From assembly GCF_963677155.1 (NCBI RefSeq), contig NZ_OY781884.1:914001-978000 (forward strand): DNA of 64,000 bases. Direction: 5' to 3'. Each line of letters begins with the position of its first letter. Within the stretch, counting starts at the first letter, position 1. A program made the translations under genes and the position numbers. This DNA comes from an uncultured Draconibacterium sp. (lineage in GTDB: Bacteria; Bacteroidota; Bacteroidia; Bacteroidales; Prolixibacteraceae). The notes beneath the pieces are model-generated. The model saw only the letters and a list, made by a program, of their open reading frames with translations, had not been told where the DNA came from and ran no database searches. Of the stretch, positions 1 through 64,000 are shown in pieces.

Positions 1-1
1 T

Positions 2-910
2 TCAGATTATCTAAACCTCAAGTTTGACGTGATGATGGGAGGCGGAATGGAATATTTTGACGGAACAAAACGTGCCGATAAAAAGAATATTTTCCTGGAT
101 TTTTCATCCAATGGATTTCAGGTGGTTCATACAAAATCAGAAATGGAAAACACAGCAGTGGGGAAACCTGTTTTAGGCGTTTTTTCGAAAGATGGCTTAC
201 CTTATTCGGTTGACTTGAAATCAGACGCTGAATTAGAAGCCAAAATTCCTTCGCTGGCTGAAATGACAAAAAAGGCAATTTCTCTGATGGAACAAAATAA
301 CGAAGGTTTTGTATTGCAGGTTGAAGGAGGAAAAGTGGACTGGGCTGCCCACGCGAATGATGCAGCTGCATTAATTTATGACCAAATTGCTTTTGACGAA
401 GCAGTGACTGCGGCAATTGCTTTTGCTGAAAGCCGCGATGATACATTGGTAGTGATTACTACCGACCATGGAAATTCAAATCCGGGATTGATAAAAAGTA
501 GCAACGTAAATCAGAAATTTGATTTGATGCAAACTGCCAAGAACTCAAACGAATGGGTTTTGCACGGAATTCGCAAATCAGATAAACCTTCGCATGTTAT
601 CGAGCGATTAAATTATGCACAGGGAATTACCATTTCTCAGGACGAAGCTAAAAGTATATTAAAACATTATGATTCGATGGAAAACGACGGTTTGTATAAC
701 GATTACAAATTGCCTTACCTACAACTCGCAGAAATACAGCATAATTACACATCAATTTATTGGTCGGGAATGAACCACTCGGCTGATTATGTTGAACTTG
801 CCATGTTTGGTCCGGGAAGCGAAGCATTACCTACGTTTGTAAAGAACTCCGACCTTCATAATTTTATGTTAGAAGCAGCTGGCTTACCAGAATCGGTTTT
901 TGTGGTTTGA
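2..910 (+). CDS. Alkaline phosphatase, C-terminal part (5' end outside window)
   Basis: The reading frame is open from base 2, so the start lies upstream of the window. The product is a PhoA-type alkaline phosphatase, a periplasmic metalloenzyme that frees phosphate from monoesters. Visible family motifs are a DVMMGGGMEYF segment near the start, VEGGKVDWAAHAND (metal-site region), TTDHGNSNPG carrying the Asp-His metal ligands, and a late NHSADYVELAMFGPGSEAL segment with another His ligand. The C-terminus is complete, ending at TGA 908-910. Phosphate control is usual for this family but cannot be assessed because the promoter is off-window. Family assignment is secure; the substrate is not known. 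Confidence 0.9.
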   Translation, partial: SDYLNLKFDVMMGGGMEYFDGTKRADKKNIFLDFSSNGFQVVHTKSEMENTAVGKPVLGVFSKDGLPYSVDLKSDAELEAKIPSLAEMTKKAISLMEQNNEGFVLQVEGGKVDWAAHANDAAALIYDQIAFDEAVTAAIAFAESRDDTLVVITTDHGNSNPGLIKSSNVNQKFDLMQTAKNSNEWVLHGIRKSDKPSHVIERLNYAQGITISQDEAKSILKHYDSMENDGLYNDYKLPYLQLAEIQHNYTSIYWSGMNHSADYVELAMFGPGSEALPTFVKNSDLHNFMLEAAGLPESVFVV

Positions 911-989
911 TATCGTAGATTTTAAGAAAAAATATCGGGGTTGGTTATTTTTTTTATAACCAACCCTATTTTGTAATTTTCAAGAAAAT

Positions 990-1487
990 CTATTTTTCGG
1001 ATAGCGGAATTGCATACGAATGTTTTATTTCCCCCATTACAAACAGGCTTTGCAGATTACCAATGGCGTCAATTTCCCCCAAAGTATTCAACACAAAATC
1101 CTGATAATGCTGCATACTTTGCATATGTATTTTCAGCATAAAATCATATTCGCCGGAAATATTATAACATTCCGTTATTTCCTCAATTCCCAGGATGGCA
1201 TCCATGAATTCTTTTCCCAGTTCTTTTGAATGCTGCTTTAAACGGATGTTGCAAAAAACAATAAATCCCTGGCTCAGTTTTTCAGCATCCAGTACGGCTG
1301 TGTATTTTTTTATATAACCTGATTTTTCTAAACGTTTTATTCGCTCAAAAACCGGAGTTGGTGATAGATTTACCATTGCTGCAATCTCTTTTGTGGTTAG
1401 AGAAGAGTCTTCCTGAAGGATTTTTAATATTTTAATATCGGTATTATCGAAGCTCACTAAAGATTTTTTTTCTGTTTTCCTGCTCAT
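990..1487 (-). CDS. Lrp/AsnC-family transcriptional regulator
   Basis: A 165 aa protein with the two-part Lrp/AsnC layout. An N-terminal winged-helix DNA-binding domain (about residues 14-65) contains DIKILKILQEDSSLT and the recognition-helix region LSPTPVFERIKRLEKSGYI. A RAM/AsnC ligand-binding domain follows (about 75-155). These proteins sense amino acids and form octamers. It is divergent from the methyltransferase gene at 1615, with about 125 bp between the starts, so the two probably share a regulatory region and the regulator likely controls that methionine-related gene. The ligand cannot be read from sequence. The start ATG at 1487 gives a normal-length protein. Confidence 0.9.
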   Translation of the reverse strand: MSRKTEKKSLVSFDNTDIKILKILQEDSSLTTKEIAAMVNLSPTPVFERIKRLEKSGYIKKYTAVLDAEKLSQGFIVFCNIRLKQHSKELGKEFMDAILGIEEITECYNISGEYDFMLKIHMQSMQHYQDFVLNTLGEIDAIGNLQSLFVMGEIKHSYAIPLSEK

Positions 1488-1614
1488 TTCCTGCTCTGTT
1501 TAGAGTAAAATTATAGTCCGCAGCAAATATATAGATTTATTATCCTAGTTTTTCTATTTGCAAAGAATATACAACTGCTTCAGTTATGTTTGTACAGATA
1601 AAAATGAATACAAA

Positions 1615-2733
1615 ATGAGTAAAACAAAGACACTACAAAGAGCTGATTTAGTTGGAAGTTTTTTACGTCCTGAAAAGTTAAAATCAGCTCGTGCTGACTA
1701 TGAATCCGGAAAAATCAGCAGGGATGAATTAACAAAAGTTGAAGATGAAGAAATTGTAAGAATAATTTCCAAGCAGAAGGAATTAGGTTACAAAGTAGTA
1801 AGCGATGGAGAATTTAGAAGAAGTTACTGGCATCTCGACTTTTTCTGGGGATTTGAAGGAGTAGAGCACGTACATATGGGACAAGGTTACTCTTTTCATG
1901 GAGAAGAAACCCGTGACGATTCTGCCCGGTTAAGTGGAAAAATTAGTTTTAACAAGAATCATCCTTTTCTTGCACATTACAATTTTGTAAAGAAAAATGC
2001 AGGAGAAAACGCTGATGCACGAATAAGTATTCCATCGCCGGCTCAATTCTATGCTGAGCTTGTACGGGGTGTAAACGAAGAAAAGGTAAAGGAAATTTAT
2101 CCTGATAATGCAGAACTGGTTAAAGATATTGGCAAAACCTACAACGATGCAATCCTTGCTTTTTATAACTTAGGTTGTCGCGATTTGAAACTTGACGATT
2201 GTACCTGGGGAATGCTTTGCGATACTGATTTTTGGACAACAATGGCCGGCAAAGATTTTGACACAAAACAGTTAGAGAACCTTTACCTGGAACTCAATAA
2301 CAAAGCACTGGAAAATTTGCCTGAAGATTTGAGTATTTCAACCCACGTTTGCCGCGGCAATTATCATTCAACCTATGCAACTTCCGGAGGATACAAGCCC
2401 GTTGCAGAAAGTTTGTTTGTAAAAGAGAATGTGGAAACCTATTTCCTTGAATTTGACGATGAACGCTCAGGAGATTTTGAGCCATTGCGTTTTGTTCCAG
2501 AAAATAAAAAAGTGGTATTAGGGTTGGTTACCAGTAAAAAGCCTCAGCTTGAAGATAAAGAAGAAGTGAAAAAACGAATTGAGGAAGCTGCAAAATTTGT
2601 TGACCTTAAACGTTTGTCTCTGAGTCCGCAGTGTGGTTTTGCTTCAACTGAAGAAGGAAATATTCTTACGGAAGAAGACCAATGGAAAAAGATGCAATTA
2701 GTACAGGAAATTTCAAAGGAAGTGTGGGGATAA
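1615..2733 (+). CDS. MetE C-terminal-like (cobalamin-independent) methyltransferase
   Basis: About 372 aa from the ATG at 1615. The frame is open to 1558, but that extension has no family similarity. The protein matches the short single-barrel relatives of the MetE catalytic domain (YxjG/YxjH type), which transfer methyl groups to homocysteine or a related thiol. Zinc-ligand motifs are visible: STHVCRGN (His and Cys), YFLEFDD (Glu) and LSPQCGFAS (Cys). The N-terminal DLVGSFLRP and VSDGEFRRSYW segments are typical. It lacks the N-terminal folate-binding half of full MetE, so the methyl donor is uncertain. Divergent from the Lrp-type gene, its likely regulator. A strong hairpin follows the stop. 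Confidence 0.85.
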   Translation: MSKTKTLQRADLVGSFLRPEKLKSARADYESGKISRDELTKVEDEEIVRIISKQKELGYKVVSDGEFRRSYWHLDFFWGFEGVEHVHMGQGYSFHGEETRDDSARLSGKISFNKNHPFLAHYNFVKKNAGENADARISIPSPAQFYAELVRGVNEEKVKEIYPDNAELVKDIGKTYNDAILAFYNLGCRDLKLDDCTWGMLCDTDFWTTMAGKDFDTKQLENLYLELNNKALENLPEDLSISTHVCRGNYHSTYATSGGYKPVAESLFVKENVETYFLEFDDERSGDFEPLRFVPENKKVVLGLVTSKKPQLEDKEEVKKRIEEAAKFVDLKRLSLSPQCGFASTEEGNILTEEDQWKKMQLVQEISKEVWG

Positions 2734-2751
2734 TACCTATTTCCAAAAAGC

Positions 2752-2787
2752 GAGGCCGTCTCATAACAAGTTTTATGAGACGGCCTC
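2752..2787. terminator. Perfect 14-bp hairpin after the methyltransferase gene
   Basis: GAGGCCGTCTCATA (2752-2765) and TATGAGACGGCCTC (2774-2787) are exact inverted repeats with an 8-nt loop, 19 bp past the stop. A long T-run does not follow on either strand, so it could be a weak bidirectional terminator or an mRNA-stabilising stem between convergent genes (the kinase at 2939 arrives from the other side). Confidence 0.6.
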
Positions 2788-2938
2788 TTAAGCATTAAAA
2801 GTAATCTATTAATCTTTGATTCTTTGTTTACTCTTTTATTAATGCTCCATTGATAAAAGAATATTTTCACATTAACAGATGCATTATCCAAAAGAACTGA
2901 ATTAGCAGCTAAGTAACCTGAAATATAAAGACATGCGC

Positions 2939-4219
2939 TTAGTGGCTGTATGGAATCGTAAAGAAGAATGTTGATCCTATATTTTCTTCACTTTCGGCCC
3001 AAATTTTTCCACCTAATAGTTCTACATACGCTTTTGCAATGGATAATCCCACCCCGGCTCCTTCATAATGACGTGAGAGCGTTTCATTCTCTTGTCGGAA
3101 TTTCTCGAAAATTATTTGCACATGTTCTTTCTGAATGCCCACGCCGGTATCTTTTACAAAAAATTCAAGGAATTCGCCTTTTTTTTCGTATCCAAATTCA
3201 ATGGATCCAGAGTGAGTGAATTTTAGAGCATTTTTCAGAAGTTTAGTCAAAACAATCTCGATTTTTGTTTTGTCGGTTTTAACTACGGCATCTGAATATT
3301 TCAAAGTTTTCTTTGCTGAAAACTTAATCTTTTTTTGATCCGCTTCCGATTTAAAAAAGTTATATGTCTCTTCTATCTGTTCATTTAAATTTGTTTCAGA
3401 AACAGATATTTTCACCAGTCCTGCTTCTATTTCCGAAATTTCAATAATATCATTTATAACACAAAGCAGACGGGCACTGCTTTTTTCGATCAAACATATA
3501 TATTCTTCTTGTAATTCAGTAGAAAGATTAGGTTCTCTGAGTAAATCAGAAAAACCCAAGATGCCGTTTATAGGTGTACGTATTTCGTGGCTCATATTCA
3601 TTAAGAATGCATATTTCAAGCGGTCGCTTTCTTCTGCTCTGTTTTTAGCCTCAATCAGTTCATCAATCATGCGTTTCTTGCTGGTAATATCCTGAATTAT
3701 GGAAAGCAAAAAATTGGAATTTTCTATTTGTACCGGATGGAAAATGACTTCAACATCCTTTATAACTCCGTTATACAACCGGTGCCTGAAATTGAAATGT
3801 GACTGTTTTTTTGCAATGGCTTTCCTCATTTCCAGGAACATTTCGCGTGGTGTTAGTACGTTTATTTGCGAAATATTATTGGTACACAATACCTGGTGTG
3901 CCAAGCCATAATAACAGCAAGCAGCCTGATTTGCATCTTTTATGTCACCGGTTTCCGGGTCAATTAGCAACATAACTGATGGGTTTGCACGAAAAAAGGA
4001 ATTGTACAGACTTTCTTTCTGCTGTTCTGCTTTTTTCAATGCCAAGGTCAATTCATTAGCCTGCTTTTTAAGTTTATTCCGATAAAAGCTAAGCCCATGA
4101 ACCGCTTTGAAATTTTTTGAGAGCAACAAGCGTAGAACATCTGCAACAGGTAGCCTTTTTCTCATATTTTCCGGCTCCTGGCAAATATTCGTAAGTTTTG
4201 ACTTGCTCGTTTGTCCCAT
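2939..4219 (-). CDS. PAS-domain sensor histidine kinase, last gene of the gvp operon
   Basis: 426 aa with no obvious membrane segment. A coiled coil (about 48-75) leads to a PAS domain (about 70-180, ending IIQDITSKKRM). The dimerisation/phosphoacceptor domain has the H-box FLMNMSHEIRTPINGILGF with His211. The ATPase domain has an N-box LLKNALKFT, G1 DTGVGI, an F-box FEKFRQ and G2 GAGVGLSIAKAYVELLGG. No receiver or output domain is attached and no response regulator lies beside it. It starts 15 bp after dnaK on the same strand, so it is probably co-transcribed with the gas-vesicle genes. A cytoplasmic kinase made together with the vesicles could give feedback on assembly or buoyancy (inference). 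Confidence 0.88.
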   Translation of the reverse strand: MGQTSKSKLTNICQEPENMRKRLPVADVLRLLLSKNFKAVHGLSFYRNKLKKQANELTLALKKAEQQKESLYNSFFRANPSVMLLIDPETGDIKDANQAACCYYGLAHQVLCTNNISQINVLTPREMFLEMRKAIAKKQSHFNFRHRLYNGVIKDVEVIFHPVQIENSNFLLSIIQDITSKKRMIDELIEAKNRAEESDRLKYAFLMNMSHEIRTPINGILGFSDLLREPNLSTELQEEYICLIEKSSARLLCVINDIIEISEIEAGLVKISVSETNLNEQIEETYNFFKSEADQKKIKFSAKKTLKYSDAVVKTDKTKIEIVLTKLLKNALKFTHSGSIEFGYEKKGEFLEFFVKDTGVGIQKEHVQIIFEKFRQENETLSRHYEGAGVGLSIAKAYVELLGGKIWAESEENIGSTFFFTIPYSH

Positions 4220-4234
4220 TTCTCACCACACTCT

Positions 4235-6022
4235 TTAGTACTCACCAGCCGACAGGCATGCGGAGCTCAGGTTATTCATAGCTTCTTCTATGTTGTCAAA
4301 ATCAGGATTTTCATGCGCTAATTTTAGCTTTTCCAACGCATTTTCAATCGCATTTTTTTTCTCAAGGGGTAAAGTGTTGCCAAATTCTTTCAGTTGGATT
4401 TCTGTTTGATAAATTTGCATGTCGGCCTTATTGCCTGTGACAGTTCTATCCTTCAGCGCCCGATCTTCCTGCATATGTTGCCTGGCTTCTTCCTTTATCC
4501 GGCATATTTCTTCTTCCGAAAGACCGGAAGACGCTTCTATGCGAATTTGCTGTTTTTTTTCGGTTAGCCGATCAACGGCAGTCACACTCAGAATTCCATT
4601 GGCATCAATGTCGAAGGTTACTTCAATTTTCGGTATTCCCCTGTGGAAAGGCGGTATTTCATCAAAGTGGAACCTCCCGATGCTTTTATTTTGACTGGCC
4701 ATTGGCCGTTCGCCCTGCAAAACATGAATTTCGACTGAAGATTGGTTGTCTGTTGCAGTGGAAAATACTTCAGACTGCCGTGTAGGAATAGTTGTATTCG
4801 CTTCTATCAGCCGTGTCATTACACCACCGCGGGTTTCTATTCCTAACGAAAGAGGCGTAACATCCAGCAGCAATACATCTTTTACTTCTCCGGAAAGGAT
4901 TCCACCCTGTATAGCCGCGCCAATAGCAACAACTTCGTCGGGATTGACCCCACTAGAAGGTTCCTTACCGAAAAAGTCACGAACCATTTTTTGAACAGCC
5001 GGAATGCGGGTTGATCCGCCAACCAAAATCACTTCATCCAGGTCGGTGGCTTTTAGCCGGGCATTTTTAAGCGCTAACTGACAAGGAGCAATAGTCGATT
5101 GAAGCAGGTTCGCAATCAGTTGTTCGAATTTGTCGCGGGTAAGTTTTCGAACCAAATGTTTGGAAGTGCCATCAACCAACATAATATATGGAAGATTGAT
5201 ACTGGTTTCGGATGCGCCCGACAACTCAATTTTTGCTTTTTCTGCCGCTTCTTTCAACCGCTGAAGAACCATTGGATTGCGAAGAAGCTCAACGCCTTCA
5301 TCATTTTCAAATTCATCAGCCAACCAGTTAATAATCGCCTGGTCAAAATCGTCACCCCCAAGGTGTGTGTTTCCGTTGGTTGACTTCACGTCGAAAATGC
5401 CATTCCCGATTTCAAGTATCGAAATGTCAAAAGTCCCTCCTCCCAAATCAAAAACAGCCACTTTAATATTATCATTCCGTTTGTCTAACCCATACGCCAG
5501 GGCTGCAGCAGTTGGCTCATTAATGATGCGACGAACAGATAGCCCGGCAATTTTACCAGCCTCGTTGGTAGCCTGACGCTGTGAGTCGCTAAAATAAGCC
5601 GGGACTGTAATTACTGCTTCACGAATTTCCTGCCCAAGATAATCTTCGGCTGTTTGTTTCATTTGCTGAAGAATCATGGCTGAAATTTCCTGCGGAGCAT
5701 ATTGTTTCCCGGAAATATTTACATGAGGTGTATTATTTTCGCTGTTTATAATCTGGTAAGGGAACCGCTGAATTTCCTTCTCAACCTGGCTGTAAGTTTC
5801 GCCCATGAATCGTTTGATGGATGATACCGTGTTTGCCGGATTCGAGATGGCCTGACGTTTTGCCGAAGCGCCTACTTTCCGTTCACCATCCGATGTAAAA
5901 CCCACGACAGAAGGCATCGTCCGTAGCCCTTCGCTATTTACTATTACAACCGGTTCGTTTCCTTCCATAATAGCCATACAGGAACTTGTTGTCCCCAGAT
6001 CGATTCCTAAAATTTTACCCAT
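4235..6022 (-). CDS. dnaK: DnaK-type Hsp70 chaperone of the gas-vesicle operon
   Basis: 595 aa, shorter than housekeeping DnaK (about 635-640), the shortfall being in the C-terminal lid and tail. The ATPase domain is intact: [11 protein letters not shown] at the start, [12 protein letters not shown], and the adenosine-binding region [14 protein letters not shown]. The interdomain linker [19 protein letters not shown] is canonical, followed by a beta-sandwich substrate domain. The acidic EEVD-like tail of general DnaKs is absent (it ends LSAGEY). No grpE or free-standing dnaJ is adjacent, but a GvpF-J-domain fusion is encoded in the same operon and could be its cochaperone. Family assignment is certain; a dedicated role in gas-vesicle assembly is inferred from position. 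Confidence 0.93.
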
Positions 6023-6062
6023 TATGCGTCCTTGTGTATTAAATAGAAATTTTTTGTAAAGA

Positions 6063-6860
6063 TTACTGATTAAGAGAGAGAGACTTTATATTGACAAAAC
6101 TAAATGGAGGACTTGGCCCGGAGGTATCAATGAAAACCCCAAAAATCCTGTATTTATTTCTTAGTGTCTCGACTGTATTCCGAAACTCGTTTGTTTTTGT
6201 TTTACTGATAAGAAAGGCGGCGTTGAGAATCATGGCATCTTTTCTTCCTGTAAATTCTTTGGGAAGCAGGTTGTGTGAGCAGGTTGATACACTTAATTTT
6301 TCAAACTCTTCGTAATAATTTTGGCCATAGTTTTTGCAGATCCTGTCCATCTCATTTTCGACCAATCCATTTTTCTTCCTTCTCAAAAGAAATGCCCTTC
6401 CTGGCGAACTATCCATGATTTGTTTTTCCAAAGCGGCCGCGTCCTCGCTCAACTCGTCAATTTGTTCGCTGAGCAATTTTCGGTCGAAGTAGATTTTAAC
6501 AGACCATTCCTCACATCCTTTTATTAAATATAAATTTTCGAATAATGAATCGGAACAATCGGTTACAAATTTCCGCAAACAATTCTCAGTATAAAAAACA
6601 GTACCAAATTCGAATGGAAGCACTGTATTCTGTTCCATCAGAGAAGTAATTACTTCTACGTGTTCGTTGAATTCTTCCTGTTCAATCTCCGTGCAACTCC
6701 GATCAAAATTTTCCTCAGAGAATTCTTCGGACGAAATATATTTAACAACCACATAAAAATCGCCAATCTTCATAGATTTGAGCCTCTTGAACTTTATGTT
6801 TCCGGCAAGGGCTGGCTGGGTGTTTAAAACGCAATATACATAGATTAGATTGGTTGCCAC
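6063..6860 (-). CDS. GvpF/GvpL-family gas vesicle protein (paralogue 5)
   Basis: 265 aa, the normal length of GvpF/L (PF06386). Family landmarks: the opening beta strand [10 protein letters not shown], a central [10 protein letters not shown] (the usual position of P[ML][RQ]FGT), the mid-protein EWSVKIYFD, then [13 protein letters not shown] and a C-terminal [11 protein letters not shown]. GvpF/L proteins bind GvpA monomers and other minor Gvps early in vesicle nucleation. This copy is the most promoter-distal of five and sits between gvpO and dnaK. Its central region (about 130-180, with LLRRKKNG) resembles the promoter-proximal copy at 14574 more than the three middle copies. Confidence 0.9.
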
Positions 6861-6879
6861 GGGGTTGTTTTTTTATTAT

Positions 6880-7152
6880 TTACTGATCTCCACTATCTAT
6901 TCCGTCAAAGGAGCTCATTCGCTCGAATGCTGTAATTTCAAGATTTTCATCCAATTTTATAGAATAAAAAAGCCTCACTTGCTTGGATGGTAGGTCCATC
7001 GATTTTAGAAACGAATCATCTTCATAAACCTCGGCAACGGCACTCCACATTTCTTTGTTTTTTTCGATTTTTATAACCGTCACATCGTAGCAGTTAATGT
7101 TCTCTTTCAGAAAACTCACCACTGTTTTTTTTACATCAATTATATTGCCCAT
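6880..7152 (-). CDS. gvpO: GvpO-like gas vesicle protein
   Basis: 90 aa. It has the GvpO (PF05800) pattern: an N-terminal helix ending at a conserved hydrophobic patch, a WSAVAEVYEDD strand (the position of the family's W-x-V-x-V-E-V-E), and a basic FYSIKLDENLEITAFERM strand ending in an aromatic/arginine segment. GvpO is required for vesicle formation in haloarchaea and interacts with GvpF/G. It lies 16 bp after gvpG and 19 bp before the last gvpF/L. Similarity is at motif level and the protein is short, so the assignment is probable rather than certain. Confidence 0.7.
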   Translation of the reverse strand: MGNIIDVKKTVVSFLKENINCYDVTVIKIEKNKEMWSAVAEVYEDDSFLKSMDLPSKQVRLFYSIKLDENLEITAFERMSSFDGIDSGDQ

Positions 7153-7168
7153 TTTTAAACCTCCTATC

Positions 7169-7405
7169 TTATTTATTCTGTTTGTCAGCTCTTATTCTTT
7201 CCAATGTTTTCAGTAATTCATCTTCCATTTTATCGTATTCCTCTTCGTCAATTTCGTCCATCTCAAATTTCAGTTGCAAAGCCATCAACCGTTCTTTTAC
7301 AGCTCCTTCGTCCGAGACTTCCTTCTCTAGCACTTCATTAATTTTCTCAGCAATAAAAATTATACCTTTTAACGGAGCGAATAATATCCCACCAATTAAT
7401 AGCAT
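7169..7405 (-). CDS. gvpG: GvpG gas vesicle protein
   Basis: 78 aa. It matches GvpG (PF05120): a hydrophobic N-terminus with the characteristic APLKGIIFIAEKINE segment, then an acidic helical part (LQLKFEMDEIDEEEYDKMEDELL) predicted to be coiled coil. GvpG is a minor assembly protein that works with GvpF/L and GvpO. The stop of the preceding gvpF/L (7407) and this start are separated by a single base, indicating translational coupling. Confidence 0.88.
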   Translation of the reverse strand: MLLIGGILFAPLKGIIFIAEKINEVLEKEVSDEGAVKERLMALQLKFEMDEIDEEEYDKMEDELLKTLERIRADKQNK

Positions 7406-7406
7406 A

Positions 7407-8204
7407 TTATATCCCTTTCGTATTAATTACAAGATTTACAAAATTGTATGGAGGTAAAGTTCCTACATATTTGAAGGTCATAAGCTGGTCATACTGTTCC
7501 GACAAATCGTTGACCACCTTATCAAAAGCAGGTTCCTCCGCATTTTTTATTAGAAAAGCTGCATTGAGTATCATCATTTCTCCGTAGTTATCGTTAATCT
7601 TCATTTCGTCAGCAAGCGGATTTAAGGCCGCGATGATCGCATCCTTATACTTTTCGGTTTCTTTCTTCAATGCTTCGGCAACCATTTCCCCAATTTTCAC
7701 ACGCTGATAATGGGTTTTATCGGCTGGCAGGTTTATCAGTTTTGCCCTCAGTGCTTTTATGTTATCATATTTTTCAATGATGCTTTCATAAATCTCAGCC
7801 TCCTTTGCAACCACCTTTAAACCCAGCTCTTTTTTGCCATCCATTTGGGTTAGCATCTCATCGAATTTCTCGTAATCTTTTTCTATAATCCTTAGTATTC
7901 CGGCATCATCGTCGTGTTCCGAAATGGTTGAAAAGCGTACCGGAAGGACAGTAAACTGTTTCATTATTTCTTCCAATACTTTTTCGTGGGTTATTAGGTT
8001 AATCCTGCGAGCTTCGTAGGTAATGATTGGCGACGTGCTAACAATAGCAGTGATATCTTTGTAAGTGATTCCATAAACCCGGTCAGCTCGCTTTCCTATA
8101 CCAATCGGGCCATAATCAAGCGGTTCCGAATTTCTGATAATTCCGTAAATATATTTTCCCTCTTTGGGCATTTCCTGATCGTTGTTCATAATTATATTTT
8201 TCAT
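7407..8204 (-). CDS. GvpF/GvpL-family gas vesicle protein (paralogue 4)
   Basis: 265 aa GvpF/L (PF06386). Landmarks: GKYIYGIIRN, the DITAIVSTSPI segment, FTVLPVRFST (family P-x-R-F-G/S-T), [11 protein letters not shown] and a C-terminal GTLPPYNFVNLVI. The N-terminal dozen residues before GKYIYGI may be extra; ATG at 8189 is an alternative start. It is 8 bp downstream of the next paralogue (stop at 8213) and one base from gvpG. The three consecutive copies at 7407, 8213 and 8988 look like a local tandem expansion. Paralogues may bind different partners, as in haloarchaea where GvpF and GvpL differ. Confidence 0.92.
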   Translation of the reverse strand: MKNIIMNNDQEMPKEGKYIYGIIRNSEPLDYGPIGIGKRADRVYGITYKDITAIVSTSPIITYEARRINLITHEKVLEEIMKQFTVLPVRFSTISEHDDDAGILRIIEKDYEKFDEMLTQMDGKKELGLKVVAKEAEIYESIIEKYDNIKALRAKLINLPADKTHYQRVKIGEMVAEALKKETEKYKDAIIAALNPLADEMKINDNYGEMMILNAAFLIKNAEEPAFDKVVNDLSEQYDQLMTFKYVGTLPPYNFVNLVINTKGI

Positions 8205-8212
8205 CGGTTAGT

Positions 8213-8986
8213 TTACAATTCCCATTTTTCAGGGAAAATTCTCAGATCAACGAAGTTGAATATGGGCAATTGTGAAGAATAGACGAAATCACAGCGCTCC
8301 TCGTATTGGCTGCCCAAGTCGGCCATAATGTTGTCGAACTCAACCTCACGCCCACTGTTTACCAAAAACGCCGTGTTCACGAACATGGCTTCACTGGTTG
8401 TTTTGTTCAGCTTATAATCGAATACCGACCGATTGAATGCATCGATAACAATCTCGGTTTCAGCTATTTTTTTCTCGGCTAAAGCTTTTTTTACCAGCTC
8501 ACCTGCTTCAATAATCCGGTTGTTTCGTGTTTCCTTGTCTTCAATTTTTACCAAGTCAGTTTTTATTCTATTTAGCTCGGCATTCTCCTGATCTATTTCC
8601 TTGTAGATATTCCCCATATTTTTCCATATCCCGCGGACATTGAGTTCCACCTTGTTTTCGAACTGCCTGAGCAATTCCATAAACTCGCTGTACCTTCTGT
8701 TTAACAGATTCCTGATTTCGTCGGGCGTTGCGGCAATTGTTCCAAACCGGATGGGAAGTACACTCCCAAATTCTTTCATTGCTGCTTCAATCACTTTTTG
8801 ATGAGCCAGCATGTTTTCGGGGTTGACAACGAACCGGCTAATCGGATGGTTGCTTACTACCATACACAAACCATCGAACCCAATAGTTGAAACCAGATCT
8901 CCGCGCCCGCCAACCCCAATGGGGCCAAGATTGACATCGTAGTCGGAGGCAATTATGCAATAGATATATTTTCCGTCGCGCTGCAT
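8213..8986 (-). CDS. GvpF/GvpL-family gas vesicle protein (paralogue 3)
   Basis: 257 aa GvpF/L (PF06386). Landmarks: GKYIYCIIAS, the GLCMVVSNHPI segment, GSVLPIRFGT in the classical form, EAMFVNTAFLVN and a C-terminal SQLPIFNFVDLRI. It sits between paralogue 4 and the GvpF-J-domain fusion, with one base between its start and the stop of the fusion gene (8988), so translation is probably coupled. Its central charged helical stretch (about 125-180) is predicted to be helical, as in other family members. No unusual residue was seen. Confidence 0.93.
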   Translation of the reverse strand: MQRDGKYIYCIIASDYDVNLGPIGVGGRGDLVSTIGFDGLCMVVSNHPISRFVVNPENMLAHQKVIEAAMKEFGSVLPIRFGTIAATPDEIRNLLNRRYSEFMELLRQFENKVELNVRGIWKNMGNIYKEIDQENAELNRIKTDLVKIEDKETRNNRIIEAGELVKKALAEKKIAETEIVIDAFNRSVFDYKLNKTTSEAMFVNTAFLVNSGREVEFDNIMADLGSQYEERCDFVYSSQLPIFNFVDLRIFPEKWEL

Positions 8987-8987
8987 G

Positions 8988-10028
8988 TTATTCCTTTATT
9001 TTAACTAAAATTAATTTTTCGTTAGTTGTTTCCCTGTTCGCCGCAATGGCCTGTTCTTTCGGTTCGAGCCTGGCTACTTCCATATATTCGAGCAGGATTT
9101 GGTACGCATTTTTTATCCTGTTGAAATGAATTACTGATCCACTATCTTGATTTACATCGGGATGATATTCCTTAACCTTTTCTTGATACGCTCTTTTTAC
9201 ATCAACTTCCGAAGAGATTTCACTTAGTCCAAGTTCCTGTTGGGCTTGAGACACAGTTGCCGGATTAAGTTCCTTAACTTCTAAAGTGTAAAAACTATAG
9301 CAAGGCAAAGGACCAACCATTTTGAAGTTTAGCATTCCCTTGTATTCTGCATCAAGACGATCGAGTGTCTTTTCAAATTTTTCTTTTTCATTTCGGTTGA
9401 GCAAATACGCAGAATTGGTTATCATCTGATCGTCCATCACCTCATGTATTTTAATATCGGTACACAAACCAGATAAAGCATTCATGACTTCCAATTCAAC
9501 TGCTGCATTTTTTTCTTTTAATTTTTCTTCAAACAAAGCTCCAATCTTCACCTGGTCAGTGTGAGAGATGGGGTCTTTTTTCTTCAGAATCTCCGTTTTA
9601 AGGGCTATTATGTCCGGATGATCGGCAACTTTTTTAATTGTAGCAGAAAACTCGCCCCAGGTTACAGCAAGGTCAATCTCTACCATACTCTCTATTTTAG
9701 AGAGCGTATTAATGATCAGATTATATCCCGTCGACAGAATTTCGAAGACTTCTTCTTTCGAGTTCACAATGGTTCCAAGGTGCATAGGTATCACCATGTT
9801 GAATCCTTTTTGCATCAGATTCTCAATTGTCTTTTGATGTTCTACCAATAAATGTCCAAGTTCCTCCCGGTTCAAAAAATCAAATGATACATTCTCCCGA
9901 TCGGAAACAATGGCCGAAATATTTTGATAGGCAATGGTATAAATTCCAGTGTTCACCAGCGACCGAAACATCTCTGCACTGTAAAAATTGGGTATAATTC
10001 CGTAAATGTAAATTCCTTTTTTTGCCAT
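8988..10028 (-). CDS. GvpF/GvpL protein with a C-terminal J-domain (GvpF-DnaJ fusion)
   Basis: 346 aa, about 85 longer than the other four GvpF/L copies. Residues 1-252 are a GvpF/L domain (KGIYIYGIIPN, MVIPMHLGT, MITNSAYLLN, GPLPCYSFYTLEV). Residues about 259-315 form a J-domain: helix I/II AYQEKVKEYHPDVNQ with the invariant HPD at 289-291, then helix III FNRIKNAYQILLEY. J-domains stimulate Hsp70 ATPase through HPD. A dnaK lies 3 kb downstream in the same operon. The obvious reading is a cochaperone that uses the GvpF part to bind GvpA or nascent vesicles and hands them to DnaK. The fusion is seen directly in one uninterrupted frame; its role is inference. There is no Gly/Phe or zinc-finger region. 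Confidence 0.9.
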   Translation of the reverse strand: MAKKGIYIYGIIPNFYSAEMFRSLVNTGIYTIAYQNISAIVSDRENVSFDFLNREELGHLLVEHQKTIENLMQKGFNMVIPMHLGTIVNSKEEVFEILSTGYNLIINTLSKIESMVEIDLAVTWGEFSATIKKVADHPDIIALKTEILKKKDPISHTDQVKIGALFEEKLKEKNAAVELEVMNALSGLCTDIKIHEVMDDQMITNSAYLLNRNEKEKFEKTLDRLDAEYKGMLNFKMVGPLPCYSFYTLEVKELNPATVSQAQQELGLSEISSEVDVKRAYQEKVKEYHPDVNQDSGSVIHFNRIKNAYQILLEYMEVARLEPKEQAIAANRETTNEKLILVKIKE

Positions 10029-10038
10029 AAGGTTTTAA

Positions 10039-12198
10039 TTATATTTTTGTTTCGTTTTGTTTTAGTACCAGTTGGATAGCTTCCTGAAAGTGTTTTTCGG
10101 CAATGCTGACATTCAATGTATTTTCATCAGATGGGTGACAGGATTTGTCGATCATCTGCCTGATAGCCAGCATAGCGGCTTTCCTGCAAATAAATTCGAT
10201 ATCCGATCCGGTAAGCCCATCTGTTTCTAAAGCCAGTTTATCCAGATTTACTTTTTTAGCCAACGGTTTTTTGCGGGTGTGAATACCGAATATTTTTTCG
10301 CGGGTTTTAGCGTCGGGCAATGGCACTTCAAACAATAAATCGAACCGACCACTACGTAAAAGCGCAGGATCAATTAAATCGATCCGGTTAGTAGCAGCCA
10401 AAACGATTACGCCTTTCAGGTCTTCAATGCCATCCATTTCTGTCAGGAATTGGCCAATCACCCGATCTAATACTCCGGATTCCGAGCTATCGTTGCTGCG
10501 CCGCGGTGTAAGGCTGTCAATTTCGTCGAGAAATAAAATGCACGGCGATGCCTGTTTAGCCATACGGAAAAGCTCGCGAACTCCTTTTTCTGATTCGCCA
10601 ATGTACTTACTCAAAATCTGTGGCCCTTTTACCGAAATAAAATTAATCCCGCTTTCGCTGGCTAATGCTTTGGCCAGATAAGTTTTTCCGGTTCCGGGTT
10701 TTCCGTATAGGATGATTCCTTTCGGCGGCTTGGTATCGGCCCTTCTAAACAAATCGGCATATTGCAGCGGCCATTTAACCGTTTCTTTCAACGCTTCTTT
10801 AATTTCATCGAGTCCGCCAACATCGTTCCATTTCACATCGGGGACTTCCACAAAAACTTCCCTGATGGCTGAAGGTTCCACTTCCTTCATTGCATCCAGA
10901 AAATTGTCCATCGTAACTTCAAGCGACATCAAAAGTTCGTAAGGGATTTCAGACATCGCAAAATCGATTTTCGGGAGAATTTTCCGCAGCGCTGTCATTG
11001 CGGCTTCGCGTGCCAGGGCTTCCAAATCAGCTCCTACAAATCCATGTGTAATCTCAGCGAGTTTTTCCATATCTACATTCTCTGAGAGTGGAATCCCCCT
11101 GGTGTGGATGTGCAGTATTTCAAGCCTCCCCTTTTTATCGGGGATGGAGACTGATATTTCGCGATCGAAACGTCCTGGCCTGCGAAGTGCTGGATCAATG
11201 GCATTCGGAATGTTTGTTGCACCAATCACAATTACTTTTCCCCGCGATTCCAAACCGTCCATCAACGACAGCAACTGGGCCACAACACGTTTCTCAACCT
11301 GTTTTTCGCCCCCCATGTCTTCACGTTTGGGTGCAATGGCATCTATTTCGTCGATAAAAATAATGGCGGGTGCATGTTTCTGGGCTTCCTCAAAAATGTT
11401 ACGGATACGGCTTTCGCTTTCGCCATAGAATTTACCCATGATTTCAGGCCCCGAAATGTTAATAAAATAAGCATCGGTTTCATGTGCAACAGCCCTTACT
11501 GTCAGTGTTTTTCCGGTTCCGGGAGGACCGTAGAGAAAAACGCCTTTAGGCGGCTGAACTCCCAACCGTTCAAAAATCTCCGGATATTTCAGGGGCAATT
11601 CAATCATTTCGCGGATACGCTGCACCTGGTTCCCTAATCCCCCAATATCTTCATACGAAATCCGGCGTTTCGTTTCCCCAGCCTCCTTAGTCAACTCAAG
11701 CTGAAAACTGGTATCAGGATGTATCAGCACCACGCCTTCGGGGCTGGTTGAAGTTATAGTATAATCAACCGAACGCGCCCCAAACAAGTTGGCGCGTACT
11801 TTATCGCCTTTTGCAACCGGCAAGCCATTGATTAACGAACCAATATACCTGGCATCGTCAGTCTTAAATTTCGAACCGGATTTTGTGTCGGGTTTGAGTT
11901 TTATTTTTGTCGCCTGACGGCAACCCGTTTTTGCAATTTTCACTTTTTCGTCGATTCCCGCCTGACAGTTTTCACGGGTAATCCCATCAATTTGGATAAT
12001 ACTTTTGTCGCGGTCATCAGGATAACAGGGCATTATTTTTACCGGGGTGGAACGTTTGCCTTCGATTACAATCACATCGCCACTTTCCAATCCCACCAGC
12101 TTCATGTCTTTTGGATCGATCCGCGCAATTGCCCGCCCTACGTCTTTGACCAGCGCTTCTTTTACACGCAGTATTATTTCGTTTTTAGTTGTAGTCAT
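10039..12198 (-). CDS. CDC48/VAT-like tandem AAA+ ATPase
   Basis: 719 aa with the full p97/CDC48/VAT architecture: a double-psi-barrel N-domain (about 7-90, with ALVKDVGRAIARID) followed by a second N-subdomain (about 100-175); D1 with Walker A GPPGTGKT at 224-231 and Walker B IIFIDEID at 279-286; D2 with Walker A GKPGTGKT at 499-506 and Walker B ILFLDEID at 554-561. Arginine-finger regions (RRPGRFDREI and LLRSGRFDLLFE) are present in both. These hexameric unfoldases extract proteins from complexes. The family is typical of archaea and eukaryotes and patchy in bacteria, where it often accompanies gvp clusters. It lies 10 bp upstream of the gvpF-J fusion, so it probably remodels or disassembles vesicle proteins (inference). 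Confidence 0.93.
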   Translation of the reverse strand: MTTTKNEIILRVKEALVKDVGRAIARIDPKDMKLVGLESGDVIVIEGKRSTPVKIMPCYPDDRDKSIIQIDGITRENCQAGIDEKVKIAKTGCRQATKIKLKPDTKSGSKFKTDDARYIGSLINGLPVAKGDKVRANLFGARSVDYTITSTSPEGVVLIHPDTSFQLELTKEAGETKRRISYEDIGGLGNQVQRIREMIELPLKYPEIFERLGVQPPKGVFLYGPPGTGKTLTVRAVAHETDAYFINISGPEIMGKFYGESESRIRNIFEEAQKHAPAIIFIDEIDAIAPKREDMGGEKQVEKRVVAQLLSLMDGLESRGKVIVIGATNIPNAIDPALRRPGRFDREISVSIPDKKGRLEILHIHTRGIPLSENVDMEKLAEITHGFVGADLEALAREAAMTALRKILPKIDFAMSEIPYELLMSLEVTMDNFLDAMKEVEPSAIREVFVEVPDVKWNDVGGLDEIKEALKETVKWPLQYADLFRRADTKPPKGIILYGKPGTGKTYLAKALASESGINFISVKGPQILSKYIGESEKGVRELFRMAKQASPCILFLDEIDSLTPRRSNDSSESGVLDRVIGQFLTEMDGIEDLKGVIVLAATNRIDLIDPALLRSGRFDLLFEVPLPDAKTREKIFGIHTRKKPLAKKVNLDKLALETDGLTGSDIEFICRKAAMLAIRQMIDKSCHPSDENTLNVSIAEKHFQEAIQLVLKQNETKI

Positions 12199-12214
12199 GG
12201 ATGGTATTTGGTTT

Positions 12215-13153
12215 TTACTTTCCGAACAGAAATCCCCTTAATTCTTTTAACGACTCCAATCCTTGTATTTCTTCAGCAAATTCAGGTACTTCTACTCTAT
12301 TCATCTCGTTAAAAGTTTCGCCAATTTGCCGAATGTATTTTTGTTGTCCCGCCTTTCGTCGTTTGCAAAAGCTGCAATCTTCAGAAACCATGACATGATT
12401 TACAATAATTTGCCGGGCATTTATCTTAAAATTTTCCAGATCAGACAATAGCCTCACTGTTTCTGAAATCGCCATTGTTTCGGGGATACAAACCGGAATA
12501 AAATTGCATCTGTTTTTATCCTGAAGCAGACTTTCTATCCGCTTGACTGTTTTCTTCAAACTTAGAATAAAGGCGTCCACCTCATCCTGTTTATAACTAC
12601 CCGAAAAGCTGGTGACCATGTAACGGTATTTCCACCGCATTTTAGCAGCTACCTTAATCCATGCATCAAGCATTCCTGGCGATGAAATCAGGCGCAACGC
12701 ATGGCCTGTTGGTGCGGTATCAACAACATATTTGTCGTACTGGCCTTCCTCAATGAAATCGATGATCGTTTTAAAACTCATGATTTCATCAATCCCAGGT
12801 AACGACAAACCAAGCATTTCGTTGATGTCGTCGTTATCAAGATTGGTTGATGTCGTCAACAATTTTTTTAGTTGGCTTTGGTGTGCTCCTTTAAATATAG
12901 ATAGTGCCTCGTCGGCAACTACCTCAATGGCCGACAGGCCGGGTACATCATCAACCTTCGCCACTTTATAGCCAATTTGCTGTCCCAGACAATCCGATAC
13001 TGAATGTGCCGGATCGGTTGAAATAAGTAAAGTCCTGTAGTTCTCAGAAAGGGCCAGGGCTGTAGCAACGGCACAACTGGTTTTTCCAACACCTCCTTTG
13101 CCTCCAAAGATGATGAGCTTCAGATCGCTGTTTTCTAGTCCAGTTAGTACCAT
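12215..13153 (-). CDS. Get3/ArsA-family ATPase
   Basis: About 312 aa from the ATG at 13153, which follows the Hsp20 stop by 4 bp. An in-frame ATG at 13189 would add 12 residues overlapping hsp20. Motifs: the deviant P-loop GKGGVGKTS (residues 18-26), the switch region STDPAHSVSD, the A-loop/switch II DTAPTGHALRL, and a CSFCKRR CxxC pair equivalent to the zinc-binding cysteines of Get3. No arsenite-operon genes are nearby, and the CxxC favours the Get3-like targeting branch over the arsenite pump ATPase. Get3 shields hydrophobic segments, so a role in holding aggregation-prone GvpA is plausible (inference). It sits between hsp20 and the CDC48-like gene. Confidence 0.9.
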   Translation of the reverse strand: MVLTGLENSDLKLIIFGGKGGVGKTSCAVATALALSENYRTLLISTDPAHSVSDCLGQQIGYKVAKVDDVPGLSAIEVVADEALSIFKGAHQSQLKKLLTTSTNLDNDDINEMLGLSLPGIDEIMSFKTIIDFIEEGQYDKYVVDTAPTGHALRLISSPGMLDAWIKVAAKMRWKYRYMVTSFSGSYKQDEVDAFILSLKKTVKRIESLLQDKNRCNFIPVCIPETMAISETVRLLSDLENFKINARQIIVNHVMVSEDCSFCKRRKAGQQKYIRQIGETFNEMNRVEVPEFAEEIQGLESLKELRGFLFGK

Positions 13154-13157
13154 TGTT

Positions 13158-13682
13158 TTATTTCTTGATCTTGATTTCGAGGATGCCATTGGTGAATTTA
13201 TGGCTTAAATCAGTCTGCATTGCTTTTATCGAAAGCAGGATTTCTTTGCGATAAGTCCTGTTTTTACCTGTTGCCAAGATTTCCAGAATGTCTTCTTTCA
13301 AGTCAATTTTTATATCGTTTTCCTCAATTCCCGGCATCTCGGCAATAACAACAATTTCGTCTTTTTCGTCGAAGAGGTCGGTAATAGGTTCGCGTTCGTC
13401 GTCAACTTTGGGGCCTTCGGGCGTTTTTTTGATGTTTCCAAATGTTTCCACTTTTGGAGACCCTCCACTTGCGGTATTGATTGTAAAACCATAAACGCCT
13501 TTCATGCCTTTTTGGATCTCATCAAGATTTAGTTCACCTTCCTTACTTATGGTACCTTTTTCTTCAAGTTTCCCTGCCAGGTCGACCAGTTTTTCAACGC
13601 CTTTGAACAAACTGCCAAGGCCGAACAGTTCAAACCCGGCTTCTTCTTTTTTGTTTTTCTTTTTATCGTCTTCCATTTTCAA
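13158..13682 (-). CDS. gvpH: Hsp20/GvpH-like small heat-shock protein
   Basis: 174 aa. A charged N-terminus (KKKNKKEE) precedes a GFELFGLGSLFKGVEKLVDL segment typical of gas-vesicle-associated Hsp20 proteins. A conserved linker GFTINTASGGSPKVETFGNI follows. The C-terminal alpha-crystallin domain (about 95-174) includes REPITDLFDEKDEIVVIAEMPG and ends in NGILEIKIKK, a relative of the GILTI-x-I strand. GvpH in haloarchaea is an Hsp20 that binds GvpM and keeps it soluble. This one lies immediately before get3, with a 4-bp gap. The symbol is by family and context. Confidence 0.85.
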   Translation of the reverse strand: MKMEDDKKKNKKEEAGFELFGLGSLFKGVEKLVDLAGKLEEKGTISKEGELNLDEIQKGMKGVYGFTINTASGGSPKVETFGNIKKTPEGPKVDDEREPITDLFDEKDEIVVIAEMPGIEENDIKIDLKEDILEILATGKNRTYRKEILLSIKAMQTDLSHKFTNGILEIKIKK

Positions 13683-13709
13683 GAATTTAAAAAAAAACTA
13701 TAATGGTTT

Positions 13710-14000
13710 TTATTTTCTATTAGCTCCTTCCAGCTTCTCGATCCGGGCCAGTAACTGATCCCTTTCATCTTCTCTTGCTCTTGCAGAAAGGTATGGGTCG
13801 TCCTGCCACCAGTTGATACCCATTTCAAGTGCTTTGTCAACACCACAAACCAAAAGCCTTATTTTGATTGTCAATAAATCAATATCTGCAATTTTGACCT
13901 GGATGTCGCCAACGATAACGATACCTTTGTCTAAAACAAGTTCCAAAACATCGCGGATCGATGAAGTGCCAGTTGATGTGGTAAGTTGTGTATCTGACAT
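13710..14000 (-). CDS. gvpJ: GvpJ, minor GvpA-family protein
   Basis: About 96 aa from the ATG at 14000 (MSDTQL). An upstream ATG at 14033 would overlap the gvpK stop. The GvpA-fold core is at about 15-60: IRDVLELVLDKGIVIVGDI, VKIADIDLLTIKIRLLVC. It is followed by the WWQDDPYL signature that marks GvpJ rather than GvpA or GvpM, and a short coiled-coil tail. GvpJ caps or nucleates the conical ends of the vesicle. It lies between the GvpA/J-GvpK fusion and hsp20. Confidence 0.88.
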   Translation of the reverse strand: MSDTQLTTSTGTSSIRDVLELVLDKGIVIVGDIQVKIADIDLLTIKIRLLVCGVDKALEMGINWWQDDPYLSARAREDERDQLLARIEKLEGANRK

Positions 14001-14029
14001 AATGTTGTTTTTACTTTTATTCTGAAAAA

Positions 14030-14563
14030 TCATCTCAGTTTCCCGAGCGATCCTAAATCAATGTTTAAATCATCCTCTTCAAGTCCGAAAACTAACCGGA
14101 GCTCTTCAATTTTCGTTTCAATGGCTTCCAGATTTAAGCCCAGTTTCTGGACTTCCATATCGGTAAGCTCATCCCGTTCAACTCTTCTCATGGCTTCTCT
14201 TTCCACTAAATCAACAATGAGTTTAATCAGGGTTAAAACCAACTGCGCCAATCCACCTTCAACTTGTTCAGGAACATCGGCATTAATCATTTGATTAATA
14301 TGTTTTTGTGCTTCTTCAATTTGCCGTTCCAATTTCTGCAAGAAAACTTCATCACCCAGTTCGTTAACATGAACATCGTCAACCCTTTCTCCTTGCTGAG
14401 ATGATAATTTCGACAAGGAAACAATGATTACCCTGAGCGAAATCGCCAGCATGTCTAAATCTGCAATCCTGATAACCACATCTCCGTGAAGTACAGCGCC
14501 TTTATCAACAACCACATCCAAAGCATCAACCAGTGTCGCACTTTTATCTTCCGAATCAGCCAT
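14030..14563 (-). CDS. gvpK: GvpA/J/S-like domain fused to GvpK
   Basis: 177 aa. Residues 10-50 (LVDALDVVVDKGAVLHGDVV, IRIADLDMLAISLRVIIVSL) are a second GvpA-family beta-alpha core, most like GvpS/GvpJ. A charged helix (about 60-95) links to a GvpK domain at 97-177, with GLAQLVLTLIKLIVDLVE, RRVERDELTDMEVQKLGL and LEEDDLNIDLGSLG, all classic GvpK (PF05121) positions. In most clusters these are separate genes. The frame is continuous with no internal stop, so this is a genuine fusion unless the sequence carries an error at the junction. GvpK is essential but poorly understood. Fusion would fix a 1:1 ratio of the two minor proteins. Confidence 0.88.
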   Translation of the reverse strand: MADSEDKSATLVDALDVVVDKGAVLHGDVVIRIADLDMLAISLRVIIVSLSKLSSQQGERVDDVHVNELGDEVFLQKLERQIEEAQKHINQMINADVPEQVEGGLAQLVLTLIKLIVDLVEREAMRRVERDELTDMEVQKLGLNLEAIETKIEELRLVFGLEEDDLNIDLGSLGKLR

Positions 14564-14573
14564 AGTTTTCTAT

Positions 14574-15377
14574 TTATGTAAAATGATAAGAAGGCCAGGG
14601 CCCACTTGTTTCAATGTTTATTCCCTGCCTTTTGAATTTTTCTTTAAATGCTTCTGCTTTTGCTTTAAATTCATTTAGTCGTGATTCTTCAACTAAATAG
14701 AATCCATTCAAAATCATTTGTTCAACCATCAAGGTAAAGTCCTTTTCCAGAATTTTGGCTTTATGAATGCTGACTGCCGAATCGGTCAAACTTTCGTAAA
14801 TTTCATTGGTGATTTTGCTTAATTCCTTTTCTTTTATTTCGTCGATTGCAGAACTTATCTTCTTTTTGGCAAAAAAGGACATTCCTTTTGGTAAAGCTTC
14901 GGCTTCCTTTTTTCTGGCCAGTAATTCTTCATTTTCGTTCTCAATAAACTCATCGAAAGCTTTCGCATCCAGAAATGCTTTTATTCCCCACTCCTGTTTC
15001 CCGGCTAAAAATTCCAGGCTTGTTCTGAATTTCTCCTGATTACTATAAATGGTTTCCTGCAAATTCTCCCTGGTTTTAAATATTACCCCAAATTGCATTG
15101 GAATAACAGGAATAACTTCGCCGCTTTCGGCCCTCATACTCTGCTCTATTATCTCTTCGTGTATTTGGGCTTTTCCTTTTATCCAATCCAGATCTTCTTC
15201 TGCTTTTTTTTGAATTTCCTTTGAACTAAATTCTTCGATAGATACTTCGCTGACTACTGCTTCCAAATCCAGAAAAGGAATGGTTTGAACTTTTCCATCT
15301 CCCGACATCGTTTGCACTGCAGTAACCGTTTCATCGCGTTTAAGCCTGACACAATAGAGATACAATCCGATTTCCAT
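14574..15377 (-). CDS. GvpF/GvpL-family gas vesicle protein (paralogue 1, promoter-proximal)
   Basis: About 267 aa from the ATG at 15377 (MEIGLYLYCV). The frame is open to a TTG at 15398, but ATG puts the first beta strand at the N-terminus as in relatives. Landmarks: LDLEAVVSEV, VIPVIPMQFGVIFK (PMQFG-x), EWGIKAFLD, MILNGFYLVEES and a C-terminal GPWPSYHFT, the signature ending. The extra charged helix around 150-190 (RKKEAEALPKGMSFFAKKK) is shared with the distal copy at 6063. This copy precedes gvpK by 10 bp, apart from the other four, so it may be the ancestral GvpL. Confidence 0.9.
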   Translation of the reverse strand: MEIGLYLYCVRLKRDETVTAVQTMSGDGKVQTIPFLDLEAVVSEVSIEEFSSKEIQKKAEEDLDWIKGKAQIHEEIIEQSMRAESGEVIPVIPMQFGVIFKTRENLQETIYSNQEKFRTSLEFLAGKQEWGIKAFLDAKAFDEFIENENEELLARKKEAEALPKGMSFFAKKKISSAIDEIKEKELSKITNEIYESLTDSAVSIHKAKILEKDFTLMVEQMILNGFYLVEESRLNEFKAKAEAFKEKFKRQGINIETSGPWPSYHFT

Positions 15378-15394
15378 TCGATTATATTTTATCG

Positions 15395-15694
15395 TCAATA
15401 CTCAATCGACATGGTTTTCCATTCCGATTTAATCGAATCTGGTTTTGTCGATTCGTATTTACTCATTTGTATTGCTTTTTTATCATTATGTGCCTGTATC
15501 TCATCCAACCTGTTCTGAATGATTTCGAGCCTTTGAATAATCCGGATTTTCTCATTTTCCAACCGCGACCTTTCTTTTTCATACATGTGCAGTTTGATAA
15601 AATCAGACTCTTCCTTATTTGGGATACCTGATTTGGCAACATTTTGCATCGACTTGATGCTCTGAAGCCCTTTTATGGAAGTTGATATAGGCAT
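15395..15694 (-). CDS. Small coiled-coil protein, GvpV-like candidate
   Basis: 99 aa, lysine- and glutamate-rich. After a short N-terminal SIKGLQSIKSMQN segment, residues about 35-75 form a strong coiled coil (MYEKERSRLENEKIRIIQRL followed by EIIQNRLDEIQ). The heptad-rich KERLE..I..RL..I..RL..I pattern resembles the short GvpV proteins of cyanobacterial clusters, but I cannot confirm homology. It lies between gvpN and the first gvpL in the operon, so it is likely a gas-vesicle accessory protein. Confidence 0.55.
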   Translation of the reverse strand: MPISTSIKGLQSIKSMQNVAKSGIPNKEESDFIKLHMYEKERSRLENEKIRIIQRLEIIQNRLDEIQAHNDKKAIQMSKYESTKPDSIKSEWKTMSIEY

Positions 15695-15734
15695 ATTGAA
15701 TTTTATTTGATTGATAAATTGTTTTGAAAATTGA

Positions 15735-16652
15735 TTAGCAATTAAGATCTATTAAGTCGTTTACAATTGACCGTACTTTTTCCTGATTGGTTTTTGAACC
15801 TACCCGACTGGTCTCCGAAGTGAGGATGTCCTGGCAAATCAACCGAAACATTTCGTTTTGTTTCGAAGGAGATGAATTCAATGTTGCCAACGTTTTTGCA
15901 ATCATAATCGAACCGCGGACTGTTGGGTCAAATTCGGTTCTTCCTGAATCGCGTAACCCTCTTACAACTTTTACAATCTTCTCGGTATCTTCAAGCGTAA
16001 GGTCTGATTTTGCCATGGTTATTTTCAATTCTGTTTCGTAATCGAAATGATCCAGATCCATGGTTACCATCCGGTCGCGAAGAGCATCCTGTGTACGATT
16101 AACGCCTGCATACTCTTCCGGGTTTGAAGTAAAAATAGCGCAGAAATTGGGGTGTACTTTCATGTAATAGTCTTCTTCTTTCCCTGCCGAGGTACTCATC
16201 ATCCGTTCCTGAAGGATAGGCAAAAGAATGTTATTGGCTTCGGCGCGCGAACGGGTAAATTCGTCGTAAAGCAGGGTGAACCCATTTTTCACAGCAATTG
16301 TCAAGCGATTGTTCACCCACTTTTTTTCCATGTCCTCTTCTTGCTTGTGGACAGTGTGGATAAATTTATCATCCAACTTACGAAAGCGGTAGCCCGACTC
16401 ACTACCAACCAGATCGGAAGTTTTGTATTCCGAATCGCCATGAATAATGACAACTGGCCGGCCAATTTTACTGGCCAGGTGCATAGCCACGGTTGTTTTC
16501 CCTGTTCCTGATGGCCCTCTGAAATGCACAGGAAATCCTGCTTTAATATAAGTCAGTCCCCTGTCGGTGATATCTTTAACATACTCTGTCTCTACAAAAT
16601 CAGCCATTTGGCGAGGCTCAAGTATCGTATTCGTTTCGTTATTACTACTCAT
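15735..16652 (-). CDS. gvpN: GvpN, MoxR-type AAA+ ATPase
   Basis: 305 aa. Walker A GPSGTGKT at 46-53, the conserved VVIIHGDSEYKTSDLVGSES segment (GvpN hallmark), Walker B FTLLYDEFTRSR at about 125-136, a sensor-I-like NFCAIFTSNPEEYAG and an arginine-containing TQDALRDRM. GvpN is essential for growing vesicles beyond small bicones; with a partner it is thought to insert GvpA subunits. It lies in the promoter-proximal part of the operon after the coiled-coil genes. Length and motifs are normal. Confidence 0.95.
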   Translation of the reverse strand: MSSNNETNTILEPRQMADFVETEYVKDITDRGLTYIKAGFPVHFRGPSGTGKTTVAMHLASKIGRPVVIIHGDSEYKTSDLVGSESGYRFRKLDDKFIHTVHKQEEDMEKKWVNNRLTIAVKNGFTLLYDEFTRSRAEANNILLPILQERMMSTSAGKEEDYYMKVHPNFCAIFTSNPEEYAGVNRTQDALRDRMVTMDLDHFDYETELKITMAKSDLTLEDTEKIVKVVRGLRDSGRTEFDPTVRGSIMIAKTLATLNSSPSKQNEMFRLICQDILTSETSRVGSKTNQEKVRSIVNDLIDLNC

Positions 16653-16673
16653 CGTTATTCGTTTGATCGATCG

Positions 16674-16856
16674 TTAATTAAATTCGTTTTCTGGCAATTG
16701 GGCCATGGTGTCTGCCATTATTCTCCGGGCCTCTTCAATATCATTTTTTGTTTGTTCACGGGTTTGGAAAAAAGACTCTCGCATGGCAATAAACTTGTTC
16801 AGCGCCACCTCCCTTTTTTGTAAACTTCTTCTGATATTATCGCCTATGTTATTCAT
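16674..16856 (-). CDS. Small helical protein (60 aa) in the gvp operon
   Basis: 60 aa, almost entirely charged helix (NIRRSLQKREVALNKFIAMR, ENEFN at the end), without a recognised domain. The frame is open from ATG 16856 to a stop 21 bp before the gvpN start, on the operon strand, and fills an otherwise empty gap of tightly packed genes. Its helical pattern (R-E-x-x-x-N-x-F-I-x-x-R) resembles the repeat units of the neighbouring coiled-coil proteins. It is probably real, but with no homologue I can name; function unknown. Confidence 0.5.
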   Translation of the reverse strand: MNNIGDNIRRSLQKREVALNKFIAMRESFFQTREQTKNDIEEARRIMADTMAQLPENEFN

Positions 16857-16956
16857 TGGATATTTCTATTTGTTAGTAGCCAATTATTGAATGAACAATT
16901 CGAAGCGGGCTTATTGCAAAAAACAATAAGCCTCTTCGAATCAGATTATTCCTTAT

Positions 16957-18276
16957 TTATTTTATTGGAAAATAGACGTTTTCCAATTTCTGAACTTTCC
17001 CTTCTTCCAGTAAAGCCTTGGCAATAAATCCCAGTTTCATTCGGGTTTCGCCCAGAGGTTTTTCCATTTCCGAAATCTTTACGCCTTTCGGATGTTTGTT
17101 AATATAATCCAATACCTTTTCTTTCAATGTCATTGATACTTCAGGTTTGGATTTCTCTGTTGGTTTAACCTCTTCTTTGGGTTTAGCTTCCTTTTGAGGT
17201 TTAACTTCTTCTTTGGGCTTAACTTCCTTTTGGGGTTTAACCTCTTCTTTGGGCTTAGCTTCCTTTTGGAGTTTTACCTCTTCTTTAGGTTCGACTTCAA
17301 CCGGAGCTTCTACAACGGGTTCTTTTACGGTTTTTGCTTTTTCTTCTTTCTCTTCAACAACATCAGGCTGTTCTACCATCCCCGTTTTTCTGATTTCGGC
17401 CATAGTGGCTTGCATCTTATTCCACTCGTCAACTGCTTTTTTTCGCTCGTTTGCATAATTGCCGAGTGTGTCCGAGGTTGTTTTCCGTACTTCTTTAACT
17501 TCTTTTTGAATTCCTTTAATGTCAGAATGAATTTGTTTCATAATTCCATTATAATCGCGAAGTCTTTCTGTTTCTCCATTAGCCAGGTCTTTCTGCAGTT
17601 TTTCTGCTGTCTCCTGGTTTTCTTTGCTGATTTCAGCTAATTTGGCCTGAAACCCACTGAGCATTGTTTGGGTATATGCTACCCGTTCGGTTAAATTCCG
17701 ACCTAGTTCAGCTTTTAATTCATCCGACATTTCAAGATGCTCTTTATCGAATGTTGCCAGCATTTCGTTAGTATTTTCGAAAATTGAAGCAACCTCTTCG
17801 TTGATGTGTTTAATCTCTTCGTTGATGTGTTTAATATCACCGTTAATATCTTTCATCAGGGATTCAAATTCAGACATACGAGCTTTTTCTCCCTCTTTTC
17901 TTTCAGTTCTGTTTTGTGCAAAAATTTGATCCAACTCATTAGCCATTTGCACACGCCCTTCTGTAAAATCCTTGATCATATTGGCGGTAGAAGTCTGAAT
18001 ATCTGCCACTTCCTGCTGAAGACTTGAAATGGTGCCGTGAATACCATCCATTAAATTATTGTAGTTACTCAAACGTTCTTTTTCTCCCTGGCTAAGGCCT
18101 TCCCGAAGTGCTTTGGCGTTATTATTTAATGATGCAGCCATTTCCTGATGGTCTTTGTGAAAGCCATCAAGGGTTTTCTGTACATCTTTAACAAGCTCTT
18201 CATTTTCTTTGATCCGTTGCTTAAATGCAGCAAGTATTTCATCGCTGAGGTTTTTCATTTTTGATGATAGTGCCAT
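16957..18276 (-). CDS. GvpC-like repeat coiled-coil protein with C-terminal winged-helix-like domain
   Basis: 439 aa. Residues about 20-285 are near-continuous amphipathic helix with an internal repeat of roughly 65-72 residues. Alignable pieces are GEKERLSNYNNLMDGIH (64-80), GEKARMSEFESLMKDIN (129-145) and GETERLRDYNGIMKQIH (234-250), each followed by I..(L/I)(Q/N)(Q/E)EV and a T...(L/M)..(F/Y) end. A low-complexity KEEVKPQKEAKP tract (about 330-378) of 11-13 residue repeats separates a C-terminal 60-residue domain (TLKEKVLDYINKHPKGVKIS onward) with winged-helix appearance. Helical repeat proteins that strengthen the shell (GvpC) have this general design. GvpC function is proposed from design and position just after gvpA, not from direct homology. 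Confidence 0.7.
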   Translation of the reverse strand: MALSSKMKNLSDEILAAFKQRIKENEELVKDVQKTLDGFHKDHQEMAASLNNNAKALREGLSQGEKERLSNYNNLMDGIHGTISSLQQEVADIQTSTANMIKDFTEGRVQMANELDQIFAQNRTERKEGEKARMSEFESLMKDINGDIKHINEEIKHINEEVASIFENTNEMLATFDKEHLEMSDELKAELGRNLTERVAYTQTMLSGFQAKLAEISKENQETAEKLQKDLANGETERLRDYNGIMKQIHSDIKGIQKEVKEVRKTTSDTLGNYANERKKAVDEWNKMQATMAEIRKTGMVEQPDVVEEKEEKAKTVKEPVVEAPVEVEPKEEVKLQKEAKPKEEVKPQKEVKPKEEVKPQKEAKPKEEVKPTEKSKPEVSMTLKEKVLDYINKHPKGVKISEMEKPLGETRMKLGFIAKALLEEGKVQKLENVYFPIK

Positions 18277-18312
18277 TGTGGTTTCTCCTATTTTTTTGAA
18301 TAATTGATTTTT

Positions 18313-18927
18313 CTAATTGAGATATTTGGTGAGTTGTTCTTTGATTTTTTTTATATCGTTGACCTGAATCTGACTGCCCTTATTTAGTAGGTTGTTTAGG
18401 CTCTCGATCATGCGATTATGTAATATCTGGAAATCATGAAACGATTTCATGACCGTTTTTTTTCTTGTTTCCTGCAATTCAGAAATACGTGAAAGCTGAA
18501 TTTTTATCTGGTTAATTTTTTCCGCAACATCAGAGGCTGTAATATCATTAATGATCAACAGACTTGATTTTAGCGAATTGGCGGTTTCTTTCTGGGCCTC
18601 AATAAAATTTATAAATTGTGTCTCTGCTTCCTTCTCTTTTTCATCCAAAGCAGAAAGGATGCCGGACATCATGGTATTGTAATCTTTCTTGCGAAGTGAA
18701 CCATTTTTAGCAAGAGTCTCGCAAAGCCGGGAATTTAAAAGATCCCGTTCTTTTCTGAGGTTATTTAAGGAACTCTGAACGTTATCGAACAGGAAATGGC
18801 TTGATTCGGTAATACTTTCGGAAGATTGAAAAGCAGTCTGAATTTTTTGAATTCTGGATTCGTATGAACTGATGATGTTGTCGAAAAATCCCTCGATGTT
18901 CAATTCAGCCTGAGTATTCATTGTCAT
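18313..18927 (-). CDS. Coiled-coil protein (204 aa) directly after gvpA
   Basis: 204 aa, helical throughout and without a recognised domain. It contains LRKKDYNTMMSGILSALDEK (about 95-114), which resembles the ERLxxYNxLMxxIH repeat core of the 439 aa protein downstream, suggesting the two share a repeat ancestry. The start may be ATG 18927 or ATG 18921. It is the first gene after gvpA and its attenuator-like hairpin. Possible roles: a second GvpC-like shell protein or a spacer/regulator of vesicle shape. Function unknown. Confidence 0.6.
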   Translation of the reverse strand: MTMNTQAELNIEGFFDNIISSYESRIQKIQTAFQSSESITESSHFLFDNVQSSLNNLRKERDLLNSRLCETLAKNGSLRKKDYNTMMSGILSALDEKEKEAETQFINFIEAQKETANSLKSSLLIINDITASDVAEKINQIKIQLSRISELQETRKKTVMKSFHDFQILHNRMIESLNNLLNKGSQIQVNDIKKIKEQLTKYLN

Positions 18928-18960
18928 AGCTCTGAGTCAATTTTGTTTTCGTAGAAGATG

Positions 18961-19023
18961 AAAAATAATTCTTGGTAACTCATGCTTCCTTGAACTGAAT
19001 CCGGAAGGATGGTTAGCAAGAAT
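18961..19023 (-). terminator. Attenuator-like terminator between gvpA and the rest of the operon
   Basis: Read on the minus strand, ATTCTTGCTAAC (19023-19012) pairs with GTTACCAAGAAT (18979-18968) with one mismatch. An inner CTTCC/GGAAG stem forms, and the hairpin is followed at once by TATTTTT (18967-18961). A smaller exact dyad AACAGTT-T-AACTGTT (19038-19024) precedes it. Partial termination here would make gvpA mRNA much more abundant than the accessory-gene mRNA, as stoichiometry demands. Confidence 0.65.
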
Positions 19024-19042
19024 AACAGTTAAACTGTTTTGC

Positions 19043-19249
19043 TTATGCTGCTTTAGCTGTTAAGCCAATAGCTTCAGCATATTTCAGGTAAGTTTCAACT
19101 GAAGCAACTACTACTCTTGCTTCGATAGCAAGCAATTCGATACCTACTAATGATACTCTTACCCATGCGTCAACTACTACTCCTTTGTCAAGGATACGAT
19201 CAATTACTTCTACTAAACTTGAAGATCCAATGGTTTTTTCTACTGCCAT
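19043..19249 (-). CDS. gvpA: GvpA, major gas vesicle structural protein
   Basis: 68 aa, the usual GvpA length. Core: [20 protein letters not shown] (residues 9-28), then [20 protein letters not shown] and [15 protein letters not shown], matching the helix-strand-strand-helix GvpA fold almost residue for residue. GvpA polymerises into the ribbed gas-permeable shell that gives buoyancy. Only one gvpA copy is seen. It is the first gene of the operon, separated from the next by 115 bp containing a terminator-like hairpin, and preceded by 780 bp of regulatory DNA before the NtrC-type gene. Confidence 0.96.
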
Positions 19250-19391
19250 GATTTTATTCTCCTATTATTTAATTAATAAATACCGTCTTGGTCAGAGGGA
19301 CGGCTTTGCCTCTTTTTTGCTGTGCCAAACAGTCGGTATCAGAGACCCGGGATTTGAGTACCTCTGTTTAGCATTTGCTGACTGTATTAAG

Positions 19392-19406
19392 CCAAAAGCT
19401 GTGCCG
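19392..19406 (-). promoter_or_regulatory. Candidate sigma-54 (-24/-12) promoter of gvpA
   Basis: On the minus strand CGGCAC-AGCTT-TTGG matches the TGGCAC-N5-TTGC consensus except for the first T and the last C, with exact spacing. No TAnnTTTG box is found between here and gvpA. It would give a 5' leader of roughly 130 nt. An NtrC-family activator gene lies directly upstream, which supports the reading. A second TGGCAC at about 19323-19328 lacks a -12 half. Confidence 0.4.
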
Positions 19407-19526
19407 AATAATGATTGATGAATTTGAAAAAGTTTTTAGTGTACATTAACTAATTGAAGGTTAACAATAAAAAAAAATAAAAAAAATAATTGTGTCTCTC
19501 CGCTGCATAATAAAAACCTAAAGCCA

Positions 19527-19573
19527 CATCGCATAAACGATGAAAAAATCGCGCAATCACGCGAAATCGCGTG
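19527..19573. promoter_or_regulatory. Palindrome cluster, candidate enhancer (UAS) for the NtrC-type activator
   Basis: Contains CATCG-N6-CGATG (19527-19542), TCGCG-N6-CGCGA (19549-19564) and the perfect 16-bp palindrome CACGCGA-AA-TCGCGTG (19558-19573); the last two share a half-site. They stand out as G+C-rich symmetric sites in A+T-rich DNA, 120-180 bp upstream of the candidate sigma-54 promoter, the normal distance for bacterial enhancer-binding protein sites. Confidence 0.5.
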
Positions 19574-19740
19574 CACTTAAATCATCGAAAAAGAGTGTCT
19601 GAATTGAGGGAATAAGGCATTTTCCAGATTGAGAATATCGACCATATTCATGTAAAAAGAATCTACTTTGTAAATGAATTTCTGTGTATATTTTTTATAG
19701 AAAAATGTGGGCAGGAAATAAAGAAAATTCTTATAGTTGA

Positions 19741-19897
19741 CTAGCCTCGTGGCTAGCCGAGGGAGCTTTCGCCAACTTTTTTTCAGCGAAAAGCTGAAAA
19801 AACGAATTTTCATTATTTCGCCCCTCTATAAGTCATTCGACTGGCATCTCCCCTGATATTTAGGGGAGAGTACGAGGAAACCTAGTGGCAAGCCACA
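19741..19897. repeat. Cluster of intergenic hairpins between the ntrC-type gene and gvpA
   Basis: Four inverted repeats: CTAGCC-tcgt-GGCTAG (19741-19756); TTTTTTCAGC-gaaaa-GCTGAAAAAA (19778-19802), flanked by T-runs on both strands and so a likely bidirectional terminator for the NtrC-type gene; TCTCCCCT-N7-AGGGGAGA (19847-19869); GTGGC-aa-GCCAC (19886-19897). This resembles the short palindromic intergenic repeats common in this phylum. The rest of 19574-20030 holds no supportable gene. Confidence 0.55.
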
Positions 19898-20030
19898 AGG
19901 AATTATTTGATAAAATCGTAAATGACAATACATCCTTTTTTAAGAATAGAATTGTAAATGCGATATCGTTTCTACCCACATAAATCATTATGGTAAAGTT
20001 AGTTGATTGCTAATATAACCCGAGTAAATA

Positions 20031-21425
20031 TTAGTTTTGTCTGTCTTCCGATTTATTAATACTGATGCCGTATTTTTTCATCTTACGACTAAGTGAATCA
20101 CGGTGAATTCCAAGTAAATCTGCCGCAGCTCGTTGATTGTAATTGCAACGCTGAAGCGCTTTTCGGATATTTTTTATTTCATTTGTTCTTAAATCAAGAA
20201 CCTCATCTTTAGGCATATTTATGTTTTTTTTTCTTGAGTTTATACGAAAATCGGCAATACCTAGCGTATCTCCTTTACAAAGCATAATCGCACGTTCAGT
20301 CATATTTTTTAACTCCCTTACATTTCCCGGAAAATTATACTTCTTAAGTACATCAAAAACAGCTTTATCAATGTGTATATTCGGCTTGTTCAATTTAGCT
20401 GAAAAGATTTCAATGTAATGCTCAACAAGAGGCTTAATATCTTCAGGCCTTTCGCGTAATGCAGGAATATGAATATGTAATATATTCAAGCGATGAAGTA
20501 AATCGAGCCTGAATTTATTCTCCTCTACACGCTCTTCAATGTCATGATTCGTAGCGGAAATAATGCGGAAATCCGTGTAAATCAAACTTGTATCTCCAAC
20601 ACGGGTAACTACTTTTTCTTCAGTGGCTCGCAATATTTTTGCCTGCAAGTTGAAAGGCATATCGGCAATCTCGTCCAGAAATAAGGTTCCTTGATTACAC
20701 AATTCAAAGTATCCCATTTTATCAGTGACAGCACCGGTAAACGAGCCTTTTTTATGTCCAAAGAATTCGCTTTCCAAAAGAGTATCAGTTATAGCACTAC
20801 TGTTCACTGCAGCAAAAAGATGGTCTTTCCGTGAGCTTGCATAGTGAATAATTCGAGCAATGTTCTCTTTTCCGGTTCCACTTTCTCCAGTAATCAACAC
20901 ATTGGCATCCGGATAGCTTGCAGCCATCATGGCTTCATCAAAAACGGCCAAAATCTGAGGGCTTACCCCAATGAACTGCCGAGCAATTTTCTTTTCAAGG
21001 GTTCTGGATATCAGCGAATTCTTTTCTTCTAAATGTTTCAACTTTCGCTGCATCTGGAGATATTTCTGGGTCCGTTCAAGAGCAATTTGAATATCGATAA
21101 ACCGGAATGGTTTACGCAAATAATCAAAAGCTCCGAGTCGCATTGCTTTAATTACAGTATCCATATCGCCATGCGCAGAGATAACGATTACTTCCAGATA
21201 GGGATACTGAATTTTTACTTCTTTCAGAACATCGAGTCCATTTGCTCCTGGTAACCGAATATCAAGTATCAGCAGATCAATCATTTGATCCCTCAATATT
21301 CTTTTACCTTCGGAAACAGTATTTGCCTCGAAAGGCTCGAAATCTGAATCCAGAAAAAATCCACTCAGTTCTTCTGTGAAATGCTTTTCATCATCAAGTA
21401 CTAAAATTTTGATTTTGTTTGTCAT
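20031..21425 (-). CDS. NtrC-family sigma-54-dependent response regulator
   Basis: 464 aa: receiver domain (1-120; acidic DDE and phospho-acceptor Asp55 in LLILDIRLPG), central AAA+ domain (about 150-385; Walker A GESGTGKE, Walker B GTLFLDEIAD, sigma-54-contact loop GSFTGA in place of the common GAFTGA, and the FPGNVREL signature) and a Fis-type HTH at the C-terminus (NYNQRAAADLLGIHRDSLSRKMKKYGI). It activates sigma-54 promoters after phosphorylation. The gene lies directly upstream of gvpA on the same strand, and downstream of the hybrid kinase at 22349. It is very likely the activator of the gas-vesicle operon, though this rests on position and on the promoter features described. Confidence 0.93.
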   Translation of the reverse strand: MTNKIKILVLDDEKHFTEELSGFFLDSDFEPFEANTVSEGKRILRDQMIDLLILDIRLPGANGLDVLKEVKIQYPYLEVIVISAHGDMDTVIKAMRLGAFDYLRKPFRFIDIQIALERTQKYLQMQRKLKHLEEKNSLISRTLEKKIARQFIGVSPQILAVFDEAMMAASYPDANVLITGESGTGKENIARIIHYASSRKDHLFAAVNSSAITDTLLESEFFGHKKGSFTGAVTDKMGYFELCNQGTLFLDEIADMPFNLQAKILRATEEKVVTRVGDTSLIYTDFRIISATNHDIEERVEENKFRLDLLHRLNILHIHIPALRERPEDIKPLVEHYIEIFSAKLNKPNIHIDKAVFDVLKKYNFPGNVRELKNMTERAIMLCKGDTLGIADFRINSRKKNINMPKDEVLDLRTNEIKNIRKALQRCNYNQRAAADLLGIHRDSLSRKMKKYGISINKSEDRQN

Positions 21426-22348
21426 CTTTTCAAATTAAAATGATTTAAACTTTAATAAAGAACATAGGTAATAGGTATGATTTTCAATGTTATGCAAATA
21501 TTATATGGAATGCAGGAGAAACATGGCAATGACTTTCTTCATTGAAGGGAGTATTTCTGAACTATGAATTTTTATTATTGATATTAAGAGAGTCATTTTT
21601 ACACAGAAGAATATGAAGAATTGGAACTCTGCCCAAGCTTGTTTAAACACTTTTATCACTAACAGACGCCGAGTTTAACAATATTTGTTCCATATGAGTA
21701 AATTACTCCATATGACAAAAGCCATACGAGTATATATAAAGTCTATAATTAATACATTCTGTACAGTAACTTTTGTTCATATTTTAAGAACCTCTTTTCC
21801 TAGCTTTGATTCGCAGTAGTCTTTTAGAGGAAAATCAGTCAATGCTACTTTTGTAATTTTTCCGATCCGGTAAAACTTAAGCCTGTTGTGTTATACCGCC
21901 TGCAGCGAAACGTTGTACACCAAAACATAAATAATTGGAAGTCAGCACTTGTAGTACCGCATTTTTGAGAAAATTGTGTAGAAAAGCCGAAACAGCCTTT
22001 TATTGTATCAAGTTATTGATATTAACCATAGAACAAAAAAAATTCCGATCCTCCTCGAAAATAGAAAATAAGAAGAGACTCGTAAGTGGAATAACATGAT
22101 TCTGTAAACAAAAACCTAACGGCAACGATTTTTGAACACTCCTTGTTTTTAACAAGATTAGTAGCTTGTAAGGCAATAGTCGGTTTTAACACTTTTTCTA
22201 ATTACCTGAGTTCGATTTTAAAATAACTCACAGCTTTAGCTATTTTGGGGTCGAACTCAGGTAAATAATCATTGGGTTTTAAGTACCCCTAATGTAATTG
22301 ATAGTAGAATTGGAACTTCATTTGATTCACTCTGATCTTATTCAATGT
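21426..22348. other. 923 bp without a protein gene; one strong inverted repeat
   Basis: A+T-rich DNA between the two regulatory genes. No open frame with coding character was found on either strand. The only clear structure is the 63-bp inverted-repeat element at 22202-22264, listed separately. The remainder probably holds the promoter of the NtrC-type gene, but no confident TAnnTTTG box was assigned. Confidence 0.5.
22202..22264. repeat. 63-bp element with perfect 14-bp terminal inverted repeats
   Basis: TTACCTGAGTTCGA (22202-22215) and TCGAACTCAGGTAA (22251-22264) are exact inverted copies. Inside, TTTT faces GGGG (wobble pairs as RNA) and AAAATA faces TATTTT, so the whole element can fold into one long stem with a 15-nt loop. 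It looks like a REP/MITE-type or IS-end element rather than a terminator, since no T-run follows. No transposase is nearby. Confidence 0.6.
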
Positions 22349-24667
22349 TTAACCACGTTCATTCTCTTGAATATCTATACTCAGTTTAATTTTTGTTCCG
22401 ATATTTTTATTACTCGTAATATCAATGGTTCCACCCATTTCAGTAACTATCTGATAACAAATAGACAACCCAAGCCCAGTGCCTTTCCCAACATCTTTTG
22501 AGGTATAAAAAGGGAGCATAACATTAGACAAATCATCTTTATCTATTCCTATTCCATTATCGGTAAGTTCAACTACTAAGAATTCATTTTCAGAATAGGT
22601 CTCAATTTCTACGATCATTTCTTCGCAGTCGGGCTGTATTTTTTTCTTTTCCATCAATGCATCCTTCGCATTGGTAAGTAAGTTTACAATAACCTGTTCT
22701 AGCTTATAGGTGCTGCCAACTATTCCCGGGATACTTTTATCAAGGTTAAGACTTAGTTTAATTCCAAGGTGCTTGAACTGTTCCTGGATCATTGAAATCG
22801 CATTTTCGATACTTGAATTAATATCAAAAGCTGTGGCAACATACTTATTGTCGTTTCGCGAGAATGCCCTTATATGATCAATGATGTTCTTAATTCGGGT
22901 AATATTATCAAATATTTTATCTGATTTGTTTTTAAGAAATTCGAAACTAATTGTTTCATTTTTTGCTCCATCAAACAAAATTCTATCCATCACCATAGAA
23001 ATGATATTCAAGGGCTGGTTAATTTCATGGGCAATACCCGAAGCCATCTCTCCAATGTTTGCCATCCGATCAGCATGCAGCTGTTTGGCTTCTATTTTTT
23101 TACGTTGCGAAATATCGCGGATAATAACCATAAATGACAAAGGTGTACCATCGGGCTCTTGTATTAAGGTGGAACTCGTTTCAGCATTGAAAATTGATTG
23201 GTTTTTCTTTCGCAGTTTTATTCCAATATTTTGTGCAAGTCCCTCATTCATTGCCTTCTCATATATATCTTTTATGATATTTCTTTCTTCGGAAGGAACA
23301 AACTGGTGAAAGCATTTGCCAACAATATCACTTCTTTTACGGATTCCAAATATTTCGAGACCAATTTCAGAAACCTCTGTTATAATACCTTTCAAGTCAA
23401 TTAACAATATCCCATCAGGAGATGCATTTATAATGGTGCGATATTTCTCTTCGCTAATCTTAAGAGCCTGCTCTGCCAACTTACGTTCACTAATATCCTG
23501 AATAATACCAAAAATATTTTCCAAATTACCAAACTCATCGAATTCGCTTTTTACTTCGCCAAATAGATAGCGAATTGAATTATCCTTTCGGATGATGCGA
23601 TATTCAAAAGCGAGAGATTCATCATTATTTGTAATGCTAGCATTTATGCGATTGAGCGTAGGGTCTAAATCTTCAGGATGAAGTACCTTGAGTATAGATT
23701 CAGCTTTTCCATCAAAAAACTCTTCGCTTATGTCGAAAATTGAGAACAGCTCTTTTGATAGTTTTATCTTGTTTGTTTTGCTTTCCCAATGCCAACTTCC
23801 AAGATGCGCTATTCGTTGCGCTGTTGCAAGATTTGTCTCACTCTCTTTTAGCAGGTCTTCTGATAACTTTCGCAGCGTAATATCTTTTACAAAACCGAGG
23901 TACCGGATTTCAGATAACTTGACTGTTTCGATAGAGCACCATCGCTCTTCTCCACTTTTATGGCATAACAATACCTCAACAGTGTCACAATGTGTAATAA
24001 CTACATTCTGAAGATGAACAGTCCACTTATTGTGTGACTCTTCAGGAAGCAAATCGAGGAAGGACTTGGTTAATAGTTCATTATTTGAATACCCGGATAT
24101 AAGGCATGCTGCTTTATTCACCTCAAGAAATCGTCCAGTTTCGTCTGTAACAAATACTCCATCGGGAGCATTGTCGATGTAGCTTCGATACTTCTCCTCA
24201 TTTTTCTTTAAAGCAACATTAACCCTGTTTAGTTCCTCTGTTTTTTTTTCTAGTTGTTCTGATTTATCAATAATTATCTGTTTTGAAATGAAAAGATCAA
24301 GAAATACCTTGACCTTACTAATAATGAAGTTTCTATTAACTGGTTTGAAAATATAATCTACCGCTCCGCAGTTATACCCTTGTGATACGTCAATTTCATT
24401 AATATGATTGGCTGTAATAAAAATAATAGGCACACGATCAGTCTTTCTTTCTTCATTAAGTTTAACTGCCAGTTCAAAACCATTCATTTCCGGCATCTGT
24501 ACATCTAAAATGGCCAATGCTAATTCTAGTCCTTTAATTTTCTCTAATGCCTCGAATCCCGAAGTCGCAGCGATAAGGTTAATGTCTAATTTTTTTAGTA
24601 CAATTTCTAAAAATGACAGGCTGATAGGATTATCGTCTACAACAAGCAAATTTGGGAAAGACTTCAT
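22349..24667 (-). CDS. Receiver-PAS-PAS-PAS hybrid histidine kinase, probable partner of the NtrC-type regulator
   Basis: 772 aa: N-terminal receiver (about 5-120, phospho-acceptor Asp55 in LAILDVQMPE), a coiled coil, three PAS/PAC modules (about 155-275, 285-405 and 410-530, each ending in a D-I-(S/T)-x-R-K type motif), then an NtrB/ZraS-type phosphoacceptor domain with GEMASGIAHEINQPLNIISM and an ATPase domain (N-box NLLTNAKDALME, G1 LTDNGIGI, G2 GKGTGLGLSICYQIV). There are no transmembrane segments, so it senses a cytoplasmic signal, possibly redox, light or oxygen through PAS. It is upstream of the sigma-54 activator on the same strand and most likely phosphorylates it. Confidence 0.9.
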   Translation of the reverse strand: MKSFPNLLVVDDNPISLSFLEIVLKKLDINLIAATSGFEALEKIKGLELALAILDVQMPEMNGFELAVKLNEERKTDRVPIIFITANHINEIDVSQGYNCGAVDYIFKPVNRNFIISKVKVFLDLFISKQIIIDKSEQLEKKTEELNRVNVALKKNEEKYRSYIDNAPDGVFVTDETGRFLEVNKAACLISGYSNNELLTKSFLDLLPEESHNKWTVHLQNVVITHCDTVEVLLCHKSGEERWCSIETVKLSEIRYLGFVKDITLRKLSEDLLKESETNLATAQRIAHLGSWHWESKTNKIKLSKELFSIFDISEEFFDGKAESILKVLHPEDLDPTLNRINASITNNDESLAFEYRIIRKDNSIRYLFGEVKSEFDEFGNLENIFGIIQDISERKLAEQALKISEEKYRTIINASPDGILLIDLKGIITEVSEIGLEIFGIRKRSDIVGKCFHQFVPSEERNIIKDIYEKAMNEGLAQNIGIKLRKKNQSIFNAETSSTLIQEPDGTPLSFMVIIRDISQRKKIEAKQLHADRMANIGEMASGIAHEINQPLNIISMVMDRILFDGAKNETISFEFLKNKSDKIFDNITRIKNIIDHIRAFSRNDNKYVATAFDINSSIENAISMIQEQFKHLGIKLSLNLDKSIPGIVGSTYKLEQVIVNLLTNAKDALMEKKKIQPDCEEMIVEIETYSENEFLVVELTDNGIGIDKDDLSNVMLPFYTSKDVGKGTGLGLSICYQIVTEMGGTIDITSNKNIGTKIKLSIDIQENERG

Positions 24668-25411
24668 AATATAACTCTTTTTAGTTTAACTTAATCTAAT
24701 GGAATTGCATGAAAAATCTCATTATCGGATTATTAAGGTCTAATTTGTAAACTTATAATTCATTTAGCACTGATTAGATTTACCCCAGAACTAAATAACC
24801 AGTTTAAAAATTAGTTATAGTTGCCCTTTGTTCATTAAGTTTGAACAAAATGGGGCGATAAAGGTATTTCTTCTTGTCAAATTAACTATATGAAGCAAGA
24901 AAAAAAGAATAAGATTATAAGTAAACTATTTGTAGATTGTAGCAACACTGAGGTTTCTTCAATGTTTATTGATTCTCGTGAATCTCTATAAACTGGTTAG
25001 CTAGATTGTTTCCCTGGAATTCTTTTGTTGTGATAGATCCACTAAATACAACACTACCTTCTTCTCTAAAACCACTGATAATTAACAAAATAAAAGCAAA
25101 CAATAAGAACACAATCAAATAAAAATCAGTGTTGGCTTCCTAAATATTGTGGAATACAAAATGTTTCTATGTATTTGGTAGCTTTTAGCAGTTTTTTATT
25201 GGGTGGTTTTGCTTATCTACATTTCTATTTCAATTGTTATCAGAATTCTCTGGTAAAAGAAAATTTCTCGTTTCTTTCGCCAGAAACCGAAAACAGGAGT
25301 TAATGCTCTATCCAAAATTTAAAAGATTATTTACTTAACTTTGGCATGTTTGAGATTTGCGCCAGTGGCAAAATTTCTTTTTCATAAAGAACGAGGAATA
25401 AAAAAGAAAAC
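24668..25411. other. 744 bp without a confident gene
   Basis: A stop-bounded frame on the minus strand at 24966-25139 reads as a short hydrophobic segment (LIVFLLFAFILLIISGF) followed by a polar tail ending IEIHENQ, about 45-57 codons with no ATG. It could be a small membrane protein with a TTG or GTG start, or a gene remnant. A dyad GTTTCT-N6-AGAAAC lies at about 25271-25288. Nothing else stands out. Confidence 0.3.
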
Positions 25412-26131
25412 ATGTACCAGACAAAAAATCCATTTATCAAACCCGTGATGAAAATGTCGGATTTGATATTCGAGAACCCATCACTACTGTTAATGATGGA
25501 ACACTTCAATATAAACATTGTGGTACGAAATAAAACCGTGGAACAAATATGCAATGAAAATCAAATTAACCAGCAGGTGTTTATTAGCATTGCAAATTTG
25601 TATAATGGCTTTAATATCGCCGACACTAAAAATATGGGCAGGCAGGATATAGTGTCAATCATTCTTTTTCTGAAAAACAGCCACCGTTATTACCTGGACG
25701 AAAAGATTCCGGAAATTCGTGACTGTATTAACGGGGTATATGCCAGGAATAATGTACCTGAAATAAGGCTTGTTGGTAAATTCTTTGATGAATATTCACA
25801 GGAAGTAAAAGAGCATCTTGCGTATGAAGACGTGGTGGCTTTTCCCTATTTTAGTTTTTTGGCACACGATAAAGAGAATGTTGATTTGAATGATGCCCAA
25901 TTCTCAGCAGAAGAATACAAACAACATCATACTGATATTGAAACAAAACTCGGGGAGTTAAAAAGTCTTTTATTAAAACACATTCCCCTAAAACAAGACG
26001 GTTCTTTAAGGCGGAAACTTTTAACAAACCTTTTTGAACTGGAAATTGATTTAGCCATCCATTCAGTGATAGAAGAATCAATACTGATTCCGTTAATCAA
26101 AAAAATCGAAAAGCAACAAAAAATTGGATAA
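25412..26131 (+). CDS. Hemerythrin-domain protein (RIC/ScdA-like)
   Basis: 239 aa. An N-terminal domain of about 75 residues (ENPSLLLMMEHFNINIVVRN) resembles the ScdA/DUF542-type start of RIC proteins, but the usual Cys-rich motif is not evident. The C-terminal four-helix part carries likely di-iron ligands: NSHRYYLDEKIPEI, EVKEHLAYEDVVAFPYF, HHTDIETKL and IHSVIEESILIPLI. RIC proteins repair iron-sulfur clusters damaged by NO or peroxide. It overlaps the LuxR-type gene downstream by 8 bp. Start ATG 25412 follows an AGGA-type ribosome site. Confidence 0.75.
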   Translation: MYQTKNPFIKPVMKMSDLIFENPSLLLMMEHFNINIVVRNKTVEQICNENQINQQVFISIANLYNGFNIADTKNMGRQDIVSIILFLKNSHRYYLDEKIPEIRDCINGVYARNNVPEIRLVGKFFDEYSQEVKEHLAYEDVVAFPYFSFLAHDKENVDLNDAQFSAEEYKQHHTDIETKLGELKSLLLKHIPLKQDGSLRRKLLTNLFELEIDLAIHSVIEESILIPLIKKIEKQQKIG

Positions 26132-26726
26132 GTGTAGGATAAATATTGCAATTGCTGAACCTTCAGCTATCATATATGAAGGACTATCCAATATTCTGTT
26201 ACGGGAAGGATGTAATCATTACAACCTTTATCATTTCGATAATATTGAAGAAATATTATACGAAACACCAACAGGCAAAATCGACCTTTTTATTGCAAAT
26301 CCTTCCCTTGTGAAAGGGAATGTAAAAGCTTTTCATTCTCATAAGAAAATAGGTAATTCTATGCCGTGGGTGGCTCTTATTTATTCATTCTTTGAAAAAG
26401 AAATTATCGATTTATTTGATGCCGTTATTCAAATAACTGATTCTCCCGAAACAGTTACTTACACAATACAAAATTTGGTTTCTTTAAAATGCCTATGTAA
26501 GTCCGTATTAAAAGAGCAGCTTACCCCAAGGGAAACAGATGTATTAAAACAACTTATACAAGGCTTGTCGAATAAAGAAATTGCCAGTCAGTTAAATATA
26601 AGTACCCATACGGTTGTCAGCCATCGGAAAAACATTACACAGAAAACAGGCATAAAAAGCCAGTCAGGACTAACCATTTATGCCATATCCAACAATATTA
26701 TCAATATAGAAGATTACCAGGAATAA
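26124..26726 (+). CDS. LuxR-family transcriptional regulator
   Basis: About 200 aa starting at a TTG (26124) inside the stop of the hemerythrin gene; no in-frame ATG precedes the conserved RINIAIAEPSAIIYEGL. Residues 5-115 look like a degenerate receiver-type domain: the beginning IAIAEPS replaces the acidic pair and no phosphorylatable Asp is clear. The C-terminal HTH (about 135-195) is canonical: LTPRETDVLKQLIQGLSNKE, IASQLNISTHTVVSHRKNIT. It is likely an atypical regulator sensing through the coupled hemerythrin protein and may control the TonB receptor gene that follows. Confidence 0.82.
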   Translation: MDKCRINIAIAEPSAIIYEGLSNILLREGCNHYNLYHFDNIEEILYETPTGKIDLFIANPSLVKGNVKAFHSHKKIGNSMPWVALIYSFFEKEIIDLFDAVIQITDSPETVTYTIQNLVSLKCLCKSVLKEQLTPRETDVLKQLIQGLSNKEIASQLNISTHTVVSHRKNITQKTGIKSQSGLTIYAISNNIINIEDYQE

Positions 26727-26738
26727 TCTTCATCATTT

Positions 26739-26790
26739 ATCCCTTTTTAAGGGGATACATCTCCTCTATAAAAACCCATTTTTAAGGGAT
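26739..26790. promoter_or_regulatory. AAGGG dyads before the TonB-receptor gene
   Basis: ATCCCTTTTTAAGGGGAT (26739-26756) is a near-perfect palindrome, and CCCATTTTTAAGGGAT (26775-26790) is a second, weaker copy 36 bp later. They lie 65-115 bp upstream of the receptor start and just after the LuxR-type gene. Candidate operator for the LuxR-type or another regulator; alternatively a weak terminator of the LuxR gene. Confidence 0.35.
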
Positions 26791-26853
26791 TGTGTCATTT
26801 TCAGGGTTTCTGTTTTTTTGTGCCTTCAATAGTTATAAAATAAAGAGACCAAA

Positions 26854-29262
26854 ATGAAAAAGACTTTTATATTAATCATTGGACTATTATTATTGCTACA
26901 ATCCCAGGCACAGGAAAAAACTGATGCCATGCTTTTCGGCGATGTGAAATCAGCTACTACAAAAGAACACATACCGTATGTAACAATTACTGTTAAGGGG
27001 ACACGAATGGGAACCACAACAGATGGTACAGGCCATTATAAGCTAGCTAACCTCCCGGTTGGCAAATGTACAATTGTTGCTCAATTCCTTGGATACAAGT
27101 CTCAGGAAAAAGAAATTCTTATGGAAAGAGGAAAGGCAGTGGAGCTATTTTTTGAATTGGAAGAAGATATGATGGACCTTGAACAGGTTGTAGTTACCGG
27201 AACCCGAACCAAACATTACGTGAAAGATGTGCCAATCCGCACGGAAGTGATAACAGCAAAATCTATCGAAAACAAAAACGCTGCAAACCTCTATGAAGCG
27301 TTGGAAGGAACACCTGGTATACGGGTAGAACAGCAATGCCAGTACTGCAATTTTTCAATGATACGCATGCAGGGGCTCGGCTCAGAGAACACACAGGTTT
27401 TGATTAATGGCCAGCCTATTTATTCCGGCCTGGCTGGTGTGTATGGCCTGCAACAAATGGGAACCGATGATGTTGACCGGGTTGAAATAACCAAGGGGGC
27501 AGGTTCGGCTCTTTACGGTAGTGGCGCTATTGCCGGGGCCATTAACATTATTACAAAGGAGCCATCTTTTGTGCCTGAAACAAATGCAGATGTCCAGTTT
27601 GGAAATTTCGGGACAAATAAATACAGTGTCTATTCTTCATTAAGAAATGAGAAGGGAAATATTGGCCTGACCATCAATGCCCAAAAGCTAACCGGCGATG
27701 CCATTGACGAAACAGGCGAAGGGACAAGTAAAGATGAAGTAAAACATAAAGACGGTATTTCAGACCGGGTTGCTTCGAATTTAAATAATGCCGGCTTCGG
27801 TTTGTATGTTGATGGTTTGTTTGCTGAAAATGACAAGTTAGTCCTGCGTGGAAGGTACATTTATGAAAAACGGGAAGGGGGAATAATGGATGATGATTAT
27901 TACAGAAATCCGTTTACAGATGGTACCGAAAATATTACTACCGACCGCTATGAAACAGAATTATCGTATAAAACACTGTTCCAGGATGCTTCTGAACTTA
28001 ATTTCTCGGTAGCTTATACCAGTCACGACCGCACAGCCACCAATGATACATACCTGGGCGACTATATGGCAACCCACGATGACAATACTCCCGATGTCAG
28101 GGATATGCGCCCTTACCTGGCCGATGAAAATTCATTAACCGGTACGTTGACTTATGGAAAACGATTAGGTAACCACCACCTTTTAATCGGGGTACAGGGC
28201 TTTTATGACAAGCTGGAAGAATCAGGAATGTATGTTATTGTAGACGAAGAAAGTGACTATTATGGAACTTCTTATAAATCAATCGGGAATAAATCGGCCC
28301 ATGAGTTTGGTTTTTTCTTACAGGACGAATGGAACATAACCGATAAACTGACTGCCGTTCCCGGTGTACGTTTCGATATTCACCACTCAGAAGAAGACTA
28401 TGAAGCAAATAAAGAAGTATTTACGAGCTCTTTCCCTGAAAGCAAATTCGACAGAAACAGTTTCAGCCCAAGGCTTGCCCTGAAATATGAGGTTTCGCAC
28501 AGGGTAACACTACGCGCGAATGTGGGTACAGGCTTCAGAGCCCCTTACGGTTTCTCCGAAGATTTACATTTATGTAGTGGTTCTCCTAGGGTATGGAAAT
28601 CCTCAGATTTGGACCCGGAAAGATCGATTAGCTACAATCTGTCTGCTGATTATTACGGAGAAAAAGTGAGGCTTAGCGCTAATTTGTTCAGAACTGATCT
28701 GAAAGATAAAATTGCTTTTGCCGATGCCGATGAAAATGTTGCGTCCTTAGGATACGACTATCAATGGGAAAATATTGATGATGCTTTTGTTCAGGGGATT
28801 GAAGCATCCTTTATGACCGATGTAACTTCTACTTTTGGATTTGGCATAGATTTAACCCTGAACCAGGGGAAATACGACCATGCCCGGGAAGACTGGAAGG
28901 GGACAGAATATGAAGGTGATAGTAAATACATCTCCCGCTTTCCTTCTGTTACCGGAAATATTAAACTGGAATACAGCCCCAAAGACTGGATTTTTACAAT
29001 TGACGGGGATTACCAGGGAAGTATGTATATCGACTATTACAGCGAAACAGAAGGGATGAGCAAAATAAAACACACAGATCCCTATATGCTCTTTAACGCA
29101 AGAGTGTCAAAAACAATTAAAAACGTTAAGTTATATGCCGGGGCAAAAAATATTTTCAATTATATCCAGCCCGAAAAATATCTTGATGATGCCGCTTTTA
29201 TGTATGGTCCCGTATTTGGCACTATGGTATATGCCGGAATATCTGTTGCCATAAGAAGGTAA
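26854..29262 (+). CDS. TonB-dependent outer-membrane receptor
   Basis: 802 aa. Signal peptide 1-19 (ends QSQAQ). Residues 25-105 are a carboxypeptidase-D-like beta-sandwich (GDVKSATTKEHIPYVTITVK, TTDGTGHYKLANLPVG) typical of Bacteroidota receptors. A TonB box-like LEQVVVTGTRTK leads to a plug domain (NLYEALEGTPGIRVEQQ; GSALYGSGAIAGAINIITK) and a 22-strand barrel ending in an aromatic-rich strand. An unusual QQCQYCNFS in the plug holds two cysteines. Substrate unknown; downstream flavodoxin suggests iron, heme or another metal complex (inference). It follows the hemerythrin/LuxR pair. Confidence 0.92.
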   Translation: MKKTFILIIGLLLLLQSQAQEKTDAMLFGDVKSATTKEHIPYVTITVKGTRMGTTTDGTGHYKLANLPVGKCTIVAQFLGYKSQEKEILMERGKAVELFFELEEDMMDLEQVVVTGTRTKHYVKDVPIRTEVITAKSIENKNAANLYEALEGTPGIRVEQQCQYCNFSMIRMQGLGSENTQVLINGQPIYSGLAGVYGLQQMGTDDVDRVEITKGAGSALYGSGAIAGAINIITKEPSFVPETNADVQFGNFGTNKYSVYSSLRNEKGNIGLTINAQKLTGDAIDETGEGTSKDEVKHKDGISDRVASNLNNAGFGLYVDGLFAENDKLVLRGRYIYEKREGGIMDDDYYRNPFTDGTENITTDRYETELSYKTLFQDASELNFSVAYTSHDRTATNDTYLGDYMATHDDNTPDVRDMRPYLADENSLTGTLTYGKRLGNHHLLIGVQGFYDKLEESGMYVIVDEESDYYGTSYKSIGNKSAHEFGFFLQDEWNITDKLTAVPGVRFDIHHSEEDYEANKEVFTSSFPESKFDRNSFSPRLALKYEVSHRVTLRANVGTGFRAPYGFSEDLHLCSGSPRVWKSSDLDPERSISYNLSADYYGEKVRLSANLFRTDLKDKIAFADADENVASLGYDYQWENIDDAFVQGIEASFMTDVTSTFGFGIDLTLNQGKYDHAREDWKGTEYEGDSKYISRFPSVTGNIKLEYSPKDWIFTIDGDYQGSMYIDYYSETEGMSKIKHTDPYMLFNARVSKTIKNVKLYAGAKNIFNYIQPEKYLDDAAFMYGPVFGTMVYAGISVAIRR

Positions 29263-29287
29263 AGTAGCTCGGAATAAAATTATAAGC

Positions 29288-29638
29288 ATGTTTCAATTAA
29301 TTGGCAAAACAGCAAACGGCAAAATTTTTAAGTGCGATAAATGCAGTGCAATACATGTTGAATTTAAAAATCTGGGGTTCAATTTAAGTGAGAAACAATT
29401 CCCATCTTTTGCAGATAGTATATTGGAACTTGATGGAACTGAGTGGGAAACGAGAAACAAAGGCTCTTATTTTTCCCGAAAAATATTGATACCTACCGGG
29501 CACAATACCATTAACATTTTATTGAATAATCAAGAATTGAATGAATTAAAGGAATTGCTTACTGACCGCTCAGGCACAAAAGTAACTTTCAATAATATCT
29601 CCAATGACAATTTCCTGATTCCTTCATTCTGTAATTAA
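29288..29638 (+). CDS. Conserved small protein with CxxC knuckle
   Basis: 116 aa with a CDKCSAIHVEFKNLGFNLSE opening that looks like a rubredoxin-type zinc or metal knuckle; a single FCN follows at the C-terminus. It resembles small DUF6686-type Bacteroidota proteins in length and start, but I am not sure of the family. It lies 25 bp after the TonB receptor and 20 bp before flavodoxin, so it belongs to this operon. Function unknown. Confidence 0.7.
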   Translation: MFQLIGKTANGKIFKCDKCSAIHVEFKNLGFNLSEKQFPSFADSILELDGTEWETRNKGSYFSRKILIPTGHNTINILLNNQELNELKELLTDRSGTKVTFNNISNDNFLIPSFCN

Positions 29639-29658
29639 TAAATCAAAACAAAAATACA

Positions 29659-30156
29659 ATGAGTAACACAGTAATTCTTTATGGCTCTGACACTGGAAAT
29701 ACAGAAGCAGCAGCAAAAAAAATAGCATCCAGATTAGAAGCAGATATTTTTGATGTAGCCAATACTCAGGCAGATAAACTAACAGAATATGATAATCTGA
29801 TTCTGGGAACATCAACCATGGGATTGGGAGATTTACAGGACGACTGGGCTAGCTTTATTTCTGAACTTGAAAAAACAAATTTAACTGGTAAAACAATTGC
29901 CTTGTTTGGTTTGGGAGACGCCGATATGTACCCCGATTCGTTTGTCGATGGTATGGGTGAAATTTACAATACCGTAAAAGACAAAGGGTGTAAAATTGTT
30001 GGTAAGGTTGAAACCGACGGGTACGAATTTGATGAATCTTCCGCAGTTGTTGATGGAGTATTCATAGGGCTTCCGTTAGATGAAGATAACCAGAGTGATT
30101 TGACCGACGAACGCATTGAATCCTGGTTGGCAAAAATCAAAAATGAACTCAATTAA
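29659..30156 (+). CDS. fldA: Flavodoxin
   Basis: 165 aa long-chain flavodoxin. The FMN phosphate loop YGSDTGNTEAAAKKIA (residues 8-23), LGTSTMGLGDLQDDW (first aromatic loop) and LFGLGDADMYPDSFVDG (second aromatic loop with Tyr) are all present. Soluble electron carrier that replaces ferredoxin, usually made under iron limitation. It is in an operon with the TonB receptor and AhpD-like protein, which fits an iron-stress locus. Start ATG 29659 directly precedes the first beta strand. Confidence 0.95.
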   Translation: MSNTVILYGSDTGNTEAAAKKIASRLEADIFDVANTQADKLTEYDNLILGTSTMGLGDLQDDWASFISELEKTNLTGKTIALFGLGDADMYPDSFVDGMGEIYNTVKDKGCKIVGKVETDGYEFDESSAVVDGVFIGLPLDEDNQSDLTDERIESWLAKIKNELN

Positions 30157-30187
30157 AACCGGATGTTCAACTTAAAAATAAATTACA

Positions 30188-30541
30188 ATGGAAACACACT
30201 ACTATAACCTTTACAAGAAAGTTTATTCAGGGATGGGCGAGTTAGCTAAAGAAAGTCCCGAATTGATGAAAGGATTTGGAATGCTCCATAAAACTAATTC
30301 TTCAGAAGGAGCATTAACTCAAAAAGAGAAAGAAATACTGGCCGTTGCCATTGCTGTAGTTGTACATTGCGAAGGATGCATTGCCTGCCATGTAAAAGAC
30401 GCGCTTAATGCCGGTGCAACTCACGACGAGATAGTGGAAGCCATTGGAGTGGCAATTCTTATGGGAGGCGGTCCTGCTCTTGTTTACGGAACAATGGCCC
30501 TCGATGCCTTAAAAGAATTTGAAGGAATAGAGAATAATTGA
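30188..30541 (+). CDS. AhpD-like carboxymuconolactone-decarboxylase family protein
   Basis: 117 aa. The CMD/AhpD core has CEGCIACHVKDALNAGATHD, with the CxxC plus downstream His of AhpD alkylhydroperoxidases, followed by EIVEAIGVAILMGGGPALVYG. Such proteins reduce peroxides or peroxiredoxin partners. It sits 31 bp after flavodoxin and ends 2 bp before the region feeding the TetR gene. Probable oxidative-stress function; exact partner unknown. Confidence 0.9.
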   Translation: METHYYNLYKKVYSGMGELAKESPELMKGFGMLHKTNSSEGALTQKEKEILAVAIAVVVHCEGCIACHVKDALNAGATHDEIVEAIGVAILMGGGPALVYGTMALDALKEFEGIENN

Positions 30542-30656
30542 TTTGTTTTCTAAAAGCAAAACAAATAACGATTTCCAATTTTCTGAATCACTAAAAATGG
30601 GGATTGCAGAATACAATACTTTTATCTTCTTTTATACAAAAGAACTCTGTTCGCTT

Positions 30657-31274
30657 ATGCAGATACAAAAAACAGATATACGGAAACAAATACTGAAGGC
30701 GGCGCGCAACGAATTTCTTGAAAAAGGTTTCAAAGATGCTTCCATGCGCAGTATTGCAAAAAAATCGGGTGTTGGACTCAGCAATATTTACAATTACTTC
30801 AGAAATAAAGATGAAATATTCCGTGAAATATTATCCGGGCTTTTAAATCGAATGGATAAAATGATGGAAGAGCATAACAGCCCCAAATATATTAGCATCG
30901 ATATTTTCAGTTCGGAGGAGTACATGCGAAGCCAGATTGATATGTTTGTTGAACTCATTGATAATTACAAAGAAGAATTCAGACTGTTGTTGTTTAAATC
31001 TTCCGGCTCCTCACTCGAGAATTACCGGGAAGAGTTTATCGAATCGCAAACCCGGGTTGGCAAAGAGTACATTGTCCTGATGAAAGAAAAATTTCCATCA
31101 ATTAACGGAGGAGTATCTGATTTCTTTATTCACACCATGAGCTCGTGGTGGATGAGCATCATAAGCGAACTGGTTATGCACGAATTGTCGCACCAGGATT
31201 TGGAACGTTTTATCAGGGAATACCTGGAATTTGGCACTGCAGGGTGGAAGAAGATTATGCAGGTTAATACCTGA
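30657..31274 (+). CDS. TetR-family transcriptional regulator
   Basis: About 205 aa from the ATG at 30657 (MQIQKTDIRKQILKAARNEF). The frame is open to 30543 but the extension is not like the family. HTH: FKDASMRSIAKKSGVGLSNIYNYFRNKDEIF. The C-terminal helical ligand domain is about 150 residues. It lies directly before the ABC pair, with a GAACACTGTTC palindrome in the gap, so it likely represses those transporter genes. Confidence 0.9.
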   Translation: MQIQKTDIRKQILKAARNEFLEKGFKDASMRSIAKKSGVGLSNIYNYFRNKDEIFREILSGLLNRMDKMMEEHNSPKYISIDIFSSEEYMRSQIDMFVELIDNYKEEFRLLLFKSSGSSLENYREEFIESQTRVGKEYIVLMKEKFPSINGGVSDFFIHTMSSWWMSIISELVMHELSHQDLERFIREYLEFGTAGWKKIMQVNT

Positions 31275-31293
31275 TTTTTTTTTGAACAAACAT

Positions 31294-31304
31294 GAACACT
31301 GTTC
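31294..31304. promoter_or_regulatory. Candidate TetR operator
   Basis: GAACA-C-TGTTC is a perfect palindrome, with another GAACA half-site 10 bp upstream (31284-31288). It sits 31 bp before the first ABC gene and 20 bp after the TetR stop, where a repressor would block transcription of the transporter. Confidence 0.45.
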
Positions 31305-31334
31305 TTTTTTGATGAAATTTAAATATAAAAAACT

Positions 31335-33101
31335 ATGAATACATTATCTAAATTAAAGCAATACATGGCCGGGCGAAAAGCCCTTTTGCCTACATCGCTG
31401 CTTTTATCAGCGCTTAGTTCGCTGGCAGGAATGGTACCTTTTATTCTTATTTGGTTTATCATTCGAGAGTTTCTTTCCGGAAAAACCGAGGATTTTAACC
31501 GCATCGAGATTTTGGCATGGTGGACTGCCGGGGCTGCTATCATGAGCATCCTTTTCTACTTTCTGGCTTTAACATTCTCTCATCTTGCTGCATTCCGAGT
31601 GGAAGCCAATATGCGGCGCGAAGCCATGAAACGGATTGTGCGTATGCCACTCGGCTTTTTCGATAACAACACGAGTGGCCGTATCCGCAAAATAATCGAC
31701 GAAAACGCCAGTATCACCCACTCTTTTCTTGCTCACCAGATGCCCGACCTGGCCGGAACAATTTTTACCCCGCTAACGGCCATTGTGCTGGTGTTTGTTT
31801 TCGACTGGCGCCTCGGGATTGCCTGCATCATCCCCATCATTTTATCGATAATAATAATGGGGTTTATGATGGGCAAGCGCGGAAAATATTTTATGAAACA
31901 ATACATGGATTCCCTGGAAGAAATGAATACTGAAGCCATTGAATATGTCCGTGGCATTCCGGTTGTTAAGGTATTTCAGCAAACAGTATTTTCATTTAAA
32001 AACTTCCATAAAAGTATTATCAAATACCGCGATATGGTATTCAGTTACACCAAAATGTGGCAAAATCCCATGTCGGCTTATACGGTAATTATCAATGGGT
32101 TTACCTTTTTTCTGGTGCCGGTTGCTATTCTTTTAATGAAGGAAGGAAATACAGCTATGGTAATTGTGAACTTGTTTTTGTATGTTCTGGTTACGCCTGT
32201 TTTTTCGCAGAGTATTATGCGCAGTATGTTCCTGAGCCAGGCCATAGGACAGGCCTCGGAGGCCATTAACAGAATGGAGGAATTAACCTCGTTTGAACAA
32301 CTTCCCGTTACTGCCAACCCGATGCCTGTAACCAACCATGAAATTCGTTTTCACAAGGTTTCTTTTTCATATCCCGGGGCTAATAAGAAAGCCATCGACA
32401 CTATCAATTTTTCTATCGCTGAAGGACAAACTGTAGCGCTTGTTGGTGCATCGGGCAGTGGAAAAACAACCATCGCCCGTATGGTTCCGCGTTTTTGGGA
32501 TGCTGATGAGGGGGAAATCAGCATTGGTGGCACCAATGTAAAAGACATCTCTTCCGAAGAACTTATGAAGCATGTTTCTTTTGTATTTCAAAATACCCGG
32601 TTGTTTAAAATTAGTTTACTCGAAAACATAAAATACGGAAACCCATCGGCCTCACCAGACGATATAAACAGGGCTGTTGATTTAGCACAATGCCGCGAAA
32701 TAATTAATCGTTTACCTCACGGACTGAATACCAAAATCGGCACCGAAGGCACATACTTGTCAGGCGGCGAGCAGCAACGCATTGCTTTGGCTAGGGCCAT
32801 CTTAAAAGACGCTCCAATTGTTGTGCTTGATGAAGCCACTGCCTTTACCGACCCCGAAAATGAACACCTGATACAAAAAGCACTGGGAAAACTCACCCGC
32901 GGGAAAACAGTACTTATGATTGCGCACCGGCTTACCAGTGTTACTGATGCTAATAATATTCTGGTTATCAATAATGGACAGATTGCAGAACAGGGGTCGC
33001 ATAATGAACTAATTCAAAAACAGGGAATCTATACAAATATGTGGAATGAATATCAACAATCGGTTAAATGGACTATTGGGAAGGAGGCACATTATGCTTA
33101 A
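31335..33101 (+). CDS. ABC transporter, fused permease-ATPase (half 1)
   Basis: 588 aa exporter-fold half-transporter: six membrane helices (about 15-320) and an ATPase domain with Walker A GASGSGKTT, Q-loop FVFQNTRLF, signature LSGGEQQ, Walker B IVVLDEATAF and H-loop IAHRLTS. The catalytic Glu after Walker B is retained (DEAT). Its partner at 33094 overlaps it by 8 bp, so they form a heterodimer. Exporter-fold pairs of this kind include siderophore importers (IrtAB/YbtPQ) as well as drug exporters; the neighbouring flavodoxin and TonB receptor favour iron-complex transport, but this is inference. Confidence 0.92.
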   Translation: MNTLSKLKQYMAGRKALLPTSLLLSALSSLAGMVPFILIWFIIREFLSGKTEDFNRIEILAWWTAGAAIMSILFYFLALTFSHLAAFRVEANMRREAMKRIVRMPLGFFDNNTSGRIRKIIDENASITHSFLAHQMPDLAGTIFTPLTAIVLVFVFDWRLGIACIIPIILSIIIMGFMMGKRGKYFMKQYMDSLEEMNTEAIEYVRGIPVVKVFQQTVFSFKNFHKSIIKYRDMVFSYTKMWQNPMSAYTVIINGFTFFLVPVAILLMKEGNTAMVIVNLFLYVLVTPVFSQSIMRSMFLSQAIGQASEAINRMEELTSFEQLPVTANPMPVTNHEIRFHKVSFSYPGANKKAIDTINFSIAEGQTVALVGASGSGKTTIARMVPRFWDADEGEISIGGTNVKDISSEELMKHVSFVFQNTRLFKISLLENIKYGNPSASPDDINRAVDLAQCREIINRLPHGLNTKIGTEGTYLSGGEQQRIALARAILKDAPIVVLDEATAFTDPENEHLIQKALGKLTRGKTVLMIAHRLTSVTDANNILVINNGQIAEQGSHNELIQKQGIYTNMWNEYQQSVKWTIGKEAHYA

Positions 33102-34833
33102 AATATTACAACGCAGGCTTGCCTTGTCGGAAAAAGGCGCAAAAGATTTTTTGAAAGGCGTTTTCTTTACCACGCTAATGGATATTGCCCTTATGCTACC
33201 CGCCGTGTATATCTTCCTTTTTCTTGAAGATTACCTGCGGCCACTCCTCTCCTCTTCTACTTCGGCAGCCAGTGGAATTGGATATTATATTCTGCTGGGC
33301 ATTGGTTTTATGCTAATAATGTTTGTGGTGGCTGTTTTTCAATATAAAAGCACTTTTACTACTGTTTACGACGAAAGCGCCAACCGGCGTATTTCTCTGG
33401 CCGAAAAACTCAGGAAACTGCCTTTAGCCTTTTTTGGCGAGAAAAACCTGTCGGACCTGACATCAACGATTATGGAAGACAGTACCGAACTCGAACATAC
33501 TTTTTCCCATGCAGTGCCACAATTGTTTGCTTCCATTCTTAGTATTGTGCTCATTGCTATCGGAATGTTTTTTTATAACTGGCAATTGTCGCTGGCTTTA
33601 TTTTGGGTCGTTCCGGTTGCTGCGGGCATCATTTTTATTTCGAAAAAAAAGCAGCACCGCGAAAACCTCTTGCTTTATCAGAAGAAACGGAATGTAACCG
33701 AGCAAATTCAGGAAGGGCTGGACACTATTCAGGAAATAAAATCGTACAACCAGGAAGAGACATATATAAACGGGCTGAATCAGCACATTAACAGCTATGA
33801 AAAGCAACTGATTAAAGGCGAATTACTAACCGGGGCGCTGGTAAATGCGGCACAAAGTTTTCTGAAACTCGGATTAGCCAGTGTGGTATTAGTAGGGGCA
33901 AATATGCTTGCTTCCGGGAGTATCGACTTATTTATGTACCTTATTTTTCTGATGATTGGTTCACGTATTTATCAACCGGTAAACGAGGTATTCAATAACC
34001 TCGCAGCTCTGTTTTACCTTGATGTTCGCATTAACCGGATGAACGAAATGGAAGCTTTGCCGGTGCAGAAAGGGGAAACCGGTTTCTCTCCGGCAGATTA
34101 CAACATCACTTTTGAGAATGTTGACTTCTCTTATGAAGAAGGGAAAAAGGTTCTGCAAAATGTCTCGTTCACTGCGCAACAAGGCGAAGTTACTGCATTG
34201 GTTGGTCCTTCGGGCGGGGGTAAAAGTACTTCGGCAAAACTGGCAGCCCGTTTTTGGGACATCGACAAAGGAAAAATACTGTTGGGGAACCAGGATATTA
34301 GCAAAATAGACCCCGAAGCGCTGTTGGAAAATTACTCCATGGTTTTTCAGGATGTGGTTTTGTTCAACACCTCAGTTATGGATAACATTCGTATTGGTAA
34401 GCGAAACGCTACCGACGAGGAAGTGTTGCGTGTGGCCAAATTAGCACAATGCGACGAGTTTGTACGCCAAATGCCTCAGGGTTATGAAACAATTATTGGA
34501 GAAAACGGTGAAACACTTTCAGGAGGCGAACGGCAGCGGATTTCCATTGCCCGCGCCCTGCTGAAAGATGCGCCGATTGTTTTACTTGACGAAGCCACCG
34601 CATCGCTGGATGTGGAAAACGAAACCAAAATTCAGGCGGGAATTTCAGCGCTGATACGTAACAAAACCGTGCTGATTATTGCCCACCGGATGCGAACCGT
34701 GGCCAATGCAGACAAAATTGTAGTGCTTACCAATGGCGGAGTCGCAGAAACCGGTTCTCCTTCAGAATTGAAAATTCAAAAAGGAATTTTCTCTAAAATG
34801 ATGGAACGGCAGATGGAAGTGAGTAGTTGGTAG
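33094..34833 (+). CDS. ABC transporter, fused permease-ATPase (half 2)
   Basis: About 579 aa. The ATG at 33094 is chosen because AAGGAGG lies 7 nt upstream, an unusually strong ribosome site for this phylum; the frame itself is open from 33046. Six membrane helices, then an ATPase with Walker A GPSGGGKST, Q-loop MVFQDVVLF, signature LSGGERQRIS, Walker B IVLLDEATAS and H-loop IAHRMRT. The 8-bp overlap with half 1 implies coupled translation at equal amounts. An intergenic hairpin repeat follows the stop. Confidence 0.93.
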   Translation: MLKILQRRLALSEKGAKDFLKGVFFTTLMDIALMLPAVYIFLFLEDYLRPLLSSSTSAASGIGYYILLGIGFMLIMFVVAVFQYKSTFTTVYDESANRRISLAEKLRKLPLAFFGEKNLSDLTSTIMEDSTELEHTFSHAVPQLFASILSIVLIAIGMFFYNWQLSLALFWVVPVAAGIIFISKKKQHRENLLLYQKKRNVTEQIQEGLDTIQEIKSYNQEETYINGLNQHINSYEKQLIKGELLTGALVNAAQSFLKLGLASVVLVGANMLASGSIDLFMYLIFLMIGSRIYQPVNEVFNNLAALFYLDVRINRMNEMEALPVQKGETGFSPADYNITFENVDFSYEEGKKVLQNVSFTAQQGEVTALVGPSGGGKSTSAKLAARFWDIDKGKILLGNQDISKIDPEALLENYSMVFQDVVLFNTSVMDNIRIGKRNATDEEVLRVAKLAQCDEFVRQMPQGYETIIGENGETLSGGERQRISIARALLKDAPIVLLDEATASLDVENETKIQAGISALIRNKTVLIIAHRMRTVANADKIVVLTNGGVAETGSPSELKIQKGIFSKMMERQMEVSSW

Positions 34834-34853
34834 CATCTATTTCCATTTGGGGT

Positions 34854-34905
34854 GCAGTTGGCAGTGGTAGTCCACTTACTTGCCTGCTACTGTCAACTGC
34901 TACCA
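34854..34905. repeat. Imperfect intergenic hairpin repeat after the ABC pair
   Basis: GCAGTTGGCAGTGGTAG and CTGCTACTGTCAACTGC (34854-34900) are imperfect inverted copies around a 13-nt loop. This CAGTTGGCAGT-type text is a frequent intergenic palindrome in the phylum. It may end the ABC transcript; no T-run follows. Confidence 0.45.
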
Positions 34906-34974
34906 AAGGTCAATTCAATTTTGATTGGCAAATATGTACGCCCAATCACTAAGTTGAAATTGTACAAAGAAGTT

Positions 34975-35364
34975 ATCGTGAACCGTTATAACAAAAAGCT
35001 AAAGCACAAAAGGGAGATCAAGCAAATAAAGCTACAGTTGCAGGAAAAAATAAACGACTTTCCAAAGCAAGGGAATTGCTTCTGTGCGGCGATATTGAGG
35101 CTGAAGACTATCGCGTAATGAAATCTGAAATTGAAATGTGAATTAACAAGTTACATAAACAATTCTGAAAACATAGGCCCTTGAGGAAAAGTGCTTAGCT
35201 GTATTTACAACCTCAATTCATTATACGAAAATGGTAACATTACCCAGAAAAGAAAAATCATTGATCCGGTCTTCGCCGAAAAATTGACATTTGACGGATT
35301 TCAATTTCGCCTCACAAGAACAAATGAAGATAGGAATATATTCTATTTATACGCAATAGAATAG
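34975..35364 (+). pseudogene. Decayed serine site-specific recombinase, C-terminal remnants
   Basis: Two out-of-phase pieces match the C-terminal part of Bacteroidota-type large serine recombinases. The first ends ...ARELLLCGDIEAEDYRVMKS at a stop (35141), after an apparent one-base deletion near 35050. The second (35191-35364) reads YENGNITQKRKIIDPVFAEK, then LTFDGFQFRLTRTNE, the usual closing segment. The catalytic N-terminal domain is absent. The remnant lies directly beside tRNA-Arg, suggesting an integrative element once inserted here and was lost. Confidence 0.7.
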
Positions 35365-35412
35365 GAAGCAAAAAAAAGGACAAATTCAGACATCTGAATT
35401 TGTCCTGAGATG

Positions 35413-35486
35413 TGAACCTGAAGGGACTCGAACCCCTAACCTCCTGATCCGTAGTCAGGTGCTCTATCCAATTAAGCTACAGGTCC
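35413..35486 (-). tRNA. tRNA-Arg (anticodon ACG)
   Basis: 74 nt cloverleaf on the minus strand. The acceptor stem GGACCTG pairs with CAGGTTC (one G-U), discriminator A. The D-arm contains AATTGGATAGAGC, the anticodon stem CCTGA/TCAGG encloses CTACGGA with anticodon ACG, and the T-arm AGGGG-TTCGAGT-CCCTT is canonical. CCA is not encoded. ACG reads CGU/CGC/CGA after inosine modification. Confidence 0.95.
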
Positions 35487-35630
35487 AGAACGTTTTTGCT
35501 TTAAAAGCGGTGCAAATATAACGCTTATTTGTATAAATACAAGCCTGTGCAGAAATTTTATTGAAATTAATTACAATTCATTTTTGCCTGCTTTTCGTCC
35601 AAAATATCCAACCGCCTAACAGCAAAATAA

Positions 35631-35933
35631 TTACGCGTATTTTTCCATTTTTTCTTCAATGGCAACATCCTTTTCAAAGTTCACCTGAAGTTTCATATTG
35701 GTGATCATTCGTTGTGTTCCTGCTTCGCCACAAGCTACATGAATACTCTCTAACAAAGCCGGCAATTCATGAAATCCACACTCAACTACCGTTTCAAACG
35801 GACACACCTGGTATCGATAGCCCGACTTCTGAATGGTTTCAATCGCTTTATCAACCAACTCGTATTTTATTTTTCCATCGGCCTCAGGCAATACCTGAAT
35901 GGCCACATTTACCTTATTCGTCTTCCAACTCAT
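35631..35933 (-). CDS. MTH1187/YkoF-type thiamine-binding protein
   Basis: 100 aa, normal for the UPF0045/MTH1187 family. VNVAIQVLPEA opens the ferredoxin-like fold; YRYQVCPFETVVECGFHEL is the family core and includes the residues near the thiamine-binding pocket. A cytoplasmic homotetramer proposed to bind or salvage thiamine. It overlaps the end of the upstream 250 aa gene by 20 bp, so it is translated with it. No TPP riboswitch is visible upstream. Confidence 0.85.
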   Translation of the reverse strand: MSWKTNKVNVAIQVLPEADGKIKYELVDKAIETIQKSGYRYQVCPFETVVECGFHELPALLESIHVACGEAGTQRMITNMKLQVNFEKDVAIEEKMEKYA

Positions 35934-36666
35934 CGTTACTCTTATTTTTCTTTTGATGTATTAATTGAATGATCTCGCCACGAGACAAAATTTTAACATT
36001 AGTGATTACCATATCTTCGCGCAAAAAGCCACCGTACTGATTGCACTCGTTAATTACATTCTGAAATGTATCTCTGATTTCGGCAGTAATCGGCAACATT
36101 ACCAATGCAGATGAAAAACCTTCCATAAAGTCCATCGACTCAAACACACCTTCCTGCTTATTGAGTTCGAATATTAACTCATCTTTAAGAAGTTTTTGTT
36201 GAGTATTATTTAACATTTCGTTTTCGTTAACCGAAAGAAACACCACAAAATACCGCAATTTCTTACCTTTCCCTCCTAGTCCGGTAGATATAAACACCTG
36301 TTGTTCATCAAGTAACGAGCTATGCATCAGCATTCTGCTTTCCTGCAAAGCCAGTGTCCCCCACTGTTTCAGATCGCCTTCAGCCTCTTCAACAAACTTT
36401 TCAAGCGTTCGGTACGCTTTCACATCGTCGTATACCGCAATGGCTGTCAGTATCTCCTTTTTACGTTCTTCGTCAACTTCCTTGTCAAAAAGTTCTTCTC
36501 TTGCCTCAAAACATTCTTCCGATATATCCCTATCCTTCAACAGTTTGGCGAACTCAAAGTATTTCATCTGAATACCAACATCTATCTGTTCCTCCAGAAT
36601 ACTAAAGTTCTCGGGCAGATCGTCCAATGCTTTCTGAATATTATTATAAAATTTGTCTTCCTCCAT
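35914..36666 (-). CDS. Conserved hypothetical protein (250 aa)
   Basis: A soluble, acidic, mostly helical N-terminal half (ALDDLPENFSILEEQIDVGI, LKQWGTLALQESRMLMHSSL) resembles a HEAT-like solenoid. The C-terminal half is more mixed (LRYFVVFLSVNENEML, SALVMLPITAEIRDTFQNVI). No domain is recognised. It is translationally coupled to the thiamine-binding protein and divergent from feoAB. It is probably a conserved Bacteroidota protein; function unknown. Confidence 0.75.
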   Translation of the reverse strand: MEEDKFYNNIQKALDDLPENFSILEEQIDVGIQMKYFEFAKLLKDRDISEECFEAREELFDKEVDEERKKEILTAIAVYDDVKAYRTLEKFVEEAEGDLKQWGTLALQESRMLMHSSLLDEQQVFISTGLGGKGKKLRYFVVFLSVNENEMLNNTQQKLLKDELIFELNKQEGVFESMDFMEGFSSALVMLPITAEIRDTFQNVINECNQYGGFLREDMVITNVKILSRGEIIQLIHQKKNKSNDELEDE

Positions 36667-36754
36667 TTTAACTCCTTCGTTCGAACAAAAATAGTTACTT
36701 GTTGGAACTATGTAAAGAACAAATATATTTTATTTTTTATCATTGGAATTTAAA

Positions 36755-36762
36755 TATATTTG
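36755..36762 (+). promoter_or_regulatory. Bacteroidota -7 box of feoAB
   Basis: TATATTTG matches the TAnnTTTG consensus exactly. Transcription would begin about 7 nt later (36769), leaving a 38-nt leader before the GTG at 36807, which supports that start. No clear -33 TTTG was seen. Confidence 0.55.
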
Positions 36763-36806
36763 TAGGCTTATTTTTATTTAATTTAAATACAGAAAGCAGG
36801 GCGAGA

Positions 36807-39269
36807 GTGAAGTTAAGCGAAGCAAGAAATAATGAGCCGGTGGTTATCACCAAAGTTTTAGGTCATGGTTCGTTCCGGAAGAGGATTACTGAAATGGGAT
36901 TTATCCGTGGCAATGAAGTTCGGGCCATAAAAGATTCCCCATTTAAAGGCCCCAGCGAATACAAGATTCTGAACTACAATATTACGCTGCGAAAATCGGA
37001 AGCCGATCAGATTGAGGTTATTCCAGCCTCCGAGTTCAAAAAAACATCTACTGACAATTACGAGGGTACTATCGACCGTCATATTGATCTTATCGACCAG
37101 TCGGCACGTACAAAAACAATCAATATCGCACTGGTAGGTAATCCCAACTGCGGAAAGACCACGCTGTTTAATTTTATCTCCGGCTCGAAAGAAAAAGTTG
37201 GAAACTATAGTGGTGTTACGGTTGCCGTTCACAAAGCCACTTTTAAAAGCGGCGGTTATACCTTCATCTTTTACGATTTACCGGGCACATACAGTTTAAC
37301 AGCCTATTCAAAAGAAGAAATATTTGTAAGGAAGTTTATTTACGAACAAACTCCCGACATTGTAATTAACGTACTGGATTCGACCAATCTTGAACGAAGC
37401 CTGTTTCTTACCACACAATTAATCGATATGGATTTAAGGGTTATTATGGCCCTGAACATGTTCGACGAGCTGGAAAAGAACAAGCTAAAACTGGACAAGG
37501 AAGAATTATCGAAACTGGTTGGGATTCCGCTTATCCCTACGGTTAGCTCGAAAGGACTGGGTCTTGATTCGCTAATTGAAAAAGTAATTGAAGTTTTTGA
37601 GGGCCGCGACAACTTTTCGCGCCACATCCATATTAATTATGGAAAAGAGCTCGAAAAATCGATCAGCAACATTCGTCAGAAAATAAAAGAAGACAAACCG
37701 ATCACCGATAAGATTTCGTCGCGTTTTCTGTCCATCAAACTGCTTGAAAAAGACAACCAGGTAATCAAACTGCTTTCGAACTACTCCAATTTCGACGAAA
37801 TACAGAAAGTTACCCTGAAGGAAATAAAGAAGATAGAACTGCTTGAAAACGATGATAGCGAAACGGTTATTGCCAATGCCAAGTACAGTTTTATTGCCGG
37901 TGCGTTGCGCGAAACATACAGCAACAAACGAAAGGAAAAGAAAACCCAGTCGGAAAAGATTGATAGTGTGCTAACAAACCGCTACCTTGGATTTCCGATA
38001 TTTACCGCATTGCTGTTTTTTATCTTCTGGACTACCTTCAAACTGGGAGCCTACCCCATGGACTGGATTGATGCGGGTGTAGTGGCATTGGGCAATTTTG
38101 TAAGTAATATAATCCCCGACGGAATGCTGAACGACTTGTTGGTTGACGGCGTAATTGGTGGTGCCGGAAGTGTACTGGTGTTTTTACCCAATATCCTTAT
38201 TCTGTTCTTTTTTATATCCTTGCTTGAGGGCTCCGGGTATATGGCTCGTGCAGCCTTTATAATGGACAATATTATGCACCGGTTTGGATTGCACGGCCGT
38301 TCATTCATTCCTATGATCATGGGGTTTGGATGCAATGTCCCGGCCATTTTGGCAACACGCTCCATGCGAAATCGTGGCGACAGAATTCTTACCATGCTTA
38401 TTATTCCGTTTATGTCGTGTAGTGCACGACTACCGGTTTATATACTTATTATTTCAGCATTTTTCCAGAAATACGAAGCCTGGGTTTTAATTGGAATTTA
38501 TGCGGTTGGAATTCTCTTTGCGTTTATTACTGCGCAAATTCTCAATAAAACGGTTTTTAAAAATAAAGAAACACCGTTTGTGATGGAGCTTCCCACCTAT
38601 CGTCTGCCAACTTTCAGGAATGTGGTATACCACATGTGGGACAAAACGCAACATTACCTAAAAAAGATCGGGACCATTATTTTATTGGGTGTTATTATTG
38701 TTTGGGCACTGGAATACTTCCCGCGAAGAACGGAGAATACTGCCGGTTTTGAAAAACAAATTGAGCAGATAACAAGCTCGGAAATGCCCGAAATACAAAA
38801 AGAAGATCGCGTTGCGGAGGTGAACCACGCGATGGAATCCGACCGTTTGATCAACTCCTACCTTGGACGAACTGGAAAACTCATTCAACCGATTATGAAT
38901 CCACTAGGTTTCGACTGGAAAATGAGTATTGCCGTAGTGGCTGGTCTGCCGGCAAAAGAAATTGTGGTGAGTACCATGGGAGTACTTTATCAATCGCAGG
39001 ATGGCGAAACAACCATCAATCTGCAGCAAAAATTACAAAACGAAGTTCACCAGCTAGGTAAGCATAAAGGCCAAGCTGTGTTTACCACACCTGCTGCACT
39101 GGCATTTATTATTTTTATTCTGCTTTATTTCCCGTGTATTGGCGTTGTGGCAAGCATAAAAAACGAATCGGGCTCGTGGAAATGGGCCGCGTTCTCGGTA
39201 TTTTATACCACGGCGTTGGCGTGGGTAGCTGCATTTGCAACTTATAATATAGGCATGTTATTCATATAA
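36807..39269 (+). CDS. feoB: FeoA-FeoB fusion ferrous iron transporter
   Basis: About 820 aa from GTG 36807; upstream in-frame codons are hydrophobic junk overlapping the promoter. Residues 1-75 are a FeoA SH3-like domain (GHGSFRKRITEMGFIRGNEV). The FeoB G-domain follows (G1 GNPNCGKTT at 111-119, YDLPGTYSL G3, ALNMFDELE G4), then the helical GDI region. A polytopic membrane domain carries the two Gate motifs (ARAAFIMDNIMHRFGLHGRSF; VVAGLPAKEIVVSTMGVLYQ). It imports Fe2+ across the inner membrane. The FeoA fusion is common in this phylum. Directly followed by the Cys-rich partner gene. Confidence 0.95.
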   Translation: MKLSEARNNEPVVITKVLGHGSFRKRITEMGFIRGNEVRAIKDSPFKGPSEYKILNYNITLRKSEADQIEVIPASEFKKTSTDNYEGTIDRHIDLIDQSARTKTINIALVGNPNCGKTTLFNFISGSKEKVGNYSGVTVAVHKATFKSGGYTFIFYDLPGTYSLTAYSKEEIFVRKFIYEQTPDIVINVLDSTNLERSLFLTTQLIDMDLRVIMALNMFDELEKNKLKLDKEELSKLVGIPLIPTVSSKGLGLDSLIEKVIEVFEGRDNFSRHIHINYGKELEKSISNIRQKIKEDKPITDKISSRFLSIKLLEKDNQVIKLLSNYSNFDEIQKVTLKEIKKIELLENDDSETVIANAKYSFIAGALRETYSNKRKEKKTQSEKIDSVLTNRYLGFPIFTALLFFIFWTTFKLGAYPMDWIDAGVVALGNFVSNIIPDGMLNDLLVDGVIGGAGSVLVFLPNILILFFFISLLEGSGYMARAAFIMDNIMHRFGLHGRSFIPMIMGFGCNVPAILATRSMRNRGDRILTMLIIPFMSCSARLPVYILIISAFFQKYEAWVLIGIYAVGILFAFITAQILNKTVFKNKETPFVMELPTYRLPTFRNVVYHMWDKTQHYLKKIGTIILLGVIIVWALEYFPRRTENTAGFEKQIEQITSSEMPEIQKEDRVAEVNHAMESDRLINSYLGRTGKLIQPIMNPLGFDWKMSIAVVAGLPAKEIVVSTMGVLYQSQDGETTINLQQKLQNEVHQLGKHKGQAVFTTPAALAFIIFILLYFPCIGVVASIKNESGSWKWAAFSVFYTTALAWVAAFATYNIGMLFI

Positions 39270-39271
39270 AA

Positions 39272-39523
39272 ATGATTCAGGAAATTCTGACATACCTGAT
39301 TGTTGCTGCTGCCATCTTTTGGACAGGGATAAAAGTGTACCGTCGTTTTTTTAAAGCGGCTAAAAAAGCCAAAACAACCGATTTAAAAAAGGATAAAGTA
39401 ACCATGGTACACAATTGCTCCGACTGCTCGGCAGGCGACTGTGCTTTGCGGGATTTCCCACGAAAAGTTATTGAAAAGAATATTGAAGAGTGCCACGACA
39501 ACGCGGTACCCTCATCACAATGA
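39272..39523 (+). CDS. FeoB-associated Cys-rich membrane protein
   Basis: 83 aa: one N-terminal membrane helix (EILTYLIVAAAIFWTGIKVY), a basic stretch and a cysteine motif NCSDCSAGDCALRDF. This is the pattern of FeoB-associated Cys-rich proteins, proposed to act in place of FeoC or FeoA. Its ATG lies 2 bp after the feoB stop, so it is surely co-expressed. It overlaps the convergent rpe gene by 9 bp. Confidence 0.88.
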   Translation: MIQEILTYLIVAAAIFWTGIKVYRRFFKAAKKAKTTDLKKDKVTMVHNCSDCSAGDCALRDFPRKVIEKNIEECHDNAVPSSQ

Positions 39524-40165
39524 TTTTAATCCTGAAATAATTTCTTTAGGATTTTCGGCACCAAATACAAAGCTTCCGGCAACAAGTACATCGGCTCCTT
39601 TATCGAGCAACTTTTTGCCAGTTTCGTAGTTTACGCCACCATCAATCTCAATCTTACAATCAGTATTTCTGCTATCAATCATATCTCGTAGCTGAGCAAC
39701 CTTCTTATATGTATTTTCAATGAATTTCTGGCCACCAAAGCCAGGATTAACCGACATCAGCAACACCATGTCCAAATCGCCGATAATATCCTCTAAAACG
39801 GCCACAGGGGTATGTGGATTTAAACACACGCTTGCTTTAATACCAAAAGATTTTATTAGCTGAACCGTACGATGCAAATGACGACAAGCCTCGTAATGCA
39901 CCGTAATAATTGATGCGCCGGCGTTAACAAAAGGCTCAATAAATTTATCCGGTTCAACGATCATCAAATGTACATCGAGCGGTTTTTCTGCAATCTTTTT
40001 CACATGTTTTATTACCGGAATTCCGAACGATATATTCGGAACAAAAACACCGTCCATCACATCAAAATGAATATAATCAGCTTCACTTTTATTGATTATT
40101 TCTATATCCTTTCCCAGATTATTAAAGTCGGCCGACAAGATGGAGGGTGCTACCAAAGCTCTCAT
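39515..40165 (-). CDS. rpe: Ribulose-phosphate 3-epimerase
   Basis: 216 aa TIM barrel. Hallmarks: APSILSADFNNLGKDIEII, HFDVMDGVFVPNISFG (metal-binding His and Asp), DVHLMIVEP, SVNPGFGGQKFI and the phosphate-binding IEIDGGVN and VAGSFVFG near the end. It converts ribulose-5-phosphate to xylulose-5-phosphate in the pentose phosphate pathway. It lies 9 bp after the sigma factor gene and is probably co-transcribed with it. Confidence 0.97.
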   Translation of the reverse strand: MRALVAPSILSADFNNLGKDIEIINKSEADYIHFDVMDGVFVPNISFGIPVIKHVKKIAEKPLDVHLMIVEPDKFIEPFVNAGASIITVHYEACRHLHRTVQLIKSFGIKASVCLNPHTPVAVLEDIIGDLDMVLLMSVNPGFGGQKFIENTYKKVAQLRDMIDSRNTDCKIEIDGGVNYETGKKLLDKGADVLVAGSFVFGAENPKEIISGLKSL

Positions 40166-40174
40166 AAGTTTCGT

Positions 40175-41041
40175 TTATTTACCCAGGTATGATTTTAGTA
40201 ACCTGTTTCGGTATTGATTTTTCAGTCTTTTTATTCCCTTTTCTTTTATCTGACGAACACGCTCACGTGTTAACCCAAAAACATCGCCAATTTCTTCCAG
40301 TGTATGCGGTTGGTATCCTTTCAAACCAAAGTAATACCGCAATATCTCCGCCTCACGTTCTCCCAAGGTCGACAATGAACGTTCAATCTCTTTACGAAGC
40401 GAGTTATTCATCAGTTCTCCGTCGGGATCTGGCGAATCTTCGTTTAGCATCACATCATATAAATTATTTGCTTCCTCTTCACGCAGAGGGGCATCCATTG
40501 ATACGTGCGTGCTCGAAAAGTGCATGGAATCTTCAACTAAATCAACTTTCGATTCCATTAACTCAGCTACCTCTTCAACCGTTGGTTCGCGTTGAAATTC
40601 CTGCTCTAATTTGTTAAATGCTTTGTTGATTTTATTTATCGAGCCAATTTTATTCAAAGGTAAACGAACAATTCTCGATTGTTCGGCCAAAGCCTGAAGT
40701 ATTGATTGACGAATCCACCAAACAGCGTACGATATAAATTTAAAACCGCGGGTTTCGTCAAAACGTTCCGCAGCTTTTATCAATCCTAAATTTCCTTCGT
40801 TAATTAAGTCTGGCAGACTAAGCCCCTGGTTTTGGTATTGTTTCGAAACAGATACAACAAACCTGAGATTTGCTTTTATCAGCGTTTCCAAAGCCTGGCG
40901 ATCACCTTTTTTAATTCGCTTAGCCAACTCCACTTCTTTCTCCGCAGACAACAACTCTACCTTGCCAATGTCGTGCAGGTACTTATCCAGCGAAAGGGTA
41001 TCGCGATTAGTAACCTGTTTGGTAATTTTTAGTTGTCTCAT
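40175..41041 (-). CDS. rpoD: Primary RNA polymerase sigma factor (short Bacteroidota type)
   Basis: 288 aa, far shorter than proteobacterial RpoD, lacking most of region 1.1 and the non-conserved insert, as in Bacteroidota SigABfr. Region 1.2/2: [40 protein letters not shown] and [21 protein letters not shown]. Region 3 is present, and region 4 ends in [20 protein letters not shown]. This sigma recognises the -33 TTTG / -7 TAnnTTTG promoters seen in the window. Upstream (41042-41207) is A+T-rich without a clear feature. Confidence 0.95.
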
Positions 41042-41207
41042 ATATTAATATTATCACCATTAATCCTTCTGAAAAATAATATACTCTATAATAATATTAC
41101 ATCTAGGGGATAAAAGTAATACTCAAAACTGAATAAATTTACGATAAAATTTATCATCATCAATTAAAACACAAAAATCAGTCAACTGTTCAACTTCATT
41201 TCTCCTT

Positions 41208-42521
41208 TCAATTCGGCTGATTCAGAAGATATTTTTTAAAATCAGCATACTCACTGGTCATTTGCTCACTTTCTTTTTTGCCTTGCATAAAGGCGGCAAG
41301 CTTTTCTGGCAATTCAACTTTACCTTTTCCAATAACCTTCTCCACTGTTTCAGTGAACTTTGCCGGATGTGCTGTTTCTAAAAAAACGCCAATTTCATTT
41401 TCCGACAAATATTCGCTTAACGACTGATACCCACACGCGCCATGCGGATCGCATAAATATTTATGTTCGTTGTAAACCGTTAAAATCACTTCACGGATTT
41501 GCTCATCAGAATAGCGGTAACCTTTAATTTTTTGGGCAACTACCCCATGCTCGTTTTTGTACAAATCAAGAATACGTGCAAAATTGCTCGGTGCCCCAAC
41601 ATCCATAGCATTAGCAATGGTCTCAACCGATGGACGTGGTTTGTATTCTCCGCTGTTGAGGTATTCAAAAACCACATCGTTCTCGTTATTAGCTGCAATA
41701 AATTGTTTTACCGGCAGGCCCATTTCCGCCGCAATCAATCCAGCTGTAAGGTTTCCAAAATTTCCGCTGGGCACTGAAACAACCAATTGGTTACTATCGA
41801 GTTTCCCTGCTTCTTTCAGGCGCGCATAAGCATTAAAATAATAAAATGCCTGCGGAAGAAAACGAGCAACATTTATGGAGTTAGCCGATGTAAGTACCAG
41901 CTTTTTATTCAGTTCATCATCAAGGAAAGCCGTTTTCACCAAGTGCTGACAATCGTCGAAAGTTCCGTCAATTTCAAGCGCTGTAATATTCTGCTTCAGT
42001 GTTGTAAACTGCGATTCCTGAATATCACTAACTTTTCCTTTTGGATAAAGTACGTACACATGAATACCATCAACACCCAGGAAACCGTTAGCAACGGCAC
42101 TTCCGGTATCGCCAGATGTGGCCACCAAAACGTTTACCAGCTTCTCTTGTTTACCCAGAAAATGATTGAGCAAACGCGCCATAAAACGCGCGCCAACGTC
42201 TTTAAATGCCAGTGTTGGCCCATGAAACAGTTCCAAAGAATAAATAGAGTCGGTAACTTTTACAACCGGACAATCAAATTGCAGCGTATCGTAAACGATC
42301 TCCTTCAATTTTGTCTCTTCAATATCTTCGCCAAAGAATTTCTTTGCCACTTCAAAGGCAATTTCCTGAAACGACAGGTTTTGAATTTCATCAAAAAAAG
42401 CAGGCTCGAACTTTTCAATCCGCTCGGGCATAAACAATCCATTATCTGCCGCCAATCCCTTTACAACTGCCTCTTTTAAAGAGACATCAGGCGTATTTCT
42501 ATTTGTACTATAATATTTCAT
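41208..42521 (-). CDS. thrC: Threonine synthase
   Basis: 437 aa PLP enzyme of fold type II. The N-terminal YYSTNRNTPDVSLKEAV matches family starts; FHGPTLAFKDVGARFMARLL contains the PLP-binding Lys. VATSGDTGSAVANGFLG and SVPSGNFGNLTAGLIA are the phosphate-binding loops. It converts O-phosphohomoserine to threonine. It is the last of three threonine genes (thrA, kinase-like, thrC) on the minus strand. Confidence 0.96.
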   Translation of the reverse strand: MKYYSTNRNTPDVSLKEAVVKGLAADNGLFMPERIEKFEPAFFDEIQNLSFQEIAFEVAKKFFGEDIEETKLKEIVYDTLQFDCPVVKVTDSIYSLELFHGPTLAFKDVGARFMARLLNHFLGKQEKLVNVLVATSGDTGSAVANGFLGVDGIHVYVLYPKGKVSDIQESQFTTLKQNITALEIDGTFDDCQHLVKTAFLDDELNKKLVLTSANSINVARFLPQAFYYFNAYARLKEAGKLDSNQLVVSVPSGNFGNLTAGLIAAEMGLPVKQFIAANNENDVVFEYLNSGEYKPRPSVETIANAMDVGAPSNFARILDLYKNEHGVVAQKIKGYRYSDEQIREVILTVYNEHKYLCDPHGACGYQSLSEYLSENEIGVFLETAHPAKFTETVEKVIGKGKVELPEKLAAFMQGKKESEQMTSEYADFKKYLLNQPN

Positions 42522-42720
42522 CTCATTTCAATTATAACTTTAGGGGCATTCGATGGAACTCGCTTAATACTATCAATCTACACAAAAAATTGTGTTATAA
42601 GCTCATTTCATTTCTATGCACAAAAATATAGATTTGATTTTAAGCATTTATCCCTGACGCCACAAAAACATGACATATATCAGAAATTTAACACCTTTTG
42701 TAATCAACAAAGATGGGTAT

Positions 42721-43926
42721 CTATTTCAAAAATGCTCGAATAAATTCATCACCTTCCAAAGTACCAAAAATGCCGTTGCGCGGATCAAACTCATCGTAAA
42801 CTTCCACCGCATCGGCTTTAGCTCCCGGTTTGTAAATGGTAAATGGCACCGCATCGCGGGTATGCGTTTTTAGCGCACACGGCGTTGGATGATCGGGCAA
42901 AATAGCAATTGCCACTTCCTCGTCCATTTTCGCGGTTTCTTCCAGAATGTATTTTACAACACGCTGATCGAGGTATTCAATGGTTTTTGTTTTCAGTTCC
43001 ACGTCGCCTTCGTGTCCGGCTTCATCACTGGCTTCGATGTGTAAATACACAAAATCATTTTCTTTCAGCGCTTCAATTGCAGCCTGTGCTTTTCCTTCGT
43101 AATTGGTGTCGTATAAACCGGTTACTCCTTCAACATGAATCACTTTCATTCCGGCATAAACGCCAATTCCATGAATCAGATCGACAGCTGAAATTACCGC
43201 AGAATTTTCAATACCAAACATTTCCTTTAACGTTGGCATGGCCGGTTTATAACCCGGCGACCAAGGCCAAACACAGTTACCTGGATCTTTACCAGCCGCT
43301 TTGCGCTTCAGGTTCACCGGATGATCTTTTAATAGTTCCTGAGATTTTAGAATCAGATCAGTAACCAAATCAGCGGTTTCTTTTGCTGCCTCACTCTTGG
43401 CTTTTGGCAAACAATCGGCAAATGGTTTACCCGGCACATCGTGCGGAGGTGTGAAAGAGAAATCTTTTATACCCCCCTTTATCACCAGTAAATGACGATA
43501 CGAAACGCCCGGATAGAATTTTATTTTATCCGTTCCGAGTTTCTCATTAAGATATTGAATCAGTACTTCTGCCTCTTCAGTTGAAATATGTCCCGCCGAG
43601 TGGTTTTTAATCTTCTCATCCTCCACGCAAATCAGGTTGCAACGCATCCCCAAATCACCGGGTTGCAGTTCAACTCCCATACTGGCAGCTTCCAATACTC
43701 CCCTGCCTTCAAATACCTTTTCAACATCGTAGCCCATCACTGCCATGTTAGCAATTTCGCTACCTGGATGCATACTTTCAGGTACGGTTTTTAATAAGCC
43801 CGACTGCCCATTTTTTGCCAGCCAATCGATATGTGGTTTATTTGCCATTTGCAGCGGAGTTTTTCCGCCATAGGCTGCGAGTGGCTCGTCAGACATGCCA
43901 TCGCCAAGAATTATAATGTGTTTCAT
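42721..43926 (-). CDS. ApgM-like phosphoglycerate mutase, probable homoserine kinase (ThrB2)
   Basis: About 401 aa from the ATG at 43926; the frame extends to 43977 but the additional residues are not conserved. MKHIIILGDGMSDEPLAAYG is the metal-binding start of the cofactor-independent PGM/alkaline phosphatase superfamily (archaeal-type ApgM). Later VYLHIEASDEAGHEGDVELK and AILPDHPTPCALKTHTRDAV supply further metal ligands. It sits exactly between thrA and thrC, where thrB belongs and no GHMP-type homoserine kinase is present. Such proteins have been reported as homoserine kinases in Bacteroides, so that function is more likely here than glycolytic mutase (inference from context). Confidence 0.88.
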   Translation of the reverse strand: MKHIIILGDGMSDEPLAAYGGKTPLQMANKPHIDWLAKNGQSGLLKTVPESMHPGSEIANMAVMGYDVEKVFEGRGVLEAASMGVELQPGDLGMRCNLICVEDEKIKNHSAGHISTEEAEVLIQYLNEKLGTDKIKFYPGVSYRHLLVIKGGIKDFSFTPPHDVPGKPFADCLPKAKSEAAKETADLVTDLILKSQELLKDHPVNLKRKAAGKDPGNCVWPWSPGYKPAMPTLKEMFGIENSAVISAVDLIHGIGVYAGMKVIHVEGVTGLYDTNYEGKAQAAIEALKENDFVYLHIEASDEAGHEGDVELKTKTIEYLDQRVVKYILEETAKMDEEVAIAILPDHPTPCALKTHTRDAVPFTIYKPGAKADAVEVYDEFDPRNGIFGTLEGDEFIRAFLK

Positions 43927-44033
43927 GTTGTTCAGAAAATAATAGAAGACTGATGTCCGATGACAGCAGTTAGCCACCAGTCTTCAAAGTTTTTACTGTT
44001 TATTATAAGAATGCTTTTAGCAGCGACTTTGTT

Positions 44034-46454
44034 CTAGATATTCGACACTTTTATTAAATCGGCAAATACACCGGCTGCGGTTACCGACGCTCCGGCACCG
44101 TATCCTTTAATCAGCATCGGAAATTCATGGTAGCGTTCGGTCGTATACATTACCAGGTTATTGCTTCCTTCCAGATCGTAAAACGGATGGGTAGAGTCAA
44201 CCTCCTGCAATCCAGCTTCGGCTTTACCATTCTCAAACTTAGCCACAAAGCGCCATTTTTTATTTTCAGCTTCCAGTCGTTGACGCTCGGTTTCAAATTT
44301 GGCATCCAGCTCTGTAACACCAACCCAGAATTCGTCAAGTGTACCAGCAAAAAGTTCTTCGGGGACAAAACGGTTGATCGAAATATCATCCATTTCAATA
44401 CGATAACCCGACTCGCGGGCTAGGATCAGAATTTTACGAGCTACGTCAACACCACTTAAATCAACACGAGGATCGGGTTCTGAATAACCTTCTTCCTTGG
44501 CCATTTGAATAGTTTTACCCAATGGAATATCTGCCGAAATTGTATTGAAGATATAGTTAAGCGTGCCGGAAAGAACGGCTTCAATCCGCTGCACTTTATC
44601 GCCCGAATTCACCAAATCATTAAGCGTATTAATAATAGGTAAACCAGCACCAACATTGGTTTCGAAAAGAAATTTAATCCCTTTCTTTTTGGCTATCTTT
44701 TTCAGTTCGGCATAATTATCGTACTCCGATGAAGCGGCTACTTTATTAGCCGTAACAATGGAAACGTTGGAGCTTAAAATTTCCTTGTAAAGATCGGCAA
44801 CTGCATCGTTGGCCGTGCAATCCACAAACACTGAATTGTAAATATTCATCTCCTTAATCTCGTCAACAAAACCTTGCAACGAAGATGTTTTCGCTGAAGC
44901 ATCTAACTGCTCCTTAAAGGAATCAATTTCGATTCCATCACGGTTAAAGAGCATTTTTTTAGAGTTAGCAATTCCGGCTAATTTCAATCGCAGGTGGTTT
45001 TCTTTTAAAAGACGCTCCTGCTGTTGCTTAATCTGCTTAAGCAAGTTTCCTCCAACAGTACCGATTCCCATAAGAAAAATGTTCAGTTCCACATTTTCAG
45101 ACAGGAAGAACGACTCGTGTACCACATTCAGCGTTTTTCGCAGGTCTTCGTTTTTAACTACCCACGAAATATTTAGCTCCGATGCTCCCTGCGCGATCGC
45201 AATAATATTCACACCACTTTTTCCCATGGTAGAAAAAAGTTTGCCGGCAATACCGGTAGTATGTTTCATGTTCTCGCCAACAATGGCTACAACCGAAACA
45301 CTTCTTTCGAGATCAATTTTATTCACCTGTCCGGCGGAGATTTCTTTTTCAAATTCTTCGCGAATTGCAGCTTCAGCCACATCCAAAGCTTTTTCTTCAA
45401 TAGCCACACTGATTGAATTCTCCGATGACGCCTGCGAAATCAGAATCACATTTACATTTACTTTTGCAAGTGCGGTAAACAATCGCATTGAAATTCCGGT
45501 AACACCAACCATTCCGATGCCCTGTAAAGTAACCAGCGTAATTCCCGAAATCGATGAAATACCTTTAATCGGACGATCAAATCCATTTTTTACGCCTTTA
45601 ACAATTTTGGTTCCCGGGTTTTCTGGTTCGAAAGTATTTTTTATCTGAATTGGAATTCCCTTTTGATAAACGGGCAAGATAGTTGGCGGATAAATCACTT
45701 TGGCACCAAAATGCGAAAGTTCCATTGCCTCGGAATAAGTAATTTCAGGAATAGTGTATGCTTTACGAATCACGCGCGGATCGGCAGTCATAAAACCGTT
45801 TACATCGGTCCAGATTTCCAGAATTTCAACATCAAGCGCTGCAGCCAAAATAGCCGCAGTGAAATCGGATCCTCCGCGCCCCAGCGTAGTAAATTCGCCC
45901 TTAGCATTTTTCGAGATAAAACCGGGAACAACAGCCGCACCTTTAAATCCGGCAAAAGTTCCTTTGATTTTGTTGTTGGTCACTTCAAAATCAACTGCCG
46001 CTTTACCAAAGTTGCTGTCGGTTTGAATAAACTCCGACGAATCTTTTCTGGGGCAACCAATAAATTCAGCAACAATATGCGACGAAATTCGCTCACCCAA
46101 ACCGGCAATACGGTCAAGTGTTTTCAGTGTTAATTCGCCCACCAAAGTTATACCGGTAAGTAATTTCTCCAGCTCGTCGAGCAGTACGTCAACATGCTCT
46201 TTTACCGATTCTGATCCGTTAAAAAGCTCACTTAATGTTTCGTTGTGTCGTTGTCTGATTTCCGTAAGTTCCGTATGAAAGTCGCCTGTACCAGAGGCAG
46301 CATTGTGTGCTGCCGAAAGAATTTTATCGGTTATGCCTCCAAGGGCCGAAACTACCACAACAACGTCTTCGTTCTGTTTTAGTACAATGTCTTTTACACG
46401 TTTAATGTTTGCGGCGGAACCTACGGATGTTCCACCAAACTTTAACACTTTCAT
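44034..46454 (-). CDS. thrA: Bifunctional aspartokinase / homoserine dehydrogenase
   Basis: 806 aa. Aspartokinase: KFGGTSVGSAANIKRVKDIV at the start, TLGRGGSDFTAAILAAALD, and two ACT domains (about 310-460; ITLVTLQGIGMVGVTGISMR). Homoserine dehydrogenase: NAD(P)-binding LMGIGTVGGNLLKQI (about 465-480), catalytic VLSGTLNYIFNTIS and EEGYSEPDPRVDLSG. It catalyses the first and third steps towards threonine, with feedback through the ACT domains. First gene of the thr cluster; no leader peptide or attenuator is visible in the 120 bp between it and recA. Confidence 0.97.
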   Translation of the reverse strand: MKVLKFGGTSVGSAANIKRVKDIVLKQNEDVVVVVSALGGITDKILSAAHNAASGTGDFHTELTEIRQRHNETLSELFNGSESVKEHVDVLLDELEKLLTGITLVGELTLKTLDRIAGLGERISSHIVAEFIGCPRKDSSEFIQTDSNFGKAAVDFEVTNNKIKGTFAGFKGAAVVPGFISKNAKGEFTTLGRGGSDFTAAILAAALDVEILEIWTDVNGFMTADPRVIRKAYTIPEITYSEAMELSHFGAKVIYPPTILPVYQKGIPIQIKNTFEPENPGTKIVKGVKNGFDRPIKGISSISGITLVTLQGIGMVGVTGISMRLFTALAKVNVNVILISQASSENSISVAIEEKALDVAEAAIREEFEKEISAGQVNKIDLERSVSVVAIVGENMKHTTGIAGKLFSTMGKSGVNIIAIAQGASELNISWVVKNEDLRKTLNVVHESFFLSENVELNIFLMGIGTVGGNLLKQIKQQQERLLKENHLRLKLAGIANSKKMLFNRDGIEIDSFKEQLDASAKTSSLQGFVDEIKEMNIYNSVFVDCTANDAVADLYKEILSSNVSIVTANKVAASSEYDNYAELKKIAKKKGIKFLFETNVGAGLPIINTLNDLVNSGDKVQRIEAVLSGTLNYIFNTISADIPLGKTIQMAKEEGYSEPDPRVDLSGVDVARKILILARESGYRIEMDDISINRFVPEELFAGTLDEFWVGVTELDAKFETERQRLEAENKKWRFVAKFENGKAEAGLQEVDSTHPFYDLEGSNNLVMYTTERYHEFPMLIKGYGAGASVTAAGVFADLIKVSNI

Positions 46455-46512
46455 ACGATTTCTTTTAACTATTTATATTTGTAAAACTTACTTCAATTTT
46501 AATCCTTCCTTA

Positions 46513-46550
46513 TAAAAAAAACGGATGAATCGACAGAATCAATTCACCCG
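46513..46550 (-). terminator. Rho-independent terminator of recA
   Basis: On the minus strand CGGGTGAAT (46550-46542) pairs with ATTCATCCG (46530-46522) with one mismatch, followed by a run of eight T (46521 down to 46514). Located 27 bp past the recA stop and before thrA. Confidence 0.8.
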
Positions 46551-46576
46551 GTATATTCTGTCTATATCAGTTTTAT

Positions 46577-47602
46577 CTATTCTGTGGTTGTGGTTCCGGT
46601 AATGGCTTCTACAATTTTCGTTTCCAACTCCTGAGCAAGCTCTGGATTGTCAATAACCAGGCTCCGCACTGTTTCGCGTCCCTGACCTAATTTTGTTTCG
46701 CCATAGCTAAACCACGATCCGCTCTTTTTAATAATATTGAACTGAACGCCCAAATCGATAATCTCACCCGATTTAGAAATTCCTTCACCGTACATTATAT
46801 CAAATTCAGCTTTGCGGAATGGCGGTGCCACTTTATTTTTTACCACTTTCACTCGAACGTGGTTACCGTTCACCTCGTCGCCGTCTTTAATTTGTCCGAT
46901 ACGACGAATATCCAAACGCACCGAGGCATAAAATTTAAGCGCATTACCACCAGTTGTTGTTTCGGGATTACCAAACATTACACCGATTTTCTCGCGCAAC
47001 TGGTTAATAAAAATACAGCAGGTTTTTGTTCTGTTGATGTTAGCTGTAAGTTTACGCAGGGCCTGCGACATCAAACGTGCCTGAAGCCCCATTTTGGAGT
47101 CTCCCATTTCGCCTTCTATCTCGGCTTTTGGAGTAAGCGCTGCAACCGAGTCGATCACCACAATATCCAAGGCTCCCGAACGAATCAGGTTATCGGTAAT
47201 TTCCAGGGCCTGCTCACCATTATCTGGCTGAGAAATCAGAAGTTCATCAATATCAACTCCTAATTTTTGGGCATAGGAGGGGTCGAATGCATGCTCTGCA
47301 TCCACAATGGCAGCAATCCCTCCGGCCTTTTGAGCCTCTGCAATTGCATGAATAGCCAGGGTTGTTTTACCCGACGATTCAGGACCATAAATCTCGATTA
47401 CACGTCCTTTTGGAAATCCGCCAACACCCAATGCAACATCAAGTGCAATAGATCCCGATGAAATAGCGGGAACATCTTCGTCGGCGCGATCGCCCATTCG
47501 CATTATCGAGCCTTTACCATAGCTCTTTTCAATTTTATCCATTGTTAGCTGAAGTGCTTTCAGCTTGTCTTTATTCATCAGAGCTCTTTCCTCTTTTGTC
47601 AT
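46577..47602 (-). CDS. recA: Recombinase A
   Basis: 341 aa. Walker [30 protein letters not shown], the L1/L2 loops ([38 protein letters not shown]) and a short C-terminal domain. ATP-dependent strand exchange and LexA/UmuD-type coprotease activity. It starts 11 bp after the bcp stop, so it is probably read together with bcp. No LexA box was recognised. Confidence 0.98.
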
Positions 47603-47613
47603 GTTCAGTCAGG

Positions 47614-48078
47614 TTATAAATTTAACGATTCAATAATTTGATTGGTGTGGTCTTTTGTTTTTACTTTTTCAAAAATATCGACGATTACACCCTCCTCGTC
47701 AATTACAAAAGTTTTTCGTAATACGCCCATGTATTCCCGGCCATAATTCTTTTTTAAGCCCCACGCGCCATAAGCCTCCAGAATCTCTTTTTCAGTATCG
47801 GCAATCAGGTTGAATTTAAACCCAAATTTGTCGATAAATTTCTGATGCGATTTTTCACTGTCGGGGCTCACTCCCACTACATCAAAACCTTTTTCCAGCC
47901 ATGCATCATAATTGTCGTTCAAGTTACACGATTCGGCTGTACATCCGGGAGTATTGTCTTTCGGATAGAAATAAAGGATCAGTTTTTTCCCGGCAAAATC
48001 TTTCAGAGCGATCTTCTCTCCGTTTTGATTTATACCTTCAAAATCAGGTGCCTTATTTCCAACTTTTAAATCTGCCAT
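47614..48078 (-). CDS. bcp: Thioredoxin-dependent thiol peroxidase (Bcp/PrxQ)
   Basis: 154 aa peroxiredoxin. APDFEGINQNGEKIALKDF, LYFYPKDNTPGCTAESCNLN (peroxidatic and resolving Cys five residues apart, PrxQ type) and GVLRKTFVIDEEGVI. It reduces hydrogen peroxide and organic peroxides. Upstream on the minus strand a TATATTTG box (complement at 48102-48109) matches the -7 consensus, 24 bp from the ATG. Confidence 0.96.
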   Translation of the reverse strand: MADLKVGNKAPDFEGINQNGEKIALKDFAGKKLILYFYPKDNTPGCTAESCNLNDNYDAWLEKGFDVVGVSPDSEKSHQKFIDKFGFKFNLIADTEKEILEAYGAWGLKKNYGREYMGVLRKTFVIDEEGVIVDIFEKVKTKDHTNQIIESLNL

Positions 48079-48232
48079 GTCTTACGAATTATTCAATTTT
48101 ACAAATATAGTTTAATAAATGATAAATTTCAGTTCAATTCTGTATCTTAGCTGCTACTTTAGTATAATTTAATCTCTGAAAAAAATACATTTTTTGTAGA
48201 TTTACATACACAAAACAGAACTGGATTCTTAT

Positions 48233-49675
48233 ATGATTTTTAGAAAGGTTTTAGCACTACTAACAATATTCTCCTTTTTTTTGTTTGCTTCCAACAGCGT
48301 TTTTGCAGGTAACCAGGAAAATCCGCTATCGCAGGCTATTCGTTTATACGACAAAGGCAATTTTAGCGATGCTGAGGTTATCCTGAAAAAGTTGCTGGAT
48401 GAAAAACCCGACCACCTGATGGTTAATTATTATTATGGTGCCTGCCGAACCGAAAACGGACATTACGGAACCAACGAAATTATTTACCTGCTGAATGGAA
48501 GCTTGGGAGAAGCGCCTTTGAAAACCGATTATTATATTGGTGTTCAGTACCACGCCAAAAACCGTTTCAACGAGGCCTTAAAATATTATACATTATTTAA
48601 GGATAAAACCGACGATGCAACTGCGCAAGAAGTGGAACTTGCCGAAAAGATGCAGCAATGTCGCGAAAAAATAAATCCGTTTAAACAAAATGAAGAAGCT
48701 GTTGAGGTAACCGATACAACAGATGTTATGCCGGCAGCCATTCCACGCGAATCAGCCCCCGAATCATTCAATCCTATTATTGGAGAAACAGGAATTGCTT
48801 CTGAAACTTTTGACTCAACAGAAATATTTGCAGCAAACGATTCGGTTTTAATTGACTCGACTATTGCGGATTCGACAGTGCCGCAGCCGAAAATTATTGA
48901 AGAACCAATTGAAACTGAAGTTTTATCGGAGCCGATAAACTTTGTTGTGAATGCCGAGATCACTTACCCCGATACTACTTTTTTCAAAACAAAAAAAGGG
49001 TTAAAATTATATACCGAAGGAACAGCCAAACAAGCAGAACTGGAGCAAACAATCAACAATACCGATGATCTGCGAAAACAATATGGTTCCACAACGTCGT
49101 ACACTGAACGACAAACACTAGGAAAACAAATTCTCGATAAAGAAACAAAGATTTTTCAGCTACGAGCAGCAGCCGAAGAATTGCTGCTAAAATCGCAACA
49201 GGAAGAAAATTCGTGCTGGCAGGATGCTTCTTACGAAGAAATAGAAATTTTCAAGAGACAGGCTGATGAATATTTGGCAGCCTACAATTCTCAATCAATC
49301 CCTGAAAAACCGGATTCGATCATCCTGGTGGCACCGCCAATTGCCCCGGTTAACCGAACAACAGCCAGCGAAACTGATGGCACAACAGAAGACGAATTGA
49401 TTTACAAAATTCAGTTGGGCGCCTACAGCCGAGGATTACCGGCCTATGTAAAACGATTATTCGACAAGTTATCCTATATTCGTAAAATTGAGAATTACAC
49501 CGACGAAAACGGCATTGTAGTTTACACTACCGGAAACCTTACAAACTATGACGATGCAGTTAAAATGCAGGAGCAAGTGCGTCAGGAAGGAGTAGAAGAT
49601 GCCTATGTTGTGCCGTATTTTAACGGAAAAAGAATAACTTTGAGTGAAGCTAAAGAAATTGCAAACGACAAATGA
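48233..49675 (+). CDS. Exported SPOR-like protein with TPR-like N-terminus
   Basis: 480 aa. Signal peptide (LLTIFSFFLFASNSVFAG). TPR-like helices (about 30-130; YDKGNFSDAEVILKKLLDEK). A long acidic, Thr/Pro-rich linker (about 140-260), a helical region, and a C-terminal SPOR-like segment (about 395-470; YKIQLGAYSRGLPAYVKRLF, EDAYVVPYFNGKRITLSEAK). SPOR domains bind denuded septal peptidoglycan, so a periplasmic envelope or division role is likely. It overlaps the clpS start (ATGA). Confidence 0.8.
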   Translation: MIFRKVLALLTIFSFFLFASNSVFAGNQENPLSQAIRLYDKGNFSDAEVILKKLLDEKPDHLMVNYYYGACRTENGHYGTNEIIYLLNGSLGEAPLKTDYYIGVQYHAKNRFNEALKYYTLFKDKTDDATAQEVELAEKMQQCREKINPFKQNEEAVEVTDTTDVMPAAIPRESAPESFNPIIGETGIASETFDSTEIFAANDSVLIDSTIADSTVPQPKIIEEPIETEVLSEPINFVVNAEITYPDTTFFKTKKGLKLYTEGTAKQAELEQTINNTDDLRKQYGSTTSYTERQTLGKQILDKETKIFQLRAAAEELLLKSQQEENSCWQDASYEEIEIFKRQADEYLAAYNSQSIPEKPDSIILVAPPIAPVNRTTASETDGTTEDELIYKIQLGAYSRGLPAYVKRLFDKLSYIRKIENYTDENGIVVYTTGNLTNYDDAVKMQEQVRQEGVEDAYVVPYFNGKRITLSEAKEIANDK

Positions 49676-49950
49676 CGCAGAAAGAGACAAAAAAAATCCC
49701 AAAAGGTGATTTCAAAGAAGAAATTGTTGAAGAAAATCTCCTGACTTTACACAACGACGATGTGCACACATTCGATTATGTTATCGATGCTTTGATTGAT
49801 GTCTGCAAACATGGCTACGAGCAGGCTACACAATGTACAATGCTGGTGCATTACAAAGGAAAATGTGATGTTAAAAAGGGAGCCTTTGATGCACTTAAGC
49901 CACTGAAAGATGCACTAATTGAGCGCGAATTAAACGCAACTATTGACTAA
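49672..49950 (+). CDS. clpS: ClpS, adaptor for ClpAP
   Basis: 92 aa. LHNDDVHTFDYVIDALIDVC carries the N-D-D-x-x-T-F-(D/E) motif that binds N-end-rule residues; HGYEQATQCTMLVHYKGKCD continues the fold. It delivers N-degron substrates to ClpA-type unfoldases. Its ATG overlaps the SPOR gene stop. The shape of the N-terminal extension is normal. Confidence 0.93.
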   Translation: MTQKETKKIPKGDFKEEIVEENLLTLHNDDVHTFDYVIDALIDVCKHGYEQATQCTMLVHYKGKCDVKKGAFDALKPLKDALIERELNATID

Positions 49951-49955
49951 AACAT

Positions 49956-50426
49956 ATGAGCATTCTTGCTATTATTTTACTAATTCTTCTGGGCCTGTTA
50001 CTCCTACTCATCGAGTTTGCAGTGATTCCGGGAGTTACTATCGCCGGAATTGGCGGTTTTCTTCTTTTAGGAGGAGCGGTTTATGTGGCTTTTGCGGAAT
50101 ACGGAGTTCTCGCCGGTTTTATAACTCTTGCCGTAGTTCTAATTTGTGCCCCCGCGATGGTCTACTATTTTTTCAAATCGAGAACAGGGAAAAAGATGAT
50201 CCTGGAAAAGAACATTGCAGGAAAAATTGATCTTATTAACAGAGAAAAGATTGTTGTGGGCAAAACCGGCAAATCAATTGGCAGATTAGCACCAATGGGA
50301 AAAATAAAAGTGAATGGCGAAATAGTGGAAGCACAATCAACCGGTGCTTTCATCGACCACAATACCGAAATTCGAATTTTAAAAATTGAATCAAATAAAG
50401 TTATTGTAGAACCTTTAAATAAATAA
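49956..50426 (+). CDS. NfeD-like membrane protein
   Basis: 156 aa: three to four membrane helices (about 3-75, AIILLILLGLLLLLIEFAVI) then a C-terminal OB-fold NfeD domain (about 95-155; GKSIGRLAPMGKIKVNGEIV, EAQSTGAFI). NfeD proteins partner flotillin-type SPFH proteins; floA follows by 4 bp. They are thought to organise membrane microdomains. Confidence 0.92.
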   Translation: MSILAIILLILLGLLLLLIEFAVIPGVTIAGIGGFLLLGGAVYVAFAEYGVLAGFITLAVVLICAPAMVYYFFKSRTGKKMILEKNIAGKIDLINREKIVVGKTGKSIGRLAPMGKIKVNGEIVEAQSTGAFIDHNTEIRILKIESNKVIVEPLNK

Positions 50427-50429
50427 AAT

Positions 50430-51413
50430 ATGATAGAAGCAGTAGGTGCCTGGGGATTAATCATAGGGGCCATCGTTTTACTTTTTATAATTCTCTATTT
50501 TATCCCGATAGGATTATGGTTTTCAGCACTGGTATCCGGCGTACGAATTTCATTGCTACAGTTGTTCTTAATGCGTTTCAGAAAGGTACCTCCGGGAGTG
50601 ATTGTGCGCGCAATGATTGAAGGAGCCAAAGCAGATGTTGCTTTAAGTCGCGATGCATTGGAAGCCCACTATCTGGCAGGCGGTCATGTAGCACGAGTTG
50701 TACATGCTTTGGTGTCAGCAGCAAAGGCAAACATCGAATTACCTTTTAATATGGCAACCGCCATTGACCTTGCAGGTCGCGATGTTTTTGAGGCCGTTCA
50801 AATGTCGGTAAATCCGAAAGTGATTAACACGCCACCTGTAACTGCTGTTTCAAAAGATGGTATTCAGCTCATTGCAAAAGCAAGGGTAACTGTTCGCGCC
50901 AACATTAAACAATTGGTTGGAGGTGCAGGAGAAGAAACTGTACTTGCGCGTGTAGGTGAAGGAATTGTTTCGTCAATCGGATCATCACATTCACACAAAG
51001 CCGTTTTAGAAAATCCGGACTTTATTTCGCGTGTAGTACTTGAAAAAGGATTGGATGCAGGAACAGCATTCGAAATACTATCGATTGATATTGCCGACAT
51101 TGATATCGGTAAAAACATTGGAGCAGTTCTTCAAATGGATCAGGCAGAAGCCGATAAAAACATTGCTCAGGCAAAGGCAGAAGAGCGCCGTGCTATGGCA
51201 ATTGCGCTTGAACAGGAAATGATTGCGAAAGCACAGGAAGCCCGTGCAAAAGTAATTGAAGCTGAAGTTGAAGTACCTTTGGCTATTTCGGAGGCCTTCC
51301 GTAGTGGAAACCTCGGAATTATGGATTATATGAAATACAAAAACATAATGGCCGATACCACTATGCGTGAATCGATTGCCGATGAAGACAAAAGCAAATC
51401 AGACGATCAATAA
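50430..51413 (+). CDS. floA: Flotillin-like protein FloA
   Basis: 327 aa UPF0365/FloA. One N-terminal hydrophobic segment ([19 protein letters not shown]), then a family-typical run: [40 protein letters not shown], the SPFH-like region and an Ala/Glu-rich coiled coil ([20 protein letters not shown]). It forms membrane microdomain scaffolds. Paired with nfeD upstream and closed by a strong terminator. Confidence 0.95.
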
Positions 51414-51438
51414 AACGTATTAACGATAAAAATAGTAA

Positions 51439-51467
51439 GCTCGTTACAACTTGTAACGGGCTTTTTT
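51439..51467 (+). terminator. Rho-independent terminator of floA
   Basis: GCTCGTTAC-aactt-GTAACGGGC (51439-51461) forms a 9-bp stem with one wobble, followed by TTTTTT (51462-51467), 26 bp after the floA stop. Confidence 0.85.
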
Positions 51468-51587
51468 AATGCTGATGTTTCTAAAAAAATTTCCAAAGAT
51501 TAAGCGTTTGTTAAAATATCTGTCTTTTAAAACGATTTTAGAACCAATTTGATGCCAGAACATGTTTTTCAGCATATCTTTGTAGCA

Positions 51588-51671
51588 TAAGTTTTAGTTC
51601 ATAAGTTTAGGTTTGATTAGTTTTATTGGTTTAGTTAGTGGAAAGGATGAGTGTTGACTCATCCTTTTTTT
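51588..51671 (+). ncRNA. Tandem small RNA, copy 1
   Basis: A -7 box TATCTTTG at 51575-51582 predicts a start near 51588. The body (from AGTTCATAAGTTTAGG at 51595) is nearly free of C and has no open frame. The terminator stem GGATGAGT-gttg-ACTCATCC (51645-51664) is followed by seven T. Its stem differs from the other copies by paired changes (A-T where others have G-C or G-T). Upstream it has a TTTG (51548-51551) and lacks the TAAC repeat of copies 2-5. Confidence 0.75.
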
Positions 51672-51784
51672 ATTTTCAAAACCAACTTCCACTGCCTTCA
51701 AAAATTAGCTTTCAGTACGAGCATTCACCCAATAGATTTTATTTAAGATCGAATAGATTAAAAATATGTTATAAAACACATTTT

Positions 51785-51800
51785 TTAACATTCGGGTAAC
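51785..51800 (+). promoter_or_regulatory. 11-bp TAAC direct repeat before small-RNA copy 2
   Basis: TAAC at 51786-51789 and again at 51797-51800, starts 11 bp apart, ending 22 nt before the -7 box TATCTTTG (51822-51829). The same arrangement recurs at 52453/52464, 52723/52734 and 52968/52979 before copies 3, 4 and 5, always with the same 22-nt distance. This is the format of OmpR/PhoB-family sites that replace a -33 element. Confidence 0.6.
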
Positions 51801-51834
51801 CTCCGGTTTACATACGCACCTTATCTTTGCAGCA

Positions 51835-51917
51835 TAAGTTTTAGTTCATAAGTTTAGGTTTGATTAGTTTTATTGGTTTAGTTAGTGAAAAGGATGGGTG
51901 TTGACCCGTCCTTTTTT
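51835..51917 (+). ncRNA. Tandem small RNA, copy 2
   Basis: -7 box TATCTTTG at 51822-51829, predicted start near 51835. The core is identical to copy 1 over AGTTCATAAGTTTAGG through TTTAGTTAGTG. Terminator GGATGGGT-gttg-ACCCGTCC (51892-51911) plus six T. A conserved block of about 60 bp upstream (ATGTTATAAAACACATTTTT, then the TAAC repeat) is shared with copies 3 and 5. Confidence 0.75.
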
Positions 51918-52488
51918 ATTTTATACCAATCAGAACCATAACACTACAGTAAATCCCCTACCCCAGGAATTCATATATCCGCAAGCCGATTATTCATCTT
52001 AGCCACTTGTCAATAAGAAGACACCTAAATCAGTATACATTCTATAAAAGTGTATTTTGAAAATGCGCCTGTTTCAGAAAATACTGAAAGATGATCTTGT
52101 GTTAAGTCGATTCTGGATCTCTGGACATCATTACGTCCGTTGACTGATGGATACACTAATCAATATATATCTAAAAGATGCTGAAATACATTCTGAATGA
52201 TGTAACGAGGTTCATATAGGCTTAACACCAGTTCGCAAATAAAAAAATCGGAATATTTGAACGTTCTTAATACGTATTTAACATCTAAATCAACACAAAC
52301 GTTCTACCAAAGGCCTGTAATTACGGGTCTTTTTTCAAGACAACAAGCTACTCTTATTCCTGATAGTGTGACACTTATAACTCCACCCAAATAAATTCAA
52401 TCGATTTGATTGATGATTCATAAAGTTAAAATATGTTATCGAGCATATTTTTTAACATTCCATTAACTTCCTGTCCAGGGATTCACCT
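51918..52488. other. Spacer between small-RNA copies 2 and 3, with an orphan terminator
   Basis: 571 bp without a protein gene. The only clear structure is the terminator at 52312-52335, listed separately. The last 60 bp are the conserved upstream region of copy 3, including its TAAC repeat at 52453-52467. The large gap compared with the 245-270 bp pitch of the other copies suggests one or two lost or diverged units. Confidence 0.5.
52312..52335 (+). terminator. Orphan terminator inside the small-RNA array
   Basis: GGCCTGT-aatt-ACGGGTC (52312-52329) with wobble pairs is followed by TTTTTT. No gene precedes it within 390 bp, so it may end an unrelated or diverged small RNA. Confidence 0.5.
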
Positions 52489-52501
52489 TACATTTGTAGT
52501 A

Positions 52502-52584
52502 CAAGTTTAGTTCATAAGTTTAGGTTTGATTAGTTTTATTGGTTTAGTTAGTGAAAAGGATGGGTGTTGACCCGTCCTTTTTTT
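52502..52584 (+). ncRNA. Tandem small RNA, copy 3
   Basis: -7 box TACATTTG at 52489-52496; predicted start near 52502. The first bases read ACAAGTTTAG rather than the ATAAGTTTTAG of copies 1, 2 and 4 (shared with copy 5); the core is otherwise identical. Terminator GGATGGGT-gttg-ACCCGTCC (52558-52577) plus seven T. TAAC repeats at 52453-52456 and 52464-52467. Confidence 0.75.
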
Positions 52585-52771
52585 ATTTCCAGAGACCAAA
52601 CCATTATATCATTTTGACACTATCGATATCATTATTATTGCCTTTTAATACCCACAGCACGTATCAACACAATAGACAACACCTATAGCCCATAAAAAAT
52701 AACAATACGATATTCGATTACTTAACATTAGATTAACCTCTATTACGAATAAACCCCTTACATTTGTAGCA

Positions 52772-52854
52772 TAAGTTTTAGTTCATAAGTTTAGGTTTGA
52801 TTAGTTTTATTGGTTTAGTTAGTGAAAAGGATAGGTGTTGACCTATCCTTTTTT
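52772..52854 (+). ncRNA. Tandem small RNA, copy 4
   Basis: -7 box TACATTTG at 52759-52766; predicted start near 52772. Core identical to the others. The terminator stem is GGATAGGT-gttg-ACCTATCC (52829-52848) plus six T: both sides of one pair changed relative to copies 2, 3 and 5, so the stem is conserved by compensation. TAAC repeats at 52723-52726 and 52734-52737. Confidence 0.75.
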
Positions 52855-53016
52855 ATTTTTCACCCCAAAAAGCAGATCAATCAAGACATTCAGTACCGAT
52901 TGTAAATCTCCCGATAGATTTTCCCTAAGTTGTAATAGATTAAAAAGATGTTATAAAACACATTTTTTAACATTCACATAACCTCCGATTCAGATTTTCA
53001 CCTTACATTTGTCATA

Positions 53017-53099
53017 CAAGTTTAGTTCATAAGTTTAGGTTTGATTAGTTTTATTGGTTTAGTTAGTGAAAAGGATGGGTGTTGACCCGTCCTTTTTTT
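53017..53099 (+). ncRNA. Tandem small RNA, copy 5
   Basis: -7 box TACATTTG at 53004-53011; predicted start near 53017. Body as copy 3. Terminator GGATGGGT-gttg-ACCCGTCC (53073-53092) plus seven T, ending 4 bp before the convergent cbiB stop. TAAC repeats at 52968-52971 and 52979-52982, with the conserved upstream block. Confidence 0.75.
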
Positions 53100-53102
53100 A
53101 TT

Positions 53103-54065
53103 TTATACCAACCATAGAATGAAAACTCCGATAAAGAGCAATGTTACTGCGAAATTGATAAAACAGGCTTTGTAAACATCGTTCGTTGATACGGGTCTTG
53201 GATTCGCACCAATAAAAGGCTTTTCAACTAATTTCCCGTGATAATAGTTTGGTCCACCAAAACGACAATTGAGTATACCGGCCAGCGCTGCCTCAGGATA
53301 TCCGGCATTTGGACTTGAATGCTTTCTGCCGTATTTAAATATAAATTTGATTGCCCGAAAGTTAAAAGCTACTACAGCCATTAAAATTGCAGTCAATCGT
53401 GCAGGAATAAAATTTAACACGTCATCGAGCTTAGCAGCAAAAAATCCAAAATCTTTATAACGTGTATTTTTATAACCGATCATCGAATCGAGTGTATTCG
53501 CCATTTTATAAGCCAACATTGCAGGCACTCCTCCTATGAAATAGAAAAACAAAGGAGCAATTACACCATCACTGAGGTTTTCAGCCAGGGTTTCCAATAC
53601 GGCAGTTCTAATCTGATTCTCGTTTAACTGTGCCGTTTCGCGACCAACGATCATCGATAACTGTTGGCGCCCGGCTTTCAATCCGTCCTTCTCCAATTTA
53701 AGGATTACACGTAATGCTTCCTGAATAAGCGCCCGATTAGCCAATCCATAGAAAACCAGAATAGAAGAAACAACAAAGTACAGGTTTTGATAGGCAGATA
53801 AAACCGTTAACCCCAGTTTTAAGATAAAGTAAGTGGTAAAAATCAGACAAGAAGCCAGAAGTGCTCCTTTTAGCTTTCTGTTTTTGCCCCGGTTAAATTT
53901 TGCTTCTCCTACAGAAATTGCTTTGCCAAACAAACGGATAGGATGCGGCAAAAAATGTGGATCGCCAATAAGACAATCAAGTGCAAAACCGGCCAGAAGC
54001 GGGACTATTATTTCAAAATGTTCATTCAATTTCCATCGATTTATAAATGTATTCCATATTAACAT
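53103..54065 (-). CDS. cbiB: Adenosylcobinamide-phosphate synthase CbiB/CobD
   Basis: Up to 320 aa. LAGFALDCLIGDPHFLPHPIRLFGK is the conserved start region; a TTG at 54029 just before it is an alternative start to ATG 54065, which overlaps cobQ by 44 bp. Four to five membrane helices, NLSDGVIAPLFFYFIGGVPA, MANTLDSMIGYKNTRYKDFG and a C-terminal SPNAGYPEAALAGIL are family hallmarks. It attaches aminopropanol phosphate to adenosylcobyric acid. Last gene of the cob run. Confidence 0.93.
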   Translation of the reverse strand: MLIWNTFINRWKLNEHFEIIVPLLAGFALDCLIGDPHFLPHPIRLFGKAISVGEAKFNRGKNRKLKGALLASCLIFTTYFILKLGLTVLSAYQNLYFVVSSILVFYGLANRALIQEALRVILKLEKDGLKAGRQQLSMIVGRETAQLNENQIRTAVLETLAENLSDGVIAPLFFYFIGGVPAMLAYKMANTLDSMIGYKNTRYKDFGFFAAKLDDVLNFIPARLTAILMAVVAFNFRAIKFIFKYGRKHSSPNAGYPEAALAGILNCRFGGPNYYHGKLVEKPFIGANPRPVSTNDVYKACFINFAVTLLFIGVFILWLV

Positions 54066-55497
54066 TTTCCCGGATCAGCTGGGCCAACTTGTCGTATTGC
54101 GTTTCTTTAAATTGTTGAAAATCCATTTGAGTTGAAGCCTGCTTTCCTGAATCTTTCAAAATTCTGTTAACGACACTTATATTATCAAAAATACCATGAA
54201 TATAGGTTCCCCAGGTTCGCTCATTCATATAATAGCCATCCTGTTTTGCCCCGTTAATCAGACAAGCGGGGCTTTCGTGATTCGCTATTGTTTCGCCCAT
54301 ATGAATTTCGTAGCCTTTTCCTGCCTCGCCATTTTGAAAAGTGAAAGTGCACTGCTCAGTTACCTTCTCTTCAGTAAGAATAGTTTCAACAGGCAAAATT
54401 CCCAGTCCGGGAACTTTTTCAATCTGCCCTTCCACATGATTCGGATCAGCAATGCTCTCCCCCATCATTTGAAAGCCTCCACAAATTCCATAAACGGCTT
54501 TTCCTTGTTCGTGCGCTTTTTTAACAGCATTTGCCATTCCCTGTTTTTGGAGAAACAGCATATCCGAAATAGTATTTTTTGAACCAGGCAAAATCACAAT
54601 ATCGGCCTCATCAATATCGTCGGGCGACGCTGCATAAAAAAGATTCACCTCCGGCAGTTGTTCCAGAAAATTAAAGTCGGTAAAGTTTGACATATGTCGC
54701 AGTAAAACCACGGCAATATTTGTTTTTCCCTCCACGGCTTTAAACTGCTTTTTATCTACCACAACCGAGTCTTCATCATCAATATAAATATCGCGGAAAT
54801 GCGGAATGATACCCACCACCGGCACACCACAAAGTTCTTCCAGCTTTTTTGCACCATCTTTAAACAAAGAAATATCGCCCCTGAATTTATTAATGATGAT
54901 GCCCTTTACCTGCTTCCGCTCCGCCTCGGGCAACAGCAACAGAGTGCCATAAACACTCCCGAACACACCGCCTTTATCGATGTCTGCAATAAGATAAGTT
55001 GCGGCATCTTTCTGCATGGCCACCCGCATATTTGTAATGTCTTTTTTCCAAAGATTAACTTCCGAAATACTTCCGGCACCTTCCACCACAATCGGGTTAA
55101 ATTTCTTTTCCAGTCGAGAAAAAGACTGCATCGCTTCATTGAACAGAAAATCGCGGTCGGTTTCGTTGAAATATGCTTTTGCCGATTTATTTGCCCAGGG
55201 TTTGCCATTCAGCACAATTTGCGAATCCATGTTCCCGGTTGGCTTCAACAACACCGGATTCATCTCAACACTACAATCGATACCACATGCCTCGGCCTGA
55301 ACGGCTTGTGCGCGACCAATCTCCAAACCATCGGGAGTTGGGAAACTATTCAGCGACATATTTTGTGCTTTAAACGGCGCCGGAGTTAAACCATCCTGTT
55401 TAAAAATGCGGCAAAATCCGGCGTTAACAACACTTTTCCCGACATCGGAGCCGGTGCCGACAAACATTATCGGGCGGTATATTTTTGTTTTAGTCAT
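54022..55497 (-). CDS. cobQ: Cobyric acid synthase CobQ/CbiP
   Basis: 491 aa. The N-terminal DTBS-like P-loop domain starts PIMFVGTGSDVGKSVVNAGF, with PFKAQNMSLNS, VEGAGSISEVNL and the family-typical DIDKGGVFGSVYGTLLLL. The C-terminal glutamine amidotransferase domain has GICGGFQMMGESI (nucleophile Cys) and TWGTYIHGIFD (His). It amidates four side chains of adenosylcobyrinate diamide. The 8-bp overlap with cobC shows coupling. Confidence 0.96.
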   Translation of the reverse strand: MTKTKIYRPIMFVGTGSDVGKSVVNAGFCRIFKQDGLTPAPFKAQNMSLNSFPTPDGLEIGRAQAVQAEACGIDCSVEMNPVLLKPTGNMDSQIVLNGKPWANKSAKAYFNETDRDFLFNEAMQSFSRLEKKFNPIVVEGAGSISEVNLWKKDITNMRVAMQKDAATYLIADIDKGGVFGSVYGTLLLLPEAERKQVKGIIINKFRGDISLFKDGAKKLEELCGVPVVGIIPHFRDIYIDDEDSVVVDKKQFKAVEGKTNIAVVLLRHMSNFTDFNFLEQLPEVNLFYAASPDDIDEADIVILPGSKNTISDMLFLQKQGMANAVKKAHEQGKAVYGICGGFQMMGESIADPNHVEGQIEKVPGLGILPVETILTEEKVTEQCTFTFQNGEAGKGYEIHMGETIANHESPACLINGAKQDGYYMNERTWGTYIHGIFDNISVVNRILKDSGKQASTQMDFQQFKETQYDKLAQLIRENVNMEYIYKSMEIE

Positions 55498-56038
55498 TTT
55501 TACTTATTTCGAATACGGTAACACTGGCATAAGCCGGTTTAAAATTTTCAAAGAGCTGTGAAATGGGTACATTTTCGATCACACTTTTTATAATGCGAAT
55601 TACTCCGGCATGGGCAACAATGGCAATATTTCCGGCGTCCGATTTTTTAATCTCATTAACAATGGCCGAAACACGCGCCACCATCTGAGGATACGATTCT
55701 CCATTTTGAGTTGGGAATGTCTGGTAATTGTCCATCCACATCTTCCCTCCATTTTGGGCGTATATTTCATCCCAGGACAACATCTCCCAGTCGCCAAAAT
55801 CCAATTCTTTCAAACGCGAATCAAAATGGATTTCCCTATCCGGGAAAAGACTTTCGGCCAGTTTGCGGCAACGTAACAATGGACTTGACCACACAGCATC
55901 AAAACTCAGCCGTTCCAATTCCTGTAACAAGTGTTTTTGTTCTTCAGAAAATGATTCAGCCACATCAACATCGGCCTGGCCGTAACAAATGCCGGGTTTT
56001 ACATTTACACTGGTATGTCGAATCGCGTAGATCTTCAT
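55490..56038 (-). CDS. cobC: Alpha-ribazole phosphatase (CobC-type)
   Basis: About 182 aa from the ATG at 56038, whose ATGA overlaps the cobS stop. Histidine-phosphatase superfamily: MKIYAIRHTSVNVKPGICYG holds the RH(T/G) catalytic motif; VWSSPLLRCRKLAESLF and IVAHAGVIRII complete the site, and LKELDFGDWEMLSWDEI is the CobC-like acid region. It removes the phosphate from alpha-ribazole or adenosylcobalamin 5'-phosphate. Confidence 0.9.
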   Translation of the reverse strand: MKIYAIRHTSVNVKPGICYGQADVDVAESFSEEQKHLLQELERLSFDAVWSSPLLRCRKLAESLFPDREIHFDSRLKELDFGDWEMLSWDEIYAQNGGKMWMDNYQTFPTQNGESYPQMVARVSAIVNEIKKSDAGNIAIVAHAGVIRIIKSVIENVPISQLFENFKPAYASVTVFEISKND

Positions 56039-56796
56039 CGCATATTTTGATAAGCAAGAATACACAAATAGAAAAACACTTCGCACAATTGCTGGAGGGC
56101 GCCCAAAACATCGCCAGTATAGCCACCTAATTTACGTGTAATGTAATTCCTAAAGTAAAAAGTTACGACGAGCAAAACGGCAACCACCAAAACCGTTTCC
56201 TGCCAGGCAAGAAACCATAAAGAAAACCCTCCGGTAACCAAAGCAAACAGCAATGAAAACAACGAATCAGCTTTACCAACAGGCTTGGTTTTACTACTGG
56301 CATCTAATCGAGCATAGGTAGAAGAATAAATCAACAACACCGGAAAGACACGACTTAATGCATGACCGGCAATTAAAATAAAAGGAATCCGCATTGCATC
56401 GATATGCGATAAGGCCAGGAACTTTATAGCCAGAACCAACAATAATCCTACAGTTCCGTAGGTGCCGATCCGGCTGTCTTTCATAATTTCCAGAATACGT
56501 TCGGGTGTATAACCGCCGCCAAAACCATCGCAGGAATCGGCAAAACCATCCTCATGAAATGCACCGGTTAACAGAATTGTGGCCACCATGCTAAGTACTA
56601 CTGCCAGCGTAACCGGCAGCACTGCTCCAATAGCAAAATAAACCAAAGCTCCAACTCCTCCAACAATCCATCCGATTATCGGAAAGTAGCGCGTTGATTT
56701 GTTCAACATCTTCTCCGACCATCCTTGAATATACCCCACCGGAATTCGGGTGTAAAACATTAGGGCAGTGAGGAATATTTTTATCTCGTTTCTCAT
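56035..56796 (-). CDS. cobS: Cobalamin synthase CobS (adenosylcobinamide-GDP ribazoletransferase)
   Basis: 253 aa integral membrane protein with five to six helices. LMFYTRIPVGYI, TGAFHEDGFADSCDGFGGGY (metal/nucleotide region with HEDG-x-AD-x-xDG) and GTYGTVGLLLVLAIKFLAL are the family marks. It joins adenosylcobinamide-GDP with alpha-ribazole. Upstream, 45 bp before its start, begins the GTTGAT repeat array at 56841. Confidence 0.95.
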   Translation of the reverse strand: MRNEIKIFLTALMFYTRIPVGYIQGWSEKMLNKSTRYFPIIGWIVGGVGALVYFAIGAVLPVTLAVVLSMVATILLTGAFHEDGFADSCDGFGGGYTPERILEIMKDSRIGTYGTVGLLLVLAIKFLALSHIDAMRIPFILIAGHALSRVFPVLLIYSSTYARLDASSKTKPVGKADSLFSLLFALVTGGFSLWFLAWQETVLVVAVLLVVTFYFRNYITRKLGGYTGDVLGALQQLCEVFFYLCILAYQNMR

Positions 56797-56840
56797 TTGT
56801 TACCAATTTCTGTTTAAAAAAAAGTTGGTTGGTTAACATT

Positions 56841-57085
56841 CTACCATGGTTGATTCAATTCCTACCTTAGTTGATTGTCATTCAACCATAGTTGATTCAA
56901 TTTCTACCTTGGTTGATTACCATCCAACCATAGTTGATCCAATTCCTACCTTAGTTGATTGTAATCCAACCATAGTTGATCCGATTCCTACCTTGGTTGA
57001 TTGCTACCCAACTATAGTTGATCCAATTCCTACCTTGGTTGATTACTATCCAACCATAGTTGTTTCGATTCCTACTTAGGTTGGC
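56841..57085. repeat. Twelve GTTG boxes at exact 21-bp spacing (42-bp tandem repeat)
   Basis: GTTGAT begins at 56849, 56870, 56891, 56912, 56933, 56954, 56975, 56996, 57017 and 57038; degenerate boxes (GTTGTT, GTTGGC) continue at 57059 and 57080, every step exactly 21 bp. Two alternating half-units give a 42-bp unit (CCATAGTTGATCCAATTCCT, then ACCTTGGTTGATTACTATCC). TGGTTG...CAACCA pairs lie inside the unit. The array fills the gap between cobT and cobS; it has no terminator and no coding role is likely. The rest of 56797-57162 shows nothing else. Confidence 0.85.
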
Positions 57086-57162
57086 AGACAATCAACTCAG
57101 GTAAAAATAGCGCTTCTGCAGTTTATCGAATTGCAAAAGTCAGCTTTTCAAATAACATGCGT

Positions 57163-58167
57163 TTAATCTTTGTTGCTAACGCCGGCGTCTTCCATGCTGC
57201 TCATTTCATTCAGGAAATTAACAGCCGATTTTACCAGCGGCATTGCAACGGCAACTCCGGTTCCTTCTCCCAGTCGCATTCCCAACTCCAATAATGGTTT
57301 TGCACCCAGGTGCTCCAACATCAGTTTATGTCCTTTTTCGTCGGAACTGTGGCAAAATACACAATTATCTTTAACAGCCGGCTCCATCTGTATGGCAGTA
57401 AGCACAGCAGCGGTGGCAATAAAACCATCGATAAGGATGAGCATATTTTGCTTTTTTGCCTCAAGGTAAGCTCCTGTTATGGCAGCAATTTCAAGTCCTC
57501 CGAATGTTGCCAGAATCTCTTCGGGTGTAGTGGGATTATATTTCTCTGCAATTTCTTTCAGTATTCTTGTTTTGCGATCTACCTGCTCGTCTCCCAAACC
57601 CGAGCCGCGACCGGTACAATCGTCCAAAGAAAGCCCCGTAAATTTGTGCATTAACAACGACGAAGGCGAGGTATTTCCAATTCCCATTTCGCCGCAACCG
57701 ATGGTATTACAACCTTTGGCAGCCTCGTCGCGAACGGCTTTGGCACCAACTTCCATGGCAGCCCGGCATTCTTCCGCAGTCATAGCAGGTTCTTTTCGCA
57801 TATTACGGCTTCCGTTTGCCACCTTTGCATTAGTTACCGGAAGTTCTGGCGCAAAATTGTAATCAACGCCCACATCAAAAACTTTCAGGTTTATTTCGTT
57901 CTGACGACAGAAAACGTTGATCGACGCACCTCCGGCACAGAAATTCATTACCATTTGCCAGGTTACATCTTTTGGGTACGGACTGATGCCTTCGTCGGCC
58001 AACCCATGATCGGCAGCAAAAACAAGGTGTGCCGGTTTTTCAATTTTGGGAGACAAGGTGTTTTGAACCATCCCTATTTGAAGGGCCAGTTTTTCAAGTA
58101 AGCCAAGCGATCCGAGCGGCTTGGTTTTGTTATCGATTTTGTGTTGAAGTTGATCTTTTAATGTCAT
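57163..58167 (-). CDS. cobT: Nicotinate-nucleotide--dimethylbenzimidazole phosphoribosyltransferase
   Basis: 334 aa. KTKPLGSLGLLEKLALQIG (start), VFAADHGLADEGISPYPKDV, TIGCGEMGIGNTSPSSLL and a C-terminal DNCVFCHSSDEKGHKLMLEH, with the GEGTGVAVAMPLV catalytic segment. It activates the lower ligand to alpha-ribazole phosphate. It is separated from cobS by the 21-bp repeat array and from cobU by a gap with short direct repeats. Confidence 0.96.
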   Translation of the reverse strand: MTLKDQLQHKIDNKTKPLGSLGLLEKLALQIGMVQNTLSPKIEKPAHLVFAADHGLADEGISPYPKDVTWQMVMNFCAGGASINVFCRQNEINLKVFDVGVDYNFAPELPVTNAKVANGSRNMRKEPAMTAEECRAAMEVGAKAVRDEAAKGCNTIGCGEMGIGNTSPSSLLMHKFTGLSLDDCTGRGSGLGDEQVDRKTRILKEIAEKYNPTTPEEILATFGGLEIAAITGAYLEAKKQNMLILIDGFIATAAVLTAIQMEPAVKDNCVFCHSSDEKGHKLMLEHLGAKPLLELGMRLGEGTGVAVAMPLVKSAVNFLNEMSSMEDAGVSNKD

Positions 58168-58230
58168 CTATTGTTGGTTTTTTATTTTATTGCTCACAGA
58201 TTGTGCGGATATACGCAGATAGTATTTTTA

Positions 58231-58357
58231 AACACGAAGACTCAAAGACACAAATATTTTTAACGCAATGGCGCTAAGTCGCAAAGGATTCTGAAATCTT
58301 AATTCGTTAATCATCATTCGAAATTCTTTTTTTAACACGAAGACTCAAAGACACGAA
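58231..58357. repeat. Two direct copies of an intergenic repeat (cobU-cobT gap)
   Basis: AACACGAAGACTCAAAGACAC occurs at 58231-58251 and 58334-58354. Similar tracts are common between genes in Bacteroidota genomes. No coding frame is credible in 58168-58416. Confidence 0.6.
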
Positions 58358-58416
58358 GTTTAACTTTTAATACAGCCGAATTTTCGATTAGCCAGCTATT
58401 CTCAACTTTTGCCTTT

Positions 58417-58935
58417 TTACTTTCTACTTTTTACTTGAACCGGGATTCCGGAAACCATGAGAAAAACGTCATTAGCCGATTGGGCAATGTACTGGTTCAT
58501 CCAGCCTTGTAAGTCGGCAAATTTTCGGGCGATTTCATTTTCGGGATGAACGCCCATTCCCAGTTCGTTGCTTACTACAAAAAGCTTCATATCCTGGTTG
58601 ATGAATTTATCCCATTCTCGTTTTGCAATTTCGAGACTGGCATCTACATCATTTTTGTTCTGATAAAAAATATTGGTGAGCCAGAGCGTAATACAATCAA
58701 GCATGACTGTTTTTCCTGCCAGGTTGTGCTTACTGATTTCAATTTCTTCTTCGATAGTCGTCCACTGTTCGCCACGATCGGACTGATGGCGTTTTACCCG
58801 CTGGTGAAAATCTTCGTCCCAGATGTGGGCAGTTGCCAGATAAACCGGTGCATCCGAACTCTGTTCGGCACGTTTTTGCGCAAAACTGCTTTTCCCCGAA
58901 CGCTGACCGCCTGTTATAAATATAATTTGTGCCAT
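58417..58935 (-). CDS. cobU: Adenosylcobinamide kinase / GTP:cobinamide-phosphate guanylyltransferase
   Basis: 172 aa. P-loop FITGGQRSGKSSFAQKRAEQ at the start, YLATAHIWDEDFHQRVKRHQ with the guanylated His region, LDCITLWLTNIF, VVSNELGMGVHPENEIARKF. It phosphorylates and GMP-activates cobinamide for CobS, allowing salvage of imported corrinoids. It lies between the uptake genes upstream and the lower-ligand genes downstream. Confidence 0.95.
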   Translation of the reverse strand: MAQIIFITGGQRSGKSSFAQKRAEQSSDAPVYLATAHIWDEDFHQRVKRHQSDRGEQWTTIEEEIEISKHNLAGKTVMLDCITLWLTNIFYQNKNDVDASLEIAKREWDKFINQDMKLFVVSNELGMGVHPENEIARKFADLQGWMNQYIAQSANDVFLMVSGIPVQVKSRK

Positions 58936-59058
58936 TCTTCAAAATTGTTTCTCGGTACTTTAAATGCCAAACCCCCGGTACGCGACCAGGGGTAAGAATC
59001 ATTATCATGTGCTTGGAGTGCAACATTTAGGGCAGAACTGCTATAATTATTTTTATAG

Positions 59059-59451
59059 CTATTCACCTTCCTTCGGACTACAAACATCTTGTTTATAAAT
59101 CCAGGTTATTTTATCTCCGCTTTCAAGGGGCTGGTCGATGGCAACCTTTTTGGCAGGCACGCCATTAATTTTGTAGTACCAAACACTTTTGTTCGGCACG
59201 CCTTTTACACCATCAATTTCATCGACAAAAACATATTGCCCCACGGGGTGAGTTTTTACTTCCGCAACAAACTGGAGGGCTTCCAAAGCTGAAAGCCCTT
59301 CTTTCCAATTTGTCTCGATTTTCAGTTTTGGATGGTTTCCCGATCCAAAATCTATTTCAACAGTAACCTTGTCTCCGTTGCTGGCAAAAGCCGATAATCC
59401 GATAAAACAGGCCAACAGCAGATTAAGGCAAAATATTTTGGGTTTGTTCAT
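59059..59451 (-). CDS. Exported transcobalamin-like DUF4430 protein
   Basis: 130 aa. Signal peptide (FCLNLLLACFIGLSAFA) followed by one DUF4430 domain: VTVEIDFGSGNHPKLKIETN, SALEALQFVAEV, SVWYYKINGVPAKKVAIDQP and GDKITWIYKQD, the form of the C-terminal beta domain of transcobalamin and intrinsic factor. It lies 3 bp after the btuG-like stop in the B12-uptake block. It is likely a periplasmic or surface corrinoid-binding accessory, distinct from BtuF (inference). Confidence 0.8.
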   Translation of the reverse strand: MNKPKIFCLNLLLACFIGLSAFASNGDKVTVEIDFGSGNHPKLKIETNWKEGLSALEALQFVAEVKTHPVGQYVFVDEIDGVKGVPNKSVWYYKINGVPAKKVAIDQPLESGDKITWIYKQDVCSPKEGE

Positions 59452-59454
59452 TGT

Positions 59455-60756
59455 TTATTCAACATCCAATAGCATGAATGGTGCAATACCCGTTTCGTAT
59501 TCTCTTATTTTTGTACCGTCTGGAGAATAGGTTACGACTCTCCCGTTAGAAGTCACATTATCTGAGAAAAAACAAAACAATTTATCATCGTAATAACCCA
59601 GTCCATTCAAACCATTTACTCCGTCGATGAGTTTTTCGGCCTCAAAACTTTTTGACGCCACATCAAATACAGACACTCCACCAGGCATTCCATAGCTACC
59701 GGTTGTTACATATAATTTTGAGAAGTCATCATTAAATTCAAAAACATCAACATAGTTCGCACTGCTAACGCCATTCAGATCGTACTTAGCTTCAAATTGA
59801 TCGGTAGAAGTATTAATATAACCTATTCCTGTTTTTGTGGTTTCATCGCCCCATGCAACTCCAAGGTTGATGTAAAGGTTATCCTGATCATCCTTTTCAA
59901 AATACGAAGGAATATTGCCTTCAGGAAGATCGATGTATGAAACTTCATCTGTATCCAGGTCGACTACTGCAACTTGATTCTTATAATTTAATGCCGCATA
60001 CAACTTGTTTCCGGCAATAGCCAGTCCTTCTGGTCCGTAATGCACAGGAATAGTTTTCACTACTTCGCCCGCAGTTAAATCTACTTTGGCAATGTATGAG
60101 AGAGTAGGATCGTTATACACTTTCCCTCCCCAGCATGAAACATACAAGTAATCACCCAGCGCCTGACAGTTACGAGGCCCCACAATCTGATCGGTAATTC
60201 CATTTTCTGTTTGCTCAAATGATTTTGCATCAACCCAAAAAACCTGATCGACAGTATTTCCCATCATATAAATTTTGCCGTTATAGTTGTAAGCAAACTG
60301 AATATTTGAAGTAATGTCCAGACCATTTACCGAGTTATAATATCCATTAACTATCTCATCGCTATATTTATTGTAACCCGAGATTGTTGAATGACCGCCT
60401 GACCAGTTTCCAGAGTTAACAATATAGGCCAAAGATGCGTCAACATTTACCTGATGAGTAACACTATAGCTCTCCGCTCCATTCACTGCAGATAGCGTAA
60501 CATCATAAATACCAGGTTCGGTATAAATATGAAAAGGATCGGCCTCTGTAGAAGTCTCATTATCGCCAAAGCTCCACTCATAACTAGCTGCCCCTACCGA
60601 TGTATTGGTAAAGAATACGGTGTCTTCTGGCAGTATGTTTTCTTCCGGGGCATAAGTAAAACCAGCCATAACACTTGCAGAATCATCGTCATCACAAGCA
60701 GTAAAGGCAAAAGCCAACACCATCAAAAAAGTTAAAATTTTAAATTGCTTTTTCAT
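59455..60756 (-). CDS. BtuG-like surface lipoprotein with PKD domain and beta-propeller
   Basis: 433 aa. Lipoprotein signal with lipobox AFTAC (Cys21) followed by DDDDS, a surface-export-like acidic stretch. A PKD domain (about 30-106; FTNTSVGAASYEWSFGDNET) precedes a YncE/NHL-like seven-bladed propeller (IPVHYGPEGLAIAGNKLYAA; NQVAVVDLDTDEVSYIDLPE). Bacteroides BtuG is such a propeller that captures B12 and hands it to BtuB. The next gene, under the same riboswitch, encodes a BtuB-type receptor, which makes the identity likely. The PKD addition may be lineage-specific. Confidence 0.82.
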   Translation of the reverse strand: MKKQFKILTFLMVLAFAFTACDDDDSASVMAGFTYAPEENILPEDTVFFTNTSVGAASYEWSFGDNETSTEADPFHIYTEPGIYDVTLSAVNGAESYSVTHQVNVDASLAYIVNSGNWSGGHSTISGYNKYSDEIVNGYYNSVNGLDITSNIQFAYNYNGKIYMMGNTVDQVFWVDAKSFEQTENGITDQIVGPRNCQALGDYLYVSCWGGKVYNDPTLSYIAKVDLTAGEVVKTIPVHYGPEGLAIAGNKLYAALNYKNQVAVVDLDTDEVSYIDLPEGNIPSYFEKDDQDNLYINLGVAWGDETTKTGIGYINTSTDQFEAKYDLNGVSSANYVDVFEFNDDFSKLYVTTGSYGMPGGVSVFDVASKSFEAEKLIDGVNGLNGLGYYDDKLFCFFSDNVTSNGRVVTYSPDGTKIREYETGIAPFMLLDVE

Positions 60757-60771
60757 TTTGTAATTTGTTTT

Positions 60772-62703
60772 CTATTTAAATTTATACGTAATACTTAACC
60801 GGTAAGCTATGCCAGGCATAGCATAACCCAAACTTGCCTGATAATCGGTATCCAGCAGATTGTTGATCATTCCGTTAATTAGAATTTGATTATGACCGTC
60901 AATTATCCAGTTGTAACCAAGCGCCATATTCATCAGAAAATAAGCAGCCAGAATATTATCGTCTTCCTCATCGGAGAATTGCTCGTCGGTATAACTCCCA
61001 TCCACCGTAAAATCAAATTTGTTATAAGTCACCGTTGTGAAAAAATTACCGGCGTGTAACGGCACGTATTCCAGCTGACGGTTAAGTGCTCTCGTATTGT
61101 TATTCGATTCTTTTCGCTGAGCAGAAGTATAAGTATAATTGAGGCCCGAATTTGCTTTCAATCCAAAAATGCGATAATTCCAATCAGTCATAAACTCCAG
61201 TCCTTTGCTTTGTACATTTTGCACATTCGCAGCATACCATTTTGAACCACCGTTTTTCCATAATATCCATTCGTCAACATCCATTAAAAAAGCATTCAGT
61301 TTTACATTTCCTGAGAGATCTCCATCACAATAACTCCATTTTGATCCCAATTCGTAGCTCATTCCTTTTTCGGGATTCAGATCAGGATTTCCGCCCGGCT
61401 CCCAAAAGCGATCATTAAATGTTGGAACACGATAGCTTCGAGCAACATTTCCGGTAAACCGAAGTACATACTTTTCTTTTGAAAATGCCAGGTAATTTAG
61501 TCCAAACGAAGGCGTAAAAGGCACATCAAAATTGGTAACATAACCGTAGCGCAAATTTAGTGTTGCGGTTAAACGGTTAAAGAAACGTTGATAGTACGAT
61601 GCATATAAATCTACCCGATCCTCGTGTTTCAACGCTTCAGAATAAGTATAAACCGTGGGATAAATACGGGTAGCTTTTGCTCCGGCTTTGTAACTGGCCT
61701 GAGGAGAAAAATCGTGTTCGATAAAGGCTTCGCCAATTATGCGTTGGGTTGAAATGGTATCAGAAGTAATTTTGTCGCTAACAGCATTATCGTATACATA
61801 CCCACCGTTAATTTCGAATTTGAGTGGGTTCTTTCGGTTTTTATAACCGGTCCAGATGCGCACGTGATCATCTTTATACTCTTCTTTCGTTTCATGGTTG
61901 GAATAATTTACCCCCATATTTTGTTGTACATTGTGCCAGTCTTTCTCTATCCAAACATTAAAAACATAGAATTCGTTAGGATTAAATCGATAATTTAATT
62001 CCTGTATTAATCCCATATTCTTGATTTCAGCATTTCGCTGCCGATCTTTAATACCTATTTTCTGAGTTTCAAAGTCTTTTAGAGGATTCATAAATGGAAA
62101 ATCGTTCTTCTTAAAGTAATAATAAGCACGTGTAACTGCTTCAAACTTGCCGTTTCCCAAAAACAGTTTTGTGCCGTAAAGCTGCTCTCCAAATGAACCG
62201 TTTGCAACGCGGGCTTCAGCCCTAAAACCATCAGTCCAATTGTTTTGCAGACCCAAATGAATGGCCCCTCCAATACTCCCCGATCCGTTTACCGAACTGG
62301 CACTACCAAACTGAACACCAATATTATCGAATAGATAAATGGGTATGTTATTTACATTAGAATGGCCCAGCGTGAGCGAATTGATGTTTATTCCGCCAAA
62401 ATTAAAACTGGTATGATCGGGTGCCGATCCGCGAATACGAATAGTGGCCAAGCCACCTGCATTAGTCTTAAAAGCAATGGGCAAACTACGCGAAAGCAAT
62501 TGTTCCAGATTGCCATCCTGCGCCAGCGAAAACTGTTTGGCATTAATACGTTCGATTTTTGCTCCCGACTGGTATTTCTGAAGCTTTCCATAACTCACTA
62601 CCTCTTCTACCTGCACCGTATCGAACACATTAAAATATTGCTGCGCCACTACACTTTGAGCCAGTCCCCACAATATGATCCCTATAACTACAAACCTCCT
62701 CAT
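60772..62703 (-). CDS. btuB: BtuB-type TonB-dependent cobalamin receptor
   Basis: 643 aa. Signal peptide (GIILWGLAQSVVAQ), plug domain (NLEQLLSRSLPIAFKTNAGG; GSASSVNGSGSIGGAIHLGL) and a barrel ending in an aromatic residue two from the end (SITYKFK). Unlike most Bacteroidota receptors it lacks the N-terminal carboxypeptidase-like domain, as is usual for BtuB. The gene directly follows a cobalamin riboswitch and precedes the btuG-like gene. It takes up B12 or other corrinoids across the outer membrane. Confidence 0.92.
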   Translation of the reverse strand: MRRFVVIGIILWGLAQSVVAQQYFNVFDTVQVEEVVSYGKLQKYQSGAKIERINAKQFSLAQDGNLEQLLSRSLPIAFKTNAGGLATIRIRGSAPDHTSFNFGGININSLTLGHSNVNNIPIYLFDNIGVQFGSASSVNGSGSIGGAIHLGLQNNWTDGFRAEARVANGSFGEQLYGTKLFLGNGKFEAVTRAYYYFKKNDFPFMNPLKDFETQKIGIKDRQRNAEIKNMGLIQELNYRFNPNEFYVFNVWIEKDWHNVQQNMGVNYSNHETKEEYKDDHVRIWTGYKNRKNPLKFEINGGYVYDNAVSDKITSDTISTQRIIGEAFIEHDFSPQASYKAGAKATRIYPTVYTYSEALKHEDRVDLYASYYQRFFNRLTATLNLRYGYVTNFDVPFTPSFGLNYLAFSKEKYVLRFTGNVARSYRVPTFNDRFWEPGGNPDLNPEKGMSYELGSKWSYCDGDLSGNVKLNAFLMDVDEWILWKNGGSKWYAANVQNVQSKGLEFMTDWNYRIFGLKANSGLNYTYTSAQRKESNNNTRALNRQLEYVPLHAGNFFTTVTYNKFDFTVDGSYTDEQFSDEEDDNILAAYFLMNMALGYNWIIDGHNQILINGMINNLLDTDYQASLGYAMPGIAYRLSITYKFK

Positions 62704-62796
62704 TCACAACTTTTAAGGAGCTTTGGATAAATCAGTGAAAAATACGGATATATTTCTCAAGCTTTTATCCCGAAGCTTAATTTATTACTGTTGAAT

Positions 62797-62975
62797 TTAT
62801 GGCAGGTCTTCTGGCTCATCCCGGTTATTGAAGCCTTCCCTCCCGATTCCATCGGGAAGTGGCGTATGGTTCAATAACACGATCCGTTTAACTACGGATA
62901 GGACTTACAGCTGCGGGTACAGCTCCGGTTTCTCACCGGATTCCCTTTTCATCTTATTTCTGAAACAGAAACTTT
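62797..62975 (-). promoter_or_regulatory. Cobalamin (AdoCbl) riboswitch
   Basis: On the minus strand the order of elements is a leading AAAAGGGAATCCGGTGAG, AAACCGGAGCTGTACCCGC (conserved core), TGTAAGTCCTATCC, a variable stem around CCCGATGGAATCGGG, and the B12 box AGCCAGAAGACCTGCCAT (62816-62799), in the canonical order. It ends about 95 nt before the btuB ATG. It should switch off btuB and the downstream uptake and synthesis genes when B12 is plentiful. Exact ends are approximate. Confidence 0.93.
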
Positions 62976-63247
62976 AAGAACCTAAATTCAGTGGCAAAGA
63001 TAATCACATTTTTTAACAAGCATTATTTTATTGAAAAAGATAGCCCGGAAAATACAACTACCTGTTAACAGCTAGCACACACACCACTCAGGGCTCTAAT
63101 ATACTGCCCATTACACAGATACAGGAAAGTTTAATTATGCATTAAGAATGATTTTGCATACATCTGAATATTCTAAAAATGAACCGACGATTAAACGACA
63201 ATCAATGATACTTTCACTCCAAGTGGGGGCATCACTAAGTATTCGTT

Positions 63248-64000
63248 TTAACTTTTTTCGATCACCTCCTCCGATACCAAAAATACCACAGGTTTATTTG
63301 AAATAGGATTGGTACGCACCACAACAACGGTTTCGTAAACCGCCTCAATATCTTTGTAATTCAGCACCTCGGTTGGCAGACCTTTTTTACGAATATGCCC
63401 TTCCTGCATCATAATCAGCGAATCGCAATATTCGCCGGCCAGATTCAGATCGTGAATAATCATCAGAATGGTTAATCCCAGCTCGCGACTTAAACGACGA
63501 ATCAGATTCAGCGTTTGCACCTGGTGAGTAATGTCCAGATGCGAAGTTGGTTCGTCGAGCAAAAGCAGATCGGGTTCCTGTGTTAAGGCACGGGCAATTC
63601 CGGCCAGTTGCTGCTCGCCACCGCTCAAGGCATTCATATACTTACCTTTTAGCTTGTCAACCCCGGTAAGCTTCATATATTTTTCGGCTATGGCAAAATC
63701 TTCTTTGGTTTCGAAAAACTGAAACTGCTTATGATACGGAATACGCCCCATCAACACATATTCCTCCACTGTCATACTGCCGATTTCAATATTCTGAGTA
63801 ACAATGGCAATATTTTGTGCACGCTCCTTCAGTCCCATTTTCTGCGTACTTTTGCCATTTAATTCTATTGATCCATTTAACAAAGGCAGTTCTCCCGAAA
63901 TACCTCTGAATAATGTGGTTTTTCCCGAACCGTTTGGACCAATAATTCCTACAAAGTCGCCTTTATCCACATTAAAACTCACATCCTTTAGTAAAAACTT
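63248..64000 (-). CDS. BtuD/FecE-type ABC ATPase (5' end outside window)
   Basis: At least 250 aa; the frame is open to the window edge and reads FLLKDVSFNVDKGDF before the Walker A, so the start lies beyond 64000. Walker A GPNGSGKTT, Q-loop IVTQNIEIG, signature ALSGGEQQLAGIARAL, Walker B LLLLDEPTSHLD and H-loop MIIHDLNLA are intact. FecE/BtuD-like ATPases power import of B12 or ferric siderophores. It lies upstream of the B12 riboswitch, with genes for its permease and binding protein probably just off-window. Confidence 0.9.
   Translation of the reverse strand, partial: KFLLKDVSFNVDKGDFVGIIGPNGSGKTTLFRGISGELPLLNGSIELNGKSTQKMGLKERAQNIAIVTQNIEIGSMTVEEYVLMGRIPYHKQFQFFETKEDFAIAEKYMKLTGVDKLKGKYMNALSGGEQQLAGIARALTQEPDLLLLDEPTSHLDITHQVQTLNLIRRLSRELGLTILMIIHDLNLAGEYCDSLIMMQEGHIRKKGLPTEVLNYKDIEAVYETVVVVRTNPISNKPVVFLVSEEVIEKS

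Follow-up and report, generated by a model that had tools for sequence, protein, structure and literature searches.

Five small RNA units lie between floA-type and cbiB-type genes

The window, a stretch of 64,000 nucleotides from an uncultured Draconibacterium sp. (contig NZ_OY781884.1, positions 914,001 to 978,000 of the forward strand), contains five closely related units on the + strand, flanked on one side by a gene of floA type (50430-51413) and on the other by a cbiB-type gene on the - strand (53103-54065), both named from our own reading of the sequences. Sequence inspection, alignment of the core and a covariance model placed the units, each comprising a core and a terminator, at 51588-51673, 51835-51919, 52501-52585, 52772-52855 and 53016-53100, and their size of 84-86 nt depends on the boundaries that we chose. 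The model recovered all five in the window, with the next-best match at E 0.74. The initial annotation had described five tandem units of about 83 nt; the number and the approximate size hold, but the arrangement is only loosely tandem, with start-to-start spacings of 247, 666, 271 and 244.

Forty-eight consecutive nucleotides (positions 6-53 of unit 1) are invariant in all five units, and this core contains a single C and five TTAG motifs, which agrees with the identical, almost C-free segment of about 45 nt with some five UUAG repeats that had been noticed beforehand. The TAnnTTTG box and the intrinsic terminator ascribed to every unit were likewise found in each. Read from the sequence, the promoter box precedes a conserved TTCAT by 14-15 nt and has the form TATCTTTG in units 1 (51575-51582, +) and 2 (51822-51829, +) and TACATTTG in units 3 (52489-52496, +), 4 (52759-52766, +) and 5 (53004-53011, +), while each 3' end forms a strong terminator hairpin with a T run. 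Folded alone, the 48-nt core reached about -2 kcal/mol, equal to its shuffles (z 0.01 and 0.54). The large gap of the array holds a weak candidate for a decayed unit (52277-52336, +), composed of TTTAACATC and a terminator-like hairpin, which lacks the core and was missed by the covariance model.

No ORF of at least 60 aa lies within 51414-53102. A short peptide was considered for a 14-codon TTG frame common to the five units and was rejected because the second RNA type lacks this frame. Elsewhere in the window, a 77-codon ORF (56846-57079, +) is made of repeated (P)TLVD / PTIVD-like units and is apparently a short tandem DNA repeat.

Paired changes maintain the terminator stem

In a set of 16 type-I copies, drawn from several genomes, 99% of the stem cells pair. 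Eight cells were changed on both sides, compared with 3.1 after shuffling, a value that beat all 500 shuffles, and the covariation score was also above all 500; the number of pairs with changes on both sides (2) was unremarkable, being reached by 391 of the 500. In a wider set of 33 diverse sequences, 85% of the stem cells pair, both-side changes occur in 10 of 11 pairs (6 of 500 shuffles reach 10) and no shuffle of 500 reached the covariation score. The paired changes that the initial annotation had taken as a sign of selection on RNA structure are thus real. Since the covarying stem is the terminator, they show selection on an RNA terminator rather than on any additional fold.

The family is conserved in the genus and extends into the order

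The genome that contains the window (5.27 Mb, one contig) has six copies in total. A 32-nt core pattern, with up to 3 mismatches allowed, matched at five sites (reversed control, 0), and a sixth, diverged solo copy (C1:4742038-4742109, 82% identical) is flanked by genes that we read as tonB-domain and ECF-sigma genes. In a BLASTN comparison of 61 genomes, the family, in either type, was present in 36 of 37 genomes of the genus, our own included, compared with two weak matches among the 24 genomes of other genera. Eight of the 36 (G012, G018, G019, G021, G025, G027, G028 and G035) have the diverged type or fragments only, among the matches listed. Of the 27 same-genus genomes examined, 21 have floA next to the array, and the other six lack it in the flank that was analysed.

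An exact 23-mer retrieved at least 120 stretches assigned, among the matches listed, to Draconibacterium, Maribellus, Mariniphaga, Sunxiuqinia, Mangrovibacterium, Prolixibacter and MAGs in a named collection; as these stretches were selected by the 23-mer, its invariance among them carries no information. The loci analysed supplied 213 distinct sequence contexts for the exact core. Our terminator finder detected a terminator in 208 of them, and in these TAnnTTTG stands 12-15 nt before TTCAT in 197 and 7 nt before it in 2, with none in 9.

The covariance-model search of relatives was extended to 393 genomes of the order, which we take to be Bacteroidales as defined in GTDB (NCBI places Draconibacterium orientale in Prolixibacteraceae and Marinilabiliales). 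A first model, R1, built from 49 sequences, found relatives in 29 of the 393 at E<=1e-3. A further model, R3, reached 67 of the 393 at E<=0.01, against a chance expectation of about 4 provided that its rough E-values hold, and this count is partly circular because R3 was built partly from R1 matches. Many distant copies, read by eye, share UUUUUUCAUA[A/G]GUUUAGGUU or a near form followed by a terminator, and one locus (L400) carries three of them in a row. At another locus (L302), two ORFs of 449 aa with identical first 70 residues start at 11166 and 12816 (+), less than 2 kb apart, and are perhaps duplicated transposase genes.

The promoter boxes, the covarying terminators, the conservation of units between diverged spacers and the maintenance of arrays in the genus lead us to conclude that the five units are almost certainly real small RNA genes, whose transcription we infer.

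A direct repeat upstream of the sRNAs is shared with the rprX promoter

Units 2 to 5 carry a direct repeat with an 11-bp period, TTAACAT-N4-NTAACYT, at a distance of about 60 nt ahead of TTCAT, which we propose as an RprY box. It reads TTAACAT/GTAACCT before unit 2 (51785-51802, +), TTAACAT/TTAACTT before unit 3 (52452-52469, +), TTAACAT/TTAACCT before unit 4 (52722-52739, +) and TTAACAT/ATAACCT before unit 5 (52967-52984, +). By eye, no clear TTAAC repeat precedes unit 1, and the solo copy carries TTTAACACCATTTAACA. A strict form (double TTAAYV) was found upstream of 65 of 138 dereplicated copies and is absent from the remaining 73. None of 138 stretches taken farther upstream contained it, and shuffling gave a mean of 0.54.

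Scanning the whole genome for TTTAACATNNTTTAACA with at most 1 mismatch returned six sites (reversed control, 0). One belongs to the solo sRNA and another to the rprX promoter, about 40 nt before rprX; of the remaining four, one precedes an L244 gene, one is close to a putative exporter (L246) and two fall within ORFs (L242 and L243). The regulator beside the rprX-promoter site scored 389.5 bits against the NCBIfam RprY cut-off of 370, and the histidine kinase gene directly upstream of this RprY gene was named by no RprX model. At the L244 site, TCTAACATCTTTTAACA (G000:C1:677573-677589) occupies the stretch 64-80 nt ahead of a gene whose protein has a signal-peptide-like N terminus, a further candidate for control by the putative regulator of the TTAACA box.

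Within the genus, 30 rprX loci were fetched, 3 of which were not readable. GTTAAATA[A/T]TGTTAA is present in the rprX promoter of all 27 readable loci, ahead of the promoter box and the start, these promoters being close orthologues and not independent observations. Outside the genus, where 24 genomes were surveyed and 23 gave a match, a similar element was found in the rprX region of 12 of 26 rows, without a matched control and with some row starts that could not be placed. These rows belong to six families, our own among them (f1 2/3, f30 2/5, f106 2/4, f43 2/2, f8 3/3 and f96 1/2). The element is missing in 14 of the 26 rows, including those of f80, f56 and f63 and three paralogous rows. 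The rprX box has the opposite orientation to those of the sRNAs, and two genomes (G273 and G414) have sRNAs with the box and an rprX region in which we found none.

TTAACA repeats with an 11-bp period resemble PhoP/PhoB boxes. A Pho-box reading was dropped because our scan of the 19 kb surrounding the best pstB match, which is itself below the TIGR00972 cut-off, detected no box. Direct repeats of 10/11 bp are, in addition, typical of the whole OmpR/PhoB class, and base-pairing sRNAs could be controlled by another OmpR-family regulator for which rprXY is merely a fellow target. This alternative is supported by the class-wide occurrence of such repeats and by the lack of an RprY binding motif in the available text of the RprY literature (PMC6032018, PMC3646045). 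However, the box-free 19-kb region speaks against PhoB, as far as a pstB match below the cut-off allows, and the element recurs before rprX in the six families, so that we regard another regulator as rather unlikely. PMC6032018 presents RprY as an OmpR/PhoB-type regulator and RprX as its kinase partner in other Bacteroidetes. Taken together, the box data point to control of the sRNAs by RprY, which we consider fairly probable, with binding to the box as the step that we infer.

The core is predicted to pair preferentially with SusC translation starts

Forty-seven genes of the genome score above the TIGR04056 cut-off for SusC. Start regions were picked by our signal-peptide rule for 46 of them, one start (L429) being doubtful, and a partial match (1256814-1259339) was left out. 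As controls we used the starts of 599 ORFs from 918 kb of the same genome, from which one was excluded as SusC while one SusC (in L282) remained. Core I paired with the 46 SusC starts at a mean duplex energy of -17.5, compared with -15.0 for 239 signal-peptide-like genes (p 4.2e-5) and -14.7 for the 359 remaining genes (p 4.7e-6). The SusC-minus-control difference of -2.48 exceeded that of 30 shuffled cores (0.00 +/- 0.46, lowest -0.85), and shuffled targets paired worse in 35 of 46 SusC. L322 and L324 hold the strongest predicted SusC partners of core I.

The diverged core II behaved similarly (-16.1 vs -13.5, p 5e-5; shuffled targets worse in 36 of 46), its SusC-minus-control difference of -2.57 being near the lowest of its 30 shuffles (-0.60 +/- 0.78, lowest -2.23). 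When the start codon was removed (-35..-1), the preference weakened for core I (p 7e-4, shuffled targets beaten in 29 of 46) and for core II (p 0.011, 27 of 46), so pairing with the start-codon region contributes to the signal.

Exact complements of 7 to 11 nt near the starts of the 599 genes showed no excess over 100 shuffled cores. Long targets were also rejected: a near-complete complement of a 22-nt part of the core, with up to 3 mismatches, occurs nowhere else in the genome. Other same-genus genomes yielded two near-complements located in leaders (L047 and L048), which are suggestive single cases. An assumption-free search for leader motifs placed the sRNA-complementary AAACCA, AACTAA, CAATAA, AAACCAA and ACTAAAA near the top, most top motifs being unrelated. 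Within the window, a strong predicted partner of the core (-25.2 kcal/mol) is the start region of a receptor-like gene (62689-62738, - strand; gene start 62703). Just upstream of this gene lies a cobalamin riboswitch (62784-62999, -; 96.3 bits).

The idea of the initial annotation that the C-free segment is an mRNA-pairing seed therefore gains statistical support, since SusC receptor starts are the preferred partners by duplex energy, but the count of exact complements did not bear it out. Base-pairing sRNAs could instead have their main targets elsewhere, the SusC signal reflecting the leader composition of secreted-protein genes. Leaders near the starts are A-rich and G-poor, the start codon adds to the duplex energy, and strong predicted partners exist among other genes, some of which match the predicted pairing scores of SusC. 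Yet neither the signal-peptide control nor the shuffled cores reproduced the SusC signal, and we find this reading doubtful. We consider it reasonably likely that SusC mRNAs are a main target class, which the RNAs would repress.

CsrB titrates CsrA, with copy number acting as dosage, and by analogy the exposed UUAG-rich strand might act as a sponge for an RRM-type, RbpB-like RNA-binding protein, a second role suggested at the outset. The five UUAG of each core, the variation of the repeat number between paralogues and the two RRM proteins encoded in the genome (G000:C1:4896716-4896928 and 236428-236637) would fit such a role, as would the account, in PMC11697453, of RbpB binding and counteracting FopS in B. 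thetaiotaomicron. Titration seems improbable to us, because the whole 48-nt core is invariant, TTCATAAG included, which is more than repeat content needs, and because dinucleotide-matched shuffled cores lose the SusC preference.

Copies of the RNA occur on viral contigs and in prophage-like regions

Two same-genus prophage-like regions contain copies with their own terminator. The copy in G008 (L037:5122-5198, -) has core identity over 32 nt, and the one in G024 (L038, near 5279-5316, +) is 89% identical over 38 nt. Both are convergent with a gene that we read as an integrase gene, and in G008 this gene follows a tmRNA gene. Among viral contigs, 49 contain the 16-mer TTCATAAGTTTAGGTT, 24 of which share one other sequence context. 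Model R3 was run on 14 viral contigs and detected the RNA in eight at E<=0.05 (L179, L180, L185, L187, L188, L197, L203 and L221), four of these eight being in the R3 training set and L203 being almost a duplicate of L185. A gene read as an integrase gene is again convergent with the RNA in L179 and L188. A core-like element directly follows a tRNA in L187 (192-266, +; tRNA by Rfam match) and, by eye and without an R3 score, in L222 (near 3440-3520, -). BLASTN of phage and plasmid records gave no match, or matches of 29 to 36 bases (E 0.3-1) to Staphylococcus and Streptococcus phages.

The multiple copies and their presence on phage-like contigs and in prophage-like regions could suggest a mobile or selfish repeat and not a regulator, a reading made very improbable by the recurrence of floA beside the array in the genus, the retention of the terminator in 208 of 213 copies and of the promoter box in 199 of those 208, and the ORF-free interval.

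Comparison with described small RNAs

We scanned 42 sequences against Rfam, comprising the window, 14 loci with variants, 19 R1 loci and 8 viral contigs. At gathering score, no family matched these RNAs, and the only matches were tRNA, tmRNA and the cobalamin riboswitch of the window; the RNAs nevertheless resemble the published FopS sRNAs and may act in a similar way. No FopS-named family was among the matches to the array at E<=5 in the Rfam copy that we used. The best match below gathering score, sraA, lies on the opposite strand of four of the five units (32.3 bits vs a gathering score of 56, E 0.012), where it coincides with the antisense of the terminators, and was taken for chance. Among the papers listed in our literature searches, we found no account of this sRNA family in Prolixibacteraceae and no link between RprY and an sRNA.

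OmrA and OmrB of enterobacteria are tandem paralogues under an OmpR-family two-component system that act on TonB-dependent receptor mRNAs in a Hfq-dependent manner. The present RNAs resemble them as tandem paralogous sRNAs with putative OmpR-family control and TonB-dependent receptors as predicted targets, while differing in phylum and sequence, Hfq dependence being a feature of OmrA/OmrB. LhrC RNAs are multicopy and partly tandem, are controlled by a stress two-component system and pair with surface-protein mRNAs through C-rich seeds. This organization is similar to the one described here, where the control is proposed and the pairing predicted, whereas the present seed region is almost free of C. 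The Listeria sRNAs LhrC1-7 are named in PMC11697453.

The same paper describes FopS of B. thetaiotaomicron as a family of 14 members in which a terminator accompanies a single-stranded 5' seed, reported at 12-15 copies per genome and also present as a copy in a phage. FopS represses SusC translation starts, the RRM protein RbpB counteracts it, and bile salts induce it, possibly via an unknown regulator (PMC11697453). Like FopS and GibS, the present RNAs are multicopy paralogues (six in their own genome), with a single-stranded, conserved 5' seed followed by a rho-independent terminator, a canonical sigma-ABfr-type promoter, predicted pairing with SusC mRNA start regions, a copy in phages and RRM proteins in the genome. 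In contrast, they are longer (84-86 nt, against about 65 and 70), have no Rfam match at gathering score, and in many copies carry the TTAACA direct-repeat box shared with rprX. The array adjoins floA, whereas the FopS members comprise 9 intergenic RNAs, 4 antisense RNAs and 1 from a 3' UTR. Our family thus matches FopS in build and, by prediction, in target class, the comparison being with the published description of FopS.

A proposed RNA output of RprXY

Sequence evidence supports the genes and their conservation, the box shared with rprX and the preferential complementarity. We propose that the five units are multicopy trans-acting sRNAs of about 85 nt that consist of a C-poor, unstructured 5' seed region and a terminator hairpin. 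RprXY would probably control them via the TTAACA-type direct repeat, some 60-70 nt upstream of the core, and appears to act through this element on its own promoter as well. The seed would pair with translation-start regions of mRNAs, chiefly the mRNAs for SusC-type TonB-dependent receptors, and block ribosome entry, so that receptor synthesis would fall under envelope stress. An RRM-type RNA-binding protein may modulate these sRNAs, as RbpB does for FopS. For RprY control and SusC mRNAs as a main target class jointly, we estimate a probability of about 0.55, the two being taken as linked; the alternatives weighed above overlap with this joint claim and with each other.

In a broader and much more tentative reading, which we think unlikely to hold in full, an sRNA superfamily across Bacteroidales would constitute the RNA arm of an autoregulated envelope-stress system, RprXY, with many copies of anti-start-codon RNAs repressing SusC receptors as a class. 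FopS would then be its Bacteroides branch and RprXY the missing activator of FopS under bile stress, and temperate phages would carry mimics beside their integrase that adjust the receptors of the host.

Only recently has sRNA control of polysaccharide receptors been reported in Bacteroides (PMC11697453). A FopS-like build is now seen in other families, where RprXY is the candidate regulator and the repeat a candidate operator, and the question of the FopS regulator thereby becomes testable. If our proposal is true, RprXY would gain an RNA output, with a logic similar to that of OmpR with OmrA/B, and a kind of sRNA control so far described in gut Bacteroides probably has a variant in this relative of Draconibacterium.
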